Of a stretch of DNA of 64,000 bases, positions 1 to 64,000 are shown one piece after another. The DNA is from Malachius bipustulatus (Eukaryota > Arthropoda > Insecta > Coleoptera > Melyridae), in contig OU342632.1 of assembly GCA_910589415.1 (NCBI GenBank), positions 46,737,341 to 46,801,340 of the forward strand, read 5' to 3'. The notes below the pieces were generated by a model that made no database searches, was not told where the DNA came from, and saw only the letters and a list, made by a program, of their open reading frames with translations. The stretch's first letter is position 1. Each line of letters opens with the position of its first letter. The position numbers and the translations under genes were made by a program.

Positions 1-339
1 CCTTTATCCCTCTAGGTGATTCAGTTCCAAAAAAAAGTCAGCAAAGTGCTAGGCAGAAAATTAAGTTTCGAAAAAAACTTTCCGCTAACCGCGTCTACGA
101 ATATTCCTTTTTGGTAATGTTAGTATATACGATTTATATTGACAGTTTTTTTGGAACCCCTTCTGCAACAAGGAACCAACCAACACTTTGACTGAAAACG
201 CGTATCTCATGAAAATCACATTAGTTCTTTTAGTACCTATACGCAAAATAGAATAAATATAAAATCCTTTCATTGTGGAGACCTCTACTAGAAAAAGTTC
301 CAACAAAGATACTTGTGTAGTGGTATCTTTGTATTTACT

Positions 340-3300
340 AAGTGTAGTGGAGTAAAATCGGCCTGAAATTATGCTGTTTTTTTTATGAAGGTATAACCAG
401 ATGAGACCTTCACTATCTGGTAGAGAATGATTTTGTCCATCCGAAATGGAATGTGACAACTTTTTTTAGTAGTAACGAATTTTGAAAAATCGAATTTTCT
501 GCTCCCGAGAAATTATTAGAAATTTGTGTTTTTTAAAACATCCATCACGCTCATAAAGCAACGGTTTGAGCTACGGTAATGAATTTTTCGGCATATACTC
601 AAAAAACAAGAGCGCTTCTAGTGGAACTCAGCAAAGTTCGAAAAATTAAGGACTTTTTGAGATAATTGGCCGTAAAGTTGGCACAAGTAAAACCGAGCAT
701 TCTTCATCATGCGGGTAGCTATGTGAATTATTGGGAATAGATGTCTATATGTATGGACTTGAATGAAGAAAACATTATAGAAAAGTTTTTAAAAAAAGAT
801 TCAGCGAGTTAGGTCTCATAGTTTCCGAGAAACCGATTTTTTATTTTACCGTGAATTTGCGCTCGGTCGCTCCGAGTTACTATATTTGCGTAGGTTTAAC
901 TAATGCGAAGTCTAGGTTTTGATGCTTCGCACTACAAACTGGCATAGCGATCGAGTTCTTCCGTAGGTGTGTCTAAGGAAAAATCCACACTGATCTAAAA
1001 TATGAACGCACCGAAACTATTTTTGTTTAATAAAATAAAGAAACATTTTCGCTTAAGTTCGCAATCTTTGAATTTGGTGATAAACGAAAGTTAACAAGCA
1101 CGCAAGATATCTTTGTACGCAAATCGTTTTTCATTTTACATCGTATCTTAACTTTTAGTAATGAGTAAAAAAAAATTTTTTTTTTAGCGATTTCCTCATG
1201 ATGTGTTGATTTCTAGAAATTCTTGGAGCAGTGAATATTATTATTCGAATATAAGAAATCTAATAATTTTTAGTTTTACAATGTCGGCAAGTGGTTGTAG
1301 GCATATTATACAGTACTATATACAAATAAAGATCATTTGTTTATATTTTTATTGAAAATTAGGTTGGTAGATCTTTAGTACCTGCTATACAGGGTGTTAA
1401 GTACCAACTAGTACAAAATAAAGGAGGTGATTCTACGACTTATTCTAAGAAGCTAAGGAGAAAAGTTCCTATTAACATGGGTCCGCAAAAGCACCTTTTT
1501 CGAGATACACCCTGTTCAAAAAAATTATTTTTTCTTACTTTTTCTCAAGGATCTCAAGAATCGTTTGAGCTACACAGGCTCCAGCTTTTGTACAGATTAT
1601 TACATTAATAATACCTACTTTTAAGTGTTTTTTACACAAAGAATACTCTTGGTTAAATATAAGCCACCGTTCTCGAGAAAAACGGCATTTTATGATCATA
1701 AAAACGCACAAAATTCAACATGAACAAAAAATTTTTTTTCAAAACTTCCCATACCGTAACATGTACAAATTCAAATGTACAACTGTAATGTAATGTAATG
1801 TAATGTAAAACTATTTTTCTTGTGCTTTTAGCCAGATTGTTTCCATCTTCGTCTAGAACAGCTTCTTATTCCACCTGAACATGAAGAGCTTTTGGCCGTT
1901 GACACGTACGATTGAACTTCTATTTTTTAAAAAAATAATGCTTTCTGAACGACACACTTACTCTAACGGTATGGTGAAGACAGAGACATCGATGTTTCAA
2001 TGGTTATTTCCATCTCATCAGTCTGTCACATCACCACCACTAGAGAAGTGTGCCGATCAGAAAGAAAATCAAAAGCTTTAAGCAAAATGATTTGTCGGAA
2101 ACATAGTGACTTGCATGGCAAATGCCATCTGATGACTGAAAAGTACAACTTTCAATGTGTCAATCAGAGATTCTCCCAGAGAAATCTGCAATTTTTCACT
2201 ACCAACGCTGACAGTTCACTGAAAAACCAATTACCTTGCGAATCTCAGTAAACCAATCAGAGATGGAGCTAGTCACAAAGCTGTGTTCCTAGAAAGGAAG
2301 TAGTTTCTATGAAACAAATTGAATAATAATAAATTATTATATCAATTACAGCAATCCGATTGTTGAAAAACAATAATGCTTTCTGAACGGCACACTTCTC
2401 TAGTGGTGGTGATGTGACAGACTGATGAGATGGAAATAACCATTGAAACATCGATGTCTCTGTCTTCACCATACCGTTAGAGTAAGTGTGTCGTTCAGAA
2501 AGCATTATTGTTTTTCAACAATCGGATTGCTGTAATTGATATAATAATTTATTATTATTCAATTTGTTTCTATTTTTTAACTTTAATTTTTTGTATAATT
2601 ATTGTAATATACTTAAATTATTACTGTCGTTTGAAAATTTTGTAAACAATAATGTTAAAAGTACGATAACGGCAATCTACCACTTTTTTCGTCTTTTATC
2701 GCACCTGTATTTATTTTTTTCAAGCGAATGCAAAATTTTCCGACGACTGTAATAATTTAAGTATTATAATATAAATAAAAAATTAAAGTTAGAAAAAGTT
2801 CAATCGTAGGTTTCTTGGTAGATATGAACGGCCATATAAAAAATGCTCTTCATGTTCATGGTGGAAGAAGCTGTTCTAGACGAAGTTTAAATCAATGTTG
2901 CTACTAGCACAAGAAAAATGGGTGCAAATTTGAATTTGTGCCATGTTACAGTATGAAAAATTATGAAAATAAATTTTTTGTTCATGTTGAGTTTTGTACG
3001 TTTTTGATCATAAAATTACGTTTTCTCGAGAACGGTGGCTTCTACAGCATTTGATCAGGAGTACTTTTTTGTGTAGAAAACATTGGCTCTGTGAAATTTG
3101 CTCTCAAAATGTCAATTTTTCCAGTGCCGTAAAAGTTAATGGGGTGAAACCCTTACCAAACCCTAAAATCTCCACCACTGGCATATCTTAGAACATTAGT
3201 TTCAAAGTAGCCTTCAAAGTAGCTATTATTAATGTGAAAATTTGTACAAAAGCTGGAGCCTGTAGCTCTAACGGTTCTTGAGATATCGCAAAAAAAGTAA

Positions 3301-4515
3301 GAAAAAACAATTTTTTTGAACACCTTGTATCTCGAAAATGGTGCGTTTGCGGACCCCATGTTATTAATAGGAACTTTTCTTCTTAGAATAGGTCGTAGAA
3401 TCACCTCTTTTATTTTGTACTAGTTGGTAGCTAACACCCTATATATAAAAATGAAAAATTAAATGTCTTCATCTTCGTCGGTGTCATCTTTCTCAACAAT
3501 TTTCTGCAAGTTATTGCAATTTCTAGAAGTGCAGTCTGAACAACATCTCTACCCTTCTTTTATACAAAAACAAAACCATCTTTACTTAATTCAGCTGCCT
3601 TTATTATGTTTAATTAATTCCTTTTCAATTGGGTTATTAACAATTGTGTCTTTTGAGCAATCACAAAGATGTCCACAAATCAAACTTCAATTATTATTGT
3701 CTTCAATTTTCAAGTAATTGAACTACTAAATTGTTATTACTTTAGCTTAGCGGATTGGCTACAAATCTATTGAAGTGTTCAGTATAAACTTATTTACCGA
3801 ACTTTTTCGTAATTATAACATTGATATGTTTCTTTGTAACTATTATTAAACATACTACAATGATTTTTAAAACAATAATTACAATCACTACCACGTGCAA
3901 CTACCACTTTCAGTACGAACCGCAAGTTCTGTGTATAATATAAGGCGCAGCATAGGTAGTAGTGCGCTATCGCGTTAATCCCATTCCGAGAACCATTTTA
4001 AAAAATCGGTTTCTCGGAAGCTATGAGACCTAACTCGCTGAATCTTTTTTTAAAAACTTTTCTATAATGTTTTCTTCATTCAAGTCCGTACATATATACA
4101 TCTATTCCCAATAATTCACATAGCTACCCGCATGATGAAGTTTTCAATGCTCGGTTTTACTTGTGCCGACTTTACGGCCAATTATCTCAAAAAGTACTTA
4201 ACTTTTCGAACTTTGCTGAGTTCCACTAGAAGCGCTCTTGTTTTTTGAGTATATGCCGAAAAATTCATTACCGTAGCTCAAACCGTTGCTCTATGAGCGC
4301 GATGGATGTTTTAAAAAACACAAATTTCTAATAATTTCTCGGGAGCAGAAAATTCGATTTTTCAAAATTCGTTACTACTAAAAAAAGTTGTCACATTCCA
4401 TTTCGGATGGACAAAATCATTCTCTACAAGATAGTGAAGGTCTCATCTGGTTATACCTTCATAAAAAAAACTACCAGAAATAAGCGAGATAGAGCAGCGA
4501 TTTTACTCCACTAGT
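340..4515. repeat. Large nested foldback (inverted-repeat) element
   Basis: The outer arms at about 340-900 and 3985-4515 are reverse complements of each other, with small indels. Inside them lies a second inverted-repeat element (1390-3441), and inside that a third pair of arms (about 1935-2055 with 2389-2510). The short reading frames in this stretch, including near-identical peptides on both strands at 1935 and 2505, are products of the palindrome and not genes. I see no transposase, so it is probably a non-autonomous foldback DNA element. The first 340 bases have no partner and hold nothing I recognise. Confidence 0.75.
1390..3441. mobile_element. CAGGGTGT-type foldback inserted in the larger foldback
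   Basis: The left end reads CAGGGTGTTA after TA. The right end is the inverse, slightly decayed (AACACCCTATA). Arms of about 490-580 bp (1390-1880 and 2865-3441) pair. The core contains a further hairpin at 2316-2395 and 2490-2568. It shares ends with the elements near 21.4, 23.9, 27.6, 31.6, 50.6, 51.3, 52.5 and 52.6 kb. The stretch at 3050-3190 is also related to 62350-62470. Confidence 0.65.
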
Positions 4516-4770
4516 GGCCAAGTGGTTCTCCGCTGGCCCACGAAGCCATAGATCGCGGGTTCAAAACTCACCTTGGCCCGCTTTACTTTTCAGATTCATT
4601 TTCGAATGTCTGTGAAAAGTAAAACAAGCAATCGAACGTTTAAAAGGCAAATATAATTTAAAGTGTGTGTGGCTAAAGAGTTCGTGCTCAAAGCCAATTT
4701 ACCAGAGTGGAGCGACTATGTCTTACCTACACAGTTAAGACCGATGCTCTCTCTTTAAAAAAAAAAATAG
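4512..4770 (+). mobile_element. tRNA-derived SINE
   Basis: The head contains an A-box-like TGGCCAAGTGG and, about 45 bases later, a B-box-like GGTTCAAAACT, which is the internal RNA polymerase III promoter layout of a tRNA-derived SINE. A body of about 170 bp follows and ends in an A-rich run at about 4757-4768. The tRNA part does not fold into a clean cloverleaf, so this is not a functional tRNA gene. It begins exactly where the right arm of the neighbouring foldback ends. Confidence 0.55.
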
Positions 4771-5640
4771 TTTCTATCCACTCATACAGCGTGTTCATAA
4801 AGTTTTAAAATAATAGAAATCGCTTTAACAAGTCGATTTTTTTTTAATTCCATCTTCTGACGTATAAAATATTATTTTTAGACAACCGTTAAATGATGTT
4901 GACATTTTTTCATCAATATGCGAATGAAAAATTGCACATTATGTTGGTATGTCTACTGGGCAGCGTGCACGAAGTATTTGTGTCATTTTCGTGATTTATA
5001 TTTCATTTTTTAGATTATCATCGAACGCAAAATTATGGTGCTTTCGAATGGTTCTCTCTCATTCTCTTATTCTCAAGCGCCAAAGTTCAATTTCGCTCAC
5101 TCGAATACATAATAACTATATTTATGCAATCGATTTTTGGTCAATGACGTCATCATTATTTGTTTTTCAATTATTAGTCCCCTACTTGTGACTTTTTAAG
5201 GAAAATATTTTCCGCTAAATTTCAAACTTTTTTCGCTAAAAAAAAAAAAGAAAAAGGAAGAAAAAAAAGAAGCTCGTGCTATTATACACCATTTAGAAGA
5301 TCTTTCTTGGAAGAACATTCCCTAAAAAGTTCACAAGCACATTCGTAAATACAAAAAAGTTACGGTAAGTTTCTTTTTTTAATTTACATGAATTTTTTAT
5401 TTAAAAGTAAGTACTAAAACAAAAATTATTATTGAAAATTTGACTTCCCATAGCTTTTTTGAATTTATGAACATAATAATCAAACAAACCAAATTTCATA
5501 AAATGTGAAATTTGGAAGAACATTCAAAGTTATTTTGAACAAATGTATGCAATAAATAATTAAAACTGAATTGCTTTAATCATAGTGTTTTTGTCCATCA
5601 ATCAAACTGTCCATTACTTCGAACCACGGTGTAAGAAATA
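4771..5640. other. AT-rich stretch without recognisable gene
   Basis: Low-complexity A/T-rich sequence. The one frame of 80 codons (4949-5191) resembles no domain I know and has the base composition of its surroundings. I see no transposon ends. Confidence 0.5.
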
Positions 5641-6399
5641 TAAGGTGAGCGAACGGGAGTTGTATTTTCACAGTGAGCGTCGAACGAAAACGTCATAGTC
5701 AGTTTATGAGAGAGTTAGGCCAGGTGGGCCTGACCTCTTCTCATGCTTCTCTTTTTTCTCAGTTAGTGGAAGCAAAAATGGGTAGAAAGTGTATTGTGCC
5801 TAATTGTTGTAGAAGTTGATGCAGTGGAACTACCATGGGTATTTCATCGATTGGCGTACCAATAACGTTTAAATATGTAAATAAAATTAAAAGATAAGAG
5901 CACACGTTTGTCAGTGAATATGCGTGAGTAATTTACGCTAGCGCTTGCCCGAGTAAACCGCTCGGCAGAACCAAACACTGCGACTGACTGCGACAACATA
6001 TCTGGGTAACGTGACGATTTCTGGCTACTGTCCTTTCATCTTGTATATCTTACACCATGATTCAAAATTCAAACTATGTTCCTGTTGGTTGGTTCCTGTA
6101 TTTCCAAAGGTGGCCCAATTGTAAAAAACTGTACCTAATCATATTAAACCATAATTTCAGTTTAAAATCCTGTCTTTGGTACAAAAACCGGCATGTCTTC
6201 TCTTTTTTTAGATGCAAAAAATTACAATTTGACATTAAAAATGGTAGAACTTTTGAACTTCCCAATGCTCATAAATATTTTCAATCTTTAAAGAATCTAG
6301 TTTCCTGTCATTATCTTCATTTATATTCGATGTGGACTTGTCCTGCTGCTGCAGTTGTTAAGAATAAGCGCAAGACTTTAAACAGAAATATAGGTACTC

Positions 6400-6740
6400 A
6401 TCTGTTCATTGTAGCTTAAACAACCAAATTTACTCCCACTATTATCGGTGTGACATAACATTCTAAGTGGAGAGAATGATTGCAAAGAAGAAAATTCAAC
6501 TGCAGAACATGTGCTTTGCTACTGTCCCAGAGTTTCGTCAATAACATCCATTTGGGTTAAATCTAGCCTAATATGGTCAGAATTGGGAGAACCTCATCAT
6601 GGCGCCTTATTTTTTTAATTCGGGTGGTAGGAAAAAGTGTAGCAAATGGGGTTTTGACTACTTTGAGAGGAAACACAAAAGGTCCAAGCTGAGGCCTGGA
6701 GATTACAAAAATGGACATGTTTCTCGGAGTTAAAAGCTCC
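6400..6740 (+). pseudogene. LINE fragment: C-terminal cysteine/histidine motif region
   Basis: One frame reads CKEENSTAEHVLCYCPRVS around 6480-6535. This matches the C-terminal cysteine/histidine motif (TAEHxLxxCP) that ends the ORF2 protein of R1/I/Jockey-type non-LTR retrotransposons. Stops lie just upstream and the rest is decayed. A short open stretch at 6057-6419 directly before it may belong to the same remnant, but I see no reverse transcriptase motif in it. Confidence 0.45.
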
Positions 6741-7543
6741 TTGTAGATTTTTATTTATTTTTTAATCGATTAGGCGCAATGCATCCCTACTAATCAGAGG
6801 AGTATATCTATTAACAGGAAATCATGGTGGCTTTATTAGTATTATTATTAGAACTTTGAAAATTGTTTATAATTTTGTGTTTTATCAAAATTATACACAA
6901 TATATGTAATAGATTCGGAATAAGCATCATGTAGCAAAGAATTAAGTTTGGCTATCTGGGGGGTGTCCTAGGGCGTAAGCCGAACCCACTGTGCTCTGTA
7001 TTTTGAGTTCACTAAAAGAATAAAAAGCAAGGATAAATTTAAAAAATTTATTTGAATACAAAATACGATCAATTTATAAAAAACTATTATTTATATATAC
7101 AATTTCTTCATGACATTATATCAAGTGCACGTAATAATTTTTAATCTAAATAACAAATTTTATCCAACTAGGAAAAGCGTAGTCTCGTAGAAAAGAGATT
7201 TTTTTCTACAAGTTAAAGATTCAACTCCAAATAAGTTTGAAAAACCTCCTAAAGATTAAATATAAATATTGACAAAATACCTACTATCTATGATTTATAA
7301 CAAGAGATTCATTCTTTCGCTTTATACAACATAAAATTAAACAGTATTTCTTAATACTAATATTTTTAATATAAAACACAATAATTACGCTCCTAACACA
7401 AATAAATAAATATAATCCAGTTAAGAAACTGTTTTCAAAATTTCATCTTCAAAAATTACATTTAGGTATGTACTTATTTTATATTTTATTGTATTTTTAT
7501 TATTTTACATCAATAATTTTGGTCCTTAATAATTAGAGAAGAG
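6741..7543. other. Gene-free AT-rich stretch, includes 3' flank of the minus-strand gene
   Basis: This lies directly downstream, on the minus strand, of the stop codon of the SEA/EGF gene at 7544. Several AATAAA polyadenylation-type signals exist on the minus strand, for example near 7480-7490, so part of it is probably 3' UTR. Nothing else is recognised. Confidence 0.4.
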
Positions 7544-9197
7544 CTAATGCCTAAAATATTGTGGCCTTCCCATGCTGTAGGTGCTGAGAGGTATTCCTCC
7601 TGCTTGCTTGTAGATTTCATTTTGATCATAATCTACATCATAGTATATGCCACTCTGGTTCTGAAAAATAAGACAAGATTATTGAGAAATTTTCAATTTT
7701 AAACGCCCCCCAGTTCAACACAAAAGAGACCTCAGCAATGACTAGATTCATGCTCAGTCCAAATGTCTTTAATCATTTATTTAAGATCAAAATATCTGTC
7801 TATGACAGGAGCTCAACTTTTTCCTCAGTCGGCCTCAGAAATATCAAGTCTGAGGCTGCAGTAAACTTCTAGGGAAGACTATGAGTTTCTCTCGTTGCAA
7901 TAAATTTAAGGCGGTTATGTAATTTGTATGAACCCTTAAGAATCCCAACAAAAACTCGAAGCTCATTTTTCTGATTCCGCCACTAGTGGATCTTTTTCTG
8001 TCCAAGTTGGCTCATAATAGTTTGATCTGCTAGTATAATAGCTTTAAATATTTTTTCAGACCATTTTGGTTCACCGATAGATTTGTTTAGGAGTAATGTT
8101 CATACCTAGCGATGGTTTCGACCTATAAAAGCTCACCCTGTTTAAGAGCTTTGCCAATTTTATAAGTAGGTCCTCCCAAATATTCTTTAATATAATGCGC
8201 TGTTTTTGAACTGTCGGTTATTGCGGCATTGACTCAGATCAATAAACTTCGTGGAACTGGCAAAGTATCCTGAAGAAGTCAATTGAGAGATCGCCGAAAG
8301 CTTGAGAATAGCAAAACTCGACACAGAAGATGGTACTTATATATCGTACTTACCGCAATAGACACACTGCTTCTGCTTTTAGGCCTGGGCACTTGAAAAC
8401 TTCTACCGAGTAGATCAATCTTATCCTCCTCCTCGCTGCTACTAGAGTCCATGGGTCTCCCTCCATGCATACTTGCCGCTCGTCCACCTCCTGGCAAATT
8501 CATTCTCGGCAAGGGGACAGGAGGTAAAGTTCCATGGTGTTGCAGAGTGCCTGTTCGAGACAAAGCTACTGGCGGGAAGCCACCACCGAACATCGCTGAA
8601 GACGGACGGGTTGAACCTCCTCCTATGACTGGTTCGGGCTGGGAAATGTTTCGCATTAAAATAGTAGAAAGAAACATTGTATACAATCTTAAAAAATGTA
8701 TCCGCTTAAGATGGAGAGATCAAAAGCGATAATGGAAGAACTGTAGTTTAAAAAGTGTAGTAAAAAAAGGAAATATAAGGAAGGTAAATGAATTGGCATT
8801 GTGGTAGAGTATAGAGATCGTGAGAAGAGCTAACTTACCGCATAATGATTAGTTTGTGCCATAACGTCGGCAATTTGCGCCCATCTCAGTCTGTCTTCTA
8901 AAGTGAGTTGATATGGAGGTCCCCCAACTACAGGAGCCTTGACAGTGTTACTAGCTGTGGCCATGTAGCCAAAAACTGGGCTGCCCACAACAGCTTTCTG
9001 TTCACGATTCCACTTGCGACTATTAATGAAAAAAGTTAAATAGGTTCCAATTTAAGATACCAAACACTCACCTCCACATAACAAGACAAACTAACGTAAG
9101 CCCTATGATGATTACCGCGGCTACACTAGCACCTATGGCTACTCCTAATACTTCTCCATCGAGTTCACACTGAGAACCGTAATAATTACCGGAACAA
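7544..9197 (-). CDS. Transmembrane and cytoplasmic block of the SEA/EGF gene
   Basis: Four exons. The first (9197-9072) ends the last EGF module (CSGNYYGSQCE) and holds the single transmembrane helix, followed by WSRKWNREQ, a basic stop-transfer sequence that places the C-terminus inside the cell. The next three encode the tail, with LEDRLRWAQIADVMAQTNHY, an acidic serine cluster (SSSSEEED) and a tyrosine-rich end (GIYYDVDYDQNEIY, then MGRPQYFRH). The acidic-serine and tyrosine clusters are plausible kinase or adaptor sites (inference). For exon 8638-8354 the acceptor TTTCCCAG was chosen because it alone keeps phase 0. Confidence 0.85.
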
Positions 9198-12100
9198 CTA
9201 GAAAAATTTAAGAATTTAAATGATTATTTTTTAACCTTGATAAATTATTGTTCTTACACGCAGACTTCTTGACCATTCTGGTATTTGCATTCTCCTCTAT
9301 TGTTGCATCGTTGTGCTGAGCATTGCTCGCATTCACGACCTGCTCTGTATTTATTGTCAGCCCATAAGTCTCTGTAACCGTCACCGCACTCGCATGTGAA
9401 GCCTCCGAAAACGTTGATGCACCTAGCGAGAGAATGGCAATCGTGCAATTCTGGAGACGAACATTCATCTAGATCTGAAAATGGAATAAAATTTATGTCA
9501 AATAAATAAAGAATAAGAAAAGTGAAGTGATGAGAACTAACCTTGCAAGTTAGAAACGGATCCTGGAGGACTGTCGACCCAAAGAGCACTTTTCCCGACA
9601 TTATTGCTTCTTCGCTGGATCACTCCCAGTAGATGTTTCTGTATGTCGTTTCTAACAGTTGGCCTTGAAGTTTCTGAATTCTCTTCTAACTCTAAAGTTA
9701 GGTTAACGAATACACCAGCTTGGCCTGCTGATCTTTCACCTTTGTAGATCGTATTTACTTTGGCTCCCAGGAATTCATCGCTGAATGGTGTCATGGACAT
9801 TGCAGATTCCAACTGAAATCCAATAAAAATCTCATTTAAGACCAGAATTTAAAAGTTTCCTTTTTCTATCAAGCTAAGTTTTTTGAATCAATTATTAACA
9901 TCAACATTGTTAAAATAAATGGTTTCTGGAAGAAGAGGGCAAGAACAAACTGACACATTTCATTGCCTTATTGAAATAAAAAAAATATATTTTGGAGTAG
10001 CAAAAAAATGGCAGTTTTTGGATAATTCTTCATGATTCTTAACGTTTCAAGAACTCTCTTGCAACCTTAAAATTAGAAGAATGCAAAAATTCTAATAATG
10101 ATGTCTTACCGCTCTTTCAGCTTCATAAGAGAGTTGTTGGTAGCTATCACTGCTCTTGTCAGTGAGTTCACTGGCCCATACAACTCTTCTCTCGTAAATC
10201 TTGTCCACTCGAAGAGACATAAGCACTGACACTATTTTCCTGCAGGGATCTCTATGTTTTCTCCTAGCATGTCCTGGTCTGCAGTGACACGCGCTTACGC
10301 CGCTCTCCGTTCGACATATCTCATGTTGAGAACCATCACACGTGGAATCGTCTCCTACTATGCAAGTATCGATTCTAAAAAAGAAATCTCTCTTGTAAGT
10401 CTTGTCTAAATAAATACAATTGTTTCGGTGTTTCACCTGACAGGTGGATGCGTCGGTCTAGGTCTTCCATAAAGCGGTCTCCTTTGTGTAGGTTTCACCA
10501 CACCCTTGGGCGGCTTTTCAGTCTCCACAACGGCGTACCCAGTCCCGGTTATCTGGTTGGCTGAAGCTGTGGTAGGTTTAATGCTGCTGGAAGACTTCGT
10601 CGGATCTCCAAACAAGTTCAAGTAAGTCCTCTTCCCGTCTATTGAAACGAAGCCCTCGTCTCCTACCGGACTGGTTATCACGTCACCTTGTGGTGTCAAG
10701 TCAACTACAAATTATGATATTATTTGATGATCATTTTTTGAGGCTTAATTATTGTTACCTGGAATAATGTACGGTTTACCATTTCCATTTCCAGTTCCAC
10801 CACCGGGACCTTGGATTGCCGATACGGTTATATCAAAGATGTCTCCTAATTGTCCGATAGGTGGCCTGGTCATAATGGGTTTTCGTTTGTTGCCTCCTGG
10901 TTTATATTCAGTGTCATCCAGAACTATTCCGGGTCTCGGTTTGTAAGGGAAATACGAATAGCCTTGCTGTTGTGTAGATGTTTCAGTCTGGTTCACTGTA
11001 ATTATAAAAGAATTACAGTTGCTGCGTTATTAATTTTATGAAAATAGATTTAAATATTAATTGTAGACGAGCGCATTCATGTAATAATAATTTATTCTAT
11101 GAAGTCTAGCAAAATATGAGATATTTTTGGCTCTTGATTTTTAAGTGACTGTTATTTTTTATTCATTTGAGCAAACATTCCTTGTTAACCTACTTTTATA
11201 AAAATTTAATAATTAAATAGTTCACCACCGTAATATTGGCATTATAAATATTTCGCATATTTATACGTTACACAGGACGCCGTTTTAATCCGAATTATGT
11301 GCATATTTGGATGGATAATCATTAACCTGGAATGTTTAATTAGAGGTACCTATGCCTTGTTATCTAATCACATATTAACACAGATATTACATATCGATCG
11401 TTACTGAAATTACCTAGAATAATTACCGCTATATTAATGCTTATTTTGCAAATTTTCTTATACCCTCTCGTTGGTGAATTTACTAATAAGCTTACGTAAA
11501 GCAAAAATTCCTAATCACTTTTCGGTTATCGTTCTTCTAATTAAATCCGCATGCAATCAACCATTGTTTTGTTATCAATGCCATAAAATATTGTCCAAAG
11601 CAATTTTAATATTAAGATAATACTTACCAATATTCATACCTGCAATAGTAGCTGTTTTATCTTCTACTGATTTTATAATTGTTGGAATTTCAATCGTTGT
11701 TGAAACTGATGGAAGACTTTCAGTTGGAGTGGTGGATAATGTCGAAGACGACATAACTTCTTTAAGAGTCTGGGAGACGTCTAAAATTGAAGTCTCCAAA
11801 ACTGGTGTCGCCTCACCCATATGACCTTCTTCTGTTTCTAATGAAGCATTACTCAATATTTGGGAATAATCGGATACCTGAACAGTCGTTGTAGTTGATA
11901 TAACGGTACCAGTCTGGGTAGGAGTAATGCTGCTTGAACTTATTAACGACGAAACTGAAGAAATTACTTGCGAGGAATTTTCCTTTGAAACTAATGACGA
12001 AGTAGTAGTTTTAATCTCATCTGCAACAACTTGAGAAGTTTTAGTCCTTTTGTCCATCTTAGACGAGCTCTTCTCCTTATTTTTTTCAAATTCCAAAGTT

Positions 12101-15100
12101 TCCCTATCAATACTCGCTGAAGGTTCTGTTTTAACATATGCACCATCTATTTCCTCTTTGGACGGTTTACTAGCATTATCACCACTAGGAGCTATCTCCT
12201 CGCTTAAATCCCCCAGATGAGGTCCAAAATCTAAAGTTAATACATCCGCGCTAGGTTTTCCGGCCGCCTGCACCAAATCTTCACTGGATGCTGGTGGGGG
12301 TCTATATGTCTGTACAGGTCTTCTATTAGGCGGTCGTCTGACAGGCTTCCTGTTCCAAGGATTGATAGTAACAGGTCTGTAAAGCCCCGGCCGTTTCATT
12401 ACTTCGTTTGGTAAAGGAATATAGGGCCTCTTGGGGGAAGTGTTTGGTATATCAAAAGGATAAGGCGTGGGCATCCTCGATGGTGGCGGAGGCATCTGAC
12501 CAAGTGGCGGCGGCGGAAGTGGTGGTGCTGGCAGATCGAAATCGGGCGGCAATGCCGGCACATCGGTGATCCTGGGAGGACCACGATTGTTGATTCTGGT
12601 GGAAAGAGGACGCAGAGGGCGACCCATGGGAGGCGCCGTGTTCGCCTGTACGTTCACGTTACCGTTCAGCAGCTTAACGATTCCGGTTATGATGTCCTGG
12701 ATGTCATGGTTGGGCGGCGGACGTCCGCGGGCTTCCTCAGGGGACAGGGTAGCAATAGTCAGACCCGGTATCAGCGCAGTCGGTTGGGGATGAAGGGGCT
12801 CCTCCAGTGGCATCGAGCGAGCTTGAGGAGCCCCGTGGAATTCCCCCGAGTTTATAGCATGAGGGGAATCATCCAGAATCTGAAATCGGTTTTGAAATTA
12901 GCTGATAAAACTAACGTTATATTTTACTGAATTAGTTGGATTAAAATATTTTTTGTTGAAGAACCAGTTTTTCTGATGTTTTATATTCTAACCTGTTTTA
13001 TTTTTTTTATTAATTAATTTACTTGTGTTCCCAATAGAATTATTCTACAGTATGTAAAAATTCGTATGTCTCCCAATTTTTACTTGAATCAAAAAAGGTA
13101 CGCAGCGTGGCCCGTGGCCCACGTTTAGAAATCAAAAATATAATATTTACACTAATTGATCTTTAGTATTATTGCAAATGCCTAGGAGTTTTGGCCGGTG
13201 GTGGAGAAGAGTCACTCATCCACTACTTCCGATCGTCCACGTTTTCTGAAAAAAAGACTCTACCTACAACAGGGCGAGAAGTGTAATCGTGACCCTGCAA
13301 CGGGATAACGGGATAGAAGCTGCGAGATGCAGGCGTCAAAGCACGCATTTAAGAAATAGTCGTTCTGAGCTGTGAGAAATGACGAAGTGTTTCTAAAGTC
13401 GCCTAGACCTCGATTACCAGGTGTGTGAAACTCACAAAGGTTTTCTGGGAAGTTTGCGCTATTTCAGCCTTGTAAAACTCAAGAAGAGACTCATTTGGAC
13501 CAGTCAGATTGACATAAGACCAGATCAGGTCTCCAGCGAGGTTTGGTTTCAGTTTTATGAGAGAAATGGATCAAAACCTCACGACACCCTTCTTCGGCTA
13601 GATCGAGGCATTGTCGTTGGGTATGGAGGGTAAAGGAGGAAGACGTGATCGGCTAGAGTGAAAATAATCTCATTTAGGTCTAAGTTGAGTTTTAGTTTAT
13701 TGACCCTGAGCCCTGAGCTCTTTTCAAAGGAAGTGTAACAGCATCTATCAGACTAGGAAGGTCGCCTGGTTTTATCCTAATAAGAATTGTTGTATCAGTA
13801 TCAGCATAGGGTGCTGACACAGGATGAATTAGTGGAGGTAGTTTTGTGACCCAGGTCGTTAATGAAGATATAAGTAAAAAAAAGTGGACCGAGAACACTA
13901 CCCTGTGGCACCCAGAAAAGATAGGAGCAAAAGGTGATCGCATAGGTCGGCCATCTGAACTGCGACCTTCTCCAGTTTCCGAAGGAGGCACTCGTGGCAC
14001 ACACTGTCGAAGGCCTTGGAGAGATCAAATAGATATGAAGTCTGTAAGCTCCACAAGAGCCGTCTGGGTAGATCTGTTTTTAATAAAACCATGCTGAGAG
14101 CGGGAAAGGATCTCTGTCTTGTCAAGAAAGTAAAGAAGACGAGACGAGACAAGGAGTTCAAGAATTTTATCAAATACCGATTGAAGGCTTAGAGGTCGGT
14201 AGTTTTTAGGGTTTTTTACGTCACCCTTTTTGAAAACGAGCTTAACTAATGCTGCCTTGAGATCTTCGGGGAATAGACCAGTCTGAAAGGATCTGTTGTA
14301 AATTTCAAATAACGGCTAATCAAGATCAGCAAGGCAGTGCTGACAACAAAAGAGACAATCTCGTCCAAGCCCGAAGACTTCTTACTTTTAAACCTGGAAG
14401 CTACTTCTATAATTTCCCGAGGCGACGTCGAAAAGAATACGAAGGAAGAAGAGGCGCGTGTTGACATGTTGGATCCGTGGGTGTGACTATATGTGGGAGA
14501 GTCATTCGAAAGAAATATGGAACTGAGAGTCTCTGCCATTCCTTCAGGATCTGTCTTCACCTTGTTTCAGTACTCAAGTTCTAAGATTCTATGAGAAGTG
14601 CTTATTGTATTCATTTGCATTGGCTGTTTATAAGGGTCCATCCCGCTTTGATGGTATTTTCAGATACACTTATAAAGATGTCGTTGAAGCACCTGGTCTC
14701 CTTTCTCACCAGGTACCTTTATCGTCGCGTCAGGCCGCACAGCTGGGTCCTGAACTGCTGGTTGGACGTGTTTATTAAAGGATTTAGGAGATTAATAGTG
14801 TCGTAGAGTTGGCGAAAAATCCAAAGTAGTTTAATGCCAACTGGCGAAAAAAGTTATCTTTTTCTGATTCGTAGGTACTTTTTAGAAAGGAAGGAGTGAT
14901 ATCGAGATCTTAGGCACTAAATATGAAAAAGATTTGACTTTAATGAGATTAAAAAAATAATAATTAGCACAATGAAAATAGAACTTGAATATTTCTGGTG
15001 ATGATTTATTTTCCCATTTTCTCACAGTCAAAAGTTAATATTTGTTCTTATGTAAAGATAAACGTTCTCGCAAATACTAAGTACATTTCACTACATTTAC

Positions 15101-18100
15101 AGGGTGACACTATTCAAATCTAAACCAAGAAATTTAGCAATATAGAAATAGGTTTTCTTGGAATTCTCCATGCTCTCAATCTGAAGATAAAATCAGGCTT
15201 TTGTAGGTGGTGACTTTCACTTGCGTTCCATATACATATTGGATTCAAAGTACTCCACTTTACACATACAAGAATTCTATAATTATCATATACCTAAGAA
15301 GTTATTGTTTATCTAAATAGTGTGTTCTAAGATTAGTGAGATACATCGAGAGAGAGTACCTACTACAAATAATATAACAAAAAACAGGGGTTGTTAAGAT
15401 GTTCCACCTACTGAAAAAGTAAGCTATTGGGAGCGAATTGAGGAGAAAAAAAACAATAATATTTTTGGGTGTTCGGACTTATGTCTGCGTCACTCTGTAT
15501 ATACATATCTCCGACATATACGAGATACAAGTTTGTTTATGTAATGAAAGTCTTAAAATGGGATTTGAACTTTGCGTGAACTTAGAATTCTCTTACGAGT
15601 CAACGGTCTCCTACAAGCAACTATAATGAATTCTAATTTATTTGTCATACCTACGTCATGATAGGTGGGTATCCGCGCTGGTATAATAATTAACAGATAG
15701 ATAAAATAGAACGCAAATGGCATATTGCACTTTGTGTGTGATTTGAAAGCTTCTTTTACCTAAAGGATAGCTTTTTTATATGCCGTTCTGGTTTTTCCGG
15801 AAAGTTTATTGATACAGTGAGAACTTTTCTAGTTACCTCCCCCCGTTTCTTTAAATTCTGGACCGAATGAGATAAAACTTCCATGACATCAATTTTACAA
15901 CTTTTTGACGTAATTTGATAAATTTTAAAAATAACAGGCAGTCCTTGTCAACTTCAAAATCTTAAAGGGCATATTAGAGATCACGTGAGACCTCATTTCA
16001 CTTCATTCATTCATTCATTTATTGTCCTCCCCCTCTTAAATTCTGAGCCGAAGGAGATTCAATAATGGCATTAATAATTATTATTACACATCATAATTTG
16101 ACTTTGACTATTTATTTATTTTTTTTTTCAATAAAGCTGATGAGTCAAACGTCAAAGATGACGCTGCAGATGTTACTATAAGCTCACAGTATAAGCTATA
16201 AACTTCCTCATTGACACATATGCCCGTATTCACAAACGATAATTTCCTAAATAATTACGTAATTATTTAAATGAGTGAGATGGAGATATGCAGTTTTTTT
16301 GCAATAGAATGAGATGGGGATAATTGATTACGTAATTATTTAGGAAATTATCGTTTGTGAATACGGGCGATAGAGTGTCTAAATTTCAAAAGGACATAAT
16401 CATTTTTGACATTTAACGCAAATGTTTTACGAAAAAAAGTAGTTAAATTCATGGGATTAAGTTTAGTTTTTGAACAATCTCATTCGACACAGAATTGAAA
16501 CCGACTATGCAGATTGCGCAAAAATAAAAGTGTCGCACTCCAAAATTTTACCTGATTTTGATTGAGAACAACTTTAGATATTCCCAAGGGATTTCGATTT
16601 TGTATTTGCATGTCGGCAGCCCTGTCATTTATATTTTGCTTTATTGGATCTAAACTCAAAAAAGCTGTCAACAAATTTTCGACAGGGCTGTAATTATTAT
16701 GTGAAATCGTGCAGAATCACTCCGTAGTTTTCGTACCTCCGTTTTCCAAATATTTTTTTCTTGTAAGTTTTGATGAGCAAATTTTGAAGCATGATGTCTC
16801 ACCTCAAGACGGTTTTTAAAATTTTAGATTTAACACCTGTTTTTACAGAGTGATCTCAAAACATCAACTGTTTTCCCTTGAAGTTTTTGAAATATTCGGT
16901 GATATGTCAAATGCTGGTTCTGGTCCGATAAATTCGGATTCGGCATCTTTCCTGACCAGAGAGTCTACAAGTTCGTTCTCTCCATAGCCATGGCCCGGAA
17001 ACTAGATTACAGTTACTTCGCTGCTCTTGCTAAGGGGATTCGGAGAGTTAACTGACAGTTTCAGACCAACTTGGACTTGCAGTGGCTAAAGCTAAGGGCT
17101 TTTAGAGCCGCTTGGCTGTAAGAAAATATTTCCATTGATCTGCGTTGACAGTGCATTTTTTTCTGCATTTGCGCACAAAGCTCTATGGCATAGATTTTGG
17201 CCTGGAAAGTTGTTACATGAAGGTTCAGGAAGACTCTCTTCTTTGAACTAGAGCTACAGACCCCAGCTCCAGTTCCTGTGGATGTCTTAGATCCATCGGT
17301 GAACCATCTGAAATCTGCTGTCAGGAGTTAATTTCTGTTGTCCTCCCACACGTCTCTTCCCGAGAGAGTGACTTTATAAGCAAAACAATTCATGATGTTC
17401 TTAGGGATTATGTCCGAGGGCATACCCAGTAGACTGTGACTTTCTTTGTCATCCAGTAACCTGGTTCGCTCCAAGTTATATGCCCTTGGCAAACTTCTTG
17501 CCATTTGTAGCATTCCCTATGTATCCGGTCTCTGTCACCAAATAAACATTGGTAAAAATATGGAAAACATATAAGCCAGACAAGCTTCCCGAGTAGAGCT
17601 CTGTAGAGAGCTTTGCTTTGGCCATGACCTGCTGGCCTTTTGATCACCAAGCGGATTCTTAAGTAAGGAAGAATCTGATCCCCCTGAAAACGTGCAGATG
17701 TAATTCGGCTGTTGCTGTCATCATTTTTTATTTCTCGTATGCTAGCAAGAGAATTCCTAAAGTTCAAATGAAGTTCAAACAAATGAAGGCTAGTTCGGAT
17801 TTAGCATTAGTAATGTAAATTTGAGTAATATTTTATGCAGTCTTTTATTTTTAATGTTTGTCCTGAATCAATTTTCGTCCCTGGATTTTTTACCTAAAGC
17901 TTAGCTTTAATGTGGGACTTAAATTTAAATCGGTTGGGCGCACGAAAACCGGAGAGCGACTTTCACATTAGATAATGTGTTGACAGCTTTTTTGAGTTAA
18001 GATCCAATAAAGCAGAAAAATAAAGAACAGGGCTGCTGACTTGCGAAAACAAAATCGAAATAGCTTGGAAATATCGGAAGTAATCCCTAATTAAAATCAA

Positions 18101-19228
18101 GAAAAATTTTGGAGTGCGACACTTTCATTTTTGAGTGTTGTACCGATATGTAATTCTTTCAAGAGAGTAAAGACCTATTTTTCTATTTTTAGTCCCATCA
18201 AAAAATTTCTCGATTACATAAACTTTAGTCGAAAAGAAGTCATCTTAAGAAGACGTGAAGAGGAAACTGCTTACGACGGTAAATAATTGGCATAATACCA
18301 TATTAGCGTCAGTTCTAGCAAAAGGTAGGTACCTATTATCAAGCAAGTTGAATTAGAAAATCCAAGTCTCCATGTTGCGAAGAATGCACTCATCGTAAAG
18401 AATTTTTTAATATTTTCTAGTAAGTTGCTGTTTGAAAGTTTTTTAACAAAGTAGCGTGAAATATATCCGCTATTTTAACATCTTTTATGTAATTCTAATA
18501 AACTCTTTAAAGAAATGTTTACAACACGAATCAAAAGGATAGTAAGACATTTTTCAATCTAACGTTCAATCTAAATCAATCTAACGTTCTTTCTTCATGT
18601 AGTTACCGCAACTGTAAAGTAGTACCTACCTATCTTGATGTAATTTGGTCATTTATTTTTTTTCTCGTAAATGCGTAACGCTACAATCTTCTAACGTTAT
18701 TTTTTATTACTTTCTTCTCCTAGCGACTGTTCTTTAACACCAAAATATATTATTAAGTTATTATAATGCACTTGATTCAATTTTCTATTTTTTACAATAA
18801 TTTTTTACAATCTATTTATACAATTATAAGTAGTACTTAGGTATTTCTGATCTACAACTTGTCCAAATGCTATTTGGATGACTAGTTGACATGGCAGCTT
18901 CATCAGTATGCTATACTTACAGTCCTTGAGGGCTGTATCCTGTAGTCCCTGACCAGCACCTCGACGTCGTTGCCCTCAATGTGGTTCAGCTGCCGGTGTC
19001 GGAGGAGTTCTTCTATGCCGCCTGTAGCTGTGCCGTGTGTCAAGACGGGCTCTGCCGACCGCCGTTCTCTTTCTCCTCCAGCACTGGATTCTCCTCCAGG
19101 AACATGCGAGGCTGTAGGAAACGACGGTGCGGCGGTTTGGGTCGCCGAAGCCGACATCACGGCTTTATGTTCGGCCGAGGAGAGAGGAGAGATGAACGAC
19201 GGGGATGGTAGGTCCTCCGCACCACCGC
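7544..19228 (-). CDS. SEA/EGF-domain single-pass membrane protein, 5' end missing (11 exons)
   Basis: Exons, in transcript order on the minus strand, are 19228-18921, 12879-11628, 10995-10759, 10704-10437, 10374-10110, 9812-9542, 9474-9258, 9197-9072, 9019-8839, 8638-8354 and 7660-7544. Each junction is GT-AG and the phases agree at every step, giving 1174 residues that end at a TAG. The order of parts is a Ser/Gly/Pro-rich stretch, a very proline-rich and then Ser/Thr-rich stretch, an EGF-like module, a SEA domain, EGF-like modules (one starting DLDECSS, a calcium-binding EGF type), a transmembrane helix (VLGVAIGASVAAVIIIGLTL) and a cytoplasmic tail of about 200 residues. It is probably a heavily O-glycosylated cell-surface protein. 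Insect proteins of this layout have been given the borrowed name '63 kDa sperm flagellar membrane protein'; I cannot confirm that homology. No signal peptide exon was found, so the gene must start upstream of 19228. The 6-kb intron (12880-18920) carries two LINE fragments. Confidence 0.85.
9258..10374 (-). CDS. EGF-SEA-EGF block of the SEA/EGF gene
   Basis: Three exons. The first (10374-10110) starts IDTCIVGDDSTC and carries a six-cysteine EGF-like module, then VSVLMSLRVDKIYERRVVWA, the opening strand region of a SEA domain. The second (9812-9542) completes the SEA domain (ESAMSMTPF, then AGVFVNLTLEL). The third (9474-9258) encodes a calcium-binding type EGF module (DLDECSS, later GGFTCECGDGY) and the start of another (CNNRGECKYQNGQEVCV). 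SEA domains that self-cleave carry a Ser in the turn (GSxxV). Here the equivalent position reads AGVFV, so cleavage may be lost. Confidence 0.85.
10437..10995 (-). CDS. Two exons of low-complexity ectodomain of the SEA/EGF gene
   Basis: Exons 10995-10759 and 10704-10437 are separated by a 54-bp intron. They encode a linker rich in Pro, Gly, Thr and basic residues (YFPYKPRPGIVLDDTEYKPG, later PLYGRPRPTHPPV) ahead of the first cysteine module. There is no known fold; it is probably an extended extracellular spacer. Confidence 0.8.
11628..12879 (-). CDS. Proline-rich/Ser-Thr-rich ectodomain exon of the SEA/EGF gene
   Basis: This is the largest exon, 417 codons. The first half is dominated by proline, with runs such as PAPPLPPPPLGQMPPPPS. 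The second half is rich in Ser/Thr and acidic residues (for example STLSTTPTESLPSVSTT), typical of mucin-like O-glycosylated stalks. An internal ILDDSPHAINSGEF opens the exon in phase 0 after TTTCAG, and it ends one base into a codon before GTAAGT. Antisense frames in this GC-rich exon (for example 12566-12930 on plus) are shadows. Confidence 0.85.
12880..13689. other. Intron sequence, possible 3' part of the LINE fragment
   Basis: Part of the 6-kb intron of the SEA/EGF gene. The GC content rises from about 13180, and the stretch may be the decayed 3' part of the minus-strand LINE that follows. No frame is readable and no exon is supported. Confidence 0.4.
13690..14820 (-). pseudogene. Non-LTR retrotransposon reverse transcriptase fragment
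   Basis: On the minus strand the pieces come in the right order for a LINE reverse transcriptase: KSKKSSGLDEI (14.4 kb), then a stretch ending LSKAFDSVCHECLLRKLEK (about 14.0 kb), PQGSVLGPLFFTYIFINDL (about 13.9 kb), and APYADTDTTIL (about 13.8 kb), a decayed YADDT catalytic box. At least three frame changes and several stops break it. It lies in the same orientation as the host gene, within an intron. Confidence 0.85.
14821..16221. other. Intron sequence without recognised features
   Basis: AT-rich intronic DNA of the SEA/EGF gene. No exon with paired splice sites, no transposon protein and no palindrome of note was seen. Confidence 0.5.
16222..16368. mobile_element. 147-bp palindromic MITE
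   Basis: The two ends are about 40-bp inverted repeats, starting GCCCGTATTCACAAACGA and reading the exact inverse at the right end. They enclose a short unpaired centre. A related half-end (TCCGTATTCACAAAG) occurs near 63470, so the family is dispersed. Confidence 0.75.
16515..18140. repeat. Inverted-repeat pair enclosing an RNase H LINE piece
   Basis: Arms of about 170 bp at 16515-16690 and 17965-18140 are reverse complements at roughly 80 percent by eye. Shared stretches include GTTGACAGCTTTTTTGAG, GATCCAATAAAGCA and TTTTGGAGTGCGACACTTT. A LINE RNase H fragment lies between them. This could be a foldback carrying captured LINE sequence, or two independent copies of one repeat. Confidence 0.6.
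16870..17790 (-). pseudogene. LINE fragment with RNase H domain
   Basis: On the minus strand, SKALYRALLGKLVWL (about 17.6 kb) is followed by WFTDGSKTSTGTGAGVCS (about 17.3 kb), the first catalytic-Asp motif of RNase H. Then come TTFQAKIYAIELC (17.2 kb) and FPGHGYGENELVDSLVRKDA (about 17.0 kb), the WxPGHxGxxGNExAD motif. These identify the C-terminal part of the ORF2 protein of an RNase H-bearing non-LTR retrotransposon. Stops and frame changes make it non-functional. Confidence 0.85.
18141..18920. other. Intron sequence without recognised features
   Basis: AT-rich intron end next to the exon at 18921. Nothing else is supported. Confidence 0.5.
18921..19228 (-). CDS. Upstream exon of the SEA/EGF gene (Ser/Gly/Pro-rich)
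   Basis: A GC-rich island in AT-rich surroundings. A pyrimidine-rich acceptor (CTTCCTCCTCAG) precedes it and a strong donor (GTAAGTAT) follows. The open frame starts with two leftover bases and ends in phase 0, which matches the phase-0 start of the exon at 12879. The peptide is low-complexity at first (GGAEDLPSPSFISPLSS) and ends VEVLVRDYRIQPSRT. The link to the gene rests on phase, strand and composition, not on a transcript. The leftover two bases show that at least one more coding exon lies upstream. Confidence 0.7.
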
Positions 19229-20680
19229 CTGAGGAGGAAGATTAATAATAGTGAATTATATAAGGACATTAACTAAATACTAAATTGGCTTAAGATAAAT
19301 GATACGAATGAGTTTTGTTTAAACCCTCTGTTTGTATTATAATAATCTGTAGGTGATAAAATAATGAAATCTAAATTTACACTGTAATTTTTATACATAA
19401 GGTAGGACGTTACGAGAACAAGAAATTCTAAATAAATGTCTATTTATTTTGTTAAATATGAATTTGGGATCACGGACTCGAGCTGAATTTTTTCCTGGAC
19501 TCTCGCACGGAACCAAATAGGCGCTGCATACTCAAATATTAGGTACTCAAGAATATAATATTATATGACGCATAGGTCAGGTGCGGAGAATTGGAGAATA
19601 ATGATAATAATTGGAGAACAATAATTATTGGGGACACTATTGTAAAGTACGAAATAAATCTGAATGCTAAGGATTACGGGTGATCACTTCTTCAAGGCCC
19701 CTAGAAGAGTAAAGTCTTTATAGCCCCACACCATCATGTCGATATATATCTTTCGGGTTGTCGAAGTCCATGTGGTGAACACAGCACTTGGGAGGTACTA
19801 AGAGGTAAAAGCCACTCACTACACCAGCTGATAAGAACACCCAGCTCACCCAGAATAATATCACATGTTATTATTTAGAGGGTTTCCATATACATATTCA
19901 CAGGTCCCAATGAAGAAAGAGGAAGGCTACGGAATAAGACAGGAAATGTCAGCTATACAAGGCAATGCAGGGTAAGTATAACAAAAAAGGTAATTTTCCG
20001 CGTAAGAGAAAGAGAGATAGAAGCGAGGAGAACCTCAAATATCTCGGAATAATCCTTGACTAGGTACCTCCCAAAATCAAAGTAAGTTTAATTTTCTCAA
20101 TTGATTTTTTTTTAAACAAAACCTAAGCCGAAACGCTAACAATAATGGCCTTGTTTCTGTTTTCTTACTCAAAGATGATTGATGATCTCAATAAATTATT
20201 TCTCAGAAGTACTTTAAAGCACAATTTATAAATTCTGAGTTTATTTCCTATAATAATCATCCGGTAAAATTAGGATTTAATTATGCAATCAAAGCGGGGA
20301 AAAACGGATTTTTTTGTGGGTCTTGGGGGGTCGATGATGAGTCAATCGTTGAAACGACTGTCATTAGAAAAAAATACAGCTTCAGAAGTGAGCTTTAGTT
20401 GTGCCCACGGAGACTTCTAATTAACTCATCGTATAGGTACCGATCCACCAAGTTATAACAAATTTAACCGGGAGCCAATTACCATAAGACTTCAGTAGGG
20501 TTTTTTGTAGAGAATTTTCCTCAATTAATTACCTGTAGTTAATCAACTATAACTATTGCAAATATTAAAAAATTGCGTATATAGATACAAATTTGTAGAG
20601 AATTTTTTCCTCCCTAAAGTTAGTTTATTACACTTTTTTGATAAAAAATTATTTTATTTCATACTAATACATTATAACTA
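19229..20680. other. Sequence upstream of the last found exon, mostly unrecognised
   Basis: Probably intron of the SEA/EGF gene. A scrap near 20030-20062 on plus reads ENLKYLGIILD, the YLGxxLD motif of LINE ORF2 proteins, too short to assign further. No upstream exon with matching phase was found here. Confidence 0.35.
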
Positions 20681-20982
20681 GATAAACGCTTGGTTACCGT
20701 AACTATAAACATACTCATAACTCCCTTGGGACTGTTATGAATCCATAACTCCCTCTATTATTACTATTTGTTTAATTCTGGTAACCATTGGATGTTGGTT
20801 TTGTTATTGCATTGTTGGTTGAATATTTGGATTTCATATGTCATTTTCTACAAACTTTTCAGTTGATGTATCCATGGTAATCAATAATCATGGTTACTCA
20901 ATTATTAAAAACATTCGTTTAATTTTAAAAACCAACAGATTTCGTTTTTATATTTCATTTAGTATAAAATAAAATAGATTAT

Positions 20983-21105
20983 GTATCACGGGAGTTATTA
21001 GATGTTAATAACCTCGGGCAACTTAACAATCCCTCGGGACTAACGTCCCTCGGGATTGCAATATGTTGCCCTCTGTAATTAACATCCTCATAACTCCCTT
21101 GATAC
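20983..21105. repeat. Hairpin-forming palindrome
   Basis: Arms at 20983-21022 (GGGAGTTATTAGATGTTAAT...) and 21064-21105 (ATTAACATCCTCATAACTCCC) pair imperfectly around a centre with repeated CCTCGGGA. Related CATAACTCCCT motifs recur at 20715-20755. It is a probable MITE remnant. Confidence 0.5.
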
Positions 21106-21309
21106 ATAAATAACTATAACGTCCTGCATTTCAAAAAAGAAATGTATCCCCTAAAATCAAAATGGCATCTGCTCCACAAGGGGTATTTTAGGAGGTCATA
21201 TTTTTGGATTTTGAGTCATCATCGACTACTGAAACAAAATTCCGAGTTTCTCGCTTTGATTTCATAACTATGATTGCATTTTTCGTCTAATTTTGCTTGA
21301 CTACTATAA

Positions 21310-22350
21310 CAGGGTGCTTCAGAGATGTTAGACCCAACTTGAAGGGGTGGTTCCTCTCATTAATGTAAGTTAAAAAAATAAGTTTCATTTCAAAATGACG
21401 TTTCGTTTACAAGATACAGGGTGTCGAACTTTATATAAGAGTTTTTAGTTGTAAATTGTGTAAATTTAAACCGATTTTGATGATATTTGGTATGAACAAT
21501 AAACAAACAAAGGCCTTTAATTTGGCTATTTCAGATTTTATGGATGTCTTCCAGTGGCGTAGATATTCAAGGTTTTTCGTTTTTCCTCTCTTTTCTCTCC
21601 TTATCTTTTATACCACTAACTTTTTTCCAATTATAAAACTGTTATTCTATTACCCATACATTTTAGAACAAAAAGTATTTCTTAATTTTTTTCATGCGGC
21701 GTACCGTTTTTGAGATACTTGAAGTTTCCCCAAGAAATGTCATTAATCTAATATTATTCAGGGTTGGAGCCACTTTTTTCTCCCTGTCTTTCACGTCACT
21801 GGCTTAATTGCAAATACAAAAACGTTGTTTATTAGTCAATGGATTTTAGAGCCAAAAAGTATTCTTTATCTTTTCCCACACGACACACTATTTTTGAGAT
21901 ATTTAAAGTTTCCTCAGGCAATGTCACTAATCATTAATAATGACATTTTATATAAAAATTCTAGTCGGATAAATTTTAATGAAACAACAATTTTGTAATG
22001 TAAATTTCCCAACTTTGCCTGAGAAAAATTAATAGTTTTTTATTCTAAACTGCTTGGGCTATTGCATGGTTTTGTATTTGCAATAAAGTCAGTGGCGTAA
22101 AATATGGGGAGGGAAAAGTGGCTCCAATCCTGACTATCTATGCCACTGGAAGACGTCTACAAAATATGAAATACCCAAATTAAAGACCTTTGTTTGCATA
22201 TTGTTCGTGGCGAGTTTCATCAAAATCGGTGTAAATTAACACGAGTTATAACCAAAATTTCTTATATTTTTGAAAGTTTGGCACCCTGTATCTTTTAAAA
22301 TAAACATAATTTTTTAGAATGATGATTCTCTGATACAGGTATATGTATAT
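21310..22350. mobile_element. Foldback element, CAGGGTGT type
   Basis: A 1-kb imperfect palindrome. The best-defined ends are CAGGGTGTCG after TA at 21417 and GGCACCCTG before TA at 22288. Pairing continues outward to about 21310 and 22350, so a second, older element may enclose it. There is no coding capacity. Confidence 0.65.
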
Positions 22351-22370
22351 ATTTATAATGTTTTCAAAAT

Positions 22371-23858
22371 TAATTTTGACTTATCCGCTTTCGATGGGCA
22401 CCGTTAAATTCAATAGCTCTCTTGTTTCAAATAATTGTTATAAGCCTTGTAATGCTTGGCTGAAGAAATGATCGTCTCAACTTCGATTATATTATAACGT
22501 TTTTGAAAGCTTTGTCACAACGAGATTAACATAAAGCTGAAAGCTCAGAAAATTTCACTTTCAGACACTTTTTTAAGACGAATTTCTGCTCTTCAAAGAA
22601 TCACTAGAATCAACCGTATGCAAAACTATAATATACTGTTTTTGATATACCTACGTTAATTATTGAAAAGATAAAATCTCTTTAATTGAGTGATTCTTGT
22701 AATTATTTCAATCAAAAATAATTAAAAGTGAAGAAAATCGTTTATAAAACGAAACACTTCATATTCCATTTAACACACTAATTAGCAGATACCTAGTTTT
22801 TATATCCGTCGAAATCGGAAATGCTAGTGCTTGTCAAGTATAATAAGGAACTTTGCTATTATAAAATCAGTTGCAAGTCATAAGAGAAACCGTATGCTAT
22901 AATAAAAAAAAATGTATAAACAATTATGATGACTGCATGTTAAGTAAACGTAATCTATACATAGGTACTTTCTTATCTTTTCTTTCAACTGTAATCACTA
23001 ATTACAGAAATATAATTTTGGAAATTGAACCTCTAGACTTTCGTAGTTGTCATACAACTAGCTAAAGGTGTAGTTAAACATCTACCGAAAACTAAATATC
23101 TAATAAGTATAATAATGTCACAGAAAATGAACTTTCATAATCAAGAATTGCAATATTCATTATTTTATCTTTCCTGTGAAATATAGGGGTGTTCATTTGA
23201 ATACCCATATACCTACACAAATCACACGGGTATGTAATTTAGTCTAATTGTAATAGGTAACTTAATCTGACCCAGATTTCTCTAAGCCGCATATCATATC
23301 CTGTTGAAATCCCGTGATTCAAATACGAGCACAATGTCAAAAGTCCAGGGCAATAATTGAATCATAATAATATTCATGATGCGTGATGTAGTTACAGAAG
23401 TATCTTATATCTATACTGTTTCCTCATTGCATAAGAAGAACTATGAAGAATTTCTCGTTCGACTTATAATAACGTTGACCCCTTTCGTAGAAGACCTGAG
23501 GGTCATGCATACACATACTGGAAATTCTTCAGCGACCAAATCGCAATTTATCTCTGATGGTGCCTGCTACAATATGTAATTAATATTAGATGGTGAAGAA
23601 TGCAAATAATATTTTGGAATTCAATTTTTTACATAATTATAGTCATGGATATTATTAATGTAGCAATATTAAAATGACTTTCCTCTAATGATTAATTATA
23701 TTATGGCTGTATAATGGAAAAAGTTATGAGCGATACAGCTGCTTCGTTTCTATTAATTTTTCGCTATTTAAACTTACATAGTATCTACTAAACATCTTTT
23801 AATGTTAAAATAATCACGTTGAACTTTTTATCGGGGAGCAATCCTGTATTGCACCATA
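22371..23858. other. Gene-free AT-rich stretch
   Basis: Only short frames of surrounding base composition. No domain, splice pair or repeat was recognised. Confidence 0.45.
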
Positions 23859-23860
23859 TA

Positions 23861-24451
23861 CAGGGTGTACCATCTCGATTTAGACAACGGTAAGGGCCGT
23901 GTAAAAACTTTAAGGTCTCGTCAAGACGAAACGTTTTTTTATTTGAAGTTTTTGAATTTGGACCTTCGGTGCGGAAATATGGCCGACTTCCGGTTTTTAG
24001 TTTTTTGGCTCCAGTTTCGGCATTTTTAGGTTTTCGCCCAAACTGAAACTAGTTTTGGAAACTCCTTAGCTTCAGTTACAACTCTCATATTGAAGTCAAG
24101 GTTCTATCTCTGTTGGATTCAAAATGGCGACATGCCCAAGACTTTAAGTTTTAAGTCTTTGAATCAATTCAAATTGAATGAAATTGAAAAATTAAGATTT
24201 TGAATCCAACAGAGATAGAACCTTGACTTCAATATGAAAGTTGTAACTGAAGCTAAGGAGTTTCCAAAACGAGTTTCAGTTTGGGCGAGAACCTAAAAAT
24301 GCCGAAACTGGAGCCAAAAAACTAAAAACCGGAAGTCGGCCATATTTCCGCAACGAAGATCCCAATCCAAAAACTTCAAATAAAAAAACGTTTCGTCTTG
24401 ACGAGACCTACACGGCCCTTACCGTTGTCTAAATCGAGCTGATACACCCTG
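23861..24451. mobile_element. 591-bp near-perfect foldback, TA target site
   Basis: It starts CAGGGTGTACCATCTCGATT and ends with the inverse, flanked by TA on both sides. The arms pair over nearly their whole length around a centre at about 24157. Few differences separate the arms, so it is younger than most foldbacks here. It has no protein. Confidence 0.8.
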
Positions 24452-24867
24452 TATATAACCTTCTCTATATTCAAAATAATAATAATAATGGGCTTGGCTC
24501 TTCGAGCTCTCAGGCAGTCTACAAAACAGAGCCTGAGAGCTCGAAGAGCCAAGCCCATTATTATTATTATTTTGTATTTTCATACAGCGGCTCGGTTAAT
24601 ATTTTTCTAAGTACTTATACTCTCATTGGGCAATGATGGTGACATCTGCTGGCTGCGCAACAAAGCCAGACGAAAAGTCGATGCCTCATAGCATATAAAA
24701 CTGCACGAGGCCACTTTTTCTGAATGGCGCGAGTTGCCGTCAGGTCGGTAGTTCCGTCATCCATCGGTAGATGTAGCGATTTTCTCCGGGTCACTGTGAA
24801 CCGGATGAAGGATTTTAATAACGTCTCGAGACCGATGGCAGTCTGCAATTACATCCTCCAGATGTAT

Positions 24868-24933
24868 CTATTCGATATATCACACTGATGAGCTCATAAT
24901 AAGAGCGAAACGGTCCGTCTGTGATTTCGATAG
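24868..24933 (+). ncRNA. Hammerhead ribozyme, type I, copy 1
   Basis: The core CTGATGA is at 24885-24891. Stem II is GCTC/GAGC (24892-24895 with 24903-24906) with a seven-base loop. The second core box GAAA is at 24907-24910. Stem III is three pairs (24910-24912 with 24916-24918). The cleavage triplet GTC ends at 24919. Stem I pairs ATCACA (24879-24884) with TGTGAT (24920-24925), and after an internal loop CTAT pairs with ATAG (24930-24933). All invariant core bases are present, so self-cleavage after 24919 is expected. Confidence 0.92.
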
Positions 24934-25300
24934 GATTATTTGGAAGGCTCTGTTTTGTAGACTGCCTGAGAGCTCGAAGAGCCAAGCCCATTATTATTAT
25001 TATTTTGTATTTTCATACAGCGGCTCGGTTAATATTTTTCTAAGTACTTATACTCTCATTGGGCAATGATGGTGACATCTGCTGGCTGCGCAACAAAGCC
25101 AGACGAAAAGTCGATGCCTCATAGCATATAAAACTGCACGAGGCCACTTTTTCTGAATGGCGCGAGTTGCCGTCAGGTCGGTAGTTCCGTCATCCATCGG
25201 TAGATGTAGCGATTTTCTCCGGGTCACTGTGAACCGGATGAAGGATTTTAATAACGTCTCGAGACCGATGGCAGTCTGCAATTACATCCTCCAGATGTAT

Positions 25301-25366
25301 CTATTCGATATATCACACTGATGAGCTCATAATAAGAGCGAAACGGTCCGTCTGTGATTTCGATAG
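25301..25366 (+). ncRNA. Hammerhead ribozyme, type I, copy 2
   Basis: Same core and stems as the copy 433 bases upstream: CTGATGA at 25318-25324 and predicted cleavage after 25352. Cleavage at both sites would release a 433-nt monomer (24920-25352), ready for circularisation. Confidence 0.92.
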
Positions 25367-25519
25367 GATTATTTGGAAGGCTCTGTTTTGTAGACTGCCT
25401 GAGAGCTCGAAGAGCCAAGCCCATTATTATTATTATTTTGTATTTTCATACAGCGGCTCGGTTAATATTTTTCTAAGTACTTCTCTATATTGCTATCTCG
25501 GAACCGGTAATAGGTGGAA

Positions 25520-26515
25520 TAGGGCATCAGGTTCGAAAACTCCGTAATTACATGTCATTTAATATGACATTTCAAGATTGCAAAAATATCAGCGGTTCTC
25601 AAAATACTTAGAAAAAACTGAAAATCTGTCGAAACTAAAAATCTCCATAACTTGTTTATTTATAAGAACATTGAAAATCTGAGAAGTTCGAATGAAAACA
25701 TAAACTATTGTCTACATTTTCATTTAATTTGCGATTTTTTTTTGGCCTACTATATAGTTACATGGTTAAGAAGATAAAAAATCAATGAATTCAATGATGT
25801 ATCATACTTACCATTTTACCATTTTGAAAATGGTTAAAAAATGATTTTTTCAATTTTTATCAAATTAACATTTTTTTTATTAGTAGGCTTTCCGTTATTT
25901 GACATTTAATCGAGTTTCTACTATTCGTTTGATAGATAGACTGATAGCGTCTTTAACCGCTGCCAAAGGTGGCCTGCAAAATAATGGTAGAAAAATTGAA
26001 TAGTTGAATTAATTGCTGTGGTCCTTCGTTATTTATTCAATTATTTTTGTTGTCTTTGTTAACTTTAAATGTTTATTTTTCATTATTATCTTGATTATAA
26101 CTTAATTTTATATTGTCCAATATAAAAGCTCTTTTCGAGAGTTTTTTCTCAAGTAAAATGGTAAGTATGATACATCATTTAATTCATTGATTTTTTATCT
26201 TTCCAACCATGTAAAAATCCAATATGGTGACCATAAGAAAAATAAAAGATGCTAATCACATCTCAAAGTCTAGTAAGCCAAAAATTGAAAATTTGATGAA
26301 AATGTAGACAATTGTATATGCTTTCATTCACACCTTACAGATTTGCAAAATTTATATAAAAAAAAAGTTTTGGTGATTTGTAGTTTAGAGAGATTTCTAG
26401 TTTTTTAAAATACTTTGAGAGCCATTGATTTTTTTTCAATATTCAAACGTCTTATTAAAATACCTACATATAATTACGGAACTTTTAAACCTTTGATGCC
26501 CTATTCTCGACTGCC
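25520..26515. repeat. 1-kb foldback repeat
   Basis: The sequence near 25520-25620 (GGGCATCAGGTT, then TCTCAAAATACTT) is inverted at 26400-26515. An inner pair at 25795-25830 and 26155-26190 (ATGATGTATCATACTTACC) also pairs. No coding content. Confidence 0.6.
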
Positions 26516-27580
26516 ATCCATGGTAGTCGAGTCAGTAGAGCGAGTTGTGCTCTGCAAAAAGTGTGGTAAAATAGAAGTAAATTTTTAATATGTTTCAGGG
26601 TCTGGGCCTTGATCAAAAATTGAGTTAAAACTCAGACGCGAAGAACAAATAAAAAACTCACCTCTACCTCACTTTTTGTAAGAGAGAAGCCTGTTTTGCG
26701 TCTTACTGGCTAAAATATACTTAATATTGTAGCGGTTTAGCCGTGCATTCGAGGCGCCGAGGTGCTCAATTGCATGCCCGCATACTATGAAGTACCTACC
26801 TGTATATAGAAGAACTAGGTGTGTATCGAATATCCCAAAAATATCTTATTTGGTATCAAAGTTGTCATAAAAACAAAAGCTATTTATTTAAAACTTTAAC
26901 ACCCCATATTAGATAATTCAAAAGTTAAGACGTTTAGGGCATGTTTATAATATTTTTTTTAATGACCTTAAGAATCAATAATCAATGAAGTTGTTTGCTT
27001 AATTTAGGAACATTCTTTCTAATAATAACTCCTAGTTGTAAAGGTATAGAAGGTATAGAAAATATAGCTAGCGCCGAAACCTAAGCAACTCAATAAAACT
27101 CAGTTTTTGACAATCTCCTGTCAGTCTCTCAGTTACCAGACAAGATTACCAGATTGTTACAACAGGACATTACAAATGGATGGTCGATCTAGGTAAGTGC
27201 CTAAGTACGCGCTCCGTTCTTTAACAGTACCTACTTGCAAATACAGAAATTGACAGGCACTGCGCCTCGATTACAAATAAGATCACGATTATTTGACCGT
27301 AAATTGCAACAACCACAAATATTCCACAAGTTATAGCGATCAAATTTTATGTGGTAAAATCTTAAATAAGAATACTTTTTCATTACAATCAATTAATTAA
27401 TAATTAAGATTTATTTTTAAACCGTGTTCTTGTGCACTGCCTTGAACTTAGAAAATTGCAATTTTCACTTGTTTATAACTCACAAACTTCCGACTTTTTT
27501 TAAATCGCGCACAGTTCAGGCTACACAAACCGAGACGGTAGTGGCGCCCCATCCTGTATAATAAATACATATAATAAATA
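26516..27580. other. Gene-free stretch
   Basis: No frame, domain or repeat structure recognised. Confidence 0.4.
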
Positions 27581-27582
27581 TA

Positions 27583-28385
27583 CAGGGTGTTAATTAGGTA
27601 TATACAATACATTTAACAGTCGATTTTAAAATTGAAAGTTCATATAAACTTTTTTTTAAATTGCCTTTTCATAAAATATCTCAAACTTTCTTTTGCCGAT
27701 ATTGGTGAAATTTGGCAGGTTTATTTGTAGTGCCTAATATGGAGCTCTTTTACCCCAATTTGTTTGTCATTTGAATTTTTTTCGTATCTTGCTTAGTTTT
27801 GGAAAAAAACTAAATGAAATCCCCTTAATTGCATACTCCTGGACAACACAAAAAACATGTTTTTTTTTCAAAAAACTCTTTTGGAAATACTATTTTTTTA
27901 TAATTTTTTATTAAAAATATGTAACTACAACAAATAATCAAATAAACACTAAATTAAAACTGTATACGCTCTTTAACTCTAGACTTGCTAATTTTATTTT
28001 TTTAATTTTTTCTCATGTTTCTTGAGGGTCCAGGAATATGCAATTCAGTGGATTCTAATGGATTTGTTTTTGCGAAAACGAACCAAGATACGAAAAAATA
28101 TTGAGAGACATAAAAGTTTTATTTCAAGTTTCTTAATCTGAAAACCATATCAAAATTTAAAAGTCAGTGGCGTACATCTTTCCTTGAAATAATATTGGTG
28201 AGGTTGTCCCTCTGGACATAATATCGGCAAGAAAATGTTTGAGATATTCATAAAAATGCTTTTTTTAAGTGTAAGACATCTTGAAATCGAAGCATTTGCA
28301 AAATTTTGAACCCAATGTTTATATGAAATTTTAATTTTAAAATCACTTAAATGATAAGCTGTTAAATTTATTATACATCCATTAA
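27583..28385. repeat. Degenerate foldback with one CAGGGTGT end
   Basis: The left end is CAGGGTGTTAATTAGG after TA. The arms pair imperfectly (27615-27720 with 28195-28375, for example ATAAAATATCTCAAAC with GTTTGAGATATTCAT). The right terminal motif is lost. Confidence 0.5.
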
Positions 28386-31300
28386 TATAATATAATAATA
28401 CATTAAAAAAATTTATTTAGCTTTTAAATTCAAATTTATAAACTTGTTTCTGTTTAAAATGTCATGCTTCGTAAATGTACATATACCTAATTATAAATCA
28501 TACTGTATGTTGGTAATTTCTAGAACTGTGTTAGTATCCTATTTCATTAAGCATTCCCATATCAGTCAAGATGTGTATACTGTATACCAATAAAATGAGA
28601 AAATTAAATGGTTACCTGTGTTTACCACACTGTAACGGGATATAACGGTACATTAAAAATACGTGCTTTAATGCATACTGTATACGTTCGATACATGTCT
28701 AATAGCATTTTACCTACAGATTTTCCAAGTAGTAGGTAGGTAGTAGAAGAAGAAGAAGAAGAAGAAGAAGGAGCTTCGGTCATTCATAAATGCACTCGAT
28801 CTACTCTGGGTGTATACTCTTTTTACGGAAGCTTTTCAGTTGATCGGACTTAAAATGTGGAGTGTGTCAGTAAGCTAAACATTATGCTTTTGCCTTTTAT
28901 AAAATTGATTTGGAAAAGAAATAAATATCTTTATTGTCTCTTTGTATAAAGTGTGGTTCCATCTATTGTAATTGTAAACTTTTGGCCACTTATCTGGTTC
29001 AGTGGTTCAGTACAAAAAACATGCACATCTACTGCAACTAATGTTTGAAATTTAAAAATTACTTATTTCAAGTGGAACTTTACTACTTTACCTAACTTTA
29101 TAACTTCAAATCATTGACATTTTAATTTTATAGCGTGTTGCGTGTTGGCTGAATGATACGATAGGTCTAGTTATATGATTTTATTGAGTGGACACGGATA
29201 ATTATATTAAATCACATGTGAACGCAAAAGAGAAGGCGATATAATTATATAAGCGATGTTGTCTAGCCTGTCAATTTTTAATTAATTTGTCGTGATACCA
29301 GCTGTAAATTGTTGTCGCTTCGTTAATTTCCGTAACAACATGACAACATACAGATTCTCTATCCTCTCTTAATGCGCATCACCCGTATATAGCTATATTT
29401 CCCTGTGCATTTCTACATATACCTAGCATCATACAGCCAACACGTTATAATTGAAATTTAAGTAGGCACCTCGGTAGGCACCCTAAGATTTTGTAGTTAC
29501 ATAATTTTTTTAAAAGCAACTACCGTTTTTATAGAAAGAAGTAAAGAATTAATTTTTTGAAATTTGTGTTCGCTTTAAAAATAATGCTAAACTTTAGAAA
29601 AAGAAATACATTACGCTCATGTATGAACGGTAGCAGATAGTGTAGCCGAAAATCGATCATACGCCATTTTTTGGTGCCGAAATTAACCGATATTAACTCA
29701 AGTTTAAACATTTATACCTACAAACTTACTCCCTAAAAAGGTAACAGTTGTACTTTCTTTCATTTATATTTCATGCAGTTATTGCAACCACAACACCATT
29801 AAATTAATTTACAAATTTTTTGACTGGTCGATCTGGTCACATATTTGACGAGTCACCTCTCTTTCTCTCTTTCTCTTAATTGTAGCATGCTCTGCTTGCT
29901 ACTATTTTAGGGAGGGGTTAATTACGGTTTTGTAGGGAAGTTTTATAAGTTTTGGAAACGAGGTGCTCGACTGTGCAATTTTTGAACATTTCTTCAAAAA
30001 TTTACTGCACAGGAGAGAAAGAATTCAATGCACAAGTGCAGGCAAAAAAATACCCAAGACCTGCGAATTATTAAATTGTGCGTAGTTAGAAAACTTTACT
30101 CATTTTCTCTTTTTAAATTGTATTTCAGGCGACGTGAAAGGTACCTATAACAGTTCCCAAATTTTATTCTGAGTATTTTGACATGTAGCTTATTTAGTTT
30201 TGTCCAGTATTTGATTTATGCAATCCATAAATTCGATAAGTGAATAAATGAATTTACTAACCATAAGGAAGCGATTAAAGCATTCTATGGTCATGAATTT
30301 CACGTAATGGCCTGCCGTCAGAGGTACGAATAGTTGGCAGAAGGTTTGCATTAAGGACGCGTGGGCGAATTGGCGTAAAAATGGCAAGTAAGGGTGAATC
30401 TAGAATAAAAGCGACAACAGCGTATACATGACGTTGGTCATTTATATTGGTCGAGAGCCGAGGTAGCAGAGAGATGCCAGGTTAAATACTGTCCGTTTTC
30501 AGTTCTTACTGGAAAAAAATTTGGCATTTCGATTTGAGCACTCAGACGTGAACAAAACATGTAGTTTTGTGTTAGTCTCAGGTTTTCACAAATGAAAATA
30601 AATTGAGGAATAATTTTCACAAGTGAGTAGTTCGCTATTTCCATCGGCCAAATTATTCAATATTGCTTTTCTTCAAAAGGCAGGGTAGTAGTTCCGCAGG
30701 GTATTAGCCCCAGGATCAGATATAAGCCCCAAAGTCCAGTTCCTGCTTTAAGCTTCAGCTCCAGGATTCCAATTACATGTCTCAAGTTGAAAAATTTATG
30801 GATTGTTCTTTAGTTTTTTTTTTTTTTTTGATTTCTTTATTCGTTTCCTCTGGAATTCTAGTTCCCCAAGGCCGGCGATGGAAGCATAATCTGCCTCATT
30901 ACATGTTTTAAAAGAAGAAGAATTATAAGTGGGTCAGGCGGCGGCGTGTCGAACGATCATTGACACTAAGGATAAATTCATTTCCGGACCAGTTGAATCC
31001 ATCATCACCAAGCAGTCTGCCGATGGCATAATACCAACAGCGGTGACGTTATTTCATAATATACAGTTTAAACAGAAGGCATTTATCTAAAAAAAATCTT
31101 CTTGGATTTCAAATTTGAGAAGCTTCATCATTAGAGAAATCTATTATAAGTGAAAATTCATCATAAGTAAAAATTTTTATTTTTTATTTTGAGACAAGTC
31201 ATTTGACAAAAGTGAGATTAGGGAAGATATTAGAGAGAGACCACTGATGGGAGAAGAAAAAAGGCTTCTGTCTCTCTCTCTCTCTTTCGTTATCTTAGTG

Positions 31301-31605
31301 CTTGAGTTTTGAGTTGTCATAATATGACTTTTTAAACCGTTAAAAGTGAATTTAAAAAACAACACAAAATATGTCATTACCTACCTACTTGAAAAAATTT
31401 TGAAAAATGTCACAGAAAAAAGTTGCTTGTTTTTTTTTAACTTTTCACCAATATTCCCTCTCCCAGATGTCTAGACAAATTCGTTTTCCGTTTCTTTAAA
31501 CTGGATAACTGAATCTTTCTGGATTATTCAATATATTTATATTGATCAGCAATTGTTATTTATGTATTTAACTAACTTTAAAGACTTAAACCGTTCAGCC
31601 ACACA
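28386..31605. other. Gene-free stretch with one (GAA)n microsatellite
   Basis: A GAA-type microsatellite of about nine units lies at 28743-28771. A poly-T run lies near 30815 and a CT-rich run near 31270-31287. Short frames (60-68 codons) match nothing I know. Confidence 0.4.
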
Positions 31606-31607
31606 TA

Positions 31608-32786
31608 CAGGGTGTCCCAATATTCCATGGACATGGAGCAACCACAGATTACTGAGGTAAAAAAAAGTCGCTCGGACCAAACTTATCTCTATACCAAAGT
31701 GCTTCGTTTGTCCGTTAGAGGGCTTCAAAGTCTTTTGAAAATTTTAGTTTTTTTGAAATAGCTCAAAGTCGGCTGATTCCAATTCGATGAAATTTGGTAG
31801 GTAAATTTCTTATTAAAAGTACTAACTTCTGATGTACATGATAATTTGACGGAAACCCGGGAAGGGGTGAAACTACTCCTACCCTCCACTAAAATCGATC
31901 GTAATTGTTGATAGGGTAGCAGGAACGCTGTTCATGTTTTTTTGTTTGAAAGATACATCTTTTTAGCCCATTTTTGGTCTCCTACAAAAATCTGTATCTC
32001 TCCGAGGTGCTATGTGATAAAATAACTTAGTCGATGACACCTAATCAAAATTTTATTTCATTCTTTTAATTTGAAATCAAATTTTCAATTGTCAGGTGAT
32101 TATTTGATCTAATCTCATAAAAGATGTTTAGTATGGTTCGGTTTTTTTTCAGGTGTTTGCAAACGGTTTTTTTCAAACGCAGTAAACAGTTTGCAAAACG
32201 AAGAAAAGTTAAAATCATTTTTTTTGCGCAGGATGGAACTTTCTAGGGTCCAAACCGGCGCCCACATCGAGCATCTTTTATGAGATTAGATAAAATAATC
32301 ACCTGACAATTGAAAATTTGATTTCAAATTAAAAGAATGAAATAAAAATTTAGTTATCATCGACTAATTTATTTTATCACATAGCACCTCGGAAAGATAC
32401 AGATTTTTGTAGGAGACCAAAAATGGGCTAAAACGATGTATATTTCAAACAAAAAAACATGAACAGCGTTCCTGCTACCCTATCAACAATTACGATCGAT
32501 TTTAATGCAGGGTAGGGGTAGTTTCACCCCTTCCCGGGTTTCTGTCAAATTATCATGTACATCAGAAGTTAGTACTTTTAATAAGAAATTCACCTACCAA
32601 ATTTCATCGAATTGGAATCAGCCGACTTTGAGCTATTTCAAAAAAACTAAAATTTTCAAAAGACTTTGAAGCCCTCTAACGGACAAACGAAGCACTTTGG
32701 TATAGAGATAAGTTTGGTCCGAGCGACTTTTTTTTACCTCAGTAATCTGTGGTTGCTCCATGTCCATGGAATATTGGGACACCCTG
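31608..32786. mobile_element. 1.18-kb foldback element, copy 1 of a family of two here
   Basis: It runs CAGGGTGTCCCAATATTCCA to the exact inverse, between TA dinucleotides. The arms pair through almost the whole length. A second copy, closely similar throughout, lies at 52557-53744. It has no protein and is probably moved by a TA-inserting transposase elsewhere in the genome. Confidence 0.85.
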
Positions 32787-35700
32787 TATTTTTGCATTAG
32801 GTATGTAAATAGTAATTTATTTCGGTATTGTCTTTCAATTCAACAATTGAGTCGTCATAATTCCCCTTTATTGTCTGGTAGCGGTAGAGCAATACATGAA
32901 GATGAAGCCTATTAGCAACATAAATTTTATTTATCTAAGATTGTCTATGAACGTTTTGATCCCCTATAATGTAAGTTCGCTCTGCAGTTGTAAAATAAAT
33001 GATTTAAATCTGCAACTTCTGAGTCATGTGGACACAAAGGTGAACCGAGTAGTCCTATTTTATGTGAATATGCTGGAAAACTCACCCATGATTTAGTTTG
33101 AGACGTGCTCTGATTATGGATTTGGAGGAGTGAATGTTTTGATATATTATTCTACAGTGAAGGCATCTGATAGCACCATTGTTGCAAATATCGTTCTTTT
33201 ATTACTTGATGGAAATTTGATGACGTCATGAAAACTTTCTTTTATTACTGATTAACTCATCGTTGATGCCATCATCAGTCCACCGATTAAAAAAAGGGAT
33301 GTAGGTATATGTGGTGCGAAAAGTTTGAGAAGTCGAAATTGAACTTCAAAAATAACTTAGAAACCAAAATAACACTAAAATGGCAGATAAGGTACAGTTC
33401 TGTTCCAATTATTTCAGCATATTAGTTATTACTCTCGAGTTTATTAAATCTTTTAGGAAAAACTTGACAAAAGGAAATTTATCATAATTTATTGCAGTAA
33501 CAAGAGGCTTATGTTAATCTCGATGAATCAATTAAAAATGAAATGAGAAATCTAATTTTTATCGTTTGAAGTTTTAATCTTTTGACAGATAAAATAGAGT
33601 GTCACCTTTGCAGACAACATGGAAACCAGATGGAAATCAGATGGAAAACCATGGAAATAGTGTTAAATTGTCTCCGTTTTATTTGAACATAACTGTATGT
33701 TGTTGCCGTTGTTGTCACACACATTGGGAGTATTTTCCGTTCTTTTATAATTTCTTGTGATGGTTCACTAACACCTTTGTCCATCTACATTGACGTCACG
33801 GGTCATCAGATGCCATCACTGACTGTTTCCAATTTCCAACAGACTATGATGCTGATGAATTTCAGAGGAGCACGCCTGTATTTTTATCCACATTATAAGA
33901 TGAAGATGTGAGAATATTCTGAATTTTGGTTGGCAGCTCTTTGTGTATATTACGATGTAAGAGTTTTTTGAGTTCCCTGCAATAATATGCCGACTTCTGA
34001 TTTCGTTCCGATGAATAAAAAAACAACCAACTCTGTAACACCTTTATTATTCGTCCGATTTGAAAATTTCAATCGCTGTGAGCAATAACTCAAAGCTGAC
34101 TACTAACTGGATGCAAAAGTCAGTTTCTTGATCAAAATTCTTCCAAGAGTTCCAATTAAAGACTGTCAATTGTTTTTCTCCTAATGGTAACTATAGTTTT
34201 TTATATAATTTTTCTAATTCCGGAATGCAAAAATATTATGCAGATTCGTAATTCGTTACGAAAATATATCCAAAAATCATACAAACTTTACATATTATGT
34301 GTGTTCTCACTTTGACAACAAGGGCTTCCTCAATTTGTATCATTCTGATTGGTTCCTAATGAAATTTTTCTGTTTTTTTTTTACATGTCGATTATTTACA
34401 TCTTCCTCTAATAAGTCTCATATAAAATTTTGTTTTTAGTTAATCAACAATTGGAAATATAAAATTTGAATCAGTTATTTTTTTATTTTTGTGATCAGAA
34501 GAAATCGTAGCATCGGAAAAAACAAATAAAACCATAGTCGCTATTTTTAAAGAAAAACAATCGACAATCGTTATCTATTCATAAATATTTTTATCAAATA
34601 ACTCTTTCAGCTCTAGTATACGCAATTGTTGCATTTTCTGCATTTTTGCTCAGTAATCAAAGATTTTTCAGTGAGATTGTACTTTTTAATTCGCTTTATG
34701 TTATTTTGAACAAAGATGATGTCAAGTTTTTATAAATTTTGCCACCGTTATTGCTGGATTTTTTTATTAAACAGTATTTAGAATAACAATTGTTGCTAGA
34801 GGACTCGTTTCAAGAAGTATTTTGAACAAGCGTGGTAAAAATCGAATTATTAAACAATGTTCATTTAAAGAAAATGGAACTTAAGAGAGCTGATGCTTAG
34901 TTTTGGTGAAAAACTGAAAAACGAACAAGAATTGATTCTTCTGAATTTTTGCTAAATTTTGAAAAAACTGAAATGTTATTATCATCAATTTTTTTCTTAA
35001 CAGACTAGGAAAGAATGTTAAATTTTCCTTAAAATGTGTAATCCTTCATGTGGAGATAACACAGCGTTTAATTTTACCAGAGTGAGGTTAATATCATTCA
35101 CTTTATGAGAGTTTTATTCAGAAGTAAATCATTAAAATCGACATTAATTTTTATATCTCACATATTCCCAACATTGAAAAGCAAAGCGATGCGAAATAAA
35201 ACTAATCATGATTACCTGAAAGCAGACTGACTATATGGCATGGCAACCAACATCATAATTTTGCTAATTAAGATTACAAACAAGAGAAACCTAACTACTT
35301 ACATTATTCGCTTTATGCTCTCTTTAGCTTCGGATGTTGAGTTTGTTTTTATTTAAAAAAAATTAAGCAGTCGATATGTAAAGAAGCATAGAATATGACG
35401 TCAATAATTAAGAGGCTTTCCATTCAAAGCATATCATTTAATACAACAGTTGGAAGATTGGCGCTGATAATTATTGAGCATATGCTTTCTCTTAATTTAG
35501 TGCCGAATGATGAAGCAGAACTAAATCCAGTGAGTCATTCGTTCGGTAGAAAGCTTCAAAATTTCCTTGTCACTTGCGGAAATACCCAATTACAACAAGG
35601 TAGATATAATAAAAAATTACTCGTATAAACTAAATAATTACTACTATACGGCTTAACGAAGACAGAAGTTTTATTAAACCAACCTGTAGAATGTGAGCTT

Positions 35701-37300
35701 TGGAAAAATTAGATCAGAAATATTTAAAATGTGTTTATAAAGCTCTATGTCAAAATGGCATTCATTGAATATCGTGTTTTAATAACTATAACTCCCATTA
35801 TTTTACAACAATTATTGTCTCAATGGTCTCTATTTTCGATTCAAAGATAATTTTCCTGCTTCCAAAAATATATAAACATTTTAAAAGAAGAGAAAATTAT
35901 TATTAATTTCTCTACCTACACAAGTAATGGGTCTGAAGACAAAAACAGCGTTGTTTCATCACTTTTAAAGCTCATCAATGTGTCATATCAAACATCATGA
36001 GAGGTGTGGCAGTCTAAGAAAACAATTGAAGTCTTGGCTTAGTCCTTACTTCTTTCCCAGATTTTAAGAGACCTGCGTGGCTCAACGCCATCTAGGATGG
36101 GGATGGTACTGTTACTAACTAACTATTATTATATTATATTACTAATATTTAATATTAATAATATTATTATTAATATATTATACGTATTATAGGTTTAGCT
36201 TTTTTATTATACAAGCTAAAATAGAATAGATATATTGATAAATAAACGAAAGTACGGAATTAAAAAAAGGACGGAATGAACGTGTTTTACTTAAGCGATG
36301 TAATATATGACGTTTGATAAAGAGTTGTTGGGAAAACCTATTTTGCACTAATTACTGCTCTCTTATGATGGTATGGTAGTACCAATAAGTCTAAATAACC
36401 TTGAACGCGCACAAGCACCTACGCAAGGACTTGTGCTTACTGGAGTGGAGTATATCGCACAAGACTCCGACTTACGGTTAGCTCCTGAGTCAACTCTGTC
36501 ATCTGTCAGGTAGGATGAGCCTATGAAAGCACTTTTGCAAAATATTTTCGCATCTTCACCAAAACCTCATAGTCATAAAGTTGATCTGCTAACCCAGTGA
36601 AGTAGAAGGTTGCCTTCTCAAGCTCTTGATATGTAAATGTTCCTCATGAACATGATCTATTATTATAAGCATAAATGAAACTCTCAACATCGTGAAAACG
36701 TATTTCGACCCCTTCTTCGCACTTGTTTTGGTCATTTCCTAAATATAACGACCGTAGGTGAAGGTAAAAAGTTGATCGGCTTGAAAATCACAAGTTTTTT
36801 TATTCGTCAAAGTTAGACATTCGCAAAAGTTGCTCTATTAAGCTTCCCCGATACAGATTAATCTGCAATCTGTATGTATTCAACTGTTGATTTACGTATT
36901 AATAACCATCTATGTCTTTGTTCTCCCTTTCTTGTTAATAACATGGAGGTAACTTTACTTTAATACTGATAATATTCATCCAAGTAGAGCAGACAGTCAC
37001 TCAGTCTTGAGTCTTCGAAGCGAGTGTCAAGGATCACAACGAGGTCCTCAATTTCACCTATAAGGATCTCATGTTAGGAAGATTTCTTGAGTGGAAGATC
37101 TTTACTTACAGAAGAATCTTGACTCAGGCCTCGCTTATTTTTTATCCTTGCAGTCCCTGTATATTTAGCATAGGTATCTATACGTAGCTCAAGAAAACGC
37201 TCAAAAATTATTCCATACGTTTTCAGATAATTTCTGAGCTTATCGCCGGGAAACCTGTCGTGACCTCAGTCGTGACCTATTTTTAGATCTACAAAGAAGT
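32787..37300. other. Long gene-free AT-rich stretch
   Basis: No exon, protein domain or clear repeat structure seen. The reading frames present (for example 35395-35628) lack recognisable motifs and are explained by chance. Confidence 0.4.
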
Positions 37301-37369
37301 ATCTTCACCGAGAAGAAATGCAGTTTGTTTTTTACCACCACTTGCCTCTTCAAAACACTTGCATTATTA

Positions 37370-38240
37370 TGTTTCATTTAGAAGTTTCGCTAATTAATTC
37401 TGTTAATCTTTGTGATCAATTTTTGACAGAGTGTACCTGCAATCTTTTTAATTTTATTTGCCAAACCAAAGGTTTCTGCTTCTACCGAACTTTGTTTAGA
37501 AGTTTAAGTAGGGTGATGCTAATTCTGTGAATCTTCGTGACCAATTTCTGTCAGTGCCTACAATCTTTTTTATTTTATGTGCAAATCAAAGTTGTCTTCT
37601 TCCACCCTTTGTAATTTGTGTTTTATTTAGAAGATTCAGAATGATGGCTCTATTTCTGTTAACCTTTGGAACCGATTTTTGACACGGTGTACCTGCAATT
37701 TTGTTATTTTATCTGCCAAACCAAAGGTTTGTGCTTCTACCAAACATTGGTTAGGGTGATACTAATTTTGTGAAACTTTCTGGACCAATTTCTAGCAATG
37801 CCTACAAACTTTTTAATTTTATACTCCAAATCAAAGTTATCTTCTTCTACCTACCCACTGTAATTTGTGCTTTATTAAGAAGATTCAGAAGAATGGTTCT
37901 ATCCTTCGGGATGTCAACATTTCGAACCAATTTTTGGCAGTAAGTATCTAGAATCTTTTTAATTTTATTTGCCAAATCAAAGGTTTCTGCTTCCACCACA
38001 CTTTGTTGGTAAGTTTCTCTAGGGTGATGCTAATTCTGTGAACCTTTCTGACCAATTTCTTGCAGTGCATACAAATTTTTTAATTTTCTACAGCAAATTA
38101 AAGCTGTCTTCTTCTACCCACTATAACTTGTGCTTTATTCATAAGATTCAAAAGGGTGGTTCAATTTCTGCCAACCTTTCCGATTTTTGGCAGGAGGTAC
38201 CTAGAATCTTTTTAATTTTATCTGCCAAATCTGAGGGACC
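37370..38240 (+). repeat. Degenerate tandem repeat, ~125-bp half-units in ~250-bp dimers
   Basis: The phrase TTTTTAATTTTAT...GCCAAA recurs about every 110-145 bases, seven times. Two alternating versions (one followed by CCAAAGGTTTCTGC, the other by CAAAGTTGTCTTCTTC) give a dimeric period of about 245-270, also marked by GGTGATGCTAATT near 37512, 37755 and 38022. Confidence 0.7.
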
Positions 38241-41200
38241 CGTTTTATACCAGTGTCAAGGCACTTCGACTTACCACCAGATGGTGATCAGTTGAAGGTT
38301 CGGCTCGTGAGCCCCCAACGCAGCACTTAGCAGATCCCCTGATATCTTTAATAATGATAAATTCGAGGTAATTTTCGTTATTTTATAAAAAAAATTGGGC
38401 TGGGGCTAGTATTGATGAACTTACATTTTTTTCATTTTGTCACTGTAACGTCTTGGGTGGAATTAGTTTCATCCTACATCAAAACGGGTCGAATGACACG
38501 TCATTGAAAAACATGATAATTATTTTTACCGCCGCACGAATTTTTAAAATTCGCTTTACTGAGAGCCAAAAAGTGTTAATAATGGTAATTCCTCTATATT
38601 CATTGCGCTAAAATACAAAAAATGATATTTTTCATTATAATTAATGTTTTTCTTTGAGATCTTTCAGTAAAACCATCAATCTGGACAATTGTTTCAGTTT
38701 CACGGTTATTGCACTTCACTCATCAGTATTATCGATTTAATTTCTGGTTCAAATTACTCATAATCATGGATGGCTCTAAAATTCCAAACATTCTGGTTAC
38801 GAATTAGACGCATAAGCTTAATTAATTAGTTTAGTATTTTGTTCCTGCAGCCTTCTGATTAGGACTACGCTTTTTCAATTGCATATCCGCTTGTCAACCA
38901 TTTGCGATTGATATCGCTGCACCAGAGCCTCATTCAAGCAGCTTTCTCTCCGTCTCCTCAGACTATGAAACAATAATATATTTTATTGTATTTTGCAACA
39001 AATTCTCGAAGAAATTCGTTTTTTTAAGCAGAGAGGAGACATTTTAATTTCTAGCTTATTTGTCGCTTTTCAGTGTTAATTATTGTCTTCATGGGTTGCT
39101 TTCGGTCACCCTTATTTCACACTTGGACATTGCGCAGTCCAGCAGCTTATCAAGAGTAAGTAGTTGATTTTAATTAGTTCAAGTAAGTTTTGCTTTTCTT
39201 TCAATAAATTTATTTGAAATACCTAAATAATGTCTACATAAAAATTTAAACAGATTTCAAAAAGGTAACTGTACTAGCTTTGACAAGTTTTTTCTAAGCA
39301 TTTTTGTCTAGAATTTTTTATTACATAATAAAGTTAAATAATTAAATAATTTTTATTTTCATTTTTTTGGCGTTATTTCAGGAATTATATCTCAATTTTT
39401 TGTTAAGCAGTCCTTTTTGTTTATATCTTCCCACGAAACTATTTTCTCGTTATTTCTCTTTAAAAATTAAACTCAGTCATAATTTAATCGTTTATATTAT
39501 TTATAGTAAAATATTAAAATAGGATCACTCTCAAATGGAGGATTCAAAATACTCCCAACTCGTCATTAACATTACATTTCCAAACTTCAATTAAAATAAT
39601 TATTTAGCGAATCTTACCATTAAGAAAAACAAGCAGCAGAACCAAGAAGAACCATTTGGTATGTCTTCTAAATTGTGTACCTAACCAATTACCAGCCATA
39701 TTTTGCAGGTCAGTCACATCACACACTAACTCAATTTTTGACCAAGTTAATCAGCTTCATGTCACATTATAACTGGAAGAACTACATAATATATCCAGTA
39801 CTCGTCTTGTAAGACCGTCCACAATAAAATTCATTTATAAAACACCAGGGGTCAATTTCCCACAACAAATCACACATCCATTAACGGAAAACTGTTGGAA
39901 CTTCTCAGTAACATGAATAATTTAAATTCGCAATTACATTTCTAGCACTTCCAGTTCTTCAACAAAAAGTAGGTACATCCACTTATATTACTCGCATATT
40001 TAAGGCTCAAATACACTTTACAACAGGACAATTATTATTAAAAGGACAAGTAACAGTTTCTTTAAATTACTCCCGAAATTAATTACGAAAAATATCGCAC
40101 ACTTTTTACGTGGGATGAATGGATTCTAAAAAATTACTGTTCTGGTTGGTTTATTTAGGTCATGCGGAGATTCTTGAGATTGACCTGACCAGAGAGAATT
40201 GTGCCTCGCTCCAACGCTCATTTTCCTGCTGTTTTAACCATATCTCGAACCAAATCAGGATCTTTAGAGGTTTTACACCAACTACCACCAACCCTCACAC
40301 AATCACTATTATTATAAGAGCCGTACAAGAAAAGAGAAATTTCTCGGACACTTTGAAGCTTACGCGAATAACGGATCCGGCCGGTAATGGAATGAATAGG
40401 AAGGTGTTGTTGACGTTGAACGCTGTATTCTTTAGTTCTTCACGCAGGTTGCCTGCTGTCTCTCTGCTTCTGCAGGTGGGGAGGCCTGCTTCTGGGGCTT
40501 CTTCCGCAATTGACGAGTTCTTGAGACTGAAGACTAGATACCTAGTCCACGTCCACGCTGGTCTGAATTCCTGCAAGAGGCCATGAATACGCCAAACGAG
40601 ATGCAGTTGTTTTAGGCATTAAATGCCTTCACCTCATCATCATCAAGGTCGCTTTTGGGGCCTTGGACTTGGTGGTTGAACTAATATTACTTATCGTCTT
40701 ATGTTTAACGACAGCAATAAGAAAACTGAATAAATAGTGTTTTTCATAATTACTCGGTAATTTATAGTCATTATAGTTTTCTGTCTATTAGTTATGTTAA
40801 TAGTTTTAAAGAGCACGAGATCAAAGAGAATTTTATCGACTAAAACTTATCTTGAAGGCTTTTTATGACTGATGACTATATAAATTTCTCTCACGATTCA
40901 CTGAGAAAGCTTTCCGCTTTATATTTAAGCTGCTGCTAAATGTACATGAGAAAACTTGCATGGGCTGATATCTGTAAATTCTGTATACCTACAGGATTCC
41001 CAAAATATCTTTTCTCCCAATACACGCAACTTTTTTTCGAGATAAAGAGTCGGTTAAATAGGAAAAATTTGTGAAAATTTGATGCTGATTTATTGATATA
41101 AATTTCTTGTTTTAGAAGTGAACAGATTCTTGAGCAAATATAAATAATAAACAGAGAATTCGCGAGTTCTAGAGCTCATGCTTATCACTGATCTCATGCA

Positions 41201-41275
41201 AAAGAAACCTTCTTGCGCATCAATCGCAGAAATAGTGTATTTTTATGCGATCCAATTTATGAATATTTTGACCGC
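38241..41275. other. Gene-free stretch with a GC-richer island at 40150-40690
   Basis: Most is AT-rich without features. The segment 40150-40690 is clearly richer in G, C and CpG and is open for 155 codons on plus and 93 on minus. Neither frame contains a motif I know and neither shows a convincing splice pair. It could be a 5' exon or promoter region of a long gene or an old repeat. Confidence 0.35.
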
Positions 41276-41279
41276 TTTT

Positions 41280-42860
41280 TAAATTGGCTTTCTGAAATTT
41301 TCCCTAGTCAGGTCATATTAGCGTAGTGGTTTACTGTGAAAATTGCATTTCACTTCGTTTGAAAACGTGCCTTAGAATGGATTTTTAAATTTAACAAAAC
41401 CAAAATAAATGGTAAAACTGAACAATTTTGCCCCTTTTCCTTTGCCCGCCACTGGCTGACTTCACCTAAAAAATACTATTTTTTACACTACCTTCAATAG
41501 AACTGAAAAAGTGAAAAGGGAGCTTTGAAAACTGAAAATTTGAAATTTTAGAGGAATAAACATAATTTAAAAATTATTCGAATATCTCCGCCATTTTTCT
41601 TATTTGCTTCTTGAAAATTTTCAGAGTTAAGGGTTATTAGTATAGTTATCTATTGGAAAAATTTCAGTTCGATTCGTACAAAAATAGAAAAATAGAATAA
41701 ACGGCTATAGAAATTTAGCCTTTTTTACCCTTTTCCTACCCATGCCACTGGCTTAATAATAAAAAAATGCAAATTTTATTGCAATAACTCAAATTTCAAT
41801 AACTATTCTTCCAATAATGCTAATTTTGCTTAAAAGTTTTTGTTTCTAACTTGCTTATTTAGAGGTTCAAAATCTATCAATTTTTCCTAAAATTTAAAAG
41901 GCAGCCATTTTGGAACGGCTATTCCGATTTTACTCAAGACCGACTACTTGCAGTTATATTACTACAAAAAAAAATTTCAGCCCCCTAAATTGAAAACTGC
42001 GACCAGAAACCGTGCCTCATGACCGTTTTTTTTTTGGAAATTTGGAGGAACACCCTGTAAAAGTAACAAAACTTTAGGAAAATTATTTTTACGAAAATCA
42101 AACGTCATCTCTAAGTTTCACAAGAGTAAAAAATTTCGTTCATTAATCTTGAAAGGTGAAGCTACAGGAGCGTTTTTAAAATTTTAGAGAAATAAACATC
42201 ATGTAAAAAAAATTCAAATAACTCCGCCATTTTTGTTATTTACTTTTTGAAACTTTTAAGGGCTAGAGGCTATTAGTATAGTTGCCTATTGTGAAAATTT
42301 CAATTTAATTGCTTCAAAAATGTGCTCATAAATTGTTAGAGAAATTTAGCGATTTTTACCCTTTTCCTACCCACGCCACTGGCTTATTAATAAAAGTAAT
42401 GCAAATTTTATAACATTAAATCAAATTTCAATTAATTTTCCTCCAATCATGTTGATTTAGTTTCAAAGTTATTTTTCCATCTTACTCATACAGGGGTTCA
42501 AAAAAAAGCAATTTTTCCAAAAATTCAAATGGCCGCCATTTTGAAACGGCTCGGCCGATTTTGCTCAAGTACAATACCAGACCAGTTCTTATATATATCT
42601 TACTCCCACAAAAATTTCAGTCCCCTAGATTGAAAACTGCGACCTGAAATGAGATGACAAAAACGGGATATGGGAAATTTTGAAAGGACACCCTGTAGAA
42701 GTAACGCGACTTTAGGAATTTTTTTCAACGAAAATCTAACGTCGTTCCAAAGCTTTACAAGGATCCAAAATTTCATTCACTAATCTTGAAAGATAAAGCT
42801 ACAGGAGCGTTTTGAAAATCGAAATTTCGCGATTTTGGAGAAATATATATATATATAAAT
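41280..42860 (+). repeat. Two tandem copies of a ~780-bp dispersed repeat
   Basis: Shared landmarks in the same order are GCCACTGGCT with following AATGCAAATTTTAT, GGCCGCCATTTTGAAACGGCT-like sequence (about 41910 and 42530), CCCCCTAAATTGAAAACTGCGACC-like sequence, and an ACACCCTGTA end at about 42050 and 42690. The second copy is interrupted on its right by the Penelope-like palindrome. Confidence 0.65.
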
Positions 42861-42927
42861 ATATAATTATTTGAAAATTAGGTAAAGGCAAGCGGTGTGT
42901 CGCAAATAAAAGGTATGATCCTTTTTT

Positions 42928-42976
42928 GTTAAACTCAATATATTTCGATCTTAATTTAGATCTTCATCAGGAGAAC
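42928..42976 (-). ncRNA. Hammerhead-like motif in the left Penelope arm
   Basis: On minus, CTGATGA (42970-42964) is followed by a five-pair stem (GATCT/AGATC), then GAAA. An AU-only segment and a stem I of CTC/GAG plus GTT/AAC follow. There is one extra A before stem II, stem III is very weak, and the cleavage triplet would be ATT, so activity is doubtful. Confidence 0.5.
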
Positions 42977-43350
42977 TGTAATTATAAGAAATCAATATTT
43001 TTTCAAAAAATCTTAAGATAAATACTTACAACAAATGATCAAAATAAAATTAGCATCTTTAAAATTCTAAAAATCTTCATAAGGTAATGTTAATAAAGTT
43101 CGTTTTGTAAATTTATGCCAAAAAACCATTTAATATTTATAAATATCAACATTTATGCATAATTTTTATGAGAATTTAGAAAAAAATTTTGATATATTTA
43201 TGACATAAAAGTTTTGAAGTTTTTTAACATTGTGAATAATGGATTATTTTCTCAAAAATCAAAACAAAGGAATCTAAACAGTACTACTTTAACAGTTATT
43301 TTTATATATGTTCATTAGTTATTTATTTATTTATGAAATTAGGTAGGTAC

Positions 43351-43533
43351 CTACCTGTCTATAAATTGTTTAAAAATTTTTTTGTGTTTTTCAAAGTCCA
43401 AAATATAGCTATATATTCTATTTAAATTTTGTATATCTGATTTTAAATTTATACAGTTATCGATATTTTCATTTATGTGACACATTTCTAAAAATTGTCT
43501 TTTAAAAAGATTACTTTCTGTTTCTAATATCAC
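43351..43533 (-). pseudogene. Penelope-like element, C-terminal end of the RT/GIY-YIG protein
   Basis: The frame reads ILETESNLFKRQFLEMCHIN and continues through LKSDIQNLNRIYSYIL to a stop. The pattern 'ILxxExxxxKRxxxEMxHI...N...D...L...Y' is the typical C-terminus of the Penelope-like reverse transcriptase/GIY-YIG endonuclease protein. Only this end is present; polymerase and endonuclease motifs are missing because the copy is 5'-truncated. Confidence 0.7.
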
Positions 43534-43659
43534 ATAAATGAAAATATCGATAACTGTATAAATTTAAAATCAGATATACAAAATTTAAATAGAATATATA
43601 GCTATATTTTGGACTTTGAAAAACACAAAAAAATTTTTAAACAATTTATAGACAGGTAG
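43530..43659 (+). pseudogene. Mirror copy of the Penelope-like C-terminus
   Basis: The right arm repeats the same frame on plus from HINENIDNC to the TAG at 43657-43659. It starts inside the coding sequence at TCACATAAATG, which marks the junction of the two truncated copies. Confidence 0.7.
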
Positions 43660-44033
43660 GTGCCTACCTAATTTCATAAATAAATAAATAACTAATGAAC
43701 ATATATAAAAATAACTGTTAAAGTAGTACTGTTTAGATTCCTTTGTTTTGATTTTTGAGAAAATAATCCATTATTCACAATGTTAAAAAACTTCAAAACT
43801 TTTATGTCATAAATATATCAAAATTTTTTTCTAAATTCTCATAAAAATTATGCATAAATGTTGATATTTATAAATATTAAATGGTTTTTTGGCATAAATT
43901 TACAAAACGAACTTTATTAACATTACCTTATGAAGATTTTTAGAATTTTAAAGATGCTAATTTTATTTTGATCATTTGTTGTAAGTATTTATCTTAAGAT
44001 TTTTTGAAAAAATATTGATTTCTTATAATTACA

Positions 44034-44082
44034 GTTCTCCTGATGAAGATCTAAATTAAGATCGAAATATATTGAGTTTAAC
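44034..44082 (+). ncRNA. Hammerhead-like motif in the right Penelope arm
   Basis: Mirror image of the motif in the left arm: CTGATGA at 44040-44046 with the same stems and the same weaknesses. Confidence 0.5.
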
Positions 44083-44374
44083 AAAAAAGGATCATACCTT
44101 TTATTTGCGACACACCGCTTGCCTTTACCTAATTTTCAAATAATTAAAAATAACGGTGGTTTACTACATTTATAATTTATAAATATATATATATATAAAT
44201 ATATATATATATAAATATATATATATATATCGTGGGCAGGTGAATTTTGGAAAACTACTTTTTCGTGATCTGGGGATCATGATCGATGGACATTTGATGA
44301 GTTTGGGTGATTTTCGAAAAGTGATGTCGTCCTCAATAGTGTATTTTTTGTTAAAAAATACACTAACAGAGAAA

Positions 44375-44455
44375 AACACTGCTGAAGACATTGATGTGAC
44401 ATCCCGATGAGCTCCAACAAGAATGTGGCCATCCATGTCTTCAGCAGTGTTTTTT
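44375..44455. repeat. Short hairpin-forming inverted repeat
   Basis: AAACACTGCTGAAGACAT at about 44375 is inverted as ATGTCTTCAGCAGTGTTT ending at about 44453. A smaller hairpin (GTATTTTTTG...AAAAAATAC) precedes it at 44340-44363. Confidence 0.6.
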
Positions 44456-44759
44456 ACTGTTTTTGGCATAAATCGGCGATGAGCATGAGCCCTAGAATCC
44501 ACTATTTTCTTTACTTTTTTATTTTATTAGGTGTTGTCAAAATCAACGTCACCAAAAATCTATCTATCAAATTGAAAATGAAACTCAAATTTTTCGAAAA
44601 AAATATTCACCGGATGACGTCATAGCCAAAAATATTCCCAGAAAACCCGTAAGGCAAGCAATATGACTCATTTTAAGACCCTTTTCTTCAAAAAAGAATA
44701 ATAAAAACTTAAAAAAAAAAATTTGTGGAGGGTAAATGCCTGACAAGTTCAATCGGAAT

Positions 44760-45760
44760 CTCAGGGGACTGAGGGGCTCGCACACACTAAAACCCCTCCG
44801 AATTCATCGCACTCTTCGGCGACCGGACCGAAACTAAGATCCCTTGGTGAGACTTTCATCTTCATCAATCCGGGCGCTTTGGTGTTGCTTGCCCGGTCTT
44901 CTACCCGTTCATCTGTCTCACCTTCTCATCTGCCTCTTTTCGAACCATGCTTCAGCGCAGGAATTTTGAAATGTTTTTCCATGTCTCTGGATATCCGAGC
45001 ATACTTGTGATAAGGTTATCCACTTCAAGCCGACCCCCCTTTCGTAACTCACCCTTCATTCTTTCGACCCTCCTCCTTTCACAGACAAAATTTTGTGCTC
45101 CGGAGTATCCAGATCCCTTCCCTATTCGGAAGAGATACGCCATGCACAAAAAGGAATTGGGTCAGATAAAAATCTACGTCGCCCCTTTACGATTTTACGC
45201 TTTTATACTTTTGGTCCACGCTCCGTTGGCTGAGGGGTTCCAGGAGGCCTGCCATCTGGTTCTCGCCTCGGTCAATCTATCCGTCCTAGTCTTCCTCAAT
45301 TCGCTACCACGCGAGTTGTAAGATTCCCCTATTATTCGTTTTATTTCCTCAGCTGGAAGGACCTCCGCTATCACCTGAAATGTTTCCGCGGACACAGTAT
45401 TATAGCTGGAGGTGACGCCGATCGGCGTCTGCCTCTGCAGGCCGCGCAGCATCGCACAGTACTTGGCGATCCTCATCTTCCCGCGTTTCACTGGAGAAGC
45501 GTACAAGGCGACAGACATGAGTACATCGGCCAACATTTTTCTTCTTGTCGTCGTGGACCCACCTATCATGGGCATTAAGCCTCTCATTCCGTTCCAGTCT
45601 CTTCGAGTCTTGCCCGTCGCCTCCTTCACGTGTTCAGCAAAAATAAGTTTTCGGTCTAGCGTGACCCCAAAAGCTTTTTTACTTCAACGACGAAAGATTA
45701 CCTGATCTAACCTGACTCGAAGACCACGAAATTTCCACGGTTTTCCAAAATTAAACTGCC
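44760..45760 (-). pseudogene. R1/LOA-like LINE, 3' part
   Basis: On minus, FGVTLDRKLIFAEHVKEATG (about 45.65 kb) and LMPMIGGSTTTRRKMLADVL are followed by TPIGVTSSYNTVSAETFQVI (45.4 kb), AEVLPAEEIKR, and further on a stretch ending DNLITSMLGYPETWKNISKF (about 45.0 kb). These are the thumb-to-C-terminus landmarks (YLGVxLDxxL; YRTVSxxAxxVIAG) of R1/LOA-group non-LTR retrotransposons. The frame is open for 144 codons at 45195-45629 but is truncated upstream, without catalytic motifs. Confidence 0.8.
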
Positions 45761-46685
45761 ACCGATATGTCATAATATACAAAGTGATTTAAAACTCGCC
45801 CCACAAATTTCAGTAGATAATTCCTCGTGCAAAAAGAAGACGATAGTGTCTCCAGATTTTACATTAAAACATAGATACGGTACTTCAAAGCTTTTGACTA
45901 GCTTTTTGTGATTTCCTTGATAAGAGCTCATCATTTTTTCCTGAAAAGTTGAGTGATTCATACCATTTGAACCATGTGAACAGTTAGTAGTTAGTAGTGC
46001 CTTGTAACTTTTTCCGGTTGCCTTTATTGGTGATCTTATTTATGAATTAGAATCTTTGTACCTTATTTCTACTGAAAAAAGGTCCTCCTAATCAATAGCT
46101 GAAACATTCATGGTTTACTAGACAAACCACTTTTATATTAAAAATCAATTTAATGAAGAAAAAAGGTATTACATTAAAAGAGATTTTAGAAGTGACCACC
46201 GCTTTCATTTAGGCAGCTAAACGTAGGTTTCATCAAAGACTGCCGAACTCTTTCTAAAGTTCAGGGAGTTGCTCTAATTAACTGTTTCAAAACTTTGGTG
46301 TATCCGGTGCTCGTATCTTTATACATTAGGCATCCTGGTTGTGTAAACAACAAGAGACGTCAAATTGACCCAAAAGTAACAATCCCCCGAGTCCTAGGCA
46401 GCCTGTGTTGTGTCCAACTTCCATCGAGAAAATTCCAGCTCTTCTTTCAAAGATTAACTTGTTTTCATCTCCTGGCTTTTGTAGTGTTTTTCTGTCTCTC
46501 TCACTCTCTCTCTGTCTCTCAGGTAGTCTTCTGAAGAACTCTGCTTCAGGCTTATCTGGACCAGTTACCATAGTAGTATAGTATATCTTTCTCCTTCTGT
46601 TTATTACCTTGTCATTCGTTACCCCTATGTGAAAGTCTGCTGATAAACTATTGCTGATAATTACCTACCGTTCCATTAGCCTTTT
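45761..46685. other. Stretch between two LINE pieces
   Basis: No gene recognised. It contains a CT-rich run (46495-46520). Part of it may be 5' sequence of the next LINE remnant. Confidence 0.35.
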
Positions 46686-46689
46686 GCCG

Positions 46690-47640
46690 ATAATTGATAA
46701 GACTGCCTGAACGAATGGCCTTGGACAGGCTTCTGTCATTTTTGTTGGGTAACGATGTCATTATAGTTCCAGATACCCAGCATGGTTTCCTGCGAGGTCG
46801 TTCTGTTTTGACGCTTGGTTTGTCTCTCTTGACAATTGGACACGTTCTTTTGATATAAAGTTTTCAGTTGATGTTTCTTATTTTTAGATATTTCTAAAGC
46901 CTTCGATCATGTTCCTAAAAAGAGACTATTATTCAAACTGGAGCACTTTGGTGTGCTAAGGTGGTTTGGTAGTTTCCTATCTGACCTGACCTCCAAGGTC
47001 AATGTGAGTTAATTCCAATTCTTCCGGTGTGTTTCTAATAGATTACCTCAGGGATCTGCTCGGAGATAATTTTATTTCTAGTTTAAATCTTTAACCTGGC
47101 TATTGCCATTAAATACCATCACGTCTTCTACGCTAACGATTTGAAGATTTTTGAGTACCCCAATGGGCGTCCATTTCAAACGGGTCTATTTAGCTATAGT
47201 AAAAGCTTGGTGTCACCATGGACTTCTTCCATTGAATGAGAATAAGTAAGTGCTTAGTTTTGCTTCTAGGACTAGGATCGAGTAATCACAAACTTTTTTA
47301 ATTGATCAATGATGATTCTTTAGTGATTGAAAAGTCCCACAATAACCTGGAATTGTTAGTAACGTCTGACCGTGACTAGGACTTCATATAGGTTCCATTG
47401 ATAAGACATGCTAATAAATTCCTGTTTTTACTGAATAAATGTTTTCAAGGATGCTCTCCTTTAGTTTTCTGTAAACTATACTTACGAAGGTTTTTGTTTA
47501 CCCTGTTTTGGAACATGCTTGACCTGCTTGGATTGATTCCAACTAGAATTTTAATTTTTGTAAATGGCATTGTTTCCACCTTGCTATGTTAGCAAGCAAT
47601 CTTAAAATTTCAACCACCATCTTGAAAAAAATATAAAATA
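46690..47640 (+). pseudogene. Degraded non-LTR retrotransposon reverse transcriptase
   Basis: In order on plus: TQHGFLRGRSVLT (about 46.78 kb), DISKAFDHVPKKRLLFKLEH and FGVLRWFGSFLSDLT (46.89-46.99 kb), LPQGS (47.04 kb), HVFYANDLKIFEYP (about 47.13 kb), a decayed YADDLK box, and a thumb-region remnant near 47.4-47.5 kb. Frame changes throughout; non-functional. Confidence 0.75.
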
Positions 47641-49015
47641 ACTATATGGCCATCATTTGTAAAAGTTTTCATAGGAAACTCTCATCGCTGCTGGAATCAA
47701 AAGAAAACCAACTTATCAAAAAATTTATTGTCTAGCTACTGACCATTGAAGAGACCTGAAACGAGTTAGAACACAAAGACAACAATAGAGTATGGAAAAA
47801 CTTCTTATCATTGGGAGGCTTAATTATAATATACCTTCTTCTTCCACTTAATGTGAATAGGAAATCGATCAGTTTCTTTCAGTAACTTTCTTTGAGTTCC
47901 TCGATTCCTGGTCGAGTATTATGGCTGAAGTTGTTTCAAAATTCTCAGAAGTTTGAATATACTTAGGTATAATATCAGTTTTGTCTTTTGTATTAGAACC
48001 ATTTTGGTCAATCATCTGTACCAGATGCTAGAAGTTCGATCCAAATGATCTGGGTCTCGTGTAACAAGTACTCCATATCACGTCAATCTCTTACGGTCAT
48101 TATAAATCGTGTTGGAGTTATCAGATTTTTTCATTGTTCAAAGCCAGTCTAGATAATTGGTGCATGATCTTTAAGTTTTCATACCTCATTAATTACACAT
48201 TCAAACTTTCATAACTTGTTAAATGAAAAAATCTCCGGAATATGTTGCAAAAGCAAAAATCAGAAATCTCATTAAATGCAACACTATACTGTATAATGGA
48301 AAATATACCGCAGTTTTTAAAGAACCGAGCCTCAACCTAGTCAACTCCAAGTAGGTACAGGTGATATGTTACTATAATGTTATAATTCCTCTAATGGTCT
48401 TTTTCAACGGCAACGATTTTTAACGTCCTTCAGACGGGACAAAATTACATGCCAGCCCGGCAATTAGGGCATTCTCTAAAATATAATATTACGATAATAA
48501 ATTACGTCTATTCTGTAAATATCACTTTTGTTTTTGTTCTTGAAAGCGTGTCACAGGTGGCTTCATGATTCGCTTCGGCTTCTATCCATGCACGGAAGCC
48601 TACGTGTCGTTTTCTAGATCTTTGTATGCAGTGGCAAAACTGACAGATATACAAATATGTGGGTGTGTGTGTACACCGAACCCAGGTACATACCTACATA
48701 CTACGTATAATATACTCGTAGGTATATTATAGTAGGTAGCGTCAAATCATCGAGAGAAAGTAGAAATTGGTGCAATTAGATTGCACTGTTCTACCACGAC
48801 ATGCAGATCATGTATTATTCAGGATAGCTTAAAAGTTAATAATCGGAGCTCTGGCTAAAAAAAGCGGCTAAGCCGGCTAAAATATCATTCTGGACGTTTA
48901 AGACTGATACTATTTTGTCGTTATAACAATCCAGCATTTGTTTCGTCGTCACTTGCTTTTAAATATTCAAATCCAGAAGGTCCAGTTCCTATTATTATAT
49001 AGTCGAATAAAATTT
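47641..49015. other. Gene-free stretch
   Basis: No domain, exon or clear repeat. A CA/GT-rich run lies near 48660-48675. Confidence 0.4.
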
Positions 49016-49019
49016 TAAA

Positions 49020-49730
49020 TAAACATTTTCACTGCTTTTGAAATTGGCTTTATGAAATTTTCCATATTCAGGTCATAATTTCATTTCATTTAGTTTGTAA
49101 ACGTGCCTTAGAATGGATTTTTATATTTAACAAAACCAAAAAATTTGAAAAATTTAACAATTTTGCCCCTTTTTCTATGCCCGCAACTGGTTAACTTCAC
49201 TTAAAAAGTGCTATTTTTTACACTGCCTTTAATAAATTCAAAAAAATTTACAGGGGGGTTTTGAAAACCGAAAATTTGAAATTTTAGAGAAATAAACAGC
49301 ATATTGTGAAATAATTCGGATATCTCCGCCATTTTTCTTATTTGCTTCTTGATTTTTTTAAGTTAAAGTTTACTAGTAGAGCTATCTACTGTAAAAACTT
49401 CAGTTTATTCCTTCAAAAATGTGCTCATAAATGGTTATAGAAATTTAGCCATTTTTACCTTTTTCCTGCCCACGCCACTGGCTTTATTAATAGAAAAAAT
49501 GCAAATTTTATTGCATTAACTTAAATTTCAAATCATTTACTTCCAATCTCATGAATTTGATATAAAACTTTTTTATATCTAGCTATAATAGAGGGGTTCA
49601 AAAAATAGTCATTTTCCCGAAAATTCAAATGGCCGCCATTTTGAAACGGCTCCTTCGATTTTGCTCAAATGCAATACCATCAGCCCACTGCTTATGGATA
49701 TCTTACTCCTACAAAAATGGAATTTTCGAA
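49020..49730 (+). repeat. Third copy of the 41-42 kb dispersed repeat
   Basis: It carries the same ordered landmarks as 41280-42860: CCCGCAACTGGTTAACTTCAC, CACGCCACTGGCTTTATT, ATGGCCGCCATTTTGAAACG at about 49630, and TTACTCCTACAAAAAT. It is cut off after about 49720. Confidence 0.6.
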
Positions 49731-49987
49731 AGAGTCCGTCACTCGACGAGAAAGGAGAGCAGAAATAAAAGCAGAATTTTTCTAGTCATTTCAAACATTT
49801 TATTTTGTAAATAGTTATTACTTTTCATTTGTTAGATTAAAAAAATGGCTTAGAAATAAATACTCTGAACAATCAAAATTAATTATCTTTTAGTTAGTGC
49901 CAACTTAGCGTCTTTTATTACAATGGATAACCCTGCCAGATTTCAACAAAATTAGTAAACATATTAAAAAGCCAAAGTGTACTCAAC

Positions 49988-50297
49988 TGATCGTAATAAC
50001 ACCGTAAGTAGGTAGGTCTTATGAGTATAAGGACAATTAATAGCCTGTCGATATCCTTCCGGATTCCAATATAGTACGCTGACGAGGTCTAATGAGACCG
50101 AAACGGTCGTCCATGCTTTTGGAACTCTGGTTGATTGTGTGTTGCTGTCTGAATCGAGACTCTTTATTTGGGTCCTCGGGCGCTCCAGACTTGACAACTG
50201 TCCGGACGATGGGTGGAAAACCCGACTCCAATCGACAGGCTATTAATTGTCCTTATACTCATAAGACCTACCTACCTACGGTGTTATTATAAAATAA
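49988..50297. mobile_element. 310-bp foldback with a hammerhead in its loop
   Basis: Arms of about 64 bp (49988-50051 and 50233-50297) are near-perfect inverses, running from AATAACACCGTAAGTAGGTA to GACAATTAATAGCCTGTCGA and back. The 180-bp interior contains a complete hammerhead on plus. No protein. This may be a short relic of a hammerhead-bearing retroelement, with the arms derived from inverted partial copies. Confidence 0.75.
50064..50124 (+). ncRNA. Hammerhead ribozyme (CUGACGA core)
   Basis: Core CTGACGA is at 50079-50085; the variable core base 7 is C, which is allowed. Stem II is five pairs, GGTCT/AGACC (50086-50090 with 50095-50099), with loop AATG. GAAA is at 50100-50103. A short stem III and GTC cleavage triplet end at 50111. 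Stem I pairs AGTACG (50073-50078) with CATGCT (50112-50117), with one C/A mismatch and one wobble. An outer six-pair stem TTCCAA/TTGGAA (50064-50069 with 50119-50124) closes it. Confidence 0.85.
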
Positions 50298-50583
50298 GTA
50301 AAAGCGGGATTATTTTAGATATATTAATAAATAACTTGTCCATTGATAATGTTTATATCTATATGAGCTTTTCTACTTGAATCTGGTTCAAGAACGCGTC
50401 CTTGAAATTACGCCCTATCATTTAAAGTAATATGCACCCTGTATATTTATTAAGTGCAATTTGGTTGAATTTTCTAGCCTTTTGTTTTATCATTTAACTT
50501 ACCTAACATTTTTTATTGAGTTATTTTGGTTCATTTTCTGTTATTTTTGTCTTGTTTATTGGATAACCTGCTTTATGCTTATA

Positions 50584-52452
50584 CAGGGTTAGAACTATTT
50601 AAAGGGCCACTACAGGGATATCCTAAACCATTGAAGATACGAGGTCGGTTAAATCAGAGAAAAGTTGCGCAATTTTGTGGCCATCTTGAATCCGTCAAAA
50701 CATGCAAGATATCTGGAGCCGTTCCTGAAATATCCTGAAAAAACGGAAAAATCGAGAAATGTTATTTTTGCCATATCTGTCTTACCATTGGAAATTAATA
50801 AATAATTTTTCGTAGGCTTACATAAGCCGATATGAGCTATTCATTTGACGTTTCAAAAATTTTCAAAGCCGACTGCTAGATCCCAGAGTTTTCATAGTCA
50901 ATTTTCGTTTTTCTTATGGCCGCCATATTGTTTTTTATGTCGTTCGTTATGAAAAAAATAATGGAAACCAAAAACTAATAAACTTCAAAAAATTAATTTC
51001 AAAAATGTTTATTTTTTTTTTCCAAAAAAAAAGACAACTTTTTAGATAGAATATCATAGAGAAATTAAAAAACTATAATGCAAGCAGCAGTATGACTTCA
51101 TATTGACCTAATTCAGCGAAAAATTTTCTGTTTTTCTTTGAAAAAAGAAGAATAAAAATTTTCCAATTTTTTTTTCAGGGTGGGCCACGGTATACGAAAC
51201 GGAAGATTATGGCCGTGTCTCTGGATTTTAGGATCTTTTTATTTTTGGAGTGGATAGAGACCCGGCAGAGGTACGTTTTAAAATTATACTCATAATGTAC
51301 AGGGTGTCCTAAAAGCATAAAACATATCAAAGTTATGTTTTTTTAAATGGAATGCTCCTATGTTATTGCATTTTTAGATTGTCTGAAAAGAGAAAATAAG
51401 TTTGGTTTTTACAGTTGGTGCTTAAATTCAGAAGTTTTTGAGTTATAAACAAGTGAAATCGTCATTTTTCAAGTTCATGGCCCTGTACAACGAAAACGGC
51501 TGAAGATAGAGAAAAACGGCTTACATGTCCGTATTTTAACTTTTTATGTACTATCCTATGGTATAGAAACATTTTTGCTTTCTTTGATTTTTTTATTTGG
51601 CGACGCGTGGAGAAATCTCAGAATATTTCAAATTTTTTATCACCCTGTATAAACATTTCATCTACATCGTAGGATAGTACATGAAAAGTTAAAATAGGGA
51701 CATGTAAGCCGTTTTTCTCTATTTTCAGCCGTTTTCGTTGTACAGGGTCTTAAACTTGAAAAATGACGATTTTCACTTGTTTATAACTCAAAAACTTCTG
51801 AATTTAAACACCAACTGTAAAAGCCAATCTTATTTTCTTTTTTCAGACAATCTAAAAATGCAATAACATAGGAGCATTCCATTTAAAAAAACATAACTTT
51901 GATATGTTTTATGCTTTTGGGACACTGTACATTATGAATATAATTTTAAAACGTACCTCTGCCGGGTCTCTATCCACTCCAAATATAAAAGGTCCTAAAA
52001 TCCAGAGACACGGCCATAATCTTCCGTTTCGTATACCGTGGCCCACCCTGTATTAATTTTTGGTTTCCATTATTGTTTTCTTATCGAACGACATAAAAAA
52101 ATAATAAATGGCGGCCATAAGAAAAACGAAAGTTGACTATGAAAACTCTGGGATCTAGTCGGCTTTGAAAATTTTTGAAACGTCAGATGAATAGCTCATA
52201 ACGGCTTCTGTAAGCCTATACGAAAAATTATTCATTAATTCCCAATGGCAAGAAAGATATGGCAAAAATAAGATGTCTCGATTTTTCAGTTTTTTCAGGA
52301 TATTTCAGGAACGGTCACAGATATCTTGCATGTTTTGACGGATTCGAGATGGCCTTAAAATAGCGCAACTTTTCTCTAATTTAACCGGCGACCTCGTATC
52401 TTCAATGGTTTAGGATATCCCTGTAGTGGCCCTTTAAATAGTTTTAGCCCTG
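50584..52452. mobile_element. Triple-nested foldback
   Basis: The outer palindrome runs from CAGGGTTAGAACTATTTAAA at 50584 to the inverse at 52452, between TA dinucleotides. A second palindrome (51176-52050, CAGGGTGGGCCACGG ends) lies inside it. A third (51300-51927, CAGGGTGTCCTAAAAGC ends, TA flanks) lies inside that one. Each layer's arms continue on both sides of the next, as expected for successive insertions into the centre or arm. Confidence 0.8.
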
Positions 52453-52556
52453 TATAATGCAAATTTTTGTTTTGTTTGATTTGTTGATTAATCTTTTCAA
52501 ATTTGCTTATTTATTATTTATACTGGGTGTCCAGTTTAAAGTGCAGTAGGTATATA

Positions 52557-53744
52557 CAGGGTGTCCCAATATTCCATGGACATGGAGCAACCACAGATTA
52601 CTGAGGTAAAAAAAAGTCGCTCGGACCAAACTTATCTCTATACCAAAGTGCTTCGTTTGTCCGTTAGAGGGCTTCAAAGTCTTTTGAAAATTTTAGTTTT
52701 TTTGAAATAGCTCAAAGTCGGCTGATTCCAATTCGATGAAATTTGGTAGGTAAATTTCTTATTAAAAGTACTAACTTCTGATGTACATGATAATTTGACG
52801 GAAACCCGGGAAGGGGTGAAACTACCCCTACCCTCCATTAAAATGGATCGTAATTCTTGATAGGGTAGCAGGAACGCTGTTCATGGTTTTTTGTTTGAAA
52901 GATACATCATTTTAGCCCATTTTTGGTCTCCTACAAAAATCTGTATCTCTCCGAGGTGCTATGTGATAAAATAAATTAGTCGATGACACCTAACCAAAAT
53001 TTTATTTCATTCTTTTAATTTGAAACCAAATTTTCAATTGTCAGGTGTTTATTTGATCTAATCTCATAGAAGATGTTTAGTATGGTTCGTTTTTTTTTCA
53101 GGTGTTTGCAAACGGTTTTTTTCAAATGCAGTAAACAGTTTGCAAAACGACGAGGTTCCAAGAAAAGTTAAAATAATTTTTTTGCGCAGGATGGAATTTT
53201 CTAGGGTCCAAACCGGCGCCCACATCGAGCATCTTTTATGAGATTAGATAAAATAATCACCTGACAATTGAAAATTTGATTTCAAATTAAAAGAATGAAA
53301 TAAAAATTTAGTTATCATCGACTCATTTATTTTATCACATAGCACCTCGGAAAGATACAGATTTTTGTAGGAGACCAAAAATGGGCTAAAACGATGTATC
53401 TTTCAAACAAAAAACCATGAACAGCGTTCCTGCTACCCTATCACCAATTACGATCCATTTTAATGGAGGGTAGGGGTAGTTTCACCCCTTTCCGGGTTTC
53501 CGTCAAATTATCATGTACATCAGAAGTTAGTACTTTTAATAAGAAATTTACCTACCAAATTTCATCGAATTGGAATCAGCCGACTTTGAGCTATTTCAAA
53601 AAAACTAAAATTTTCAAAAGACTTTGAAGCCCTCTAACGGACAAACGAAGCACTTTGGTATAGACATAAGTTTGGTCCGAGCGACTTTTTTTTATCTCAG
53701 TAATCTGTGGTTGCTCCATGTCCATGGAATATTGGGACACCCTG
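52557..53744. mobile_element. 1.19-kb foldback element, copy 2
   Basis: Closely similar to 31608-32786 over its full length, with the same CAGGGTGTCCCAATATTCCA ends and TA flanks. It sits in the left arm of the older foldback. The right arm at about 55965-55990 preserves the uninterrupted sequence (GTAGGTACATACGTATATTG in inverse), confirming the insertion point. Confidence 0.85.
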
Positions 53745-54276
53745 TATGTACGTATATTGGAAACGGCAAGAGATACAGGATCGCCGGTTAAATTAGAGAA
53801 AAGTTGCACAATTTGATGCTTAATAAGAATTTGATTTTTTTTTAATATTTTCAGTCGTTGCTAACATATCCTGAAAAATATATCTTTTTTATTATTGGAA
53901 GTTAATTAAATATTTTTCGTAGATCCCAGAGTTTTCATAGCCAACTTTTGTTTTTCTTATGGCCGTCATATTGTTTTTCAATATTTCATTCGGTATGAAA
54001 AAAATAATGGAAACCAAAAACTAATAAACTTCTAAAAATAAATTTCAAAAATTTTTATTTTTCTTTTTTAGAAGAAAAACAAAAAAAAATCGCTGAAATA
54101 CGTATATGAAGTCACACTGCTTGCCTCGTGGTTTTTTAATTTCTCTATGATATTCTATCTAAAAAGTTGTCTTTTTTTAAGGAAGTTTATTAGTTTTTGG
54201 TTTCCATTATTTTTTTCATACCGAATGACATAGAAAAACAATATGGCGGCCATAAGAAAAACAAAAGTTGGCCATA

Positions 54277-55690
54277 CCCACACAGCAAAATCACGTTCCA
54301 TAGACATATCAGATATATCTCGATTGAGAGATGGTATATCTCAGAAATATCTACAAATATACTTGAGACATAAATGAGATGTTTCAGAGATATCTTAATG
54401 TCCGCCTTTTAAACGTCTTTGAGACATTTTGTTGAGAGATCTCAGATATGTCTCAGATTATCTCCAAGATGTCTCAGCAACCTAACTTAAAGATCACAGA
54501 GATATAAATATTTTTAGATGTCGTATCTCACATAATATAATCTGTGATGCAAATCGTAAAAAAGTGGAGAAGTATTTAAAGAATCACATCACTTGGGAAT
54601 AATAATAGGTAATAAAAATTTCAAATAATTTTTTATGAAATTATTATAATTGAAATTAAAAAATATAAGATTTTATAGAATTATTAAAAAATTATTAAAA
54701 AAAATTCTCATAATATAATATAATCTGCAGGTACCACTACATCAAGCTATTTCTTGATCTTTTCCGTCTGTCCTGTGCGTCTGTCCCGATTGGTCCATTT
54801 ACTCTTTCTAACCTAAATTTTGCCAGTCGAGCCAGTTCTTGTCGTCACTTCAGAAATTTCCAGATCAGTTGCCATTTCCTGACCTTTTTTACTATGACTG
54901 AATCTAAAAAAGATATAATAGATAAGATATACTTAATAAAAGTACCTAGTTGACTCTTCCCTAAATACTCAAAAAAAAGGCTAAATTTAGAAATTGAGGC
55001 CACGTGTGCAGCCAAATTTGTCGGTTAGGTTACCACGTTATCTAGAACACAAATTTGTAAACAAAATAAAAAATATACCTACTTGAAAAATAACACACTT
55101 ACCTGTTTCCACAAAAGAATTTTTAATAATACAAATGTTAATTGTTGTTTTAATAATATTAAAAGTGCTCACAACACAACACACAATAATGCACATTCCA
55201 AACACGCTTTGAGTCTTTTTGAGTCGAGAGCTTCCGCTTTGTTTCGACGACGACGGACGGATCAACGGAGACGAGCAATGAAATGAGTTGAGTAGTGGAA
55301 TAGAAAGAGAAATAAAGTGGATGTGAGAAGCTACACATGCGCACAAATAAGACTCTTGCTTCTTCTCTTTCAAGAAGTTCTTTATTTTCGCATTGCGCAT
55401 GCAGAAAGTCTCTGATATATCTCTGAGACATTAAACCGCGCCCTAATTAAACATTATAAATAAAATAATATTCCGCAAACATCTATAGAAGTATCAGATA
55501 ATTTTTGAATCATTTGGTAAAATTAGGTAATCTCTCAGAATATCTCAAAAACGTCGCAAAAGTTACGAGAATTTTATGCAAAATTTTATAAATCTCAGAG
55601 ACATCTCAGGAATATCTCAAAATAGATGAGATATTGTGATCAATATGAGACCTTTTTGAGATATATCTGAGATATTTGGTGTTGTGTGGG
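54277..55690. mobile_element. CCCACACAGCA-ended element full of AGATATCTCAGA repeats
   Basis: The ends are inverted: CCCACACAGCAAAAT on the left, and the inverse of CCCACACAACACCAAATAT on the right. Each is followed by degenerate short palindromic repeats around GAGATATCTCAGA. TA flanks both ends. The other foldback arm (about 53930-53950) keeps the empty site, where one TA lies between GGC and TGAAAAC. The frames at 55038-55431 have no known domain. Confidence 0.75.
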
Positions 55691-56149
55691 TAGAAACTTT
55701 GGGATCTAGTCGCGGCTTATTTGAAAATTTTTGTAATGTCAAACGGATAGCGTTTGACGACTTATGTAAGCCTACAAAAAATAATTAATTAATTTCCAAT
55801 AATAAAAAAGGTTATGGGTAAAATAAGAAATTTTGATTTTTCAGTTTTTTCGGGATATTTCAGCAACGACTGTAAATATTAAAAAAAAAAAAATCAAATT
55901 CTTACTAAGCATCAAATTGTGCAACTTTTCTCTAATTCAACCGACCCTGTATCTCTTGCCGTTTCCAATATACGTATGTACCTACTGCATTTTAAACTTG
56001 ACACCCTGTAGGTATACCTACCCACCTGAATTTATTACAGGGCTGGACTTTTATTTTTTTTTTTTTAACTATTAAAGGCTGTATCTCTTTTATTTTTAAC
56101 TTAATTAAGACAAGTTTTTTGAAAAATTTATTTGCCTTAATTAATTCTA

Positions 56150-57720
56150 CAGGGTGTCAAAAGAGACGGCTGAACTTAAAATTATTTTTATAAGGCACCC
56201 GCGATAATCTTTTTTCATGGCAACCACCATATATAGGGAACCTGCATTACCGCTTTACTAGGGTAGCGCATTCACTTTTTGACGTTTACTAAACATGGTT
56301 ATGTTTGAACAGCTGGATGTCATATTTTTGGCACATTTGGTCACAGGCGTAGGTATCAAGTGGAAAAAACCCAAACAGCACAAAGTAGTCCTATGGACGT
56401 CCAATGGACATCCCTCTATGTACCAACGGACGTCCATAGGACGTCCGTTTTTGTCCTATGGACGTCCATGGGACGTCCACTCAGTGTCCATTTGTCACAA
56501 CTTTGGACATCCGCAGGATGTCCGTCACCGGACGTCCATAGGATGTCCGTTATCGGACGTCCATAGGGAGTCCGTTTATAGGATGTCCATAGAGAGTCCG
56601 TTATCGGATGTCCACAAATCATTTGCTGATAAATATCTGTGAGAAACAAAAGACAGAAAATATTCGATAAGTCTTGAAATTTAGAGTTTTGAAAAATCCA
56701 ATAAATGTAGTGATAGGTAAATAGGGTACATACGGTAATTTTCTGTTTTGAAAACAACGTTGATAACGGCTAAAGATACAGGAAAACTATTAGGTACTCA
56801 CCTACTTACGTGTTTCTATATCATTAAGTTTTACGTAAAATCTGGTAATTTTCATTGAAAAGTTGTCAATTATATTAGTTTATGATAATATTGATAAACT
56901 TAATGAAAATATTCGTTTTTGGATTTTTCACAAACTCTAAAAATTAAAGATTCATCGAATTTCTTTCTTTTATTCACTGTATAATGCAGATGTCTTCATC
57001 TTCACGCTCAGTCTTGAGTTTGATGGGAATGGCGGAAGTCTTTCCTTGGGACGAATTAATGTATAATGTAGGAATGTGGATTGTATGATAGTGGAAGAAT
57101 GGAAGATGGGGTGGTTAGCGCGTGCGTGCGCACTGGTACTGCTATTCTCTTCCTGGCTGCGACAGCACGTCATGCGCAATAGTCAAAAATAACTCGATGG
57201 ACGTCCAATGGACGTACTTTTGTGGACGTACATAGGAAGTCCGTGCGGAGAAGTCCGTAGGACGTCCATTTATTGTCCATGGACCAATGGACGTATAATG
57301 GATACTCAACGGACGTCCATAGGACACTCGGTGCTATCTGGGAAGCGAAGTTTGAAAAATGAAACAAAATAATAACACGAATACAGAAATCGATAATCCT
57401 CTTTCAGTGGGTATTAAAAACAAAATTACGGGTTTATAGGATCTACGAAGCTGTAGTCTTTAGTATCTAACACGTAGGTAGTTACTGAGAAAAATACGTT
57501 TTAATACGTGGACTTAATAAGAAATTATGTGAATTTTTAGACAGTTGTGTACGTTCATGGAAAATCTGACGTTTATGAAGTCAAATTTGACATTCCCAAC
57601 TTTTTTCCCAACTTTTTGTGAGAATGAGAATGCGCTACCCTAGTAAAGCGGTAATACAGGTTCCCTACCACCATAGTTGCAGCAGCGCCATCTGTTAATC
57701 AAATGTTTAAGCTCAGCTTT
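56150..57720. repeat. Outer inverted-repeat element around the GGACGTCC array
   Basis: Arms at about 56226-56300 and 57600-57680 pair (GGGAACCTGCATTACCGCTT and CTAGGGTAGCGCATTC with their inverses). A weaker outer match joins 56170-56180 with 57708-57718. The left edge carries CAGGGTGTCAAAAG. Confidence 0.55.
56370..57342. mobile_element. CCCAAACAGCAC-ended element with GGACGTCC palindromic arrays
   Basis: The ends CCCAAACAGCAC and GTGCTATCTGGG are inverted. Both subterminal regions (56390-56605 and 57190-57330) consist of repeats of the self-complementary GGACGTCC spaced by ATA or ATG. The frames seen here (rich in 'GRP', 'DVH', 'WTS') are translations of that array, not genes. Between the arrays lies ordinary sequence of about 550 bp. 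Confidence 0.75.
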
Positions 57721-57769
57721 GATATTTTCATTAAAATATTCTCTTGCTGCTTATTGAGTATACAGCTTA

Positions 57770-60150
57770 TTATTGTAGAAACCTGTGACGATTGTATAAC
57801 TCTCTTAGATTCCTACAATGTTAAAATGAAAGTTGAAGTTGAAATTTGACGTTTGAAAGACGTTAATAAATAAAAATTATGAAAAAGAAACAGAAACCAA
57901 TAAAAACAACGGAAAAGTGGAAAGGAAACTGAAGACTGAAGGTGAAGGAAGACGGACTCGACTTCAATTCAATCAAGAATCAACAGTTTAAAAAAATGTA
58001 ATTAGTTTTGCCGGCATTTAAACCTCTCAGACTAAGGCATCGTCGTTGTTTCTTCAGGTAAATTATCAATCTTTTTTTTATAATATTTGAAAGTAAACTT
58101 CAGACAAAGTCCTACTGTGTCCTATCTGTAATAATTATCAATTATTGTATTCTTTCATTATTTATTATTTACCAATTATGGTTTTAAATAAGTAAGTAGT
58201 GAGGACATGAAAATGAAAACCACCTGTTATTTAGTAGGTACGACGAGCTAATCATGGAAGAATTTTATTTCGCAATCGAAGAACGAAAATTTCAAATACC
58301 TACCTCATTCTTACTTGGTTCTGTTAAATTGCTCCGTTTTACGGTCTTCCATCATTTTTGCCCCGAACCCAATTTTTTTTTATAGTTCTCTGAACACATT
58401 GGGTTTCGAAAAAACAAAACACAATAGTGCAATTTTTTGTTTCACAACGAAATATTAAAAAATATTTGCTTAGTTCACCAATAATTTTTCCCTTCAGTCT
58501 TCAGTGAGTCAACCGGATTATGATATGGAATAGAATGCATTGAAAACTTCTGTCACCTTTGTTTTTTATGACCCATAACTGGTACAAAAAAAACTTATTG
58601 GGATGTCCTGATGAAGAACAAAGAAATGAAAATTACTGATAATAAAGGACCCCGCAGAATTCTTATGGGAATTGGCTCCTGATTAAATGTGATGTAGGTA
58701 ACTTTGGGGATCGGTAGTATTCAATAAGGGTAATGTTGCTGATTGACACCCTGAGTTCCCCTTCACTAGTCCCCCTCTAGCTACTATAAGTGAGGTCATT
58801 GGTCAGGTTAGGTATTTTTTCCCCTGAAATTTCAAGAAAATGAAATTTCTTGAAAATTCATAGAAAAAGCCATTAAGAAAAAAACTATCCTCGCCAAAGA
58901 CTTGACTTAGTGGAGGGAAACTCAGTGTGTCAATCAGCAACATTACCTTCAATAAGTAGGTATATCAGAAGTCTCCATGGGCGTAGCCTCCCCTATTCTT
59001 GAGATATTCATCTCTGAAGATGTCTCATGATCTTCCATGACAGTCACGCATTTATTTTTAAATGTTGGCCACCCTAATTGTTTTAGGTCGGTAGTACTTA
59101 TACGACTTTTTGTTTTTGACTTGTCGACGACATGTCGCTCCATTTATAACATACGATTACAATGAGAATTCACACTGTGTAAAAATGAACAAAACTTATC
59201 GTTAAAAAATGTTTCACAGCATTGCTTGCTCCCAAGCTACATTTCAACGGCTGCACAGAACATGTTGTGTGTACAGACAATACTACTCGTTGAGAGTAAA
59301 TCTGGTAATCTAGTGAATTTATTGAAGTGCTTTGCCAGCATCAGCTATATAAATCTGTTTTATTATTAAATATACACAAAAGGCTAATTCGGTACAACTT
59401 GAACTGGGGTTGCCAATTGTTTGATTCATGCATTCATGCAAGCAAAACATTATTTCTCTTGTTTGAACTTTAAATCCAATTTCGTTCAAAAAAAATCATT
59501 CTAAACCTAGCTACCTACTTCCAGAAATGTCAACAAACTGTCACACTGAGCGTCCACTCAATCTGTATAAACCTTCATTAGTTCACACATACCTACTTAC
59601 TCGAAAAACTTCCAACACTTTAGCAATTTGGCTTAGACAAAAAAATCTTCCAGCTCATCTTAATTCTAATCGTAACTTCCTGAAGATTCCTGAGTTTACA
59701 AGAGATGATTATTTGTCTGTCAGAAGATCTGGAAAAACATGAAATAATACACCAAGTCATTTGTCATACCCTTATTTTCACAGATAGCTCCATAGACGTC
59801 CACTGGGTGCTACTGGCTTTTTGTTTGTATGTCCAGACTAAAAAGCGCACTTTAAAGCTGAAATTAACTTTTTTTCAGTATTTTCGGTATTCATGCAGAT
59901 CATCCAAGCCATTGATTTCGTTATAATAAACAATTAAACAAATCAAAGTTATTACTAGTACTATACATCGGTACGAAAATTGTGTACAGTAACTGACACA
60001 TCCAAAAAAGTAATTTCAGAGAAGCGACAGCAGAAACTTTCGTTGCATGAAAAATTTTCCGCTTGCCGCTTCTCCGAAATTGATTTTTAGAACCGTCAGT
60101 TACTTTACACAATTTCGATACTAATGTATACTCGAATGTATAGTAATGAA
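57770..60150. other. Gene-free stretch upstream of the CDK4/6 gene
   Basis: No coding exon recognised. A possible untranslated exon ends at 58057 before GTAAATT (see findings). A short inverted pair lies at about 59962-60030 and 60050-60125 (GTACGAAAATTGTGTACAGT with its decayed inverse). Confidence 0.35.
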
Positions 60151-60399
60151 CATTAAAAAAAATGATACCTAAAGATTGTAGGTACCTAATAATAATTCCA
60201 TCTCCATTAAAACAACAAAAACAACGAATTACACTCCAAAAGTTCCTTGTTGAAAGATATAACATAGCTGCTGGATCCTGCTGGAAATGCTCACTCACAA
60301 GTTCAAGCTATTCCCAAGAAAGGCGAAAAAACATAAGAAAAAAACTACCGGCCCCTGGCGCACTGCTGTCAGTTATATGTATTTAAGATTATAGAAGAA

Positions 60400-61560
60400 G
60401 CTATTAACCGAAATCTTTTAAAGTACTTACTAGTTATCTCAGAGATCGCTCCTTACAGGTGGCAGTCGATGAAGTTCTTTCTGAGACTTTCCATCATTGC
60501 CGGTATGTCTAGGGATCGATTTTAGACTCTCTTTCTAATATTTATCAACGATTTGCTTGTAACAACAAAAAAAAACCATGTACATACTTATATCTTATCT
60601 TATTATGCCTTAGATGCACAAACATCTGCCATCGACGCACATACTCGCAGAGTGTATGAAGTTGCCAAACTTAACAATGACTTACAAGAGATTCTAGCTT
60701 GGGGCAATAGAAACCAAGTTCAATTTAATGCTGGAAAAACCCAAGCAGTCATCTTCTCCAAATTATTCTCGATAGAAACGAAGTTCAATTTTTTGCTGGA
60801 CATCGTGATACATTTTTCATTGGCTAATAAGGGTGTTCAGACACAACATGTAAAATTTTTAGGAATCCATTTAAATTCAAAGCTTAACTTTGATGTACAT
60901 GTGGGCAAACTGTTTCAATGCCTTTCAAAGTCTGTGTATGCAGTTAGACAAATTAGAAAGTAGGTTGGAAGTGAGGCTGCTCTCATGGCATATTTTGCAC
61001 TTTTTCACTCTCGTCTTTCTTATGGCATTATGTTGTGGGGAAGGGCTGCAGAAGTGGACTTCACCAGCGTCTTCAAAATACAAGAGGCTGCTGTAAGAGC
61101 GATAGTGGGTGCAAGATTTGATGTACATTGTAGGCGAGTGTTTGAGACATTGAAGATCATGTCGTTGTACTCTATGCTTGTTTTTACTAATTTGTGTTCA
61201 ATTAGGGAAAGTGAGGGATTTAGATGTCACACTGACACTCATCGGTACGACACAGGAGGTAAACATCAGTTAGTGCTTCCACAGCATAGATTAACAAACT
61301 CAAATCCGATAGATGTAAAATTGTTTAACCTGTTACTGTTGGAAATCAGAAATTTACTGTAAAGACATTTAGGATTAGGTATAATGAAAAAATTTATGAT
61401 TAAAAATTGTTTGTACAGCTTACAGGATTTTAATGGAGAACTTCTGAAAGAGTTGTAATAATTATTATATGATTGTATTTTGATTCTTGTTGTTTTTGAC
61501 TTGTTCGTTCAATTTATTGAGTTTCGAGCTAAAAAAATTATTATTATTATTATCCAATTG
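60400..61560 (+). pseudogene. Non-LTR retrotransposon, reverse transcriptase C-terminal half
   Basis: LQVAVDEVLSETFHH (about 60.46 kb) and a decayed active-site region (YYALDAQTSAID, compare YADDTSAI) lead into NDLQEILAWGNRNQVQFNAG (60.68 kb) and VKFLGIHLNSKLNFDVHVGK (60.86 kb). After a frame change near 60960 come YFALFHSRLSYGIMLWGRA and IQEAAVRAIVGARFDVHCR. The protein end is at 61362, and an (ATT)n run at 61540-61553 probably marks the 3' end. The copy is 5'-truncated and frameshifted but better preserved than the other LINE pieces. Confidence 0.85.
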
Positions 61561-61764
61561 TTACGAAAATACCAGAGAAAAGGCAAGTATACTCAACGAT
61601 TAATAAATAAAGGAATAAAAGTATAAAGCACATAAAGTGCAATTACTAGCCTGTTAATTATTCCTCCATCGCCCTAACATTTGTCATACTGGCAGTGCCC
61701 GAAACTCAATTAAGAAAACTTCCATCCAAACAACAACAGAGCCACCAGAGTACCACAACAAGAA

Positions 61765-61806
61765 CAGACACGTGTTTCGCCCTATTGGCATCAGTGTGTT
61801 GCATCT
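61765..61806 (-). ncRNA. Broken hammerhead ribozyme
   Basis: On minus the motif reads CTGATG, then CCAATAGGGCGAAACACGTG. Compared with its inverted partner at 62128, about four bases spanning the last core A and the start of stem II are missing, so it cannot form the catalytic core. Confidence 0.6.
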
Positions 61807-62110
61807 GGAGTATCTGGAGGATGTGGTCGAATGTCTGAAAGCCCTTCAGGTCTTAAACTATTTTTTTTTCTTTATTCCTTTATTTATTAAACGTTGAGTA
61901 CACTTGCCTTTTCTCTCGTATTCATGATTGTCAATCATCCTTGGCATCGGTGGTGTCTGAAACTACAATAAATCTTGGAAGTGAACTCACGATTAGTTCT
62001 TCAGACTGATCGCTAGATGTCACTCTGCTTAAACCGCATGGAGAACCGTGTAATTGGTTTGCTTAAGATCTGGAGGGCTTTCAGACATTCGATAACATCC
62101 TCCGGATACT

Positions 62111-62173
62111 CCAGACACTCCAGCACACTGATGAGCCCCAATAGGGTGAAACACGTGTCTGTGCTTGTTCTGG
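62111..62173 (+). ncRNA. Hammerhead ribozyme, intact
   Basis: Core CTGATGA is at 62128-62134. Stem II is GCCC/GGGT (62135-62138 with 62144-62147; one G/T wobble) with loop CAATA. GAAA is at 62148-62151. Stem III ACA/TGT (62151-62153 with 62156-62158) has a tight two-base loop. The GTC triplet ends at 62159. Stem I AGCACA/TGTGCT (62122-62127 with 62160-62165) is perfect, then CCAG/CTGG (62111-62114 with 62170-62173) closes after an internal loop. All core bases are present. Confidence 0.88.
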
Positions 62174-62234
62174 TACTCTGGTGGCTCTGTTGTTATTTGG
62201 ATGGAAGCTCTTTTGATTGAGTTTCAGGGACTGG

Positions 62235-62465
62235 CAGTGGCGGAGATTTTAGGGCTGTGCGGGGTTTTTTGCCCTTCATTTTCCGACACATCTTTTTTGA
62301 AACATCCAAAGCGAGTTTTTCATGATAAACGGTTCACGCTAGCAAACCAAGAGTACCTTTTTTGTGTAGAAAATATTGGCAGTTTAAAATGCACTTTTAA
62401 AATGTCAATTTAGACATTGGGGGAAAAACCTCACGCAACCCTAAAATCTCCACCACTGGCATATG
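62235..62465. repeat. 230-bp palindromic repeat, related to 3050-3190
   Basis: The ends are GGCAGTGGCGGAGATTTTAG and the inverse AAATCTCCACCACTGGC. The interior (TACCTTTTTTGTGTAGAAAA...) matches the stretch at 3050-3190, which has the same right end. It lies about 115 bp upstream of the splice acceptor of the CDK4/6 first coding exon. Confidence 0.65.
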
Positions 62466-62578
62466 TGTTATCAAGAAATTTTTGTTTATTTTCAAGCAAA
62501 AAAATCTGCGTATTTCATTTTTTTGCAATATTAAGATATACTCTTTGTATAGATAATGTAATTTATAATTCTTTTCAG

Positions 62579-62610
62579 GCTGGCTCTGATATAAAAATAA
62601 ATCCGCCACT
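62579..62610 (+). other. 5' UTR part of the CDK4/6 first coding exon
   Basis: Directly after the acceptor CTTTTCAG at 62571-62578 come 32 untranslated bases to the ATG. The acceptor implies an upstream non-coding exon, not firmly located. If the acceptor is not used, transcription could instead start nearby. Confidence 0.5.
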
Positions 62611-63203
62611 ATGACGCACATAATAAGATCTGAGGAGAACTGTTTCTATGAAGGATTCCATAAAATCGGACGCGGTAATATTATTAATGATCTAATAGAC
62701 TCATTCATTTTCACGCATGATCGTTTCCAGGCGCCTATGGCACAGTGTACCGGGCGTGCAACAAGAAAACCAACCAAGTGGTTGCCCTTAAGAAGATCTG
62801 TGTCCCCCTAGTCGAAGACGGCATCCCTTTCAACACCCTCCGTGAAGTTGCCTTGCTCAAGCAGCTCGCATCCGACGAGCATCCCAACATCGTTCGTCTT
62901 CTGGATATATGCCATGGGCAACAAGTGGAGCGGGAGCTGGTCATGTATCTCGTCTTTGAGCACATCGATCAGGATTTGGCGAATTACATCAACCAACATA
63001 CTCGCTCGGGAGGCTTCTCCACGTTGCAGATCAGGAATCTTTCGAGAGACATACTGAGCGGAGTGGATTTCATACACAGCAATAGAATAGTACATCGAGA
63101 TCTGAAGCCGCAGAACATATTGGTCACTCACGATGGGAGAGTTAAATTAGCCGATTTCGGGCTGGCGAAAACTTATGATTTCGAAATGAAGCTTACTTCT
63201 GTT
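62611..63203 (+). CDS. Cyclin-dependent kinase 4/6, N-terminal half (two coding exons; continues beyond window)
   Basis: Exon 62579-62674 follows TTTTCAG, has its ATG at 62611 and ends CGCG|GTAATA. A 56-bp intron follows, then exon 62731-63203, which ends before GTAAGT. The protein starts MTHIIRSEENCFYEGFHKIG. The joined codon completes the glycine loop GRGAYGTVY; VALKK carries the catalytic Lys; GIPFNTLREVALL is the cyclin-binding helix in the place of PSTAIRE. LVFEHIDQDLANYI, HRDLKPQN and DFGLAKTYDFEMKLTSV follow, up to the activation segment. The first part of helix C and the VFEHxDQDL stretch are typical of CDK4/6 rather than CDK1/2. With cyclin D it would phosphorylate Rb-family proteins and promote G1-S passage and growth (family knowledge). 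The C-lobe exons lie beyond 64000. Confidence 0.93.
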
Positions 63204-64000
63204 GTAAGTGATTTTCTTTTATTAAAAATGTGTACTTTTAACAAAAAATAACTTGCAAAAATTAAATTAATAAACAATTAATATAAATGAAGAGCAGTTG
63301 GAACGCAAAGTAATTAATGTTTAATGTTACATGTATTTTTCTGGAATGAGGTTTCAAGTCAAGGGTGAGTGTTTTTTATATTTTTAGTACATAAAAAAAG
63401 GATGAGTTAACTGTAAAAAGTAGAAAAGTAATGCTACTTTGAGGGTCCAGCAAAATAACACTCTTATGTCCGTATTCACAAAGACATAAAGGTGACATTA
63501 ATTTGACTTGTTAAATTTTTAATTCTGATAACTGATTGGCTACAAGTTTCTTTAGTAAGTTGAAGATAATCTAATGTACCCACTAATCTAAAGGCGAAAG
63601 GAGAATACCGTAGTTAATATTAAGTGCTCTGTTAACTAAAATATAATGAAAGCACATGAATTAATAGGTCAGATCAAAGAAAAATAATTATTGGTTAACA
63701 GATCTTTTATCAGTAATGTTGTATGGGTAGCTAATATTGGTATGTTCAAGATTCCAGAAACTATAAATCAATAATTGGTTTTCTAAACTTGTAAACTCAC
63801 TCAGTGTCAGTACCTGATCAATTCCTCATGATTCTGTGACTTATGTTTTTATTTTTAATATTATTTTATTTGTAGCTATACCGGAAATATTTGCGCAAAA
63901 AAATAAGGGGGTGATTCTACTTGATGAAATATTGCCAAAAGTACGAGTATCTATGATTTTGTATTCTAAAACTCACAAATAAGAAAGTTATGAAGCCCTC
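63204..64000. other. CDK4/6 intron
   Basis: AT-rich sequence after the donor GTAAGTGA, without a matching acceptor and kinase exon before the window ends. A scrap at 63468-63483 resembles the end of the MITE at 16222. Confidence 0.6.

What the first reader, a model, noticed from the sequence alone, without database searches (positions are those of the whole stretch)
24868..25366. Two complete hammerhead ribozymes exactly one repeat unit apart
The sequence shows two type I hammerheads (core CTGATGA, GAAA and GTC, with all stems) at the same place in consecutive 433-bp units. Cleavage after 24919 and 25352 would give a 433-nt monomer. Hammerheads in tandem repeats are known from retrozymes, Penelope-like elements and some animal satellites. 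I do not recognise this unit as a described family.
Basis: partly seen in the sequence, partly recalled or inferred. Interest (0 to 1): 0.9.

Follow-up and report, generated by a model that had tools for sequence, protein, structure and literature searches.

The report
Retrozyme with Penelope-type insertion ends
This stretch holds two hammerhead motifs, predicted to cut their own RNA, in a small repeat that was likely copied into the genome from RNA by Penelope-like mobile elements, because repeat and elements leave insertions with the same unusual pair of unequal ends.

Summary
In detail: two identical type I hammerhead (HHR) motifs lie 433 bp apart, predicted cleavage after 24919 and 25352. 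The unit is a dispersed non-coding family (F1; 38 loci fetched besides the window's). The HHR is its most conserved 48-nt stretch. F1 fits the metazoan non-LTR "retrozyme" class.

New is the insertion anatomy. The insert (24472-25479) has a 12-bp target duplication and two head-to-head arms. One arm ends at site A (81-93 nt after the HHR cut), the other at B (127-135). Among 39 F1 and 40 F2 loci (F2: an unrelated 320-nt HHR family), 39 inserts had both ends classified; 38 carry one A and one B. GIY-YIG Penelope-like elements (PLEs) of the same genome do so in 9 of 9 such inserts; family P1 (+83-89, +125-128) has F1's geometry. The two arms of an insert resemble each other more than arms of other inserts.

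Most likely PLEs mobilise F1, copying circular or multimeric RNA from two start sites, one onto each end of a staggered break. Cleavage, circles and trans-mobilisation are inferred; the papers I saw name PLEs only as candidates.

The parts
24460..24471 (.). Target-site duplication, copy 1: CTTCTCTATATT (12 bp)
   Evidence: Exact repeat of 25480-25491. In F1 and F2 together 29 of 32 inserts with non-simple duplications share 10 bp or more, against 15 of 992 mismatched flank pairs
24472..24534 (-). Inverted left arm, unit positions 88 down to 26; outer end is site A (+88 after the HHR cut, 91 by plain blastn)
   Evidence: blastn layout
24531..24534 (.). Head-to-head junction of the two arms, 4-bp overlap
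24531..24919 (+). Partial unit (positions 45-433), carries the first hammerhead
   Evidence: 100% identical to the full unit
24879..24925 (+). Type I hammerhead motif 1; predicted cleavage after 24919
   Evidence: RF00163, 31.7 bits, below the gathering score of 34; conserved in 92 copies
24920..25352 (+). Full 433-nt unit, HHR cut to HHR cut; no ATG-to-stop ORF over 58 aa on either strand; GC 0.441
24979..24983 (+). 5' arm (GAGCC) of a predicted stem enclosing site A; 3' arm GGCTC at 25022-25026
   Evidence: arms kept in nearly all F1 copies shown while the loop varies
24987..24993 (+). CCCATTA motif, 14 nt before site A of this insert; PLE families P1, P3 and P6 have CCCRYTA 13-14 nt before their A sites
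   Evidence: with ends
25312..25358 (+). Type I hammerhead motif 2; predicted cleavage after 25352
   Evidence: RF00163, 31.7 bits
25353..25479 (+). Partial unit (positions 1-127); outer end is site B (+127; 130 by plain blastn)
25480..25491 (.). Target-site duplication, copy 2

Best explanation
The repeats at 24472-25479 are a copy of a dispersed, non-coding repeat family with a conserved type I hammerhead motif, and its inserts end the way the Penelope-like elements (PLEs) of the same genome end, so the family is likely a retrozyme moved by PLE protein. Shown: the dispersed family, the conserved HHR, head-to-head arms, AT-rich duplications mostly of 12-13 bp, one A end and one B end per insert in F1, F2 and the PLEs, and arms that often run through several units. 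Inferred steps: the transcript would be cut by the HHR and ligated into a circle (or stay multimeric). A PLE endonuclease/RT would cut both DNA strands with a 12-13-nt stagger. Reverse transcription would begin inside the RNA at A on one DNA end and at B on the other, run round or along the RNA, and the two cDNA arms would be joined by end-joining.
For: Dispersed family with arrays of up to 10 full units per arm. Opposite A and B ends in 38 of 39 retrozyme inserts with both ends classified. The same rule in PLE inserts: P1 6 of 6, plus one each of P6, P3 and P2. F1 ends (A 81-93, B 127-135 in the 17 F1 inserts that obey the rule) overlay P1 ends (+83-89, +125-128). The in-vitro PLE from Anolis starts RT internally at two adjacent sites, most often 111-118 nt into an ORF whose HHR cut is at nt 26, so about 85-92 nt after the cut (my subtraction); it cuts and extends both strands (PMC11167929). 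A typical Adineta Penelope insert has an inverted pLTR, an optional tail at one of the inverted pLTRs and a 9-bp duplication; others lack duplications (PMC3846280). Target duplications are 87% AT against 66% in flanks (29 inserts). CCCRYTA motif in F1, P1, P3 and P6 and a stem at A in F1 and four PLEs (weak). Arms of one insert resemble each other. No excess of inner ends at the HHR cut.
Against: No transcript or cleavage data. The HHR is below the Rfam cut-off. No blastn homology between F1 or F2 and the six PLE regions read. F2 lacks the CCCRYTA motif, its enclosing stem is no better than shuffles (258 of 300), and its B site lies about 149 nt from A. P2 lacks the motif too. The stem test is weak for F1 (55 of 300 shuffles do as well). 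The RT domain of the PLE ORFs was not tested: the PF00078 search scored 150 of 18746 candidates and none of the listed matches lies in the P1 arrays. A PLE N-terminal piece found no relatives. PLE duplications lie mostly in simple AT repeats and could not be scored. The published in-vitro PLE shows no difference in start site between the two strands, and its HHR was not needed for insertion. Some arms mix unit variants, which one unit-length circle would not give. 40 of 79 loci could not be scored for the A/B rule, and one scored insert (L026) breaks it.
Confidence: 0.72

Rival explanations
1. The repeat is a retrozyme mobilised by a LINE (non-LTR) machinery instead of a PLE; the ends arise by twin priming and microhomology.
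For: The genome is rich in RVT_1-bearing elements: 18746 first-look candidates, 150 scored. Published work leaves LINEs open (PMC7229834).
Against: Two fixed internal start sites paired one per insert, head-to-head arms and an HHR upstream of the start sites are shared with the PLEs here. Twin priming, as I recall it, puts inverted parts at variable places, not at two fixed 3' ends. LINE inserts of this genome were not examined.
Confidence: 0.1
2. A satellite that spreads by DNA-level processes (unequal exchange, extrachromosomal circles), the HHR being incidental.
For: Tandem arrays; some non-adjacent units share variants, as gene conversion would give.
Against: Dispersed inserts with 12-13-bp target duplications and fixed ends; HHR the most conserved stretch.
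Confidence: 0.04
3. The inserts are truncated or solo pseudo-LTRs of an autonomous PLE, not a separate non-autonomous element.
For: PLE pLTRs carry HHRs and make partial tandems (PMC3846280, PMC11167929).
Against: The unit has no ORF over 58 aa, arms of up to 10 full units follow head to tail without other sequence, and none of six PLE pLTR regions matches F1 or F2. Only six PLE families were read, so a rarer PLE with this pLTR is not excluded.
Confidence: 0.1
4. Fold-back self-priming of one cDNA makes the inverted arm (a model suggested for Adineta Penelope elements).
For: Some inserts have nearly equal inner positions in both arms (for example L031, L067, L078, L080).
Against: Over 39 inserts the inner positions of the two arms are compatible with independence (KS against uniform p = 0.15). 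Self-priming does not explain the A/B pairing.
Confidence: 0.08

Closest known systems
Metazoan non-LTR retrozymes (Cervera and de la Pena 2020, PMC7229834)
   Same: Short non-coding tandem repeats (150-450 bp in the paper) with a type I HHR, low GC, target duplications longer than 4 bp when present, no LTR, dimers to long multimers.
   Different: Sequences were not compared here; the paper calls them species-specific. In the parts of the paper that I read (1-4 of 6, plus term searches) no inverted arms, fixed paired ends or start sites are described, and the mobilising element is left open. Circular RNA was shown there, not here.
Penelope/Poseidon PLEs (PMC11167929, PMC3846280)
   Same: Head-to-head arms, a tail at one end, short target duplications (8-10 bp in the Adineta examples seen), HHR upstream of the RT start sites, start about 85-92 nt after the HHR cut in the Anolis element.
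   Different: F1 has no ORF, hence no RT and no GIY-YIG endonuclease; its HHR has a closed stem III; no blastn similarity to the PLE regions read.
Plant LTR retrozymes (PMC4918200, search listing; described in passages of PMC7761336 and PMC7229834)
   Same: HHR-bearing non-coding retroelement spread through circular RNA.
   Different: Type III HHR, LTRs, primer-binding site and 4-bp target duplications there; type I HHR and 12-bp duplication here.
pDo500 satellite of Dolichopoda cave crickets (PMC2837043, search listing only)
   Same: Hammerhead-bearing repeat of an insect.
   Different: Described as satellite DNA; sequence not compared.

Membership tests
Metazoan non-LTR retrozyme | Type I hammerhead in each repeat unit | tested here: met
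   Core, three stems and RF00163 alignment over 45 of 45 positions; 31.7 bits, below the gathering score of 34
Metazoan non-LTR retrozyme | Short tandem unit (150-450 bp), low GC (<50%), no protein coding | tested here: met
   433 bp, GC 0.441, longest ATG-to-stop ORF 58 aa
Metazoan non-LTR retrozyme | Target duplications larger than 4 bp, no LTR | tested here: met
   12 bp here; 12-17 bp in 29 of 32 scored inserts of F1 and F2
Metazoan non-LTR retrozyme | Transcribed as linear and circular monomer RNA | not testable with these tools
   No RNA data at hand
Metazoan non-LTR retrozyme | HHR self-cleaves | not testable with these tools
   Only conservation
Metazoan non-LTR retrozyme | Host is an animal | not tested
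Penelope-like element (PLE) | ORF with telomerase-like RT and GIY-YIG endonuclease | tested here: not met
   No ORF over 58 aa in the F1 unit
Penelope-like element (PLE) | Head-to-head arms, one-sided tail, target duplication | tested here: met
   38 of 39 retrozyme inserts, 9 of 9 PLE inserts with both ends seen; F1 inserts like a PLE without being one
PLE, as applied to families P1-P6 of this genome | GIY-YIG endonuclease | tested here: met
   150 PF01541 matches over the cut-off (150 scored of 775 candidates), many in open frames of 823-855 aa
PLE, as applied to families P1-P6 of this genome | Telomerase-like RT | tested here: inconclusive
   PF00078: 150 of 18746 candidates scored, none listed in the P1 arrays; no letters left to read the ORFs
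Plant LTR retrozyme | Type III HHR, LTRs, 4-bp target duplication | tested here: not met
   Type I HHR; 12-bp duplication

The most novel reading that the evidence does not exclude
One small ribozyme-bearing RNA, probably a circle, is reverse transcribed twice at once: a PLE protein dimer starts at two different internal sites of the same RNA and copies one arm onto each end of a 12-13-bp staggered break. The one-A-one-B rule and the likeness of the two arms would be its genomic trace, and autonomous PLEs and retrozymes would share this two-headed target-primed reverse transcription.
Probability: 0.4. Interest if true: 0.85.

Novelty: new member of a known kind. Interest (0 to 1): 0.66.

Why it matters
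Animal retrozymes carry ribozymes and are strongly transcribed, but what mobilises them is open in the papers I saw; PLEs are named as candidates because both carry type I HHRs, form tandems and co-occur (PMC7229834, PMC7761336, PMC11722881). Insert ends give direct genomic evidence on that question and predict RT start positions that can be tested with a purified PLE protein. The one-sided tail of PLEs is already described; its strict pairing, and its presence in retrozymes, I did not find in print. If the one-RNA, two-start reading holds, it also explains that tail and the inverted pLTRs.

Tried and rejected
Rfam at gathering cut-off: no hit in the window. Dimeric-circle template: unit-difference counts in L009 and L081 looked alternating, but site-by-site patterns do not alternate, so it is not claimed. 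Nearest-neighbour comparison of arms was inconclusive; a rank test over shared columns was clear, with exceptions (L061 mid-rank 0.95, L017 0.41); its p-value (0 of 100000 simulations) treats inserts as independent, and gene conversion between arms would give the same picture. Fold-back self-priming of inverted arms: not favoured (KS p 0.15), with some near-zero cases. Template of HHR-cut linear monomers: cannot give multi-unit arms; 0 of 131 inner ends lie at the cut (1.06 expected), and 4 lie within 4 nt of it (about 2.8 expected, counted by hand from the list), so there is no excess, though extension by chance matches can shift an end by a few nt. A common enclosing stem at A: weak alone (shuffles doing as well: F1 55, P1 18, P6 12, P3 77, P2 12, F2 258, each of 300). 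Sequence homology F1 to PLE pLTRs: none. A 216-aa PLE N-terminal piece found no relatives (137 candidates, none at E 0.001; only proteins of similar length are candidates), and five PLE pieces found no Pfam family over its cut-off. PF00078 could not test the PLE RT. Species not identified.

Rows dropped before counts: of 79 loci, 24 with one arm only and 16 with an end outside both classes or none were left out of the A/B count; 7 simple-repeat duplications of 39 were left out of the TSD count. The class limits were set after seeing the ends of the first loci, and the F2 B limit was widened from 232 to 236. Only the best-scored copies were available: 212 first-look candidates for F1 and 1087 for F2, 40 scored each.

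Full report
Observation. The array 24531-25482 has period 433, 2.2 copies, 100% matches. Both hammerheads are present as stated, at 24879-24925 and 25312-25358, with C17 at 24919 and 25352. Rfam RF00163 aligns over its whole length at 31.7 bits, E 1.2e-5 for the 1.2-kb search, but under its gathering score of 34. A core-plus-three-stems scan of the window finds both and gives 0 hits in 200 dinucleotide shuffles.

Family. A search of the window's own genome (544 Mb, 52 contigs) gives 166 matches to the unit, a lower bound because 40 of 212 candidates were scored. I fetched 38 further loci (L009-L046). Identity of their pieces to the unit runs from about 81 to 100%. In 92 motif copies that blastn matched over most of the motif the hammerhead is nearly invariant. 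Of all 433 circular 48-nt windows of the unit, the 13 with diversity as low as the hammerhead's or lower all cover it (0.018 against 0.067 for the rest). Folded as a circle, the unit is more stable than 100 shuffles on average (z -3.6; F2 -2.9).

A second family. RF00163 searched through the genome gave 74 matches over the cut-off, of 73468 first-look candidates and 74 scored. The 20 stretches that I fetched around such matches all match a 320-nt unit (F2), a few only in part or at 77-92%. F2 has no useful sequence similarity to F1; a DNA search gave 274 matches, 40 of 1087 candidates scored. With a second lot I had 40 F2 loci.

Insert anatomy. Many inserts in both families have two arms, head to head, each arm reading outward to its 3' end. 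Outer ends fall at two places counted from the HHR cut: A (F1 81-93, F2 77-83) and B (F1 127-135, F2 220-235; in L026 one end at 119 was also classed as B). Of 39 F1 and 40 F2 loci, 39 inserts had both ends classified, and 38 have one A and one B (17 A-left, 21 B-left). The exception is L026 (B/B, in a TA repeat). 24 loci had one arm only and 16 had an end outside the classes or none. Target duplications: 7 simple-repeat cases were set aside; of the remaining 32, 29 share 10 bp or more and 26 share 12 or 13 bp, against 15 of 992 mismatched pairs with 10 or more. The duplications are 87% AT, flanks 66% (29 inserts). In the window the insert is 24472-25479, with A at +88 and B at +127 when the shared letters are given to the target (91 and 130 by blastn), and CTTCTCTATATT on both sides.

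How the arms were made. Inner ends of the two arms fall at positions compatible with independence (KS p 0.15), mostly with short overlaps or gaps. Arms run through the HHR cut repeatedly, up to 10 full units. 0 of 131 inner ends lie at the cut (1.06 expected), and 4 lie within 4 nt of it (about 2.8 expected). So the template was not, as a rule, the HHR-cut linear monomer; a circle or a multimer fits. Units within an arm differ by 0.27% in F1 (0.62% between the arms of an insert, 5.2% between loci) and by 1.1% in F2 (first 20 loci; 1.6% between arms, 3.3% between loci). Some arms mix variants in non-adjacent or successive units (L087, L089, L090, L067), which a single monomeric circle would not give without later change. 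The two arms of an insert are closer to each other than to arms of other inserts: mean mid-rank 0.08 in 15 F1 inserts and 0.15 in 18 F2 inserts, 0.5 if random. An earlier nearest-neighbour comparison was inconclusive. One RNA, one source locus, or gene conversion between arms would all give this.

Link to PLEs. GIY-YIG (PF01541) matches over the cut-off lie in many open frames of 823-855 aa, in tandem units of 3.1-3.5 kb and in head-to-head pairs (150 scored of 775). Six regions (P1-P6, L095-L100) each hold a minimal hammerhead-like motif upstream of an open frame; Rfam does not list these motifs. Insert ends, paired by position and orientation: P1 six inserts of six with one A (+83 to +89) and one B (+125 to +128) (two of them also read); P6 +73/+109, P3 +77/+115 and P2 +62/+103. 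One further P1 window missed the left end; one search gave it. So 9 of 9 PLE inserts with both ends seen obey the rule, and P1 has F1's geometry. P1 inserts with only one listed end were not counted. PLE duplications lie mostly in simple AT repeats and were not scored. P1, P3, P6 and F1 carry CCCRYTA 13-14 nt before A (F1: in the window's insert); P2 and F2 do not. A stem around A is predicted in F1, P1, P2, P3 and P6 but is weak evidence per family, and F2 does not support it.

Literature. PMC11167929 (parts 1 and 2 of 4; passages): a purified Anolis PLE starts RT inside the RNA at two adjacent sites, the sequence between them is the PLE tail, it cuts and extends both strands, with no apparent strand difference in start site; the commonest start is 111-118 nt into an ORF whose HHR cut is 26 nt in, so 85-92 nt after the cut (my subtraction). 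Its HHR mutants still inserted in vitro. PMC3846280 (passages): a typical Adineta Penelope insert has an inverted pLTR, an optional tail at one of the inverted pLTRs and a short duplication; some have none; self-priming was suggested. PMC7229834 (parts 1-4 of 6; passages): metazoan retrozymes, circles shown, mobiliser open, PLEs a strong candidate. PMC7761336 (passages) and PMC11722881 (passages) say much the same. PMC8490949 (passages) describes Schistosoma W-elements with possible duplications and was of no further help. I found no report of paired A/B ends in retrozymes in the searches; the library holds open-licence papers only, and two key PLE-hammerhead papers are not held.

Verdict. The element is a new family of a known kind, the metazoan-type non-LTR retrozyme. 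It inserts like a PLE without being a PLE. The likely mechanism is PLE-driven two-ended target-primed reverse transcription of a hammerhead-processed circle or multimer. Shown here: motif, conservation, dispersion, arms, paired ends, duplications, and the shared rule in the PLEs. Not shown: cleavage, RNA, circle, PLE action in trans, the RT domain of the PLE ORFs, and the species.

Noticed in passing
window 1918-2580: A further hammerhead element (F3): motifs at 2422 (+) and 2021 (-), two head-to-head arms, candidate 13-bp AT-rich target duplication TTCTATTTTTTAA at 1918-1930 and 2568-2580; if so its ends lie at +54 and +109 from the predicted cuts. Rfam does not list it at E 0.01.
   Followed up: partly
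window 61568-62240: A further hammerhead element (F4): RF00163 33.4 bits at 62122-62165 (gathering score 34), inverted arms; 72-84% similar stretches beside F1 copies in L022 and L033. Target duplication unclear.
   Followed up: partly
window 23913-24409: A 497-bp palindromic fold-back sequence (89% self-complementary) ending 50 bp upstream of the target duplication of the F1 insert.
   Followed up: no
L068 (G000:C7:6708300-6710000): A hammerhead of 60.1 bits, the best of the genome search, in a copy only 77-80% identical to the F2 unit: perhaps a related third family.
   Followed up: no
G000:C11 (84 kb contig): GIY-YIG matches about every 3327 bp along the contig, mostly in 833-aa frames, facing away from a centre between 20 and 26 kb: a head-to-head PLE array.
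   Followed up: no
F1 unit positions 193-228 (window 25112-25147): A well conserved block containing CATATAAAA, possibly a promoter TATA box (reading recalled, not tested).
   Followed up: no
Insert flanks of F1 and F2: Bases just outside the duplications are skewed (C or G in 22 of 29 at -1, G in 15 of 29 after position 12), a loosely palindromic target as a symmetric double cut would give.
   Followed up: partly
window 60526-61362: Reverse-transcriptase-like fragment: weak RVT_1 match below cut-off in the first of two adjacent open frames.
   Followed up: no
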